Origin: Epulopiscium sp. Nele67-Bin004
Lineage (GTDB): Bacteria > Bacillota_A > Clostridia > Lachnospirales > Cellulosilyticaceae
Assembly: GCA_002007315.1 (NCBI GenBank)
Contig: LNZQ01000049.1
Coordinates: 1-38,845, forward strand
Direction: 5' to 3'
DNA length: 38,845 bases
Every line of letters starts with the position of its first letter. The stretch's first letter is position 1. The notes beneath the pieces were generated by a model. It did not search any database, was not told where the DNA came from, and saw only the letters and a program-made list of their open reading frames with translations. This document shows positions 1 through 38,845 of this stretch, one piece after another. Both the position numbers and the translations under genes were made by a program.

Positions 1-1
1 C

Positions 2-991
2 GTACGAAAACTTATTACAGCACTAAAAAAAGATAGTCATAAGTGGCTAGGTGAAGTTAGTGCAAACGTCCCAAAACAAGCAGTTAAAGATGGTGATACG
101 GCTAGACATAACTGGTTAACAGGAAAAAGTGGAAAACCAGAATATAAGTCTAGACACAAATCCAAATTAAGTTTTTATGTAAACTACGAGAGTTTAACAA
201 AAACGGATATCGGTTTTCAAGGTGAGAAAATAGGCGAAATTAAAACCGTCGAACCTTTACCTAAAATTAAAAAAGGTAAAAAATATAGCAACCCACGAAT
301 AAGTTATGACGGGAAAAATTGGTTTTTATCTGTTGGATATGAAATCAAGCAGAAAAAAGTCCCGCTAACTAACGTAAGTTTAGGTATAGATGTAGGTATA
401 AAAGACCTTGCTATATGTTCAGACGGTGCAGTTTATAAAAATATTAACAAAACTAAAGAAGTTAGACGACTAAAAAAGAAACTTAGACGAGAACAACGTA
501 AACTAAGCCGAAAACTTTTAGCAAATACAGAGTCTTACACTTCAAAAAGAAAGCCTATTTATAAAAAACCATTAAAAGATATGAAAAATATCCAGAAACA
601 AAACAAGAAAATTCGTAGCATATATAAGAAATTAGCTGATATAAGAAACAATTATATTCATCAAACAACTACACGTATTGTGAGAACCAAACCATCAAAA
701 ATTGTAGTTGAACATTTAAACATAAAAGGTATGATAAAAAATCGTCATTTATCTAAAGCTATTATAGAACAGAAATTATATGAAGTTGTTAGGCAACTAA
801 AATATAAGTGCGAAATGTATTTTATAAATTTTGTAGTCGCAGATAGATGGTTTCCATCATCAAAATTATGTAGTAAATGTGGTAATAAAAAAGTAGATTT
901 AAAGCTAACAGATAGAATTTATAAATGTGAATGTTGTGGATTAGTTATAGACCGTGACTTAAATGCAAGTATAAATTTATCTAACTATTAG
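2..991 (+). CDS. tnpB: TnpB (IS200/IS605-family RNA-guided nuclease), 5' end cut by window edge
   Basis: The frame is open from base 2 with no upstream stop, so at least 330 residues are present and roughly the first 40-70 of a usual 370-400 aa TnpB lie outside the window. RuvC-like motifs are visible: GIDVGIKDLA around residue 127 (first catalytic Asp), VVEHLNIKGM (catalytic Glu), and DRDLNAS near the end (third Asp). A CxxC...CxxC zinc ribbon (CSKCG, CECCG) lies between the last two. TnpB proteins of this family are RNA-guided DNA endonucleases carried by IS elements. No TnpA is visible, so the element may be tnpB-only or have tnpA upstream. Just after the stop, another frame reads GEVKPVES, resembling the tail found on many TnpB proteins, so the stop may reflect a small frameshift. 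The family assignment is secure; activity is unknown. Confidence 0.93.
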   Translation, partial: VRKLITALKKDSHKWLGEVSANVPKQAVKDGDTARHNWLTGKSGKPEYKSRHKSKLSFYVNYESLTKTDIGFQGEKIGEIKTVEPLPKIKKGKKYSNPRISYDGKNWFLSVGYEIKQKKVPLTNVSLGIDVGIKDLAICSDGAVYKNINKTKEVRRLKKKLRREQRKLSRKLLANTESYTSKRKPIYKKPLKDMKNIQKQNKKIRSIYKKLADIRNNYIHQTTTRIVRTKPSKIVVEHLNIKGMIKNRHLSKAIIEQKLYEVVRQLKYKCEMYFINFVVADRWFPSSKLCSKCGNKKVDLKLTDRIYKCECCGLVIDRDLNASINLSNY

Positions 992-1135
992 TACCTATCG
1001 ATACTGGGGAAGTTAAGCCTGTGGAGAGTTATATCAAATGTTATTAAGGGGAAAGTGCTGAGGACAGACTCTATGAAGCAGGAAGATGCAAGACGAAAAA
1101 CCTAATAGGTATAAGTCGCATCACAGTAGAAATAT
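992..1135 (+). ncRNA. Putative omega RNA and right end of the TnpB element
   Basis: The sequence directly after tnpB is non-coding and GC-richer than its surroundings. It contains the run GAAGCAGGAAG often seen at the 3' end of IS605-type elements. It ends in an imperfect hairpin: GATGC-AA-GAC at 1085-1094 pairs with GTCGCATC at 1115-1122 across a bulge, with an inner CCTA/TAGG stem. In this family the guide RNA derives from the 3' part of tnpB plus the right end, and the hairpin would be the subterminal structure recognised by the transposase. Exact RNA ends and the cleavage site cannot be fixed from one copy. Confidence 0.45.
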
Positions 1136-1300
1136 ATAGATTATGTTAGATTTATATATATTTTTCGTATCGGGCTGTAAGTACATTCCTACATTTGATG
1201 CTGGAGAAGTGGAATTTATTTTACTTGAATATTCAGACACACTGGCAGTCTATATTCAAGCACATTACCTTGAATAATAGCAAAGGAGGGGTATCTCTTT

Positions 1301-1714
1301 ATGAAACAGCGAACAATACTAACAAGCGAGTCAATAGGCACAGATAAAAACACTAAGGCTGAAAGTATGATTACTGTTAAACCAGATACAAAACAAGTTA
1401 CTATACCTATATCTTTTGTCTTGCATGCTCAACCAATAGACACTGGTTTTTTAGTATTAGTTACGCCAATATTAAAAAATGTTAACACGCTAAAGTATGG
1501 AGTAAATATTATGGTGAGGTTATTTATGCAATTAGGCTCAGAGGGACAATACGAAATGATTAATCAAGTGACAACTCAAATTAAACTAATAAAACAAAAA
1601 CCCTGCATAACCCAAGAGTATTATTGTGAGCCAATACCATTCGTCTTAGATTATGCAGTTGAGATAGGGACAATATTTCAAGCAAGAGGTATAGCACAGT
1701 ATATATATTCCTAA
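1301..1714 (+). CDS. Small protein homologous to the C-terminal domain of the 1540-aa protein (paralogue A)
   Basis: This 137-aa protein has no recognised family. A strong AGGAGG site about 11 bases upstream supports the ATG. There is no signal peptide or membrane segment. After a polar N-terminus of about 30 residues, the rest aligns with the last ~118 residues of the giant protein encoded downstream and with the 150-aa protein after it. Shared blocks are GFLVLVTP, then VNIMVRLF, then NQVT, ending in GTIFQARGIAQY just before the stop. The predicted fold is all beta. Unlike its paralogues it has two Cys residues (KPCITQEYYC), which could form a disulfide or crosslink. Context suggests a subunit of the same structure as its relatives. 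Function is unknown; the homology rests on visible motif order. Confidence 0.75.
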   Translation: MKQRTILTSESIGTDKNTKAESMITVKPDTKQVTIPISFVLHAQPIDTGFLVLVTPILKNVNTLKYGVNIMVRLFMQLGSEGQYEMINQVTTQIKLIKQKPCITQEYYCEPIPFVLDYAVEIGTIFQARGIAQYIYS

Positions 1715-1795
1715 ATAAATTATTTTATGCATAACTTGAACACTTTTTGTACAACTCGCATATGATAACTATTGTAAGACAAGTAAGGTAGATGA

Positions 1796-1867
1796 AATTT
1801 ATTCTACACTGAAACTATTCCATTAGGTACAGAATTCCAAGCTCGTGGCGTTGCTCAATACGCTTAA
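1796..1867 (+). pseudogene. Remnant of a further paralogue of the small beta-domain family
   Basis: A short reading frame, closed upstream by a stop, encodes ETIPLGTEFQARGVAQYA and then stops. This is the terminal motif of the family (compare GTIFQARGIAQY in paralogue A and GTVFSAQGYASF in paralogue B). A Phe-Tyr-Thr before it matches the Tyr-Tyr-Thr of paralogue B, but the residues normally in between are missing and no start or ribosome site exists. It is best read as the 3' stub of a deleted duplicate. Confidence 0.6.
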
Positions 1868-2226
1868 TTAACACTAAGTTTTGATAAATTAATTAATCAA
1901 GGTAGCTCTTATATCAGGATTGACATAGGAGTTATTTTGATGAAATATTTAGAAAACTTAGTCAAGAAGTTAATATTATCTTCATATGGTATTAACTATT
2001 TGTAGAGTTTTTTCTTTAAATTATGGTGACCTTAGAAGATTTTATTAGTTAAAAAACCTTGTACAAAAATTCATAAAAAAAGTATTTTAGACACGCATTT
2101 AAATTCGGATTGCTCATATATATATATTGTTGAATAAATCCAGAACGGAAATGCGCCTAGTACGTAGGGGTTTGGGTTATTTAATGGCTTTGGTTCAAAC
2201 ATTAAAATTTGAGGAGGAGTTTTAGA
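1868..2226 (+). other. AT-rich leader region before the giant gene
   Basis: This 359-base stretch lies between the paralogue remnant and the giant gene. It holds one possible 21-codon frame (listed separately). Before the giant gene it contains a GC-richer segment (about 2139-2180) in which AAATCC could pair with GGGTTT around a small CCTA/TAGG stem, hinting at a structured 5' leader. No convincing -35/-10 pair was found. The final bases carry the AGGAGG ribosome site of the giant gene. I recognise no riboswitch class here. Confidence 0.4.
1940..2005 (+). CDS. Possible 21-aa small ORF
   Basis: An ATG preceded by AGGAG about 8 bases upstream opens a 21-codon frame encoding a Leu/Lys-rich amphipathic peptide (MKYLENLVKKLILSSYGINY plus Leu). 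The spacing to the ribosome site is plausible, and the peptide could be a leader peptide or small membrane-active peptide. Short frames of this kind also arise by chance in AT-rich DNA, so this is weakly supported. Confidence 0.2.
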   Translation: MKYLENLVKKLILSSYGINYL

Positions 2227-5200
2227 ATGAATGAAGATTTAAAAGGTGCACTAGAAGGAGTGCAACACGCTCTTGAAGCAGTTGAAGAGGCTTTAGAAAC
2301 AACTACAGATGATGTGTTAGGGGACACAACTGAAGGTACAACAGAAGAAGATACAACAGAAGAATTAACAGCAGAGCAACAAAGTATTGTTGTTCCAACA
2401 TCATCAAGAGCGGGACTGCCTAGCGTAGATTATAATCAAGATGGTATGGCATTAATAACTTTCAACGTATATTTCAAATCAGGGTCAGAAATACCAGGTG
2501 ATTTATATATTCGTCTTAAACTAACTAAAGATTGGGCTTTAAATTATCAAGTAGCTGCAAATAGTAATATTAAAGGGACACCAGTATTACTTGAAAGTAA
2601 AGATGGATACATTAATTTCAAAATAGAAGATATTGCAGCACTAGGACCAGCAAATTTTTATGGTGGTACATTTATGATAGGTAATGCAACAGATGTAGTT
2701 CTTCCAAGAGGAACAGCAGTTTTAGAAGAAGCGGCATATAGCTGGAGTCCAGATTATAGTGACTTAGTGTCAATGAATGATTGGAAACTGTATAGCAATA
2801 CAGGAGCTGTATCAAACTTTGAAAATGTTATATCAGCGTATATAAATCTTGGAGGAGTTGCAGTAATTCAAAAACCAGGTGAGGTAGAGTACACACCATA
2901 CGTAGATTATACAAGAGATGTTGTTGCAGGATATGATGTTAGAATAGCTCTTTCAACATTAACTAGAATAAATCACTTCCGTTTATTTAATGTTTATTTC
3001 AAATTGGCAGAAGGATTCACATATGATGAAGACTTTGGTGTGGATATTCACTATGGATATAGAGGGACAGCAGTAGATGCTACAATTACTACAAACTTCA
3101 ATAGCCCAGCAGACGGTGTATTTGAAATTGATATGGATGGTTATCCAGCATCGTTAGAAGATCCAACAACAGTTAGTTTTAGAGTTAACTATATTGGTGA
3201 TGCAGATTTACAAGATAGTACAACTGCTCCAGACCCATTATCTATGATATATACAACTATGTATCGTGCGAATATAACTCCTGCAATAATGGAAATAGCA
3301 CCAAGAAAAGTTGAGTGGGTATCACAAATTATTTCGACAAATGTGCAGCTTGTAGGTAGTAGACTAGAAGATGGTTATCAACTAGGGCTTATTCCTATCA
3401 GAGTAGGTTTGTTTAGCAGTAAAGGAATTTCAACTCCAGTATATGGATATATCAAACTTAACACAGACTTTGTTGCTATGGCGGGTATGTTGTTATCTTT
3501 TGGTGTGGAAGGAATTACTATCAATTCAACACCAGATGCAGATGGATATTATATGTTTACTCTTCCAAGTATGCCAGCAGGAACAACTTGTGGCTTAACA
3601 ATTGGTGCAGTGAGTAAATCAGATGAGACTGTTAGACCTAATACTATTCCAGTAGTAGAAGATTTGAAATTATATATCCCAGCTGATGATTTAGAAGTTT
3701 CGTTTAGACCAGAATTAATTGAGTCTACATTTGCATATGGACAAAATATTGTTCCAGTACCAAAATACGTTGAAGCAAGATATAAAGCATTAGAATTGCC
3801 AGCTGAAGAAGAAGCAGAAACAGATGAGCCAGTAGCAATAACAGCTATTGATACAACAGGTTACAATGTACAAATTGATGTATCAGGTGCAACATCAGCA
3901 ACAGCGCCTAAAGCACATACAAGAAGATTTTGGGTATACTTTGAGCTTGCAGAAGGCTTTGAACTAGTGGAAGGAACTGCTTCAATTGAGAGAGGTGGGT
4001 TATTCTCAGGAAGTGTTGCTGTTAGCACATACACTGGAGATATGGAATCAGAATACTACGTTGAGGGAGTAAGCAACAAATATCAAGCACTTGTTGTTTT
4101 ATCACCTAGTGCTAGTATGCCATACAATAATAACCCTGTTAAATTGATTTTTGATGTTACTGCATCAACAGAGAAAGTAGAAGCAGCAGTTAATCCATTT
4201 GAAACAGTATTCTACTATGTAGGTATGGTATCAGCTCAACTTCCAGCAGCTAGTAACACAATTTTTGATTATGCAATTCCTGTTTCGCCTATATATATTG
4301 GTGAACCAATTACATTACCAACAGAGTTAGATGAAGCATTAGCTTTAGTTGATGAAAAATTGGTAAGCATAGAAGCAGATGAACTTGATAATATTGAAGT
4401 TGAAGTTCCTTATGGAGTGTCTCCAAACACAGTAATTAACGAAGCTTTTGCAGCAGTTGTTCAAGGTTGGTTAGCAAATTACCCAGGAATTACAGTTGAG
4501 TTTATCAATGGTAGATCAATGAATGATTTAACAACAGATGGAACTAAATTATATAGAGGTAATTTCTTATTAACAGATGGATTATACACAGCTGTTACTA
4601 ATGAGTTTATTGGAAGTGTAATATTAACACACTTAGAAAGACCTCTAACTCCTCTTGAAGCTGCTATGGAAAAAATCAACGAGCACTTATTACCAGGTAA
4701 AGCTATTTCAACACTTCTTCAAGCACAAAAATATGAAGTATTATTTACAAATACTTTAGAGCAACAACAAAGCCAAATTGCAGACCAAATGAAAGCAAGC
4801 GTGACAACAGTTGTTGGGCTTGATTTAGCTGGTGTTCCAGGGGCAACGTATGTGGTTCAACCAATTCTTGAAAAGAGATTTTTAATGGATTCTCCTACAA
4901 CAATTAAAGCTACTATTGCTATTACTGGAGATGGTGAAACACTTACTAGTAATGAAGTATTATTAGCAATAAATATAGATGTTACACCAGGTAACACTAC
5001 TATATTAGAGCGAGTTGTAGAAATCATTAACTCTGAACTTGGAGAAGGTGGAATAATCCACGATATTTCTAAAGAATATCAAATTATAGTTCCAGTTCAG
5101 ACTCCAACAGCAGCAGCAACAGAATTAATCAATGCAATAGCTGCAGCAGGTGTAAAATCTTTATTAGTAGTTGGTGGGGCAGAACAATTACAAGTTATAG

Positions 5201-6849
5201 CAAACGGAACAATAACAGGCTATGACCCAGAAACAACAGTTGCAGGTACATCAATCCAAGTTGGATATGATGCTACATTTACTGTTATTGACCCAGCAAC
5301 TGGAGCACAAGCAACTACTGATACTTTAAATACATCATTAAAAATTAATATTACTGAGCAAACTGCAGTGCAAAAAGCATTAAACTTCATAAATGCAGAA
5401 ATCGGTAACGGTGCATTTGGTGCAACATTACAAGCAACTACTGACACAGAAAAAGAGGAGTTTAAAGGTGCATTAGCAGACGCTATTCTTGCAGAAATCG
5501 CAAAATTGCCAGTTGACCAATCATTAACTTACACAGTAGTAAACACACTATTAACTGAAGCAGTGGGAACTGAAGTAGATTATAGTGCAGCAATCCAAAT
5601 CAGCGGAGACGGAGAAACTGCAATAAGTAATCCAATCCAAGTAGCAATCCAAATTGATAGACAATTAACTCCACTTGAAACAGCTATTACAGCAATCAAC
5701 CAAGCAATTATGGATGGTGATTTTGCAACTAGTGGTCTTAGCATAAGTGCAGAAACTGCAGAAGCAGAAATGAAGAGCGAAATAGAAAACTTCGTTGTAG
5801 CGAAAGCACAAGAGTTAATTAACATCACAAATGGAACAGTGACAACAGAAGGAACAATTGCGATTGACGAAGCAGCAGAATTAATCACTTACACAGGAAC
5901 TATCACAGTTCAATACGGTGCAAATGCATTGTCAAGTGATCAATTAACAACAACTGCTATATTAATCCCAGTGGTTGCGCCAGAGCCACCAGTAGAACCA
6001 GAAATACCAGAGCCAGAAATACCAGAACCAGAAACTCCAGAAGGAGAAGTTAAACTTGAGTTTGGAACAATTCCAAAACCTGTAACAGATCTAGCAGATA
6101 TTGGTGATACAGTAATACAAGATGTGTTAAACGTATTAAATTCAGAGCTTGAAGTTGATGGTGAATTGTATAGCGTGTTAAGAGACAAAGTTTATGTGGC
6201 ACCAGACACAGATTCAGTTTATGTTATTATAGCAACTTTACAATATCAAATTGAAAATGCAGTTAAAAATTACTTGTTAGGTCATGGAATAACAGCAGAG
6301 CAACTTGCTGGATATGACATTGATGTACACACTGTAAGCGTAAACGGAACTCTTGGTGGAACAATTGAATATACAGGTCAAATTGGAATCGCTCCAAAAG
6401 TAACGTCAGCTAGAACTACTACTTTAGCATACTACTCTAATCCTATAACATTTACAGCAGAATTAGAAAACAGTGGTACACCAATAGGAATGTCTAGTGC
6501 AGAAGCTACTGCAGCACCAGGCGACAAAGAGTTAGTTATCGACTTAGACATCAACGTTATCCCAGAAATTGAAGTTGGTATGCAAGGTCTATTAGTTGTA
6601 GTAAAACCTACATTATATGGAGTAAACAAAGCAAAAGATCTTACTCTTATGATTAGACTTTACGAAACTGCTGCAAATGCAGAGAACCTTATTGGTCAAT
6701 TAGCTCGTATCATTACAGCTGAAAGTTATATAACATTTAACGATGTAGACAACAGCGGAACAGTTCAACCATTCGTATTTGTTGTACCACAAGACATCGC
6801 AGTTGATACAACTTTCATCGCTCAAGGTATCGCAACTTATTTAGCATAA
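2227..6849 (+). CDS. Giant multi-repeat beta-rich protein with C-terminal subunit-like domain
   Basis: The product is 1540 aa and unrecognised. The ATG was chosen because AGGAGG sits about 8 bases upstream; an in-frame TTG 18 bases earlier overlaps that site. There is no signal peptide, sortase motif or transmembrane helix. Order: an amphipathic helix and acidic Thr/Glu-rich stretch (residues 1-55); four beta-rich domains (about 60-690) sharing lines such as FNVYFKLAEGF and FWVYFELAEGF; six alpha/beta repeats starting near residues 700, 806, 923, 1046, 1147 and 1295, each opening with a helix like LEAAMEKINEHLL and several closing with an ISGDGETxxSN-type strand; a Pro/Glu linker (about 1252-1275) before the last repeat; and a final domain (1423-1540) homologous to the small proteins on either side. 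Cys is almost absent. The make-up suggests an elongated structural or adhesive protein capped by a polymerisation domain (inference). A phage fibre or S-layer role cannot be excluded. Confidence 0.8.
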   Translation: MNEDLKGALEGVQHALEAVEEALETTTDDVLGDTTEGTTEEDTTEELTAEQQSIVVPTSSRAGLPSVDYNQDGMALITFNVYFKSGSEIPGDLYIRLKLTKDWALNYQVAANSNIKGTPVLLESKDGYINFKIEDIAALGPANFYGGTFMIGNATDVVLPRGTAVLEEAAYSWSPDYSDLVSMNDWKLYSNTGAVSNFENVISAYINLGGVAVIQKPGEVEYTPYVDYTRDVVAGYDVRIALSTLTRINHFRLFNVYFKLAEGFTYDEDFGVDIHYGYRGTAVDATITTNFNSPADGVFEIDMDGYPASLEDPTTVSFRVNYIGDADLQDSTTAPDPLSMIYTTMYRANITPAIMEIAPRKVEWVSQIISTNVQLVGSRLEDGYQLGLIPIRVGLFSSKGISTPVYGYIKLNTDFVAMAGMLLSFGVEGITINSTPDADGYYMFTLPSMPAGTTCGLTIGAVSKSDETVRPNTIPVVEDLKLYIPADDLEVSFRPELIESTFAYGQNIVPVPKYVEARYKALELPAEEEAETDEPVAITAIDTTGYNVQIDVSGATSATAPKAHTRRFWVYFELAEGFELVEGTASIERGGLFSGSVAVSTYTGDMESEYYVEGVSNKYQALVVLSPSASMPYNNNPVKLIFDVTASTEKVEAAVNPFETVFYYVGMVSAQLPAASNTIFDYAIPVSPIYIGEPITLPTELDEALALVDEKLVSIEADELDNIEVEVPYGVSPNTVINEAFAAVVQGWLANYPGITVEFINGRSMNDLTTDGTKLYRGNFLLTDGLYTAVTNEFIGSVILTHLERPLTPLEAAMEKINEHLLPGKAISTLLQAQKYEVLFTNTLEQQQSQIADQMKASVTTVVGLDLAGVPGATYVVQPILEKRFLMDSPTTIKATIAITGDGETLTSNEVLLAINIDVTPGNTTILERVVEIINSELGEGGIIHDISKEYQIIVPVQTPTAAATELINAIAAAGVKSLLVVGGAEQLQVIANGTITGYDPETTVAGTSIQVGYDATFTVIDPATGAQATTDTLNTSLKINITEQTAVQKALNFINAEIGNGAFGATLQATTDTEKEEFKGALADAILAEIAKLPVDQSLTYTVVNTLLTEAVGTEVDYSAAIQISGDGETAISNPIQVAIQIDRQLTPLETAITAINQAIMDGDFATSGLSISAETAEAEMKSEIENFVVAKAQELINITNGTVTTEGTIAIDEAAELITYTGTITVQYGANALSSDQLTTTAILIPVVAPEPPVEPEIPEPEIPEPETPEGEVKLEFGTIPKPVTDLADIGDTVIQDVLNVLNSELEVDGELYSVLRDKVYVAPDTDSVYVIIATLQYQIENAVKNYLLGHGITAEQLAGYDIDVHTVSVNGTLGGTIEYTGQIGIAPKVTSARTTTLAYYSNPITFTAELENSGTPIGMSSAEATAAPGDKELVIDLDINVIPEIEVGMQGLLVVVKPTLYGVNKAKDLTLMIRLYETAANAENLIGQLARIITAESYITFNDVDNSGTVQPFVFVVPQDIAVDTTFIAQGIATYLA
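4327..6480 (+). repeat. Six degenerate ~100-150-aa coding repeats in the giant gene
   Basis: At protein level the unit begins with an amphipathic helix (ALALVDEKL, LEAAMEKINEHLL, ILERVVEIINSEL, VQKALNFINAEI, LETAITAINQAI, IQDVLNVLNSEL). It then has a second helix and beta strands, and in the best-conserved copies finishes with a GDGE...SN strand. Successive copies start about 106, 117, 123, 101 and 148 residues apart. DNA identity between copies is low, so the repeats are old or under protein-level selection only. Confidence 0.6.
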
Positions 6850-6880
6850 TAACAGTTTGACAATTTTTATAGAGTTTCAG

Positions 6881-6901
6881 GGCACGCTGAGGCGTGCCTT
6901 T
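6881..6901 (+). terminator. Weak intrinsic terminator between the giant gene and paralogue B
   Basis: A perfect 7-bp stem GGCACGC/GCGTGCC with a TGAG loop is followed by only three T residues. The stem is strong but the T tract is short, so partial read-through into the next gene is plausible. It could alternatively protect the upstream mRNA 3' end. Confidence 0.6.
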
Positions 6902-6932
6902 AAAATAAATTTCAATGAGGAGGATTTTAGAA

Positions 6933-7385
6933 ATGGCAATGACTCAAAAACAAATTAAATTTACAGCAGACGAACCAGTGGTTGAAGTTAGTGGTGATGG
7001 AGTAAGTACGATAGTATCTGGAGCTCCAACAACAGCAGGTCAATTACAATTAGACCTTGACCTTAGCATTGAACTTGTTAACCAAGCGTTTGAAATGCCA
7101 AACCAAGGTTTCTTAATCTTAGTAACACCTACATTAATTGGTGTTCAAGCAGGCGAAGTTGTAAATGTAATGGTAAGAATTTTCAAAGGTGAGGAAAATC
7201 CTGTGTTTGAAAACCAACTAACAAAAGTAATCACAGTTGGATCAACATACGCTGTTGCAGGTGATGACCGTAGATATTATACATTACCAGAAGCGTTCTT
7301 GTTTGCATTAGCAGAAACAGTTGAACCAGGAACAGTGTTCTCAGCACAAGGATACGCATCATTTGCACCATCATCACTAGCATAA
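6933..7385 (+). CDS. Small beta-domain protein (paralogue B), likely abundant subunit
   Basis: The 150-aa product starts at the ATG lying 9 bases after GAGGAGG; an in-frame ATG 18 bases earlier overlaps the ribosome site and is unlikely. It has no signal peptide, no Cys and no transmembrane helix. Its body aligns with the last 118 residues of the preceding giant protein and with paralogue A: LDLDLSIEL, then GFLILVTPTLIGV, then VNVMVRIF, NQLTKVIT, and a terminal GTVFSAQGYASF. The ribosome-site segment is nearly identical to that of the giant gene, so the two are probably translated similarly, and they lie only 83 bases apart. I infer that both belong to one assembly, with this as the small repeating unit. 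Function unknown. Confidence 0.8.
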   Translation: MAMTQKQIKFTADEPVVEVSGDGVSTIVSGAPTTAGQLQLDLDLSIELVNQAFEMPNQGFLILVTPTLIGVQAGEVVNVMVRIFKGEENPVFENQLTKVITVGSTYAVAGDDRRYYTLPEAFLFALAETVEPGTVFSAQGYASFAPSSLA

Positions 7386-7392
7386 TAAACGG

Positions 7393-7420
7393 GGCATGCC
7401 ATAAGGTGTGCCTTTTTTTT
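7393..7420 (+). terminator. Intrinsic terminator after paralogue B
   Basis: GGCATGCC and GGTGTGCC form an 8-bp stem with two G-U pairs around an ATAA loop, followed directly by eight T residues. It closes the structural-protein cluster. Confidence 0.85.
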
Positions 7421-7713
7421 GCATAAAAAAGAGCCCCTATGATAGATACCATAAAAGCTAGAAATTAATTTATTAATGACAATACAAGTTTTTTGCTACT
7501 ATATGCATCATCATATGAATTAGATATGTAAAAAGCCGAGAAATATATTCTCGGCATCAGATCGCCCACAGTATTGCGCATAAAATGCTCGTGGGAGTAG
7601 TTAATTAGATTATATCATCTTGTCTAAAAACGATCAAGTTATTTCTATATTTAAAATAGGAGAAAACGCACAAATATTTATAAGATTTGAAAAACCAGCT
7701 AGTCTATTACAAC
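7421..7713. other. Intergenic region between convergent genes
   Basis: No credible gene is present. Besides the minus-strand terminator listed separately, there is a compound hairpin at 7565-7595 (outer CCCAC/GTGGG, inner GCAT/ATGC). On the minus strand it would form part of the 3' untranslated region of the diguanylate cyclase transcript. The rest is plain AT-rich sequence. Confidence 0.5.
7530..7555 (-). terminator. Intrinsic terminator of the diguanylate cyclase gene
   Basis: An 8-bp stem (GCCGAGAA with TTCTCGGC, five-base loop) is followed on the minus strand by five T residues. It lies about 160 bases past the cyclase stop, so the transcript would have a long 3' untranslated part. Confidence 0.65.
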
Positions 7714-9285
7714 CTATCCATTTCTATTATATACAGTAAACGTATTTTTTCCTTTGGCTTTTGACATATACATAGCTTTATCCGCCAAATCATACAAAAC
7801 TTTAAAATCTGTTATATCATTATTTGCATAAACAATACCTATACTAGCTGAGATAGTTACGGCTTCATCATTAATACAATAAGTTTTTTTCACTCTTTGA
7901 GATAATTCTTTAGCGATAGCTTGCAAGTCAAATTTGTTGCTAGGGTTTCTCACAAAAACCATAAATTCATCTCCACCAACACGCCCTATTATATCAGTGT
8001 CTTTAAATATGGACGTTAGCTCACCACTAATATCTTTAATAGCTTTATCCCCCATAGCGTGCCCCAAATTATCATTAAGAGTTTTAAAATGATCCAAATC
8101 AATCATAAATAATATACCTGATTCATGCAGATATTTTTGTATTAGATGTTGAGTTGTAGCTTTGTTATACAGCTCCGACAGTGCATCTCTTTCAGACTTA
8201 AACAGCAAGTCTTTTTCCTTTTGTATATTTTCAACTACTAAAACTGCAGTTATTTGATTTAGTTCAAAATTACGAGTCATACAAACATCAACATTAAACC
8301 ACTTGTATAAACTATTTCTTCTTCCAGCCAGCCTATATTCAAAGTTATATTTTGTTACTTGATTATCAAATTCTTTAATCATATAATTTATATCTGAAAC
8401 AATCAACGTGTTGGCTCTGTCATCAGGGTGCATTTGATTACATATGATTGCAGATATAACTTCGGTGTATGATTTTCCAACAGCCCTACTATTAACTTTA
8501 TTTTTAACTCGACACTCTATTATTTCGTCTGTTGTACAATTTATTTGCATTATAAGTTCGCACTTATCATGTAAAATGTTTTTATAAAAGTTTTTAATAA
8601 ACAATTCTTCGCTCAAAACTTTTTTATGGCGTTCAAGCGTTTCAAATCCAATAAGCATAAAAACGCCAACATATTCAACAAACAGCCAGCTTACTCCTTG
8701 TATAAGTTGCTGGATTATTTCTTCATATATAAAGTGAGAAACAGTGTATACAGTGGAGCTTGCCAAAATAGATACAATACAGATTGATTGTAGTGCTAAG
8801 AAAATTATATTTTTATGGTCATTATCTCGGCTTAACGTCCAACAATCTTCGGGCACCAGCTTTAGTATAATAAGTGTTAGCAACACACAAATGCCACTCG
8901 TTATTATTTGGCTATACAAAAACAAGTTTCCAAAGGTCATAATTGTACACATTGATACTTGTAAAGCTAAGCTAAATGTCGCAACAACCATAGTTTCTAT
9001 ACATAGTGTATTGACTATAATAACTAAAGCAAGTGCTATCTTGGGGAGATACTTTCCTTTGAAAAAGATTATAGTTAATATACAATACGTCAAAATTCTA
9101 AACATATAAGACCCAATTATAGGGGGGATATTTAGATAAATAATTGCTATGATAACATTAAAACTACTTAAAATAAGTTGTAATTTTATATTAGGTTTGT
9201 CGTTTAACACTCTAGAAACTATATGAAAAAATGTAAAATTTTGAAGAAAATTTATTAATAAATATATTAGTATTAAGTTATTCAT
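7714..9285 (-). CDS. Membrane-bound PAS-like/GGDEF diguanylate cyclase
   Basis: The protein is 523 aa and probably makes cyclic di-GMP from GTP at the membrane. The ATG is preceded by GGGGAG at good spacing; a TTG two codons earlier is less likely. About seven hydrophobic helices fill residues 1-215. A PAS-like sensor region follows (about 230-365, with the YKWFNVDV strand typical of the PAS/PAC end), then the GGDEF domain. The signature RVGGDEF lies near residue 437, with the upstream FMIDLDHFKTLND metal/nucleotide motif. The position of the RxxD inhibitory site reads KDTD, so the Arg is missing and product inhibition may be weak. The gene is monocistronic and convergent with the structural-protein cluster. 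Its signal and effector targets are unknown, and no c-di-GMP riboswitch was found in the window. Confidence 0.9.
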   Translation of the reverse strand: MNNLILIYLLINFLQNFTFFHIVSRVLNDKPNIKLQLILSSFNVIIAIIYLNIPPIIGSYMFRILTYCILTIIFFKGKYLPKIALALVIIVNTLCIETMVVATFSLALQVSMCTIMTFGNLFLYSQIITSGICVLLTLIILKLVPEDCWTLSRDNDHKNIIFLALQSICIVSILASSTVYTVSHFIYEEIIQQLIQGVSWLFVEYVGVFMLIGFETLERHKKVLSEELFIKNFYKNILHDKCELIMQINCTTDEIIECRVKNKVNSRAVGKSYTEVISAIICNQMHPDDRANTLIVSDINYMIKEFDNQVTKYNFEYRLAGRRNSLYKWFNVDVCMTRNFELNQITAVLVVENIQKEKDLLFKSERDALSELYNKATTQHLIQKYLHESGILFMIDLDHFKTLNDNLGHAMGDKAIKDISGELTSIFKDTDIIGRVGGDEFMVFVRNPSNKFDLQAIAKELSQRVKKTYCINDEAVTISASIGIVYANNDITDFKVLYDLADKAMYMSKAKGKNTFTVYNRNG

Positions 9286-9351
9286 GCACAACTCCCCTTT
9301 ATCATTAGCTAATATTTATCTAGTTTTATCTAAATTGTTTAGTTTTATGCT

Positions 9352-10116
9352 ATGGCAACTAATAAAGATAGCCCCGAAATATAAGGTATATTTTTGTTGA
9401 TAATTATTAGCAGAAATAATATACTAGTACACATAAAGAAAGCAGACGGAAGACTTGATGAGTTTACGATAGAAATGCAAAAACGTACACCAAGATTTTT
9501 GATAGATAGAATGTGTAGACAATTAGCAACAACAATAACACATACAAAAAATGACCCAAAAGATTTTTCTAAGACGGGGTATGCACTAAATTTGTGGCTA
9601 CTACCAAACAAACAGTTACAACAATATTTAGATGAACCAATAGTTGAAACACTGATGTGTACTAGAGTAAAAAAGAAAAATAAATATGTGTATCAACCAG
9701 CATATGACTATGGAAAGTCGGTATCAATAGCATTAAATAACAATAAGCTTATAGAAAGTAAGCAATGCAAAAATAATGATAGACTAAAATTATGGATAAA
9801 CTTTTTAACAACAGGTGAATTAGATGTAGATGACAAAATACAAAAGAGTATACATGAATTATATTTAATACTGAAAAAAGATAAGGAGTGGTATGAGATG
9901 GTAAAGCTTCAACCAACTAAAGTAGATTATTTAATTGCTGAAGGAATTGAAATCGGCAGAGAAGAAGGACGAGAAGAAGGACGAGAAGAAGGACGATACA
10001 GCGAAAAATTGGCAACAGCTAAAAATGGATTATCATTAGGGCTATCACCTGAAGTAATAGCACAAATGACAGAGTTACCACTATATATTATTCAAGAACT
10101 ACAAAAAAATCTCTAA
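9352..10116 (+). pseudogene. Rpn-family recombination-promoting nuclease/putative transposase, N-terminally broken
   Basis: A start-like stretch (ATG, encoding MATNKDSPEI) runs into a stop after ten codons. A different frame then carries most of the rest of an Rpn/PD-(D/E)XK protein: the DGRLDEFTIEMQKR block, the LNLWLLPNK strand and the characteristic C-terminal tail with repeated REEG units followed by a short helical cap. Compared with intact family members, roughly 60-80 residues between the two parts are missing, including the early nuclease acidic residue, so a deletion plus frameshift has probably inactivated it. A TTG-started fragment of 240 aa could still be made but has no ribosome site. 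Rpn proteins are DNA endonucleases linked to recombination and phage defence. It stands alone with its own terminator. Confidence 0.7.
9961..9996 (+). repeat. Three tandem 12-bp repeats in the Rpn-like gene
   Basis: GAAGAAGGACGA occurs three times head to tail and encodes the EEGR units near the C-terminus. Such variable-number repeats are common in this family and change protein length in steps of four residues. Confidence 0.9.
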
Positions 10117-10124
10117 TCTATAAA

Positions 10125-10152
10125 AATACATCTACCAAGGTGTATTTTTTTT
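10125..10152 (+). terminator. Intrinsic terminator after the Rpn-like gene
   Basis: AATACATCT and AGGTGTATT form a 9-bp stem (one G-U pair) around ACCA, running into eight T residues. It insulates the spoIIIA operon from upstream transcription. Confidence 0.85.
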
Positions 10153-10160
10153 GTTCTAAC

Positions 10161-10190
10161 TTGTCCTATAACTATCATATAATATATAAA
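10161..10190 (+). promoter_or_regulatory. Candidate promoter of the spoIIIA operon
   Basis: CATATAAT at 10176-10183 is one mismatch from the -10 element CATACAAT typical of sigma-E, the mother-cell factor that drives spoIIIA in Bacillus. The corresponding -35 region is poor. A sigma-A-like reading (TTGTCC with TATATA) overlaps it. The place, between a terminator and spoIIIAA, is right for the operon promoter; the sigma factor is uncertain. Confidence 0.35.
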
Positions 10191-10217
10191 ACGGATTTTT
10201 TACGAGGGGGCGAGTTG

Positions 10218-11156
10218 ATGGATACGATAGAAAATGTGATGCCTGCACATATAAAGCAGATGTTGCAAAGTATATCACCTAGGGAGGTGATGCAGCTTGA
10301 AGAAATACGGCTACGGGTGGGGCGACCTATCGTTGTTGAACTGGGGACACGCAGTCTGGGGCTTTGTCGAAATGGGACGTGTGATATATCAAAAAGTTAT
10401 GTTGCTAGACGTGATGATGTTGATGGTATATTGAAATTTATAAGCGGATTTTCTCCATACGCCCTCACAGACGATTTAAGGCAAGGATACATAACAATCG
10501 AAGGTGGTCACCGTGTTGGAGTTGTTGGAAAAGCAGTTGTTGAAAATGGCACTGTTAAAACACTTAGAGATATAAGTGGTATGAACATACGAATTGCAAG
10601 GCAAATGATTGGGTGTAGTGATAAAATTATGCCATACATATTTAGAAATAGAAGATTGTGCCACACACTTATTGTATCGCCACCAAAGTGCGGAAAGACA
10701 ACTGTCCTTAGAGATATAGTTAGAAATTTGAGCGACGGTTCATTTTCTGGCATACCACTTAACGTTGGTGTCGTTGATGAACGTTCGGAAATCGCAGGTT
10801 GTTATAGGGGGATACCGCAAAACAACGTTGGAATGCGAACAGATGTGCTTGATGGCTGTCCAAAAGTTGAAGGTATATATATGCTGCTTAGGTCAATGGC
10901 ACCACAAGTTATTGCAGTTGATGAAATTGGCAAAAAAGAAGATTATGATGCACTTCTTGAGGCACTCGGGGTTGGAGTATCTATTTTGTGCACCGTGCAC
11001 GGGTATGATCTAAACGATTGCTATAAAAAACCAGAGCTTAAAGATATGATAAGACGAGGCTTTTTTGAACGTATTCTTGTTTTAACAAATACGCCTAAAC
11101 CTGGTACGATTAAACAAATTTTAGATCAAAATGGTACAAGTGTAGTTATACAATAA
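10218..11156 (+). CDS. spoIIIAA: Stage III sporulation protein AA, ATPase of the SpoIIIA channel
   Basis: The 312-aa product is the cytoplasmic VirB11/PulE-like ATPase of the mother cell-forespore SpoIIIA-SpoIIQ channel. The Walker A motif PPKCGKTT lies near residue 155 and the Walker B VIAVDEIG near 231, both at family positions, and the length is usual for the family. The ATG following GAGGGGGCG was chosen; an in-frame extension upstream would read through the terminator region and has no ribosome site. It is the first gene of the complete eight-gene operon, with spoIIIAB starting 13 bases after its stop. Expression in the mother cell under sigma-E is expected from known biology, and a matching -10 box is visible upstream. 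Confidence 0.96.
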   Translation: MDTIENVMPAHIKQMLQSISPREVMQLEEIRLRVGRPIVVELGTRSLGLCRNGTCDISKSYVARRDDVDGILKFISGFSPYALTDDLRQGYITIEGGHRVGVVGKAVVENGTVKTLRDISGMNIRIARQMIGCSDKIMPYIFRNRRLCHTLIVSPPKCGKTTVLRDIVRNLSDGSFSGIPLNVGVVDERSEIAGCYRGIPQNNVGMRTDVLDGCPKVEGIYMLLRSMAPQVIAVDEIGKKEDYDALLEALGVGVSILCTVHGYDLNDCYKKPELKDMIRRGFFERILVLTNTPKPGTIKQILDQNGTSVVIQ

Positions 11157-11169
11157 GGAGAAAAAACTA

Positions 11170-11679
11170 ATGCAATTAATAGGAATAGGACTTATTTTAG
11201 CGTCATGTACTGTGGCAGGATTTGTTTATGATGATTTTGCAGCAAAGCGAGTTCGTAGTCTTGAGCAACTTTTAGTTGGATTTGAAATACTTAAAGGTGA
11301 AATAGATTATCAGCTAACGCCACTTGAACAAGCACTTGACACAGCTGCATATATGACGGAAGATGGTGGGTTATTTACAAGTTTTAGAGAACAACTGGAA
11401 ATGAGAACAGAAGTTGATACAAAAAAAATGTGGGCAACAGCTATTAATGAAACTAAAGAGCAACTGTTTTTAAATGATGATGACATAAAAGTGTTGATGG
11501 AGTTTGGAAATGCTGTTGGTTACCTTGATAAAGAACTACAAAAGCGAAATATAGAATGGACAGTAACTAGGCTTACAGGAATAAAAGACGAGGCACGAAT
11601 TAAACACGAGAAGCAAAGCAAAATGTATAGGGGGCTTGGTGCACTTATTGGGCTGTCTATTAGCATTGTGTTGATATAA
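11170..11679 (+). CDS. spoIIIAB: Stage III sporulation protein AB
   Basis: The 169-aa protein matches the SpoIIIAB family in size and layout. It has an N-terminal membrane helix (residues 2-20), a soluble helical middle of GspF-like type (EILKGEIDYQLTPLEQAL) and a C-terminal membrane helix (GLGALIGLSISIVLI). It is thought to be the inner-membrane platform of the SpoIIIA channel and to contact the SpoIIIAA ATPase. AAGGAG precedes the ATG by about 9 bases. It sits second in the operon with short spacing on both sides, so translation is probably coordinated. Nothing is unusual in the sequence. Confidence 0.94.
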   Translation: MQLIGIGLILASCTVAGFVYDDFAAKRVRSLEQLLVGFEILKGEIDYQLTPLEQALDTAAYMTEDGGLFTSFREQLEMRTEVDTKKMWATAINETKEQLFLNDDDIKVLMEFGNAVGYLDKELQKRNIEWTVTRLTGIKDEARIKHEKQSKMYRGLGALIGLSISIVLI

Positions 11680-11703
11680 ATAAAATACACAGGAGGGAAT
11701 AAT

Positions 11704-11898
11704 ATGGATTTGATGATAATTTTACGAGTAGCAGGGCTTGGGCTCGGGATTTGGGCTATACAAGAGCTTCTTGGGCAAGCCGATATGAAAAATGCGTCTT
11801 CATACGTTGGAATAATCGGAACGCTTGTTTTGCTTATGTTTATGCTCAATGAAATACTGGAATTTTTTGAAACTGTTCAAACATTTTTTACATTCTAA
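11704..11898 (+). CDS. spoIIIAC: Stage III sporulation protein AC
   Basis: This 64-aa membrane protein has two hydrophobic helices (about residues 2-24 and 36-53), the family's normal size and form. The order AB-AC-AD and the preceding AGGAGG support the call. SpoIIIAC and AD are small integral membrane components of the channel between mother cell and forespore. The RVAGLGLGIWAIQELLGQA segment is typical of the family. No oddities. Confidence 0.92.
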   Translation: MDLMIILRVAGLGLGIWAIQELLGQADMKNASSYVGIIGTLVLLMFMLNEILEFFETVQTFFTF

Positions 11899-11910
11899 AG
11901 GGGTGACAAA

Positions 11911-12294
11911 ATGAATATTTTAGAAGTTGTTAGTTTTGCGGCAGTCGGCGTCGTTATTATAAAATTTCTTTCTGAAGTCGGCAGCAAAACTGTACCTTAC
12001 GTTAGAATTTTAATCGGGCTAACGATATTCACATTTGCTACATCTCAACTTGATGTTGTTTTCCAAATACTTAGAGAACTTGCAAGTAAAATCAATATGG
12101 AAGGTGCTTATTTAACTATTATTTTTAAAATTATTGGTATAGCATACATTTCCGAATTTGGTTATCAACTTTGTAAAGATGCAGGCGAAGATGGGATTGG
12201 CTCAAAAATTCAACTAGCAGCAAAAGTTATGATTTTTGTAGTTGCTGCACCTGTTATTTTGGCGTTAATGGAACTTATTACACAGCTATTATAA
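11911..12294 (+). CDS. spoIIIAD: Stage III sporulation protein AD
   Basis: The 127-aa protein has three to four membrane helices and the family signature around IIFKIIGIAYISEFGYQLCKD. AAAGGGG lies just upstream of the ATG, and the start follows spoIIIAC by 12 bases. It is a membrane component of the SpoIIIA complex needed for late forespore development. Length and topology are as expected. Confidence 0.93.
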   Translation: MNILEVVSFAAVGVVIIKFLSEVGSKTVPYVRILIGLTIFTFATSQLDVVFQILRELASKINMEGAYLTIIFKIIGIAYISEFGYQLCKDAGEDGIGSKIQLAAKVMIFVVAAPVILALMELITQLL

Positions 12295-12313
12295 GGAAGA
12301 AAGAAGGTGAAAA

Positions 12314-13462
12314 ATGCAAAAGAAAACTTTATTTCTATCTCTTATAATATTTGCTTGGATATCAATTACATTGCCAAACTACGCCACGGACTTTTTAAAT
12401 GCAGATGAAATTATTAAAATGCAACTTGAAATGTTTGATTGGCAAGAGATAGAACAACTTGAAGAACAATTACCGTATGATTTTGATTTACGCTCAGAAG
12501 TATCAAAAATTTTAACTGGAGAACGGATATTTTCGTTACCAGAAACACTATCACTTATAGTTAATTTGTTGGCTGGGGAAGTTTATGGTTATGCAAGTGT
12601 TGTTGTACGATTTATTTTTATTGTGTTACTGTGCCATATTTTAAACAATTTGAGCAGTGCATTTGAATCAAAAAATACTACCAAAGTAGCTTTTTTTGTC
12701 TGCAACATAGTAGTTTTATATAGCGTGTCACAGTCGCTAGTGCTTATCGTAACGCTTGCACAAGATACAATACACAGCTTGTCCCAAATTATGCTAGTCG
12801 TCTTGCCAACACTGCTTGCGTTTATGGCTACATCGGGATACATTGCAACTTCATCGGCTCTATCACCCGTAATAGTTAGTGCACTAACGATGGTAACATT
12901 TATTATCCAAAACTTTATGTTGCCAACAATTATATCAATTATTGTACTTCAAATTATTAGCAACATGAGTGATGAATTTAAAATAGATAACTTTATTAAG
13001 CTATTTTATAAAATGAGTAAATGGTTTTTAAAGACAATATTTTTTGTAAGTCTTGGAATTATGGGGATTTATAAAATGTCTTTACCATATGTTGATGTGA
13101 CTATGAAGCGTGTTGGGCTAACGCTTGGGGCAAAATTTATTCCTATTTTAGGAGATGCCATTGGAGGTGCGATTGACTTTATAATTCAAGTATCAGGTAT
13201 GATAAAAAATGCATTTGGTATTGGGGTTATACTTTGGATAGTGTTAATTATCGCTATGCCACTTGCGAAAATGTTTGTTTACACTGTTTTGTATCACTTT
13301 GCAGGGGCGATTATAGAACCTCTTGGCGATAAAAAGATGTCAAAAATAGCGACCGACATAGCTAAAGGTTGTGAGTTTATTATGAGCTTAGTTGGAATGG
13401 TTGCAATTTTGTGTATTGTAGCACTTGTAATATGTATGAGCATAGGAGCAAGTCTGTTATAA
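12314..13462 (+). CDS. spoIIIAE: Stage III sporulation protein AE
   Basis: The 382-aa protein is the large polytopic member of the operon. A cleavable-looking signal peptide (about residues 1-25, ending near PNYA) is followed by an extracytoplasmic segment rich in Glu/Leu and then about seven membrane helices from residue 75 onward. Conserved family stretches include ALTMVTFIIQNFMLP and GDAIGGAIDFI. It is considered the core membrane component of the SpoIIIA channel. AAGAAGGTG precedes the ATG. Position between AD and AF confirms the assignment. Confidence 0.95.
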   Translation: MQKKTLFLSLIIFAWISITLPNYATDFLNADEIIKMQLEMFDWQEIEQLEEQLPYDFDLRSEVSKILTGERIFSLPETLSLIVNLLAGEVYGYASVVVRFIFIVLLCHILNNLSSAFESKNTTKVAFFVCNIVVLYSVSQSLVLIVTLAQDTIHSLSQIMLVVLPTLLAFMATSGYIATSSALSPVIVSALTMVTFIIQNFMLPTIISIIVLQIISNMSDEFKIDNFIKLFYKMSKWFLKTIFFVSLGIMGIYKMSLPYVDVTMKRVGLTLGAKFIPILGDAIGGAIDFIIQVSGMIKNAFGIGVILWIVLIIAMPLAKMFVYTVLYHFAGAIIEPLGDKKMSKIATDIAKGCEFIMSLVGMVAILCIVALVICMSIGASLL

Positions 13463-13486
13463 AAACTTTTTTTGGAAGGTGTTTAG

Positions 13487-14053
13487 ATGCAAAATTACAT
13501 GGAAATACTTATATGGACAATGTTATTTGTCGTCGTTGTTGAAATGATATTTCCAAGCTCCCACTTACAAAAATACATCAAACTTATACTTGGATTTATT
13601 GTTATTTATACAATTTTAGGTCCTATTATAAAAGGTGGTCTATTTGAACAAGGGGCATACGATGAATACGTTATGTATTATCAAAATCAATTTAACCTTG
13701 CCACCGATAAAAGCATACATTTAGAAGAATATGAGCAAGAGCTAATTGAAGCTTTTACCGAGCAAGAAACGACTAAAATAATTAATGCAATAGAGGGCAG
13801 TCTTGATGTAAATGTTGATGACGTAACAGTTGTGGCGTATATAGAGGGGTATGTTCCGACTACATATGAAATTTGGCTAGAATTAAGTTACAAAGAAGAA
13901 ACAGGCAAAATTTTTATACCACAAATTAAAATAGGCGAAAAGTCCGATAGTATAAAGCTTGACCTAGAAAATTTAGAAAAAGAAGTGAAAAATTGTTTAT
14001 CTCACTTCTATAATTGGGACAAAGTACATATTATAATACAGGACGTTCAATGA
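13487..14053 (+). CDS. spoIIIAF: Stage III sporulation protein AF
   Basis: This 188-aa protein has two N-terminal membrane helices (about 5-22 and 31-48) and a C-terminal extracytoplasmic domain. In characterised homologues that domain has a ring-building-motif fold like secretion-system proteins. The pattern PSSHLQKYIKLILGFIVIY at the helix boundary is typical. AAGGTG precedes the ATG. It is thought to form an oligomeric ring in the intermembrane space. Nothing unusual is seen. Confidence 0.92.
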   Translation: MQNYMEILIWTMLFVVVVEMIFPSSHLQKYIKLILGFIVIYTILGPIIKGGLFEQGAYDEYVMYYQNQFNLATDKSIHLEEYEQELIEAFTEQETTKIINAIEGSLDVNVDDVTVVAYIEGYVPTTYEIWLELSYKEETGKIFIPQIKIGEKSDSIKLDLENLEKEVKNCLSHFYNWDKVHIIIQDVQ

Positions 14054-14069
14054 AAGGGGCCACAACCAC

Positions 14070-14714
14070 ATGTCAGAAGAAAAAAACTCTAAATCTAGTA
14101 GTGCCAGAGACCTTGCAAAGTCACAAAATACCGCACCAGCAAAAAAGTTAAATATACCATACAATAAAATTTATGCTGTTCTACTATCTGTCCTTATAGT
14201 TGGAATTTTATTTACAACTCTTGCTGATAATCAAACTAAAAACGAAGTGAGTGAAATAATCGAAACGTTTAGTTTGCAAAATGTTGCGGTTGAAGCAAGT
14301 AGTGATAGTATTGTTTCTGATGACTATGAGAGAGATATTGAAAAACGACTTAAAGATATCCTTGGTGATATCGAAGGTGTTGGTGATGTTAATGTTATGG
14401 TTACGTTGCAGTCTTCATCACAAAAAGTTCTTGCACAAGATACAAATGCTGTAACAAAAAGTACAACCGAAACCGATAGTACGGGGGGTAGCCGAACTAT
14501 TCTTGAAGAAGATATTGAAAGCAATATAATTATAACAAGTGGTAGCGAGCCGTACATACTTATACGGGAAGATATGCCTACGATTGAAGGAGTTCTTGTT
14601 GTTGCCGAAGGTGGTGGAGATGCAAGCATTAGAGTTTCAATTATTGAATCTGTCTCATCACTGCTAAACATACCGATTTCAAAGGTATCTGTATTTAAAA
14701 TGGAAACTAAATAG
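14070..14714 (+). CDS. spoIIIAG: Stage III sporulation protein AG
   Basis: The 214-aa product has a Ser/Ala/Lys-rich cytoplasmic N-terminus, one membrane helix (about residues 30-50) and an extracytoplasmic domain. That domain contains ERDIEKRLKDILGDIEGVG, VNVMVTLQSS and a C-terminal SSLLNIPISKVSVFKM segment, the standard SpoIIIAG marks. Homologues assemble into a large ring spanning the space between mother cell and forespore. An AAGGGG site precedes the ATG and spoIIIAH follows by 15 bases. Confidence 0.95.
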   Translation: MSEEKNSKSSSARDLAKSQNTAPAKKLNIPYNKIYAVLLSVLIVGILFTTLADNQTKNEVSEIIETFSLQNVAVEASSDSIVSDDYERDIEKRLKDILGDIEGVGDVNVMVTLQSSSQKVLAQDTNAVTKSTTETDSTGGSRTILEEDIESNIIITSGSEPYILIREDMPTIEGVLVVAEGGGDASIRVSIIESVSSLLNIPISKVSVFKMETK

Positions 14715-14729
14715 GAGGGCTAAAAAAAC

Positions 14730-15401
14730 ATGTATGAATTTAGAAGAAATCAACTTATCATTATTGTGCTTGTGTTTATGATTGCAATTGCAGGATATTT
14801 GCAACTTAGCACAGATCCACAAGATATGTTGGCGTACAGACCAATTGAGGATAACCAAGATGTAACGGTTATGGAACAGCTTACGGATATGGAATATTTT
14901 GAAAACTACACGCCACTTGCTCCAGATGGGGACGACCTTGAAGGGGAAGGAATTACATCAGCTGATGTAAATGGAATGGAAGTTGTTATTTCAAAATCGG
15001 ACACGCTTACAGCGACAGTAAGTTCGGGGTTAGTAACAGAAACTGAGGATTATTATGCGTCACTTAAAAGTGAAAGAGAACAAGAAAGAGCATCTCAAAT
15101 TGAGGGACTTGAAGACTATATTTCAAATAGTGCAATTGATGATGATACAAAATCTAAAGCTGCACAATCTTTAATGGATTTACAAACTACAATCGATACT
15201 GAAAACACTATTGAGTCATTGTTACGTGCAAAAGGATTTGACGAAGTTTATGTCCGTATGCATGAAACATCTGTTGATGTTATGATAAATAGGGACAACT
15301 TGAGCGATGAAGAAATCGCACAAATTGAAGAAGTTGTTGTAAGAAAAACAGGATATAAAGTTAGCCAAATTAAGATACATATGAATAGAGCGGCTAACTA
15401 A
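14730..15401 (+). CDS. spoIIIAH: Stage III sporulation protein AH
   Basis: The 223-aa protein has an N-terminal membrane anchor (about residues 9-25), an acidic linker and a C-terminal YscJ/FliF-like ring domain (about 105-220). In Bacillus that domain interlocks with forespore SpoIIQ to form the channel. GGAGGG lies upstream of the ATG. It is the last gene of the operon and is followed within 10 bases by a terminator, so transcription of spoIIIA ends here. Length is close to that of the Bacillus protein. Confidence 0.95.
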   Translation: MYEFRRNQLIIIVLVFMIAIAGYLQLSTDPQDMLAYRPIEDNQDVTVMEQLTDMEYFENYTPLAPDGDDLEGEGITSADVNGMEVVISKSDTLTATVSSGLVTETEDYYASLKSEREQERASQIEGLEDYISNSAIDDDTKSKAAQSLMDLQTTIDTENTIESLLRAKGFDEVYVRMHETSVDVMINRDNLSDEEIAQIEEVVVRKTGYKVSQIKIHMNRAAN

Positions 15402-15408
15402 AAACATA

Positions 15409-15436
15409 AACTGCACCTTGATGGGTGCAGTTTTTT
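15409..15436 (+). terminator. Intrinsic terminator of the spoIIIA operon
   Basis: AACTGCACC pairs with GGTGCAGTT across a six-base loop and runs into a T tract. On the other strand, A-rich sequence beyond the stem gives a weaker T tract, so it may also serve the convergent lipoprotein gene. Confidence 0.85.
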
Positions 15437-15442
15437 GATAGT

Positions 15443-16363
15443 TTAAAATCCACTCATCATTAACATAAACAGTAAGCTGCTCAAATCTTCAATTCCGACT
15501 AAAACAGCATCTTCAGCAGGAGTTACAGCCGACAAGTTGGCTTTTTTGATATTTGTATCAAGTCCAAATTTGATTGAATAATCATCAGTTGCTAAAAAGT
15601 CTAGCGTAAAATCAATATTATAGTCGTTCGTGTTAAAAGTTGTATCATATCGCATATCAATTTCACTAAATTCAGCTTCAAAATATTGCACTTCAGCTTC
15701 ATAAGTTTGATTAAAATCTTCAAACTGGCTATCGCTCATATTAAACAGTTCTTTGACAAAACTTGCATCACTTTCCATTATAGAATTGGCTAAGTTTATT
15801 AGTTCATCTTTTGCAAGTTCTATCCAATAAGTAGCTCCACTTTGTTCAAATTCTAAGGCGTATTTATTTGCAAGTTGTTCTAATTCCTCATGATTAGACG
15901 ACTCAAAAAGGCTTGTAGGGCTAAATTCCACGCCAAAATCAATTAAATTTAATTGTATGTAGTCAAATTCTAATCCAACAGCACTTAAATTAAAGCCTGC
16001 AATTGATTCCACAAGCAAATTTAGAACTTCAAACCCAATAAAAATTTCATTTTCGTTAAAATAAGCTTCTGCAGATACAGTATCTGGACCGTCATAATAA
16101 TAAATTCCTGCCTGTTGCATAAGCTCACCAAGTGGCATGTTAATATTCACTTGTCCTGTTTTGGTATCGCTGTCGATTTTTCCAGATAAGTCAAGACTTA
16201 GTTTTGATGCACCATCGTCAATAAGTGCAGTTGTACTAAATTCAATATCTGTCCATTCCGCAACGACATCGAGTTGTTCCCAATACGTAAGTTGTGCGAC
16301 GTCATCACCACAACCTACTAACAGTAAAGATGCTACAAGTGGCACCCAAAATTTTTTTTGCAT
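15443..16363 (-). CDS. Lipoprotein of unknown function
   Basis: This 306-aa protein is a predicted lipoprotein: MQKKFWVPLVASLLLVGC gives a short basic start, a hydrophobic stretch and a lipobox (LVGC) with Cys at residue 18. The ATG is preceded by GGAGGG with an 8-9 base gap; an ATG five codons earlier overlaps that site. The mature part is acidic and probably beta-rich (FEVLNLLVESIAGFNLSAVGLEFDYIQ... style strands), with a helical segment near the middle. I recognise no family. It would sit on the outer face of the cytoplasmic membrane. It is monocistronic and divergent from the MATE transporter gene. Its Cys-x-Asp-Asp-Val start resembles that of the cyclophilin lipoprotein encoded at 23.2 kb, possibly a lineage habit. 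Confidence 0.85.
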   Translation of the reverse strand: MQKKFWVPLVASLLLVGCGDDVAQLTYWEQLDVVAEWTDIEFSTTALIDDGASKLSLDLSGKIDSDTKTGQVNINMPLGELMQQAGIYYYDGPDTVSAEAYFNENEIFIGFEVLNLLVESIAGFNLSAVGLEFDYIQLNLIDFGVEFSPTSLFESSNHEELEQLANKYALEFEQSGATYWIELAKDELINLANSIMESDASFVKELFNMSDSQFEDFNQTYEAEVQYFEAEFSEIDMRYDTTFNTNDYNIDFTLDFLATDDYSIKFGLDTNIKKANLSAVTPAEDAVLVGIEDLSSLLFMLMMSGF

Positions 16364-16443
16364 ATTTAAGCCCTCCAATATATAATAATAGTATTATTGC
16401 ATTATAACATATTTTGCAAAATTCCACTAGAAAGAGTGAAAAA

Positions 16444-17790
16444 ATGTTTATTTTAGACAAGTCTTTTTTTAAATTGTTGCTAGGAATGGCAATACCATTG
16501 ACGCTCCAAAATCTAATAAATGTCGGGGTAGGGATAATGGACACACTTATGCTTGGACAACTTGGTGAAATTCCGTTGTCGGCGGCGGCACTTAGCAATC
16601 AATTAACATTTATGTTTATGGTTATGAACTGGGGGCTTGCAGGGGGTGCGGGTATACTTATTTCGCAGTATTGGGGCAAACAAGACGTTGTTGCAATACA
16701 TAAAGTTATAGCGATGATGTATGCTACAAGTGTTGCATTTTCTCTAATATTTGGAATGGTTGCAACTTTGATGCCGAATGTATTTTTATCTATATTCACT
16801 GATGATGTTCAAGTTATTGCAGAGGGTATATTGTATTTGCGAATACTTGGAATAGGGTATATTTTTTATTCGATAACAAGTTGTACGCTAACTATGTTGC
16901 GGTCAATAAAAAATGTGAAAATAGCAACTTATGTATACTTAGTTTCGTTGTTTATAAACGTATTTTTTAACTGGGTCTTTATATTTGGAAACTTGGGAGC
17001 ACCGTCGCTTGGTGTACAAGGTGCTGCAATTTCAACTGTTATTGCACGTATAACTGAATTTTGTATAGTAATTGTATACATTATTTTCTTTGAGAAAGAA
17101 CTTAAAATAGGAAAGGACACGTTTAAAGTTCCAGAAAAAGTTATGAGGGGTGACTTCATTAAGACGTGTACACCTGTTATTTTAAACGAATTTATGTGGA
17201 CACTAGGCACGATAGTAGTTACAGCGATTATAAGTCGATTAGGGACAGATGTTGTTGCAGCAAATAGCATTGCAAACGTTGTAAATCAGTTTTTGACAGT
17301 ATTTATATATGGTTTGTCGGGGGCAGCGTCGGTAATTATAGGTAATAGCATTGGCGAGGGCGACTATGATAAAACGAAACGTTCGGCGGCAACTATTGCG
17401 TTATGTGTTGGTGTATCTGGTGTTATCTCGGGGATTATCGCCTACAACATACGAGGTTTTGTTGTGCAGTTTTACAATGTTGAAGAAGCTACAAAACAAA
17501 TTGCTATGATGATAATTGGTATAAACTCATTTGTTATAGTTTTTCAAACTTTAGCTAATACTATAAATGTTGGCATACTTAGAGCGGGTGGAGACGTGAA
17601 ATTTGTATTAGTAAACGATATAATTTTTATGTGGATTGTTGCGATACCCCTTGGCATAGTTGCTGCTTTTGTGCTAAACTTAAATTTAATATATGTATTT
17701 ATAATTGTGCGGCTTGATGAAATCTTAAAAATGCTAGTTGGTGGATACAGGTTGCTTTCGTGGAAGTGGATAAATAACGTAACAAGGTAG
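16444..17790 (+). CDS. MATE-family efflux transporter
   Basis: The 448-aa protein has about twelve membrane helices in the two-bundle arrangement of MATE cation/drug antiporters. The opening IPLTLQNLINVGVGIMDTLM and the mirrored second-half segment TPVILNEFMWTLGTIV are characteristic, as is the conserved Asn/Gly-rich VFNWVFIFGN stretch. Substrate cannot be deduced. The ribosome site (AAAGAG) is weak; an in-frame TTG ten codons upstream is less plausible. It is followed with almost no gap by the CoA-disulfide-reductase-like gene, so the two are probably cotranscribed. The intergenic region shared with the divergent lipoprotein gene contains AT-rich inverted sequence that may house both promoters. 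Confidence 0.93.
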   Translation: MFILDKSFFKLLLGMAIPLTLQNLINVGVGIMDTLMLGQLGEIPLSAAALSNQLTFMFMVMNWGLAGGAGILISQYWGKQDVVAIHKVIAMMYATSVAFSLIFGMVATLMPNVFLSIFTDDVQVIAEGILYLRILGIGYIFYSITSCTLTMLRSIKNVKIATYVYLVSLFINVFFNWVFIFGNLGAPSLGVQGAAISTVIARITEFCIVIVYIIFFEKELKIGKDTFKVPEKVMRGDFIKTCTPVILNEFMWTLGTIVVTAIISRLGTDVVAANSIANVVNQFLTVFIYGLSGAASVIIGNSIGEGDYDKTKRSAATIALCVGVSGVISGIIAYNIRGFVVQFYNVEEATKQIAMMIIGINSFVIVFQTLANTINVGILRAGGDVKFVLVNDIIFMWIVAIPLGIVAAFVLNLNLIYVFIIVRLDEILKMLVGGYRLLSWKWINNVTR

Positions 17791-17800
17791 GGTGAAAAAA

Positions 17801-19429
17801 GTGGCAAAGATGAGAATAGTAGTAATAGGTGCAGTTGCAGCAGGAACTTCAGCTGCAGCAAAGGCAAGACGTGGAAATGATAAAGCTGAAATTGTTGTAT
17901 ATGAAAGAGGTACTTTTATATCATATTCAAGCTGTGGAACTCCGTATTACATCGGTGGAGATGTTGATGATATAGACGAGCTTACGCCAAGAGATGTTAG
18001 GTTTTTTAAAAAATATAATATCGATATAAAAACAGGTCATGAAGTTATAGATATAGACCGTGAGGAACATACTGTAACTATTAAAAATCTTGAAACACAA
18101 CAAATTATTTTAGATAAATATGATAAACTAATAATTGCAACAGGAGCTAGCCCGTATATACCTCCAATTGTAGGGGTGGCAAACGAAAATGTATTTTTCT
18201 TGCGAACAATAGCAGATGCCCAACATATAAAGAGTTTTATAGCCGTAAATTCGCCAAAAACAGCTGTTATAGTTGGTTCTGGCTTTGTTGGTATGGAACT
18301 TATTGAAAATCTAATGCAAGTAGGGCTTGATGTAACTATTCTTGAGTCAAACGACAAAATTTGCTCAAATCTTGATGTGGATATGGCTAAATATTTGCGA
18401 AATATTTTAGAATCAAAAGGAGTTAAAGTTCGTACAAGTATCATTATAAAGGAAATAACAGGTAATAAAGTGTTGCTTGAAGGTGGTGAAACTGTATCGG
18501 CAGATTTCGTTATTATGGCAACAGGAGTTAGACCAAATGTAGAACTTGCAAAAGGAATAGGGCTTGAAATTGGTCAAACTGGTGGCATAAAAGTTGATAG
18601 ACATATGAAAACTAATGACGATAATATTTATGCATGCGGTGATTGTATCGAAACGTTTTGTCACCTAACAGGTAAACCTGTATATGTTGCGATGGGAACA
18701 GTTGCAAACAAAACAGGGCGAATAGCGGGGGACAACGTAACGGGCGGTATCAACTTTTATCCTGGGGGGCTTGGAACGTCGATATTTAAAGTGTTTGACC
18801 ACACAGTTGCAAGCACTGGTTTAAGTGAGGCAGACGCAAAGTCGCTAGGGTATGATATCGTTATTTCGCACAATATTAAACCAAATAAATCGCTGTATAT
18901 GGGTGGCGAAGAAATGGTTATTAAAGCTATTGCAGACACGAAATTTGGTAGATTATTAGGTGTGCAAATAATAGGAAAAGAAGGCGTTGATAAACGTATC
19001 GACGTATTTGTGACGCTAATAACGTATGAGGCAAAAATCGAAACTGTTGCTGACTTAGATTTGGCGTATGCACCACCATTTTCAACGGCAAAAGACCCTG
19101 TTATGTATACAGGTATGATATTACACAATGCTATGGATAACAACAGATTGCTTTGCACGCCAGACTCAATTCCAGATGGTGCACAAATTATTGATGTGCG
19201 AAGCGAAAGCGACTACAAAACTAGGGGGCATGTTGAAGGTGCAATAAATATACCTTTTGCAACGTTGCGTGATAATTTTGATAAGATAGACAAAAAAGGA
19301 CCAACGGTAGTGTATTGCAACAAAGGTGTGACGGGTAACGCAGCCCAAAACTTATTAATCAACAATGGGTTCAAAAAAGTGTATAACTTGTCAGGTGGTA
19401 ATAAATTTTATACCGCAACACGCAAATAA
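17801..19429 (+). CDS. CoA-disulfide-reductase-like FAD oxidoreductase with C-terminal rhodanese domain
   Basis: The 542-aa enzyme has an FAD-binding N-terminus (VVIGAVAAGTSAAAKARR), a redox Cys in SYSSCGTPYYIGG, a central NAD(P)H-binding glycine motif (VGSGFVGMELIENL) and the second FAD motif NIYACGDC. It therefore belongs to the single-cysteine CoA-disulfide reductase/NADH oxidase/persulfide reductase group. Residues from about 455 form a rhodanese domain with active-site Cys in VVYCNKGVTG. Such fusions reduce CoA disulfide, CoA-persulfide or polysulfide, linking thiol redox balance and sulfur handling. The GTG start chosen has AAGGTAGG about 9 bases before it; an upstream GTG three codons earlier and an internal ATG three codons later are alternatives. 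The first glycine motif reads GAVAAG instead of the commoner GGVAGG. It follows the MATE gene directly. Confidence 0.92.
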   Translation: MAKMRIVVIGAVAAGTSAAAKARRGNDKAEIVVYERGTFISYSSCGTPYYIGGDVDDIDELTPRDVRFFKKYNIDIKTGHEVIDIDREEHTVTIKNLETQQIILDKYDKLIIATGASPYIPPIVGVANENVFFLRTIADAQHIKSFIAVNSPKTAVIVGSGFVGMELIENLMQVGLDVTILESNDKICSNLDVDMAKYLRNILESKGVKVRTSIIIKEITGNKVLLEGGETVSADFVIMATGVRPNVELAKGIGLEIGQTGGIKVDRHMKTNDDNIYACGDCIETFCHLTGKPVYVAMGTVANKTGRIAGDNVTGGINFYPGGLGTSIFKVFDHTVASTGLSEADAKSLGYDIVISHNIKPNKSLYMGGEEMVIKAIADTKFGRLLGVQIIGKEGVDKRIDVFVTLITYEAKIETVADLDLAYAPPFSTAKDPVMYTGMILHNAMDNNRLLCTPDSIPDGAQIIDVRSESDYKTRGHVEGAINIPFATLRDNFDKIDKKGPTVVYCNKGVTGNAAQNLLINNGFKKVYNLSGGNKFYTATRK

Positions 19430-19503
19430 TGTAGTAAGTTTTTTTATACTAATTAGCCCCGACTAAGAATATAAATGTATTACAAAGCTTAGGGGGTAAT
19501 GTG

Positions 19504-19617
19504 ATGAACAACACAATCAAATTTTTAGTAGCAAGTATTATCGCTGTTTTGATTGCAACAAGCACCACTGTACCAGTCGTAATTGCAGAAGATGGAATTC
19601 ATAGCTATAATCAGTAA
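19504..19617 (+). CDS. Small secreted peptide precursor (37 aa)
   Basis: A 37-codon gene has an ATG preceded by AGGGGG and is followed at once by its own terminator. The peptide starts MNNTIKFLV, has a hydrophobic stretch (about 7-27) and a signal-peptidase-like site V-x-A at the end of VPVVIA. Cleavage there would release the nonapeptide EDGIHSYNQ. No known family is recognised. The layout resembles Gram-positive peptide-pheromone precursors, but no cognate receptor gene is adjacent. Alternatives are a small membrane peptide or an sRNA with a vestigial ORF. The 74-base gap before it probably holds the promoter, though no clear boxes were seen. Confidence 0.6.
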   Translation: MNNTIKFLVASIIAVLIATSTTVPVVIAEDGIHSYNQ

Positions 19618-19623
19618 AAAAAA

Positions 19624-19655
19624 CTCACTATCGTTTGTGGTAGTGGGCTTTTTTT
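19624..19655 (+). terminator. Intrinsic terminator of the small-peptide gene
   Basis: CTCACTATC pairs with GGTAGTGGG (two G-U pairs) around GTTTGT, followed by C and seven T residues. It starts seven bases after the peptide stop codon, showing that the short gene is a transcription unit of its own. Confidence 0.8.
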
Positions 19656-19687
19656 GTGGTATAATTGTTGAGGGGGAGGTAATTACG

Positions 19688-20176
19688 ATGGAAATAAAAT
19701 TAAATTATATTCACGACAACGCATTTGATGCATTTATGGACACGATTAAAAAAATTATAACAAAGTATCATAGAGCACAATATCTTTTTGTAATAAATGA
19801 GGTGGAGGATCAGTTGCCACCTATACAAACTTGTATAATGGAGCTTAATATAGTAGGAGTGGCGTGTAGCAAAATCACATTTACTAGGTATTTTACAAAT
19901 AAGCCTAAACCAATGAAAATTTTTGACTACCGAAATGACAAAGTTATAGAAGTTATAAAACATCCTGTAATTATGTTTGGCGAAGTAATTTTTGATGTTG
20001 GTATGGGAAAAACATTTGTTTCAACAAAAGATTATATTTTAGAACTTAAATCGTTAAATGGCAACGATATAATTTTAGATGGGTTAGGTAGCAACTGGTA
20101 TACAAAAAATGGCAAGCGATATATGCCCACAATAATGGACGCATATAACTATGAAGCACCACCAGATAAAAAGTAG
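19688..20176 (+). CDS. Hypothetical protein, 162 aa
   Basis: I recognise no family. The ATG was chosen for the strong GAGGGGGAGG site just upstream; longer frames run back through the terminator. The product is soluble, with mixed alpha/beta character, basic overall, and rich in Tyr, Ile and Lys (for example DTIKKIITKYHRAQYLFVI). No Cys motif, signal peptide or membrane helix is present. The C-terminal third contains NWYTKNGKRYMP. It lies 15 bases upstream of dnaX and in the same direction, so it is probably the first gene of the dnaX-ybaB-recR operon, but nothing links it to replication beyond position. Confidence 0.75.
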   Translation: MEIKLNYIHDNAFDAFMDTIKKIITKYHRAQYLFVINEVEDQLPPIQTCIMELNIVGVACSKITFTRYFTNKPKPMKIFDYRNDKVIEVIKHPVIMFGEVIFDVGMGKTFVSTKDYILELKSLNGNDIILDGLGSNWYTKNGKRYMPTIMDAYNYEAPPDKK

Positions 20177-20191
20177 ATAGGGGAACATAAA

Positions 20192-21664
20192 ATGAGTTAT
20201 TTGGCTTTATATAGAAAATATAGACCGCAACAATTTGATGAAGTTGTGGGACAACAACATATAATACGTACACTTACAAATCAAATTAAGACAGGGCGTA
20301 TCGCACATGCGTATTTATTTACGGGTAGCCGTGGGACAGGAAAAACGACAGTCGCCAAAATATTTGCACGTGAAGTAAACGGCGAGCACGCAAGCAGTAT
20401 TAATATAATAGAAATTGATGCAGCATCACACAATGGAGTTGACAACATTCGTGAAATAAATGAAGAAGTGCGATATACACCAGCCGTTGGAAAATATAAA
20501 ATTTATATTATTGATGAGGTGCATATGTTGTCGATGGGGGCATTTAATGCAATGTTAAAAACGCTTGAAGAACCACCAGCACACGTTATATTTATACTGG
20601 CGACAACTGACCCACAAAAAATTCCTGTGACTATATTATCTAGGTGTCAAAGATTTGACTTTAGGCGAATAAACTCTGAAGATATAAATGACTGTTTAAG
20701 GCAGTATATGAATTTAGAACAAGTTGATATTGATGATGAGGCATTACGTTATATCGCTAGAATAGCTGACGGTGGTATGCGTGATGCACTAAGTGTGCTT
20801 GAACAATGTGTAGCTTTTTTTATGGACGAGCGAATAACATTAGATAACGTGTTGTCTTTGATGGGTGCGGTGGACAACAAATTTTTGTTTGACATGCTTG
20901 ATGCGTGCTTGGCGGGAGATGCGATTTCTGCGATAAATATTTGTGATGAAATAAATAAACAAGGTCGAAGTATACGCCAATTTACCAATGATTTATTAAC
21001 ACACACTAGAAATTTGTTGGTTGCACAAGCGACAGGCGGAGCAACTCTTGATTATTCAGTAGAATATGTTGAACGACTTGTTTTGCAATCAAGTAAGTTT
21101 GATAAACAGACGCTGATGAGGTATATAACTATATTTTCAGAACTTGACAATGACTTAAAAATATCATCTATGCCAAAGGTGTTATTAGAAGTTGCAATTT
21201 TAAAGATGTGTATACCGTCAAGTGACTTGTCACAACAATCTATATATGATAAGATAGTATCGTTAGAAGCTCAATTTGAAAAAATAAAAGCTGGTGGAGT
21301 AGCAGTTATACAACCGACAGTGTCACCAACTATTAAACAAGAAGTTAAACCACAGCCTATCCCAGAAATGTCAAGTGAAGTTGCTAATTTATGGAATAAG
21401 ATTATTGCGTCTTTATCTCCTTTTGGTAAAATGGGATTTACCAATTGTCGTCTTGAAATAAAAGAAGACAACTGGTTCATAGTATATCAAAAAGGGGGCG
21501 AGGCTCTTGCCCAAAGTAGAATTGAAGAACTTAAAAAAGCTATTTTTGATATAGTGGGAAAAGAAATTATTCCAAAGCTTATAGCTAATGGTGAACAAGT
21601 GGTTGAAACAAACGACATTGAGGAAATTCAAAAAGCAATAAAAATACCAATAAAAACAACATAA
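20192..21664 (+). CDS. dnaX: DNA polymerase III subunit gamma/tau, lacking the zinc module
   Basis: The 490-aa clamp-loader subunit starts with the conserved [15 protein letters not shown], has Walker [10 protein letters not shown] (about residues 45-53), Walker [11 protein letters not shown], and sensor-1 ILATTDP. Between Walker A and the [15 protein letters not shown] block, family members normally carry a four-Cys zinc-binding insertion. Here the sequence passes from [18 protein letters not shown] with no Cys, about 20 residues shorter and in frame. The C-terminal part (about 400-485) is the usual weakly conserved tau region. It loads the sliding clamp in the replisome. GGGG before the ATG is an adequate ribosome site. 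It is followed by ybaB and recR in the classic Firmicutes order. Confidence 0.95.
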
Positions 21665-21680
21665 AATGGAGGAAATTATA

Positions 21681-22013
21681 ATGGCAAAAAATTTTGGAGG
21701 CATGCCAAACATGCAACAACTTATGAAACAAGCACAAAAAATGCAAAAACAAATGGAAGAAACACAAGCAAAACTTGAGGAACTAGAAGTTACAGCAACA
21801 GTTGGTGGCGGTATGGTTGAAGTTGTAGCAACAGGAAAAAAAGAAATTAAATCTATTTCTATAAAAGAAGAAGTTGTTGACCCAGACGATATTGAAACTC
21901 TTGAAGACTTAGTTATGGCTGCTGTAAATGAGGCACTTCGTCAAGCAGATGAAATTTCTCAACAAGAAATGGGTAAAGTTACAGGCGGAATGCCAACAGG
22001 AGGCCTATTCTAG
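21681..22013 (+). CDS. YbaB/EbfC family nucleoid-associated protein
   Basis: The 110-aa protein has the family pattern: Met/Gln-rich N-terminal helices ([20 protein letters not shown]), then the core [20 protein letters not shown] and [20 protein letters not shown]. It forms DNA-binding dimers that coat or compact the nucleoid. The start follows GGAGG by 8 bases; an ATG five codons upstream overlaps the ribosome site. The dnaX-ybaB-recR order is highly conserved, and its stop codon overlaps the recR start, indicating translational coupling. Confidence 0.94.
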
Positions 22014-22615
22014 TGAGTGGCTATTACGGCAACAAAATGGTGACTCTAATAGAGGAGTTGTCTAGATTACCAGGCATAGGTAGCAAAACGGCAGGTAGAC
22101 TTGCTTTTCACATTATTGCTATGCCAAAAGAGCGTGTACAAAGTTTGTCACAAGCTATAATTGACGCAAAAGAGCATATAATATATTGTGAAAGATGTTG
22201 TACTATTACCGATTCAAAATTGTGTCCGATATGTCGTGATGATAGACGAATTCAAAATCAAATTATGGTTGTTGAAGATTCACGAGATATGGTGGCATAC
22301 GAAAAAACAGGCGAATTTAAAGGTTTATATCATATTTTGCAAGGAGCAATTTCACCGATGATGGGCGTAGGCCCAAGTGATATAAAAATTAAAGAACTTT
22401 TAGCACGAATTCAAAAAGAAGAAATCGAAGAAGTTATAGTTGCGACAAACCCAAATATCGAGGGTGAGGCGACAGCTATGTATATTAGCAAACTTCTAAA
22501 GCCTTTAGGGATAAAAACAACACGTATAGCCCACGGAGTACCCGTTGGTGGTGACTTAGAGTATGTTGACGAAGTTACGCTATCACGTGCACTAAAAGGC
22601 AGACAAGAAATTTAA
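22013..22615 (+). CDS. recR: Recombination mediator RecR
   Basis: The 200-aa RecR acts with RecF/RecO in loading RecA during gap repair. It has the N-terminal helix-hairpin-helix ([18 protein letters not shown]), the four-Cys zinc finger (CERCC...CPIC around residues 57-72), the Toprim core ([17 protein letters not shown]) and the Walker-B-like end ([15 protein letters not shown]). It starts at a GTG whose G is the last base of the ybaB stop TAG, so initiation depends on coupling; no separate strong ribosome site is needed. Length is standard. Confidence 0.96.
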
Positions 22616-22638
22616 CAACAGAAAAGGGAGACCGACAA

Positions 22639-23184
22639 ATGGACACAGTATGGAGAAAAGAATGTATATGTAATGTTGTATGCTGTTTATCACCTGGCAC
22701 AAATCCAAGACATAAAGAAATAAGTTATAACTTGATGATTAAAACTGCAGATGCATTAGATGAAACAACAGGTGAAGTTTTTGTAGACAACATAACGATA
22801 CATTTTGATGAAAACAACTATGTGATGCCAAACATTGCTATATTAGAAGATGAAACTAAGTTTAAAGAAGACGGATATTATGGAATACCTAAACTAGTAG
22901 GCGAAATTTTATCACCATCAAGTATTATACGTGATAGAGTAGAAAAGCTTAAATTGTACGAAAAATTCGGTGTTCCTGAATATTGGATTGTAGAACCATC
23001 AGGTGGATATATTGAACAATATTTGCTAGAGAACGGCAAATATGAACTTAAAAAAATATGTTCAGTTCTTTCAGATGGGGAATATAAACGACTTAATAAA
23101 GAAGAAAAAGAAGAATATACAACAGTTATTAAACCATGTTGTTATGAAAATATAGAAATCGATATAAAAGAGGTGTTTGAATAA
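22639..23184 (+). CDS. Uma2-family (DUF820) restriction-endonuclease-fold protein, possibly inactive
   Basis: The 181-aa protein matches the Uma2 family: an early RHKEISYNL segment, then GIPKLVGEILSPSS, KLKLYEKFGVPEYWIVEP. These blocks carry the PD-(D/E)XK nuclease fold. The catalytic Asp normally found in a PD(I/L) strand reads PNIAIL here, an Asp-to-Asn change, whereas the Glu of EILSPS and the following Lys are kept. The N-terminus (CICNVVCCLSPGTNP) is Cys-rich and unusual. The family's cellular role is poorly known; it may have regulatory or mobile-element functions. AAGGGAG precedes the ATG. It lies between recR and a cyclophilin gene with no gap to the latter. Confidence 0.85.
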   Translation: MDTVWRKECICNVVCCLSPGTNPRHKEISYNLMIKTADALDETTGEVFVDNITIHFDENNYVMPNIAILEDETKFKEDGYYGIPKLVGEILSPSSIIRDRVEKLKLYEKFGVPEYWIVEPSGGYIEQYLLENGKYELKKICSVLSDGEYKRLNKEEKEEYTTVIKPCCYENIEIDIKEVFE

Positions 23185-23790
23185 ATGGGAAAAATGTTTA
23201 TGGCGTTATTTTTAGCAAGTGCTTTAATAGGGTGTTCTGATGATGTAGTTGATAATGGAACTCAAGTTGAACAAAGTCAAGTGGAGCAAGTGGCAATACA
23301 AGAGCCACAAGAATTACCAACTGTAACTATGACTATTGCAGGATATGGGGATTTGGTTATTGAGTTATATCCAGATATTGCACCAATAAGTGTTGAAAAC
23401 TTTATGACACTTGTTGACAGTGGATTTTATGACGGGTTAACGTTTCACCGTATAATTCAAGGATTTATGATACAAGGTGGTGACCCACTTGGTACTGGAA
23501 TGGGTGGTTCTGAAGACAAAATTGTTGGAGAATTTGCAAGCAATGGCATTGAAAATAACTTAAAACATACGACAGGTGTGCTTTCGATGGCACGTTCGTC
23601 AGACAAAAACTCAGCTAGTAGCCAATTTTTTATAATGTCAGCCGATGCACCACATCTTGATGGTGATTATGCAGCATTTGGAAAAGTTATATCAGGGCTT
23701 GAAATTGTTGATGAACTTGAAAAAGTTGCAACAGGTTCAAACGATAAACCAGTTGAAGATGTTGTTATAGAAAAAGTAGTAATAAACTAA
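23185..23790 (+). CDS. Cyclophilin-type peptidyl-prolyl isomerase, lipoprotein
   Basis: The 201-aa product begins with a short lipoprotein signal (ALIGC lipobox, Cys at residue 16), a Gln/Glu-rich spacer to about residue 45, then a complete cyclophilin domain: FHRIIQGFMIQGGDP, the GVLSMARS stretch, SSQFFIM and the final DGDYAAFGKVISGLEIVD. It would speed Pro-peptide isomerisation of exported proteins on the outer face of the membrane. The ATG immediately follows the Uma2-like stop codon, and the GAGGTG ribosome site lies inside that gene, so the pair is cotranscribed. It ends the dnaX-containing gene string and is followed by a terminator. Confidence 0.94.
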   Translation: MGKMFMALFLASALIGCSDDVVDNGTQVEQSQVEQVAIQEPQELPTVTMTIAGYGDLVIELYPDIAPISVENFMTLVDSGFYDGLTFHRIIQGFMIQGGDPLGTGMGGSEDKIVGEFASNGIENNLKHTTGVLSMARSSDKNSASSQFFIMSADAPHLDGDYAAFGKVISGLEIVDELEKVATGSNDKPVEDVVIEKVVIN

Positions 23791-23801
23791 ATAGTAAGGT
23801 T

Positions 23802-23834
23802 AAAAAGAGGGGTGACTGGTTATGGTCACCCCTT
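23802..23834. terminator. Hairpin between convergent genes, minus-strand terminator
   Basis: GGGGTGAC pairs with GTCACCCC across an eight-base loop. On the minus strand the stem is followed by TCTTTTT, a fair terminator for the amt transcript; on the plus strand the T run is poor. It probably stops transcription from both sides. Confidence 0.65.
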
Positions 23835-23880
23835 AGTTATAAGGTTAGGTTTAAAAAAAGGTAAGGTATTCCTAAGTATA

Positions 23881-23917
23881 TGCCCCAAAGTTCTCCGCTA
23901 GAGTCCCAATTGGGGCA
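23881..23917 (-). terminator. Stem-loop just after the amt-PII stop
   Basis: TGCCCCAA and TTGGGGCA form a perfect 8-bp stem with a 21-base loop. It starts five bases downstream of the amt stop and lacks a T tract, so it may stabilise the 3' end with the actual terminator further on. Confidence 0.4.
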
Positions 23918-23922
23918 AGATA

Positions 23923-25575
23923 TTAATCTTGAAGTGCGTCATATCCTTCTTCGCCTGTGCTAATACGAAGCACATTGTCAATTGAATCAATAAAGATTTT
24001 CCCATCACCGATATTTCCAGTGTATAAAACTCCTTTAATTGCATTTACAGCTGTGTCAACTGGAACTTTGCATATAATAACTTCAACTTTAACTTTTGGC
24101 AAAAGAGTTGCCTCAACAGCTGTACCACGGTAATATTCTGTATGCCCTTTTTGGATTCCGTATCCAAGAACTTGAGCAACTGTCATACCTGTAATTCCAA
24201 CTTCTTCTAGTGCAAGTTGCAATTTTGCAAGGCTAGTTTGTTTTGTAACAACTGTAATTTTTGTAAGTGGTGCGTCAGGTCTAGAGTTGTTTATAACTGG
24301 AATATCTTTAGTTGTTGCAGTTATATCATCTTCTTTTTCAAGCGTAAGCGGGCTGCTCATAACAAATCCAGCATAACTAGTTTGAAGTGCGTGCTCGCTA
24401 TAGTCAAGACCGATAGTTTCTTCTTCAACTGAAACACGTAATCCGTGGATAGATTTAATCATGTGGAATGCAAATGTCATAGTCACAGTCGTCCAAGCGA
24501 TGATAGCTGCAAGACCGATAATTTGAATAATAAGTAAGCTTATACCGCCACCATAAAATAAACCACCATCAACAGCAAGAAGACCAACAGCAAGTGTTCC
24601 CCAAATACCGTTTACACCGTGAACTGCAACAGCACCAACAGGGTCATCAAGCTTTAATTTGATATCAATAAATTCAACAGCTACTACTACTAAAATACCA
24701 GATACGATACCAACGATTGTTGCACCGATAGCATCAAGGTTTGCACAACCAGCTGTGATACCAACAAGACCAGCAAGTGCCGCATTTAGTGTCATAGAAA
24801 CGTCAGGTTTCCCTGTTTTTTTCCAAGTAAACGCCATAGTTGTAACACAAGCTGCCGCAGGTGCAACTGTTGTAGTTAAAAATATAGAGCCAAGCCCTCC
24901 AAGCCCTTCAAGTTCAGTTGCGGCTGCACCATTAAATCCGTACCAGCCAAACCATAAAATAAATACCCCAAGTGCTCCAAGTGTTAAGTTGTGACCTGGA
25001 ATAGCTTTTGCTACGATTTCGCCTGTTTTTGGGTCTTTCACGTATTTTCCAAGACGTGGCCCAAGAAAACTGATACCGATAAGTGCAGAAATACCACCAA
25101 CTGTATGTATAGCTGCAGAACCTGCAAAGTCAATAAAGCCCATTTCAAAAAGCCATCCTTGCTCGTTCCACACCCAACCTGCTTCGATTGGATATACGAT
25201 AGCACTTAAAATTACGCTATACCATAAGTATGAACTAAACTTAGTTCTTTCTGCCATTGCTCCAGAAACGATAGTAGCAGTTGTTGCACAAAATACAACG
25301 TTAAATACGAAACTTGCCCAGTCAATATTATCATAATCGAAAAATACGTCCATGTTTGGCACTCCAATAAACCCGCCAACATAATTTTCCGACATCATCA
25401 AACTATAACCTAGCAATGCAAACACCATCGTTCCCATCGAAAAGTCCATTAAGTTTTTCATTATAATATTTCCAGAGTTTTTTGCTCTAGTGAATCCTGA
25501 TTCAACCATTGCGAAGCCGACTTGCATAAAAAATACTAGTGCTGCACCGATTAAAAACCAAATTCCAAAATCCAT
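23923..25575 (-). CDS. Ammonium transporter fused to a PII (GlnB/GlnK) domain
   Basis: The 550-aa protein joins two parts usually encoded by adjacent genes. Residues 1 to about 400 are an Amt channel with eleven helices, the N-terminal GFAMVESGFTRAKNS, the IHTVGG His and the AFHMIKS His forming the twin-His pore. After a ~35-residue linker, residues 437-550 are a complete PII domain (GITGMTVAQVLGYG, QKGHTEYYRG, the LPKVKVEV strand, YTGNIGDGKIF). PII normally plugs Amt when nitrogen is plentiful, sensing ATP/ADP and 2-oxoglutarate. Here the sensor is tethered. The T-loop residue equivalent to Tyr51, the uridylylation site, is Val, so GlnD-type control is excluded. The start has AAGGAG 7 bases upstream; longer frames run into the leader hairpin. 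It is divergent from glnA, and its leader carries an attenuator. Confidence 0.95.
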   Translation of the reverse strand: MDFGIWFLIGAALVFFMQVGFAMVESGFTRAKNSGNIIMKNLMDFSMGTMVFALLGYSLMMSENYVGGFIGVPNMDVFFDYDNIDWASFVFNVVFCATTATIVSGAMAERTKFSSYLWYSVILSAIVYPIEAGWVWNEQGWLFEMGFIDFAGSAAIHTVGGISALIGISFLGPRLGKYVKDPKTGEIVAKAIPGHNLTLGALGVFILWFGWYGFNGAAATELEGLGGLGSIFLTTTVAPAAACVTTMAFTWKKTGKPDVSMTLNAALAGLVGITAGCANLDAIGATIVGIVSGILVVVAVEFIDIKLKLDDPVGAVAVHGVNGIWGTLAVGLLAVDGGLFYGGGISLLIIQIIGLAAIIAWTTVTMTFAFHMIKSIHGLRVSVEEETIGLDYSEHALQTSYAGFVMSSPLTLEKEDDITATTKDIPVINNSRPDAPLTKITVVTKQTSLAKLQLALEEVGITGMTVAQVLGYGIQKGHTEYYRGTAVEATLLPKVKVEVIICKVPVDTAVNAIKGVLYTGNIGDGKIFIDSIDNVLRISTGEEGYDALQD

Positions 25576-25594
25576 AAACATTCTCCTTTCCAAT

Positions 25595-25651
25595 AAAAAA
25601 GCGTGCATTTTATCCTAAACTTTGTCATAGATAAAATGCACGCCTTTGTGC
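25595..25651 (-). promoter_or_regulatory. Transcription attenuator in the amt-PII leader
   Basis: Read on the minus strand, the leader has two mutually exclusive structures. The terminator is a perfect 14-bp stem (25601-25614 with 25630-25643, GATAAAATGCACGC arm) followed by six T residues, ending about 10 bases before the ribosome site. The competing hairpin (25638-25651) is GCAC-AAAGGC-GTGC, a 4-bp stem with a hexaloop having A at position 1 and G at position 4, as in RNA sites bound by ANTAR proteins. It takes up six bases of the terminator's 5' arm. The neighbouring gene is divergent, so this terminator can act only on amt. Binding by the nearby ANTAR protein would promote read-through. 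Confidence 0.75.
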
Positions 25652-25659
25652 GAAAACTT

Positions 25660-25689
25660 TTTATAATTTATATTTATGAATTGTATCAA
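25660..25689 (-). promoter_or_regulatory. Candidate sigma-A promoter of amt-PII
   Basis: On the minus strand, TTGATA (25689-25684) and TATAAA (25665-25660) are separated by 18 bases. Transcription would begin a few bases before the small ANTAR-like hairpin of the leader. The region is very AT-rich, so alternatives exist. Confidence 0.5.
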
Positions 25690-25863
25690 ACTTTGATTAC
25701 TATTTCAATACTAAATTTGAATTTTGTATAAAATATGTAATATTTCGGTAATTTTTACTATGTACATATATAATAATATATAAACTATATAAATTTATTT
25801 GTGTAACTATACAAAAATTATTGTTTATAATAAAGATAATTTCTATAATAGTACTAGTTAGAT

Positions 25864-25891
25864 TTGTTAAAATTGTCATAAATAGTATAAT
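25864..25891 (+). promoter_or_regulatory. Possible upstream promoter of glnA
   Basis: TTGTTA and TATAAT with a 16-base spacer lie about 60 bases upstream of the better glnA promoter. It may be a second start or chance in AT-rich DNA. The stretch from here back to the amt promoter (about 25690-25863) is featureless AT-rich sequence. Confidence 0.3.
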
Positions 25892-25923
25892 ACTAATTAA
25901 ATGGAAAAATTTATCGACATCTA

Positions 25924-25952
25924 TTGAACAAACATATAATTTGTTCTATAAT
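25924..25952 (+). promoter_or_regulatory. Sigma-A promoter of glnA
   Basis: TTGAAC and a perfect TATAAT are exactly 17 bases apart, and the predicted start falls just before the leader hairpin. The spacer is occupied by an inverted repeat (listed separately), which also includes part of the -35 box. Confidence 0.75.
25926..25946 (+). promoter_or_regulatory. Inverted repeat (operator candidate) inside the glnA promoter
   Basis: GAACAAA at 25926-25932 and TTTGTTC at 25940-25946 are a perfect 7-bp inverted repeat around seven bases. It overlaps the -35 box and fills the spacer, so a dimeric protein bound here would block RNA polymerase. It does not match the Bacillus GlnR/TnrA consensus (TGTNA-N7-TNACA). 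Confidence 0.45.
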
Positions 25953-25959
25953 AAGTAGA

Positions 25960-25996
25960 GAACATTTTAGGTTCATCAAGTGATGAACTTTTTTTT
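25960..25996 (+). promoter_or_regulatory. Transcription attenuator in the glnA leader
   Basis: GTTCATC (25971-25977) and GATGAAC (25982-25988) form a tight 7-bp stem with loop AAGT, followed by eight T residues, only about 10 bases before the AGGAGG of glnA. An alternative hairpin, GAAC (25960-25963) with GTTC (25971-25974), loop ATTTTAG, uses four bases of the terminator's 5' arm, so the two exclude each other. No gene upstream reads this way, so the terminator must act on the glnA leader. The alternative loop does not show the A1/G4 hexaloop rule of ANTAR sites, unlike the amt leader. Confidence 0.7.
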
Positions 25997-26023
25997 ATAC
26001 AAATTTAGGAGGACTTAGGGACG

Positions 26024-27295
26024 ATGGTAGATGATATACTAAATTTTGCACAAGAAGCCGACGTAAAATTTATAAGATTAGCATTTTGTGACCCGTTTGG
26101 TGTACACAAAAACATCTCAATTATGCCAACAGAGTTAAAAGACGCATTTGAACGAGGAATTTCTTTTGATGCAAGCTCTATTAGGGGTTTTGAAGAAGTA
26201 AGTCGTTCTGATTTATTTTTATTTCCAGACGCAACAACACTGACCGCTCTACCTTGGCGACCAGAACCAGGTTGTGTGATAAAATTTTTCTGCGATATCA
26301 AATATGCCGATGGTTCTATATATATAGGAGATAGTAGAAATATACTTAGAAATGTAATTAAAAAAATTTCAAAAATGGGATATGGGGCAAGAATAGGCTC
26401 TGAAAGTGAGTTTTATCTTTTTAAATTAGATGATTATGGAGAACCAACATATACTCCTATTGATAATGGAACGTATTTTGACGTTGCTCCGCTTGACCAA
26501 GGCGAAGATGTTCGACGTGAAATTTGCTTAGTGTTAAGTGAGATGGGCTTGATGCCAGAAACTTCTCACCATGAGCAAGGTCCGGGGCAAAATGAAATAG
26601 ATTTTAAATATAGCGACGCTATGACATGTGCAGATAATTTGCTTGCATTTAAAAATGTTGTAAAAATTATATCAGCACGACATGGGCTTTTTGCTTCATT
26701 TATGCCAAAACCTTTGGAAGGCAAAAGTGGTAGCGGATTGCATATAAATATTTCTCTAATGAAAAATGGTAGAAATGTTTTTTCAAAACAGCATTTAGAA
26801 CAAGATGTTAGAGATAGTTTCATAGCTGGAATTTTAGCTAGAATTTCAGAAATAACATTATTTTTAAACTCGACTGTAAATTCATATGATAGACTTGGTG
26901 CATTTGAAGCTCCAGATTATGTATCTTGGTCACATCAAAATAGATCGGCATTAATTCGTATCCCAGCACAAGGAGATACAAAAACTAGAATTGAGCTACG
27001 TTCGCCAGACGGTGCATCAAACCCCTATATTGCATTTGCGTTAGTGCTATCGGCTGGGATCTATGGAATAGAAAATAACCTTAAACTTGAAGACGAAAAT
27101 ACAAAAATAGAAATGTTGCCACAAAGTTTGGAAGAAGCAATATCAAAAGCAAAAAATTCTTTGTTTGTAAAAGAAGTATTAGGAGAAGAATTTGTGGCAA
27201 AATATATAACTATTAAAGAACTAGAATTACAAAATTACTATGACTGTGAAGACAAAAAAGATTTTTATACTAAGGAATATTTTTGCAAATTATAG
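26024..27295 (+). CDS. glnA: Glutamine synthetase, type I
   Basis: The 423-aa enzyme makes glutamine from glutamate, ammonia and ATP. Family blocks appear in order: the N-terminal beta-grasp (VKFIRLAFCDPFGVHKN), SSIRGFEEVSRSDL, the catalytic-domain GSESEFYLF, HHEQGPGQNEIDF, the GSGLHINISL His and the late RIELRSPDGASNPYIAFA. It is about 20 residues shorter than the usual 440-445 aa bacterial type, mostly by a compact N-terminus and short tail, but all signature segments are kept. AGGAGG stands 11 bases before the ATG. An ANTAR regulator follows 24 bases after the stop, an arrangement known in clostridia. Control is likely at two levels: a palindrome in the promoter and a terminator in the leader. 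Confidence 0.95.
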   Translation: MVDDILNFAQEADVKFIRLAFCDPFGVHKNISIMPTELKDAFERGISFDASSIRGFEEVSRSDLFLFPDATTLTALPWRPEPGCVIKFFCDIKYADGSIYIGDSRNILRNVIKKISKMGYGARIGSESEFYLFKLDDYGEPTYTPIDNGTYFDVAPLDQGEDVRREICLVLSEMGLMPETSHHEQGPGQNEIDFKYSDAMTCADNLLAFKNVVKIISARHGLFASFMPKPLEGKSGSGLHINISLMKNGRNVFSKQHLEQDVRDSFIAGILARISEITLFLNSTVNSYDRLGAFEAPDYVSWSHQNRSALIRIPAQGDTKTRIELRSPDGASNPYIAFALVLSAGIYGIENNLKLEDENTKIEMLPQSLEEAISKAKNSLFVKEVLGEEFVAKYITIKELELQNYYDCEDKKDFYTKEYFCKL

Positions 27296-27319
27296 TTGTT
27301 GTTAAGGAGGATGCGTGTG

Positions 27320-27883
27320 ATGCTAAATGTTTTAATGGTCTCATATGTACAACCAAGCAAAGAAGTATTATCTGATATGTTACCAGTCTCGCATGAGATA
27401 TACACTAGTCATTCATGTAGTGAAGCAAGGCGATTACTTTTAGAAAGAAAAATAGATATTGTTATTATAAACACGCCACTAAAAGATGAAACAGGTGAAA
27501 AATTAGCTAAAGATATCGCTTGCCAAGGTGCTACACAAGTTATTTTGATGGTTGGGTCAGAACATTATGAACAAATTGCTAGTAAAGTTGAACAATTAGG
27601 TGTAATAATGGTTGCAAAGCCACTAAATAAAAAAATACTAGAAACATCTTTGAATATTGCTAAAGTAACATATAATAGATTGAGGCTATTAGAACGTGAG
27701 AACACACTACTAAATAAAAAAATTGATGATATTAGAATTATTAGTAGGGCAAAATGTATACTAATAGAGAAGGGCATGAGCGAGTTACAAGCACACAAAT
27801 ATATAGAAAAAGAAGCTATGGATACACGAAGAACTAGAAAAGAAATATCTGAAACCATTATACAAAACTATGAAGTTAGTTGA
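27320..27883 (+). CDS. ANTAR-domain antiterminator with pseudo-receiver (NitR-like)
   Basis: The 187-aa protein has an N-terminal receiver-like domain (about 1-115), a connecting coiled coil (about 116-135) and a C-terminal ANTAR domain ([21 protein letters not shown] then [13 protein letters not shown] ending, here [12 protein letters not shown]). ANTAR domains bind paired small hairpins in nascent RNA and prevent terminator formation. The receiver lacks the phosphorylatable Asp: its beta-3 strand reads DIVIINTPL, Asn in place of Asp, so control by a histidine kinase is unlikely. The start ATG lies 9 bases after AAGGAGG; two closer in-frame starts overlap the site. The gene follows glnA and precedes pyrG in one direction. 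Leader terminators before amt, glnA and gltB are plausible targets (inference). Confidence 0.9.
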
Positions 27884-27897
27884 TGAAAGGAGCAAGT

Positions 27898-29487
27898 ATG
27901 AGTAAATTTATTTTTGTAACAGGGGGTGTAGTATCAGGTCTTGGAAAAGGTATTACAGCAGCAAGTTTAGGACGTCTGCTAAAACAACGAGGACTGAAAG
28001 TAACTGCACAAAAGCTGGACCCATATATGAACGTAGACCCAGGAACGATGAGTCCATATCAACATGGAGAAGTGTTTGTAACAGAAGATGGAGCGGAAAC
28101 AGACTTAGATTTGGGACATTATGAGAGATTTATTGATGAAGATTTAAACAAACATTCAAACCTAACCTCTGGTAAAATATATTATCATGTGCTAAATAAA
28201 GAAAGAAGTGGCGGATATCTTGGGCAAACAGTTCAAGTTATACCACATATTACAAATGTCATAAAAGAATTTATATATTCGAGTGCTGAAAATAGTGATA
28301 TACTTATAACAGAAATTGGAGGAACAACTGGAGATATCGAAATTCAACCGTTCCTTGAAAGTATTAGACAAATATCTTTAGAAGTTGGTCGTGAAAATTG
28401 TATTTTTATACATCTAACGCTAGTTCCATATATAAAATCGAGTGGAGAACACAAAAGCAAGCCTACGCAACATTCGGTAAAAGAATTACGTTCGATAGGG
28501 ATTTCGCCAAATATTATAGTTGCGAGAGCAGATGAGGAAATACCATCTGATATATTAGAAAAAATCTCGCTATTTTGTAATGTGCCAACGGACTGTGTTA
28601 TACAAAATACAACGCTTGACTCGCTATATGAAGTTCCGCTTATGTTGCATGAAAAAGGTTTGGACGATGTAGTTTGTAGAGAGCTAAAACTTGATACAAA
28701 GCAACCTGATTTAACTGAGTGGCGACAAATGGTGGACAATATTTATTCGGCTAAAAAGTCTGTAAATATTGCAATTGTTGGGAAATACGTAAAACTTCAT
28801 GATGCATATCTTTCGGTTAGTGAAAGCTTGCGACATGCTGGGTTTATGTGTGGGGCAAATGTTAACATAAGTTGGATAGACTGCGAAGAAGTGACAAGCG
28901 AAACAAGCCACGAAATATTTAAAGATATAGATGGAATTGTTGTGCCAGGTGGATTTGGAGACCGTGGTGTTGAAGGAAAAATTGAAACGTGTAAATATGC
29001 TCGTGAAAATGACGTTCCGTTCCTAGGAATTTGTCTTGGTATGCAAGTTGTTGTTATTGAATTTGCAAGAAACGTGCTAGGGCTTAATGATGCACACTCA
29101 ATGGAATTTGATGAAAACACAACGAACCCTGTAATCCACATTATGGAAGACCAAAAAGAGATTACTAACAAAGGTGGCACAATGCGTCTTGGTAAGTATG
29201 ACTGTAAGCTTAAAGATAACTCTAAACTTAAAGAGTTGTATGGGTCAAGCACGATAACAGAAAGACATAGACATCGTTTTGAATTTAACAATAAGTATAA
29301 AGATTTAGTTGAGCAACAAGGACTTGTTATAAGTGGGACATCACCAGATGAAAGTTTGGTTGAGGCAGTGGAGCTTGATGGGCACAAATATTATGTTGCA
29401 GCACAATTTCACCCAGAGTTTAAAAGTCGTCCAAACAAGCCACACCCAATGTTTTTAGGATTAGTAAAATCAACGCTTGAGGAGTGA
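27898..29487 (+). CDS. pyrG: CTP synthase
   Basis: The 529-aa enzyme converts UTP to CTP with ATP and glutamine. The synthetase half begins [15 protein letters not shown] and contains [20 protein letters not shown] and GGTTGDIE. The glutaminase half (from about residue 290) contains the nucleophile Cys379 in GICLGMQ and the late His/Glu of QFHPEF. Length is typical. The ATG follows AAAGGAG; two in-frame ATGs just upstream overlap the regulator's end and lack a site. It lies in the glnA-led string, sensible for a glutamine-consuming enzyme, and dapF starts four bases after its stop. Confidence 0.97.
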
Positions 29488-29491
29488 GAAA

Positions 29492-30328
29492 ATGAATTTT
29501 TGGAAAATGCATGGAATAGGAAATGATTATATTTATTTTGATTGTATGGAAAAAGAATTAGACAACCCTGCAGATGTAGCGATTAAGTTATCGCATCGCA
29601 ATTTTAGTATCGGCGGCGATGGTATCGTTATGATATGCAGTTCAGATGTTGCAGATGCAAAAATGCGTATGTTTAACTTAGATGGTAGCGAAGGAAAAAT
29701 GTGTGGAAATGCAATTAGATGCGTTGGGAAATATTTGTATGACAATAAAATCGTTCAAAAAGACCAAGTAAGCATTGAAACGCTTAGTGGAATTAAATAT
29801 CTTGATATGACAATTAAAAATGATAAAGTTGAAAGTGTTAAAGTTGATATGGGTAGCCCTATTTTGGCACCAAAAGACATTCCTACAACTTTAGATGGTG
29901 ATATAATTGTTGACCGTGAAATAACAGTTGATGGGAAGCAATACAACGTTACATGCGTGTCTATGGGTAACCCTCACTGTGTAATTTTTATTGATGAAGA
30001 TGTAAATGATTTGAATTTAGCCCAAATTGGTCCTAAGTTCGAGAAAAACGAAATATTCCCAGAGCAAGTGAATACGGAGTTTGTACAAGTGTTGTCTGAT
30101 GGAAGTTTGAAAATGCGAGTGTGGGAGCGTGGAAGCGGTGAAACGCTTGCATGTGGAACAGGGGCATGTGCAGTTGCTGTTGCGGCGGTTCTTTGTGGCA
30201 AAGCTGAAAAAAATACAGATATAATTGTACATTTAATAGGTGGAGATTTAACTATAAACTATACTGACGAAACTGTTTTTATGACAGGTGGAGCGACAAA
30301 AGCTTTTGAAGGTACAGTTGAGGTTTAA
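29492..30328 (+). CDS. dapF: Diaminopimelate epimerase
   Basis: The 278-aa enzyme interconverts LL- and meso-diaminopimelate for lysine and peptidoglycan synthesis without a cofactor. The two catalytic cysteines are visible: Cys71 in KMCGNAIRC and Cys221 in LACGTGACA. The start MNFWKMHGIGNDYIYFD is the standard N-terminus. GAGGAG, its ribosome site, lies inside the end of pyrG, and only four bases separate the genes, so coupling is likely. It is followed by dapL, which makes its substrate. Confidence 0.97.
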   Translation: MNFWKMHGIGNDYIYFDCMEKELDNPADVAIKLSHRNFSIGGDGIVMICSSDVADAKMRMFNLDGSEGKMCGNAIRCVGKYLYDNKIVQKDQVSIETLSGIKYLDMTIKNDKVESVKVDMGSPILAPKDIPTTLDGDIIVDREITVDGKQYNVTCVSMGNPHCVIFIDEDVNDLNLAQIGPKFEKNEIFPEQVNTEFVQVLSDGSLKMRVWERGSGETLACGTGACAVAVAAVLCGKAEKNTDIIVHLIGGDLTINYTDETVFMTGGATKAFEGTVEV

Positions 30329-30355
30329 TTTATATATTTTAAAGGAGAATAACAA

Positions 30356-31537
30356 ATGCAAATTAATAAAAATTTTTTAGAATTAGAAGAAAGCTATTTG
30401 TTTTCAACGATAGCAAAAAAAGTAAACGAGTTTCAAGCAGCAAATCCAGAAGCAAAAGTAATTAGACTTGGTATAGGTGACGTTACGTTGCCACTTACAA
30501 AAACAGTTGTTGACGCTATGCAAAGTGCAGTTGCAGAAATGGCTGACCCAGCAACTTTTAGAGGGTATGGACCAGAGCAAGGATATGACTTCTTGCGTCT
30601 TTCTCTACAAGAATATTACAAATCAAAAGGTGTGGAGCTTGAGGCAGACGAAATTTTTGTAAGTGATGGAGCAAAAAGTGACCTTGGAAACATATTAGAC
30701 ATTTTTGCAGATGGAACAGCACTTATTCCAAACCCAGTGTATCCAACGTATCTTGATACAAACACTATGGAAGGTCGCAAAATCAACTTACTTGATGGAA
30801 ATGAAAAAAATAGCTTTTTGCCAATGCCAGAAGACGGAAACGGTGGCGATTTAATATACTTGTGTTCACCAAACAATCCAACAGGTGCAACATACACTAG
30901 AGAGCAACTTAAAGCTTGGGTTGACTATGCAAATGCAAACAATGCAGTTATTTTGTTTGACAGTGCTTACGAATTTTTTGTAAAAGACAAGTCACTACCA
31001 ACAAGTATTTTTGAAATTGAAGGAGCAAAAACTTGTGCAATCGAGTTTTGTTCATTCTCAAAAACAGCAGGATTTACAGGAACAAGATGTGGTTACACAG
31101 TTGTGCCACATGACCTTGTGTGTGAAGGAACGAAACTTAACAAACTTTGGTTAAGACGTCAAACTACTAAATTTAACGGTGTGCCATACATCATTCAAAA
31201 AGGTGCAGCGGCAGTATTTACAGAGCAAGGTAAAAAAGAAATTGAAGAAAACGTTAACTATTACCTTGAAAATGCAAAAATCATCAGAGAAACTTGCGAA
31301 AAATTAGGTTTCTGGTTTGTAGGTGGAGACAACTCACCATATATTTGGATTAAATGTCCAGATGGGCTAGACTCTTGGGAGTTTTTTGACAAGCTATTAA
31401 ATGAAATTTACGTTGTTGGAACTCCAGGCGTTGGCTTTGGAACAAACGGGCAAGGTTTCTTTAGAATTTCAGCATTTGGAATGAGAGAAAATGTAATTGA
31501 AGCAATGGATAGACTTGAAAAATTGTATACAAAATAG
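30356..31537 (+). CDS. dapL: LL-diaminopimelate aminotransferase
   Basis: The 393-aa PLP enzyme makes LL-diaminopimelate directly from tetrahydrodipicolinate and glutamate, bypassing the acyl route. It has the family's N-terminal IRLGIGDVTLPL, the substrate-binding CSPNNPTGATY, and the PLP Lys236 in FCSFSKTAGFTG. The DapL route is known in several clostridia. Pairing with dapF gives two consecutive steps of one pathway, drawing on glutamate from the neighbouring GltB. AAAGGAG precedes the ATG. It probably ends the glnA-led transcript, as a new promoter follows. Confidence 0.95.
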   Translation: MQINKNFLELEESYLFSTIAKKVNEFQAANPEAKVIRLGIGDVTLPLTKTVVDAMQSAVAEMADPATFRGYGPEQGYDFLRLSLQEYYKSKGVELEADEIFVSDGAKSDLGNILDIFADGTALIPNPVYPTYLDTNTMEGRKINLLDGNEKNSFLPMPEDGNGGDLIYLCSPNNPTGATYTREQLKAWVDYANANNAVILFDSAYEFFVKDKSLPTSIFEIEGAKTCAIEFCSFSKTAGFTGTRCGYTVVPHDLVCEGTKLNKLWLRRQTTKFNGVPYIIQKGAAAVFTEQGKKEIEENVNYYLENAKIIRETCEKLGFWFVGGDNSPYIWIKCPDGLDSWEFFDKLLNEIYVVGTPGVGFGTNGQGFFRISAFGMRENVIEAMDRLEKLYTK

Positions 31538-31557
31538 AAGTTAGTACTACCTACGTA

Positions 31558-31586
31558 TTGCAAATGATTGAAAAATAGATTATAAT
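31558..31586 (+). promoter_or_regulatory. Sigma-A promoter of gltB
   Basis: TTGCAA and a perfect TATAAT are exactly 17 bases apart, 20 bases after the dapL stop. The predicted start lies at the base of the leader's first hairpin. Confidence 0.75.
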
Positions 31587-31589
31587 GTA

Positions 31590-31650
31590 GCGTAAAGGAC
31601 GCAGACGTTCTCAAATAAGTAAATCTTGTTATGAGTACGTCTGTTTTTTT
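31590..31650 (+). promoter_or_regulatory. Transcription attenuator in the gltB leader
   Basis: At the predicted 5' end of the transcript, GCGT-AAAGG-ACGC (31590-31602) forms a small hairpin. Immediately after it, CAGACGT (31602-31608) pairs with ACGTCTG (31637-31643), extended by CTCA/TGAG beyond a T-T mismatch, followed by seven T residues: a full terminator ending 11 bases before the ribosome site. The two structures share only one base, so competition is tighter in space than in sequence. The loop AAAGG matches the start of the amt leader loop AAAGGC but is one base shorter than a canonical ANTAR hexaloop. The terminator could in principle serve dapL, but the promoter lies between. Confidence 0.65.
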
Positions 31651-31676
31651 ATACAAAATAGAAAGGGGCTAGGGTA

Positions 31677-34600
31677 GTGATAAATTTTACTGAGGCAAAA
31701 GGCAATATCGGATTATATGATAGTAGTTTTGAACATGACAATTGCGGAATAGGAGCAGTTGTAGATATAAAAGGAAGAAAGACGCATCAAACTGTTATTG
31801 ATGCTTTAAAAATTGTTGAAACTCTTGAACATAGAGCAGGGCAAGATGCAAGTGGGGAAACAGGTGATGGTGTTGGAATTATGGTGCAAGTAAGCCATAA
31901 ATTTTTTAGTAAGGAAGCAAAAAAACTTGGATATAAAATAGGAAATGAACGTGAATATGGGGTAGGAATGTTCTTTTTTCCACAAAATGAAAATACTCGC
32001 AAGCAAGAAATGAAATTATTTGAAATGATTGCAAAAAAAGAAGGTGGGCAATTTTTAGGGTGGCGACAAGTGCCAGTTGACACAGCAGTTATAGGGAAAG
32101 TTGCATTTGATTGTATGCCATCAATTTGGCAAGCGTTTCTTAAAAAGCCAAAAAACATTAAAGAAGGTGCAGATTTTGACCGTAAGCTATATTTGATTAG
32201 ACGTGTATTTGAGCAGGCTAAAACAGCTGACACTTACGTTTGTAGTTTATCAAGCAGAACAATTGTATATAAAGGTATGTTTTTGGTTGCACAACTTGGT
32301 CAGTTTTATTTAGATTTGATGGACGAAGATTATGTTTCGGCAATTGGTATGGTTCATAGCCGTTTCTCAACTAACACTATGCCTAGCTGGAAACGTGCAC
32401 ACCCAAATAGAATGATACTTCACAACGGTGAAATTAACACAATTAAAGGGAACGCTGACCTTATGATTGCACGTGAAGAAACAGTTACAAGCGATTACTT
32501 AGGTAAAGAAATAGAAAAAGTTTTCCCAATTGTTGACCTTGAAGGGTCTGATAGTGCGATGCTTGATAACTCGCTGGAGTTTATGGTTATGAATGGGCTA
32601 GATTTACCGCAAGCTGTTATGGCGACTATTCCTGAACCATGGGCAAATGATAATCAAATGTCTAAAACTAAGCGTGATTTTTATGCATATTATGCAACAA
32701 TGATTGAACCTTGGGACGGTCCAGCTGCGATATTATTTAGCGATGGGGACGTTATGGGTGCAATACTTGACCGAAATGGACTTAGACCGTCAAGATATTA
32801 TGTAACGAAAGATGATAGACTTATTTTGTCAAGCGAAGTAGGGGTTCTACCTATTGCAGAAAAAAATGTTGAACTTAAAGACAGACTTCGCCCAGGAAAA
32901 ATGTTGTTAGTTGACCTAAACAAAGGTGAACTGATTGATGATAGCAATTTAAAGGAAGATTATGCGACAAGACAACCTTATGGGGAATGGCTTGACAAGT
33001 ATTTAGTGTCACTTGCATCACTGCAAATACCAGCTATTAGACCAGTTGAATATTCAGATGAGGAGCTTTTAAGACTTCAAAAAGCTTTTGGATATGGTTA
33101 TGAAGATACGACAGAGTGTATTTTGGCGATGGCTAAAAACGGTATTGAGTCGACAGGGGCAATGGGTGATGACACTCCGCTTGCACCATTAAGCGAAAAT
33201 CAACCTAAACTTGCAAATTACTTTAAGCAACGTTTCGCACAAGTTACAAATCCACCAATTGATGCGATACGTGAAAAAGTTGTTACAGATACAAGTGTAT
33301 ACATCGGTGCAAAAGGTAACATATTGATGGAACAACCTGAAAACTGTCGTGCTCTAAAAGTAAGCAACCCGATTTTGACAGAAGTTGACTTGCTAAAAAT
33401 TAAGCATATGAACAAAGCAGGATTTAAAATAGTTACAGTTTCTATACTATACTACAAAAATCAGAACTTGCACAAAGCGTTGGAGCAAATGTTAGTTGAA
33501 GTTGATAGAGCTTATCGTGATGGGGCAAATGTAGTTATATTATCGGATAGAGGCGTTGATGAATATCACAAAGCGATACCATCACTGCTTGCAGTTTCGG
33601 CAGTTTCAAGCCACCTTGTAAAAACTCGCAAACGTACGGCACTAACGATTGTTCTTGAAAGTGCAGACCCTAGAGACGTGCATGATTTTGCGACGTTGCT
33701 TGGATTTGGTGCAGCAGCCGTGAACCCATATCTTGCACACAACACGATAAAAGATTTGGTAGACAAAAAGCTACTAAACAAAGATTATTATGTTGCTGTA
33801 AGTGATTATAACAAAGCCGTAATCGATGGGATAGTAAAAATTGCGTCAAAAATGGGAATTTCAACTATCCAAAGTTATCAAGGAAGTAGAATTTTTGAAG
33901 CTGTAGGTATTTCTTCAAAAGTTATCGAAAAATATTTCGTTGGAACGCCAACACGTGTTGAGGGGATAGATCTTGACGATATTGAAGATGATGTAAGCGT
34001 GCATCACAAAGCAGCGTTTGACCCACTTTCACTTGACACGTCAAGCCAACTTGAAAGCAACGGTATACACAAAATGCGTGCAGGTAAAGCAGACCATTTG
34101 TATACACCAGAAACGTTATTTATGTTGCAACAAGCAGTTAGAACTGGTGATTATGACTTGTTTAAACAATATACGAGTAAAGTTAACAACGGACATGTAA
34201 GTCATTTGCGTAGTTTGCTAGACTTTAAGTTTATGGAAGACGGCGGAATTGATATAAATGAAGTTGAAGACGAGAGAGAAATTGTTAAACGATTTAGCAC
34301 AGGACCTATGAGCTATGGTGCATTAAGTAAAGAGGCACATGAAACGCTTGCAATTGCTATGAACAACCTTGGAGCAAAAAGCAACACAGGTGAAGGTGGC
34401 GAGGAAGAAGAACGTTACAAAGTTGTTCCAAATGAGCCAAACCGCAACAGTGCTGTAAAACAAGTTGCATCAGCTAGATTTGGGGTAACAAGCAAATATT
34501 TAGTTAGTGCGAGAGAAATCCAAATTAAAATTGCACAAGGGGCAAAACCTGGAGAAGGTGGACATTTGCCAGGAGCAAAAGTTTATCCTTGGGTTGCAAA

Positions 34601-36239
34601 AACTAGATATTCAACACCAGGGGTAGGGCTTATAAGTCCGCCACCACACCATGATATTTATTCAATTGAAGACTTGGCACAGCTTATTTATGACTTGAAA
34701 AATGCAAACCGTCATGCAACAATTTCAGTAAAACTTGTTTCAGATGCAGGTGTTGGAACGGTTGCAGCAGGTGTTGCAAAAGCTGGGGCAGGGCACATCA
34801 CTATAAGTGGATATGACGGTGGAACAGGTGCTGCACCAAAAACATCTATATTAAACGCAGGTATGCCTTGGGAACTTGGAGTTGCGGAAATTCACCAAAC
34901 GCTTATAATGAACGGGCTTAGAAGCCGTATCAAACTTGAGGCAGACAGCAAGATGATGAGTGGGCGTGACCTTGCAGTTGCGGCGATGCTTGGAGCGGAG
35001 CAATTTTCATTCTCGACAGGTCCATTAGTGGCTATTGGCTGTGTTATGATGAGAGTTTGTAACCTTGATACGTGTCCGACAGGGGTTGCAACGCAAAATC
35101 CAGAACTTAGAAGTAGATACACTGGTAAGCCTGAATACGTTGAAAACTTTATGTTGTTTATGGCTAGAGAACTTCGTGAGTTTATGGCGAAACTTGGGGT
35201 TAGAACAGTTGAAGAACTTGTTGGACGCGTAGATTTACTTGAGATGAGAAAAGATAACTTAACTAAACGTGCAAGCAAAATTGACTTATCAAGATTGTTA
35301 TTTAACCCGTTGGTTGAGGACAATTGCGTAAGTTATAGAGAAGGCGATAAATACGACTTCAAACTTGAGTCAACTACGGATATGGCTAAAATTATACCAG
35401 GGTTTAAATCGGCGTTTGAAAAAGGAATGAAAAAAGCTATCAAAATTGATGTAAACAATTTGGATAGAAGTCTTGGGACAATTTTTGGATCTGAAATAAC
35501 AAAACGCTATCAAAATGAGCTTGAGGACGACACATTTACTGTAAAATGTACAGGAAGTGTTGGGCAAAGTTTTGGGGCATTTATTCCTAAAGGGTTGACG
35601 CTTGAATTAACAGGTGATACAAATGACTATTTAGGTAAAGGTCTATCTGGTGGTCAAATAATTGTGTATCCATCTAAAGATGCAACTTTTGATAAGAGTA
35701 CAAACATCGTAACTGGAAACGTTGCATTGTATGGCGCAACTCAAGGTAAAGTATACATCAGCGGTGTTGCTGGAGAGCGTTTCGGGGTTAGAAACTCAGG
35801 AGCTACGGCAGTTGTTGAAGGTGTTGGTGACCACGGTTGTGAATATATGACAGGTGGAATGGTCGTTGTGCTTGGAAGAACGGGCAAAAACTTTGGGGCA
35901 GGTATGTCTGGAGGGATTGCGTATGTGCTTGATGAACACAATGAGTTTTATTTAAGAGTAAATAAAGCGATGGTATCTATTGATAAAGTTGAAGATAAAT
36001 ATGATATCAAAAACTTGAAAACTATGATAGAAGAACACGCAGAAAAAACAGGTAGCGAAAAAGCGAAACAAATACTTGATGACTTTAGCGGATATTTACC
36101 AAAGTTCAAAAAAGTGTTGCCGTTTGATTATGACAAAATGATGAGATTGATCGCTAAAATGATGGAAACAGGTTTAACTCAGGAGCAAGCACAAATTGAA
36201 GCGTTTTACAGTCTTAAAGGGAATAGGGGGTTTCCTTAG
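31677..36239 (+). CDS. gltB: Glutamate synthase large subunit, last few residues probably replaced at a contig join
   Basis: The protein of about 1520 aa transfers the glutamine amide to 2-oxoglutarate. It begins with a short propeptide, then the Ntn-glutaminase nucleophile Cys23 (HDNCGIGAV). The central and FMN domains follow, with the iron-sulfur Cys cluster in MRVCNLDTCPTGVATQ (about residues 1120-1135), then the C-terminal beta-helix with repeated Gly motifs (GAFIPKGLTLELTGDTNDYL, GMSGGIAYVLDE). Translation starts at a GTG nine bases after AAAGGGG. The protein is complete up to IEAFYSL; the last few residues (KGNRGFP) and the stop lie at the transition to vertebrate-like DNA, so the true end may be a few residues different. 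The small subunit gltD, expected next, is absent because the bacterial sequence stops here. Confidence 0.95.
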   Translation: MINFTEAKGNIGLYDSSFEHDNCGIGAVVDIKGRKTHQTVIDALKIVETLEHRAGQDASGETGDGVGIMVQVSHKFFSKEAKKLGYKIGNEREYGVGMFFFPQNENTRKQEMKLFEMIAKKEGGQFLGWRQVPVDTAVIGKVAFDCMPSIWQAFLKKPKNIKEGADFDRKLYLIRRVFEQAKTADTYVCSLSSRTIVYKGMFLVAQLGQFYLDLMDEDYVSAIGMVHSRFSTNTMPSWKRAHPNRMILHNGEINTIKGNADLMIAREETVTSDYLGKEIEKVFPIVDLEGSDSAMLDNSLEFMVMNGLDLPQAVMATIPEPWANDNQMSKTKRDFYAYYATMIEPWDGPAAILFSDGDVMGAILDRNGLRPSRYYVTKDDRLILSSEVGVLPIAEKNVELKDRLRPGKMLLVDLNKGELIDDSNLKEDYATRQPYGEWLDKYLVSLASLQIPAIRPVEYSDEELLRLQKAFGYGYEDTTECILAMAKNGIESTGAMGDDTPLAPLSENQPKLANYFKQRFAQVTNPPIDAIREKVVTDTSVYIGAKGNILMEQPENCRALKVSNPILTEVDLLKIKHMNKAGFKIVTVSILYYKNQNLHKALEQMLVEVDRAYRDGANVVILSDRGVDEYHKAIPSLLAVSAVSSHLVKTRKRTALTIVLESADPRDVHDFATLLGFGAAAVNPYLAHNTIKDLVDKKLLNKDYYVAVSDYNKAVIDGIVKIASKMGISTIQSYQGSRIFEAVGISSKVIEKYFVGTPTRVEGIDLDDIEDDVSVHHKAAFDPLSLDTSSQLESNGIHKMRAGKADHLYTPETLFMLQQAVRTGDYDLFKQYTSKVNNGHVSHLRSLLDFKFMEDGGIDINEVEDEREIVKRFSTGPMSYGALSKEAHETLAIAMNNLGAKSNTGEGGEEEERYKVVPNEPNRNSAVKQVASARFGVTSKYLVSAREIQIKIAQGAKPGEGGHLPGAKVYPWVAKTRYSTPGVGLISPPPHHDIYSIEDLAQLIYDLKNANRHATISVKLVSDAGVGTVAAGVAKAGAGHITISGYDGGTGAAPKTSILNAGMPWELGVAEIHQTLIMNGLRSRIKLEADSKMMSGRDLAVAAMLGAEQFSFSTGPLVAIGCVMMRVCNLDTCPTGVATQNPELRSRYTGKPEYVENFMLFMARELREFMAKLGVRTVEELVGRVDLLEMRKDNLTKRASKIDLSRLLFNPLVEDNCVSYREGDKYDFKLESTTDMAKIIPGFKSAFEKGMKKAIKIDVNNLDRSLGTIFGSEITKRYQNELEDDTFTVKCTGSVGQSFGAFIPKGLTLELTGDTNDYLGKGLSGGQIIVYPSKDATFDKSTNIVTGNVALYGATQGKVYISGVAGERFGVRNSGATAVVEGVGDHGCEYMTGGMVVVLGRTGKNFGAGMSGGIAYVLDEHNEFYLRVNKAMVSIDKVEDKYDIKNLKTMIEEHAEKTGSEKAKQILDDFSGYLPKFKKVLPFDYDKMMRLIAKMMETGLTQEQAQIEAFYSLKGNRGFP

Positions 36240-36689
36240 TGCTGACTGAGTGCTTTAGTTGTCCCACGCTTTTCTCTATCCATGATCTTTTCCTAACTCT
36301 ACACACACAACAGTTCCCATATGCATTCTGTAGGGGAAAATAGTTCAATGTTCATACTGAACATTAAAAATCAATGTCACTTGATATAATCCAGGAAGTC
36401 AAAGTTGTGTCTCTTGATGGGGTTGGATATTACGAGGAGTTCTGAGTAAGACTGACAGTGACATTCTGTTCCACAGCAGAAGTCCAGAGAAAATATTAGG
36501 CTAACGTCAGAAAGCCAAGATGGAAAACAGATTGAACAGAATCTAGAACACCATACAAAACACCAAAACACATACTAAAGTAATGAAAGAAAAGCCATGA
36601 TAATTGACAAATGTTTGTATAGGTGAAACCAAGCAACCATCACAGTGCATGGGAAGAGAAAGTGCTGAGTGCAATATTAAATATTATAG

Positions 36690-36960
36690 AAATTATTCTA
36701 AAGTGCAGTGTGCTGGATTGCAGGGTCCATGATACTGATTGCACATATATGTAAAGTGCTTTGTGCTGTTATTAATTGCACATTACCCATGGTGATTCCA
36801 CATAAAACCCAACATCAATTATGAAGTGCTTTGTGCTGATGGTGACTGCATGTTGCCCATGATGACTGCACATATATCCATGATATATTATAGATTGTAC
36901 ATTTCTCATAGTAATTGCACAATTGCCCATGATATTAATTGCACATTGCCCATTTTAACA
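36690..36960. repeat. Degenerate ~70-bp tandem repeat (satellite/minisatellite-like)
   Basis: AAGTGCTTTGTGCTG occurs at 36754 and again at 36824, 70 bases apart, and the sequence between repeats variants of TGCACATTGCCCATG with TGATTGCACA. The pattern continues in weaker form to about 36960. Such imperfect minisatellites are common in vertebrate genomes and rare in bacteria of this kind. Confidence 0.65.
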
Positions 36961-37124
36961 TGATTAAACATGATGGTCACATATCTGATTGGGGTGGTAG
37001 AGTGGTGATTACATATGGTCGCAGGTCCGGTTGGACAGCACACATAAAGCGAGGAAACAATAGGAAAAGCAGGATGGAGGCTACAAGCAGGTTAGTTATG
37101 ACTACATGTTTGATTTGCCTTGAG

Positions 37125-37409
37125 CTATCTCCTCAAAGTGATTTTAAAAGCATGATATGTGGGACATTCCCTAATCGCAAGTAGTCGGCTGTTCCAACAT
37201 TTATGCCAATAACAGAAAACACGGCATCTAAAGGGCACCTCGCAGTCCCCCCTGGCAGAGGCCCTGGTGTCCCCGCACAAGCCGCTATCTGCTCTTAGCT
37301 TAATGAACTCATTTAACAGGGGAGGTGCTAGACTACGGAGCACCTTATACATTAAAGAGGCAATTTTGAAGTGTTTAAAATTATCAAAACTTAAAACACT
37401 GTTTGGCAA
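37125..37409 (-). mobile_element. LINE-type retroelement fragment (C-terminal reverse-transcriptase polyprotein)
   Basis: On the minus strand a continuous frame encodes FKHFKIASLMYKVLRSLAPP followed by RASARGDCEVPFR and CWNSRLLAIRECPTYHAFK. I recognise this ordering as the C-terminal end of non-LTR retrotransposon polyproteins abundant in teleost fish genomes (typical form: Trp-Asn-Ser-Leu-Pro...Ile-Arg-Glu-Cys-Pro). Only this tail is present and the surrounding frame closes, so it is a decayed copy. Recognition is from memory of the pattern and was not searched. Confidence 0.65.
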
Positions 37410-37669
37410 GAATAACGCAATGGTGGAAAGAGTATTTTTTAAAAATATTTCTCTACAAGAGGCTTCTTTAATTGAGCTGTAGCTAATGTTGAAGCTCTAA
37501 TAAGCTACTGATTGTGCTGCTATGCCTAAACATGTCTTTAACCTTGAAGCCATTGTCGTTTCTCAAGTTGTGATGATGTGAAGATGATGAATAAACTGCC
37601 GCTGACACCGACTTGATTGTATATAAAAAGGTTTATTACAAAAAGTACAGCAGCATAGTTCACTCCTTA

Positions 37670-38440
37670 TTAATTATTTTTTAATCCTGCAAGAGTTTTT
37701 TCTAGTGATTTTGTATCGTCAATGTTGAATGTCTTTGCATTTGCGTCAATGACACGCACGAACCCGATGACAGTACGCTTTACGCCTACTTCGATAAATG
37801 TATCAAATCCGTCTTCAATCAGTTTATTTATGGATTGTCTAAACTTTACAGTGCTGGCTACTTGTTTTGGAATAAATTTCTTTGCTTCTGTATTATCCAT
37901 ATAATTTGCACTTACATTGCTTACAATAGGAATTGTTGGGGGTGCAAATTCAATTGGTTCAATAAACTTTTTGAGTTTATCCTTTGCTCCATCCATCATT
38001 GGGCTGTGGAATGCACCGCCAACTTTTAGTGGAATAATTCTTCTTGCACTGACTTTTAGGACTTGAGATACTTCGTCCACAGCTTCTTTTGTGCCCGATA
38101 TTGTTACTTGTTCTGGACAATTATCGTTTGCCACCACAACTTCTACTGTTGGATAATCTTTATTTACATCATCACAAACTGCATATACAGTATCAGCCTC
38201 AACGCCTAATACAGAACGCATTACACCTGGTTTTGTTGCTGCTGCTTCGGCCATACAGCTTGCTCTATAGTCAATTATTTTTAAGCATTCTTCAAAACTG
38301 AGCATTCCACTAGCTACCAATGCACTGTATTCGCCTGCACTAAACCCTGCTACAGCTTTGGGTGTGATGCCTGCTTCAATTGCTACTTGATATGCTGCCA
38401 TTGTTGTTACATAAATTGCTACTTGGGCATATCGGGTTTG
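37670..38440 (-). CDS. fabD: Malonyl-CoA:ACP transacylase, N-terminus lost at a join
   Basis: The C-terminal ~255 residues of FabD are present. FabD loads malonyl groups onto acyl carrier protein for fatty-acid synthesis. Visible are TRYAQVAIYVTTMAAYQ, the nucleophile Ser in GFSAGEYSALVASG, the catalytic His in GAFHSPMM, and the late VEVGVKRTVIGFV. Reading upstream of the internal ATG the FabD frame remains FabD-like to about 38438 and then degenerates and stops. The first ~75 residues, including the GQGAQ motif, are missing. The stop at the 3' end is natural. GC content and codon use are higher than in the main 36-kb block, so it may come from another genome. No neighbours can be inferred. 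Confidence 0.9.
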   Translation of the reverse strand, partial: QTRYAQVAIYVTTMAAYQVAIEAGITPKAVAGFSAGEYSALVASGMLSFEECLKIIDYRASCMAEAAATKPGVMRSVLGVEADTVYAVCDDVNKDYPTVEVVVANDNCPEQVTISGTKEAVDEVSQVLKVSARRIIPLKVGGAFHSPMMDGAKDKLKKFIEPIEFAPPTIPIVSNVSANYMDNTEAKKFIPKQVASTVKFRQSINKLIEDGFDTFIEVGVKRTVIGFVRVIDANAKTFNIDDTKSLEKTLAGLKNN

Positions 38441-38845
38441 ATGAATTGATTGATTTTCTCGCTGTCGAAAACGGTGTCTATGCCTTTGTTAATCTTAAAT
38501 ATAAACTGAGTTTTATTAGTGTAATTAACTGCTACGGCAGGCCAGTAGGCAATTCCATCTACGTCGTAGAGAAAGCTGCAAGCATATATCTTTTTAAAAT
38601 GGCGAGCTATCGAAGTGCCCTCAATCATTTCCTTTATGCCCGAAGAATTTATGTAGTGTTCAATTTCTATGCCTTTCTTGGCTGCGTACTCATTTATGCG
38701 TTCAAACCAGGTTTCGACCCCTTGGAAGAGCGAAATCTTAGCTCCCGAGGCGGCGAAGGCCTCCTTTCTTAGCGATAGTCCACTGCTTTTTGCTTCGTGT
38801 ATCATCTTGGACATATAGGCGAGGATGGGGTCGGCATCTTGGGCT
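38419..38845 (-). CDS. HAD-family hydrolase fragment, cut at both ends
   Basis: The frame is open to the window edge (QDADPILAYMSKM precedes the first Met), so the 5' end is outside. The visible ~140 residues match the cap/core region of a HAD-superfamily hydrolase common in gut bacteria: GVETWFERINEYAAKKG, the motif-II-like YINSSGIKEMIEGTS, FKKIYACSFLYD, and AVNYTNKTQFIFKINKG. The catalytic DxDGT motif would lie upstream, and the GDGxTD motif expected just after the last residues is missing because the frame runs into fabD sequence and stops. GC content is clearly higher than elsewhere. The last ~20 bases are shared in different frames by the two genes, marking the artificial join. Confidence 0.75.
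   Translation of the reverse strand, partial: AQDADPILAYMSKMIHEAKSSGLSLRKEAFAASGAKISLFQGVETWFERINEYAAKKGIEIEHYINSSGIKEMIEGTSIARHFKKIYACSFLYDVDGIAYWPAVAVNYTNKTQFIFKINKGIDTVFDSEKINQFIKPDMPK

Follow-up and report, generated by a model that had tools for sequence, protein, structure and literature searches.

The leaders of the amt-PII, glnA and gltB operons of Epulopiscium sp. Nele67-Bin004 are, in our judgement, quite likely to be transcription attenuators at which an ANTAR protein, encoded next to glnA, holds a small hairpin and gives read-through when nitrogen is short. The operons lie in a window of 38,845 nt (contig LNZQ01000049.1, positions 1 to 38,845), which is the whole stretch of DNA that was analysed. 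Comparison of sequences establishes the anatomy of such leaders, their conservation and covariation, the place of the hairpin at the predicted start of the transcript, a frequency of second hairpins no higher than chance predicts, and the association with ANTAR genes. A sequence-only reading of this DNA had proposed a single ANTAR attenuation regulon covering ammonium uptake and assimilation; the membership of the amt leader in the motif and the tracking of ANTAR genes by strong matches agree with this proposal, while the glnA and gltB leaders of the family, mostly devoid of the hexaloop, speak against it.

Anatomy of the three leaders

The amt-PII gene (23923..25575, minus strand) encodes an ammonium transporter fused to a C-terminal P-II domain (PF00909, E-value 2.1e-116; PF00543, 1.2e-19; TIGR00836 above its cut-off). 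Its promoter, TTGATA-18-TATAAA (25660..25689, minus strand; 10/12), was seen in the sequence and in the loop-blind scan described below; the -10 box ends 8 nt ahead of a predicted antiterminator hairpin, GCAC-AAAGGC-GTGC (25638..25651, minus strand), supported by the sequence, motif search and folding. An alternative promoter with TG before the -10, TTGAAA-17-TACAAT (25708-25680), came from a listing that took only promoters ending in T. The loop AAAGGC has A1 and G4, as the rule for ANTAR targets prescribes. The intrinsic terminator (25595..25643, minus strand; sequence and fold) has arms 25643-25630 and 25614-25601 followed by six T, and its 5′ arm has GCGTGC in common with the hairpin; a Shine–Dalgarno (SD) sequence and the ATG at 25575 follow. 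We firmly assign the amt leader to a motif widespread in Clostridia, as a predicted canonical target.

The glnA leader is built in the same order on the plus strand: a promoter TTGAAC-17-TATAAT (25924..25952; 10/12, promoter scan), a hairpin GAAC-ATTTTAG-GTTC beginning 7 nt past the -10 (25960..25974; fold and loop-blind scan), and a terminator GTTCATC-AAGT-GATGAAC with a T run (25969..25998, stem-loop 25969-25990; promoter/terminator scan and fold), whose 5′ arm contains the 3′ strand of the hairpin. An SD sequence precedes the ATG of the glutamine synthetase gene (26024..27295, plus strand; PF00120, E-value 1.2e-97). The stem is that of canonical glnA leaders and the loop has diverged: ATTTTAG keeps A1, lacks G4 and has seven bases, which bears out the earlier remark that it falls outside the A1/G4 hexaloop rule.

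For gltB (31677..36239, plus strand; glutamate synthase large subunit, NF008730 above its cut-off, PF01645, PF00310) we observed a promoter TTGCAA-17-TATAAT (31558..31586; 10/12, promoter scan), a terminator (31604..31650; stem-loop 31604-31643, then seven T; fold and loop-blind scan), an SD sequence and a GTG start codon at 31677. The sequence-only reading had described promoter, hairpin, overlapping terminator and SD in all three leaders; this description holds except for the hairpin that it chose at gltB, GCGT-AAAGG-ACGC (31590..31602, plus strand), which we rejected. This pentaloop hairpin starts 3 nt past the -10, so that its 5′ strand is probably partly upstream of the RNA start, and it overlaps the terminator by only one or two bases; it is unlikely to be the hairpin that functions here. 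The one that falls in the same register as those of relatives is GGAC-GCAGAC-GTTC (31597..31610, plus strand; loop-blind scan), which starts 10 nt past the -10, gives its 3′ strand to the 5′ arm of the terminator, and stands where a relative (L112) carries GAAC-AATGGC-GTTC. Its loop has G4 and departs from the rule by a G at position 1; loops beginning AAAGG, claimed for two leaders, are thus confined to amt. In the fold, computed on a stretch beginning at 31592, inside GCGT-AAAGG-ACGC, the loop ends G1 and C6 pair and leave four loop bases.

The layout is rare. A scan that was blind to loop sequence and asked for a promoter, a hairpin 5-12 nt past the -10 and an overlapping terminator found it in the window at three places, exactly the amt, glnA and gltB leaders. 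In 1.78 Mb it returned 76 rows, 67 of them with AANGNN hexaloops (amt included); the nine others represent seven sites, as a single L017 site accounts for three rows in different registers, and two of the seven are the glnA and gltB leaders of the window. Among C-G closed AANGNN hexaloop hairpins that overlap terminators, 47 of 77 have a promoter of at least 10/12 with its -10 ending 5-12 nt upstream, in contrast to none of 97 other terminator-overlapping C-G closed hexaloops and one among 414 hairpins with 4-, 5-, 7- or 8-base loops. Since this contrast already disfavours coincidence, we regard it as extremely improbable that AT-rich intergenic DNA and unrelated terminators produced the leaders by chance; promoter-like sites in 23800-32500 are indeed no commoner than in shuffled sequence (26 against a mean of 33.5), yet the combined layout clusters in a single class of loop and a single set of genes.

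The motif across Clostridia and its link to ANTAR genes

In Clostridia the motif sits ahead of amt, glnA, glnN, gltB-like and asnA genes. Culturable relatives that share such leaders include Romboutsia lituseburensis (L074), Sedimentibacter saalensis (L053) and Niameybacter massiliensis (L067). Three-way covariation between the hairpin 5′ strand, the shared strand and the terminator strand was seen in a set of 78 leaders, for which pairing was required by the search and base changes were not; some of these core matches are probably due to chance (e.g. L006, L040 and the match in L169 with the loop AAAGTG). When covariation was scored in 22 leaders both helices exceeded all 500 shuffles, while for the terminator helix the types of pair did not exceed them (54 of 500 shuffles reach the value). 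Hairpin and terminator are mutually exclusive, judging by the strand that they share in all three window leaders and by covariation in relatives.

A covariance model (alignment A3) was built on 22 of 33 short-loop leaders; the first alignment, A2, was made from 28 sequences without five of the leaders, and six more were dropped as misaligned. The model under-detects leaders with long terminator loops. At an E-value of at most 1e-4 it matched in 54 of 245 class-mate genomes, and 50 of these 54 have an ANTAR gene, compared with 123 of the 245 overall. Even at E-value ≤0.01, 49 of the 123 ANTAR-positive genomes have no match. Matches with E-values of 1e-4 to 0.01 showed no significant link to ANTAR presence in the 245 genomes; those of 0.001-0.01 were divided 13:13 between ANTAR-positive and ANTAR-negative genomes and were treated as noise. 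The 30 loci returned by the search mostly precede glnN, asnA, gltB-like genes, amt or purC; a hexaloop hairpin is present in 29, a count not fully independent of the model, which holds the hairpin 5′ strand as sequence, and a promoter 5-12 nt upstream, which is independent, in 26. One candidate (G001:C88:4283, L219, 34.9 bits) was left out of the count, as its hexaloop stem is not stable.

The hexaloop could in principle be read by another RNA-binding factor or a small ligand, as the four strong-motif genomes without an ANTAR match might suggest. We consider this unlikely given the association in the other 50 and two genomes (G014 and G015) that lack ANTAR gene, model match and amt hexaloop alike. 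Moreover, ANTAR targets have a published signature, an A1/G4 hexaloop that overlaps a terminator (PMC3369931), a search of Rfam at gathering thresholds gave no name to the leaders searched (those of the window and nine loci), and the motif would be very small for an aptamer.

As the sequence-only reading had it, the gene right after glnA (27320..27883, plus strand) encodes an ANTAR protein, which is NitR-like, with a receiver-like domain and an ANTAR domain (PF03861, E-value 4.6e-12). A glnA match ends <400 nt upstream of the ANTAR gene in 71 of 79 loci, as in the window. No NCBIfam family scored over its cut-off in a library search with the protein. Most of the 50 matches listed by a fold search are receiver domains; the full-length ANTAR proteins among them are EutV and Rv1626, and AmiR is absent from those 50. 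The residues K143, K147, Y164 and M172, by which EutV contacts RNA, correspond to R, R, H and M in an alignment read by eye; Tyr164, the partner of G4, is His in AmiR too, and 78 of 79 loci retain this His and the Met, the remaining one not being aligned there. At the phosphorylation site the window protein has Asn in place of the phosphoacceptor Asp of EutV-type regulators (N 68, D 8, S 2, Q 1 across the 79 loci). Because the receiver-like domain mostly lacks this Asp, a partner protein, feedback-inhibited GlnA or P-II, is the probable source of the signal.

The single hairpin had been called unusual by the sequence-only reading; the observation was right and the judgement was not, as one hairpin per leader is, on the evidence of the leaders compared, the norm of the motif. 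Dual hairpins are the published norm (PMC3369931, PMC8164766), and the leaders might be ordinary two-hairpin targets in which a degenerate first hairpin was overlooked; where the promoter scores 9/12 or better, 13 of 62 leaders do leave 16-33 nt between the -10 and the hairpin. We find this improbable, and rejected a dual-hairpin reading: an upstream hairpin (P1) was found in five of 78 leaders, while shuffles predict 4.7, and a finder with the same settings did recover double hairpins upstream of EutA (L224 and L227, two of 11 EutA loci). In the other 49 of the 62 leaders the hairpin starts 5-12 nt past the -10, so that little or no RNA is left upstream.

The glnA and gltB leaders in the family

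Within the family a hexaloop was found in 21 of 27 amt leaders (20 of 26 without a duplicate), against none of 15 glnA and one of 10 gltB upstream regions with the canonical form, which argues against a regulon of all three operons in this lineage. Changed amt hexaloops include AATGGG and AAAGGC (3-bp stems), AACGAC and AAAGAC; canonical leaders also stand ahead of asnA (L218) and glnN (L164, L169). An ANTAR gene over the cut-off is present in 17 of 24 family genomes, one in each; in two genomes (G009 and G018) the amt leader (L110, L100) bears the motif and no ANTAR match was obtained.

The glnA and gltB leaders are best described as diverged members or relics of the motif. It is quite possible, though we do not favour it, that only amt (with unlinked asnA, glnN and other genes) is under ANTAR control in the lineage, the glnA and gltB leaders being decayed relics whose terminator still lowers expression and which the ANTAR protein no longer binds. 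The diverged loops of both window leaders and the family counts fit this alternative, as do three glnA leaders (L002, L003, L141) in which no terminator was seen by eye after the promoter. Yet both window leaders retain the promoter spacing, the stem and the overlap with the terminator, they supply two of just nine off-rule rows in 1.78 Mb, and gltB retains G4, the base on which EutV stacks (PMC8934654). With architecture kept and loops diverged, control at the two operons may be weaker, altered or lost.

Proposed mechanism and comparison with known systems

Under the attenuation model that we prefer, RNA polymerase would start at or just ahead of the small hairpin and would soon make the terminator, whose 5′ arm contains the hairpin 3′ strand. 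With nitrogen short, the ANTAR protein from the gene after glnA would bind the single hexaloop and stabilise the hairpin; the hairpin so held would block the terminator and polymerase would read into the operon, while otherwise transcription would stop. ANTAR binding, the direction of the switch and the nitrogen signal are what we infer here. For Clostridia at large we lean towards the view that a single hexaloop at the 5′ end is a complete ANTAR antiterminator without a recruitment hairpin, that one glnA-linked pseudo-receiver protein governs a regulon of nitrogen genes (amt, glnA, glnN, gltB-like, asnA, gdhA and purine genes), and that loop drift in this lineage has left gltB and glnA under control that is graded or rewired. 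Clostridia, relatives of Epulopiscium included, would then coordinate ammonium uptake and assimilation via RNA read-through.

We found no single-hexaloop ANTAR attenuator in the open literature searched; an earlier description may exist, notably in Stutz et al. 2007 or in supplementary material to Ramesh et al. The published ANTAR target searches considered here require two stem-loops (PMC3369931, PMC8164766) and would have missed a single-hairpin class by design. Published ANTAR targets already include ammonium transporters, P-II, and glutamate and glutamine synthases, and the targets of EutV, NasR and AmiR are dual-hexaloop RNAs (Ramesh et al. 2012, PMC3369931). The A1/G4 hexaloop, short stem and intrinsic-terminator overlap are common to those RNAs and to our leaders, which differ in having one hairpin, placed where the transcript is predicted to begin. 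EutV needs both hairpins for antitermination (PMC8934654, PMC3369931), so that one hexaloop may not suffice; it binds one hexaloop at a time, and single-hexaloop sites may exist (Walshe et al. 2022, PMC8934654). These authors, who ask how far single hexaloops reach and explain why EutV needs two, expect single sites where polymerase timing is irrelevant and two hairpins for antitermination, whereas here single hairpins sit on terminators. The dozens of one-hexaloop terminators that occur naturally, on leaders short enough to suit in vitro transcription, make the question directly testable.

AmiR likewise has a receiver-like domain without phosphorylation residues (PMC8934654) and is of the known partner-controlled type; the neighbour here is glutamine synthetase. 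Published work already covers NitR control of clostridial GS/GOGAT, as well as targets of ANTAR proteins at amt/P-II and at glutamate synthase. The NitR gene is reportedly located beside glnA. NitR of Clostridium saccharobutylicum is an ANTAR protein reported in a review (PMC6316151, citing Stutz et al. 2007) to induce GS/GOGAT genes by antitermination under nitrogen limitation. The ANTAR gene next to glnA in the window resembles this system; the present analysis adds to it the leaders of amt, asnA, glnN and gdhA, the lineage of Epulopiscium and the rule of a single hexaloop.

Leaders of amt, glnA and gltB in the window

The leaders of amt-PII (minus strand), glnA and gltB had each been credited with a promoter, a small hairpin and an overlapping terminator by the sequence-only reading, and a base-by-base check agreed. 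Each promoter has 10/12 matches; the base of a 4-bp hairpin lies 8 nt (amt), 7 nt (glnA) or 10 nt (gltB) past the -10 box, and the 3′ strand of the hairpin is contained in the 5′ arm of an intrinsic terminator. A scan of the window for this layout, blind to loop sequence, returned three sites, namely these leaders. RNA folding, proposed earlier as a check, was done stepwise on growing transcripts from approximate starts: the small hairpin is predicted to form first and to be displaced by the terminator once the 3′ arm of the latter emerges.

For gltB the hairpin itself was changed. The one first proposed, GCGT-AAAGG-ACGC (31590-31602), overlaps the terminator by 1-2 bases and begins 3 nt past the -10 box, so that a start site at the usual distance would truncate it. 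It was replaced by GGAC-GCAGAC-GTTC (31597-31610), found in the loop-blind scan, with normal spacing and full terminator overlap. At the same place relatives carry GAAC-AATGGC-GTTC (locus L112) and GAAA-AAAGGC-GTTC (L080). Judged by the ANTAR hexaloop rule (A at position 1, G at position 4), the window gltB loop has kept G4 and lost A1; in its fold G1 pairs with C6 across the loop, which is thereby reduced to a tetraloop. The glnA loop had been described as off the rule, and it is: ATTTTAG has seven bases and retains A1 without G4; the stem that encloses it, GAAC/GTTC, matches canonical glnA leaders, e.g. L053. We consider the membership of window amt in the motif firm; the gltB and glnA leaders are diverged. 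Window gltB is not alone in having G for A1: at L059:8642 the hairpin GAAC-GAGGGA-GTTC (loop with G1 and G4) occurs in the same promoter-terminator layout.

Elsewhere in the window, a RAGATH-18 RNA (1018-1084, plus strand; Rfam RF03064, 56.9 bits against a gathering threshold of 44.9) sits upstream of the open reading frame at 1301.

A single hexaloop close to the promoter

To assess the layout against chance, we scanned both strands of 1.78 Mb, comprising 79 ANTAR loci, the family loci and the window. Among C-G closed hexaloop hairpins overlapping a terminator, 77 had AANGNN loops, and 47 of the 77 had a strong promoter 5-12 nt upstream; such a promoter was found for 0/97 other hexaloops and for 1/414 hairpins with loops of 4, 5, 7 or 8 bases, contrasts independent of the choice of loci. 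With the promoter required and one terminator mismatch allowed, the scan gave 76 rows: 67 AANGNN hexaloops, window amt among them, and nine others. The latter correspond to seven sites (three rows are registers of one L017 site), two of which are the window glnA and gltB leaders; the L024 site is an AAAGGC attenuator read on its complementary strand. The same test detected no terminator for twelve more AANGNN hairpins that have a promoter.

In a core set of 78 leaders (window amt included; a few are probably chance) three strands co-vary, as GAAC/GTTC, CAGC/GCTG, AGAC/GTCT, TAGC/GCTA, ACAC/GTGT and GATC/GATC. In an alignment of 22 leaders, 9/12 pairs of the terminator helix and 4/5 of the hairpin were changed on both sides; covariation scores of both elements were above all 500 shuffles, pairing having been part of the selection, and the terminator pair-type count did not exceed the shuffles (54/500 reached its value). 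One leader region (L088, about 1351-1470) has tandem attenuators before one amt, CAGC-AAAGGC-GCTG and then ACAC-AAAGGC-GTGT.

Hairpins resembling P1, the upstream hairpin of dual-hexaloop targets, occurred in 5/78 core leaders versus 4.7 expected; with the same settings the finder detected double hexaloops upstream of EutA at 2/11 EutA loci (L224 and L227). Of 62 leaders whose promoter scored 9/12 or better, 49 had the hairpin base 5-12 nt past the -10 box. Because P1 is at chance level and the hairpin follows the -10 box so closely, the motif leaders are, as judged from sequence, single-hexaloop attenuators placed where the transcript is predicted to begin.

Distribution and downstream genes

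The covariance search of relatives proposed earlier used R1, a model built on the terminator helix plus adjoining sequence, and covered 245 genomes of the class; the same genomes were searched with PF03861. At E≤1e-4 matches were found in 54/245 genomes, and 50 of the 54 had an ANTAR gene over the cut-off, compared with 123/245 overall (Fisher 1e-13, relatedness ignored). For matches between 1e-4 and 0.01 the association was not significant (11/17, 13/26). There were 49 of 123 ANTAR-positive genomes with no R1 match, perhaps in part because R1 misses long-loop terminators. A hexaloop hairpin was present in 29/30 returned loci and a promoter at 5-12 nt in 26/30; the next genes, identified through their best matches in the first set of leaders, were mostly glnN, asnA, gltB-like amidotransferase, amt and purC.

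Downstream genes of the first set were named from window proteins or from one Pfam-scanned representative per cluster; the counts, biased by the picking of loci for ANTAR, amt, glnA or gltB genes, were amt (21 leaders), glnA/glnN (17), gltB-like (12), asnA (7), gdhA (3), purC (3) and a GXGXG protein (2), with asnB, carA, purA, purB, guaA and pyrG at one each. Downstream genes for an acyltransferase, an AAA protein and two unnamed products probably represent noise or neighbours. At L188, L189, L191, L197 and L217 (about 1500-1800) divergent promoters serve glnN (asnA in L188) and a gltB-like operon, with a hexaloop attenuator on each, one stem being CAGC and the other GAAC or GGAC. The same leaders occur at ANTAR loci L028, L035, L043, L052 and L076, in records titled Treponema, Desulfobulbaceae or Endomicrobia, reflecting either gene transfer or misbinned contigs.

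Within the Epulopiscium family, a hexaloop on a stem of 3 bp or more, followed by a T run, preceded amt in 21/27 rows, or 20/26 without duplicate L156. The rows with no call were L087 (hairpin lacking a run of four T), L089 and L090 (genomes G014 and G015, with neither ANTAR nor R1 match), L106, and the distant paralogues L101 and L109. Genomes G009 and G018 have no ANTAR match, yet their amt leaders carry the motif, perhaps owing to incomplete assemblies. A canonical hexaloop preceded glnA in 0/15 family regions, and a hexaloop preceded gltB in 1/10. Canonical leaders were found for asnA in the closest relative (L218) and for glnN in two other family genomes (L164, L169). The window belongs to an Epulopiscium-like bacterium, its ANTAR protein being 76% identical to an Epulopiscium one; L001 (Epulopiscium sp. 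Nuni2H_MBin001) shares the genes of the window, amt, glnA, ANTAR, pyrG, dapF, dapL, gltB, and has an extra 799-codon open frame between amt and glnA.

The ANTAR protein and known systems

By precedent of EutV and NasR, the ANTAR protein holding the hairpin would prevent the terminator. The phosphorylation site of the glnA-linked proteins is Asn in 68/79 loci (Asp in 8/79), which makes phosphorylation an unlikely general signal. Since glnA adjoins the ANTAR gene in 71/79 loci, the arrangement suggests nitrogen sensing via glutamine synthetase, as for TnrA in Bacillus (PMC6316151), or via P-II, here joined to Amt in a single protein (23923-25575, minus strand). Epulopiscium relatives have this fusion too; it could possibly tie transporter, nitrogen sensor and ANTAR switch together. 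In the protein alignment 23/23 relatives have a residue, between Glu and Lys of LIE-KGMSE, that is missing from the window ANTAR domain (27320-27883).

ANTAR proteins are known to control amt/P-II as well as glutamate and glutamine synthase genes through dual hairpins (PMC3369931). Clostridial GS/GOGAT genes are controlled by the ANTAR regulator NitR, which according to a review induces them upon nitrogen limitation (PMC6316151). In the open-access literature searched, we found no description of single-hexaloop attenuators. Walshe et al. (PMC8934654) cut the binding motif down to one hexaloop, held two to be necessary for antitermination and called for searches for single ones; we take the single-hexaloop attenuator to be a real and probably new form of putative ANTAR target.
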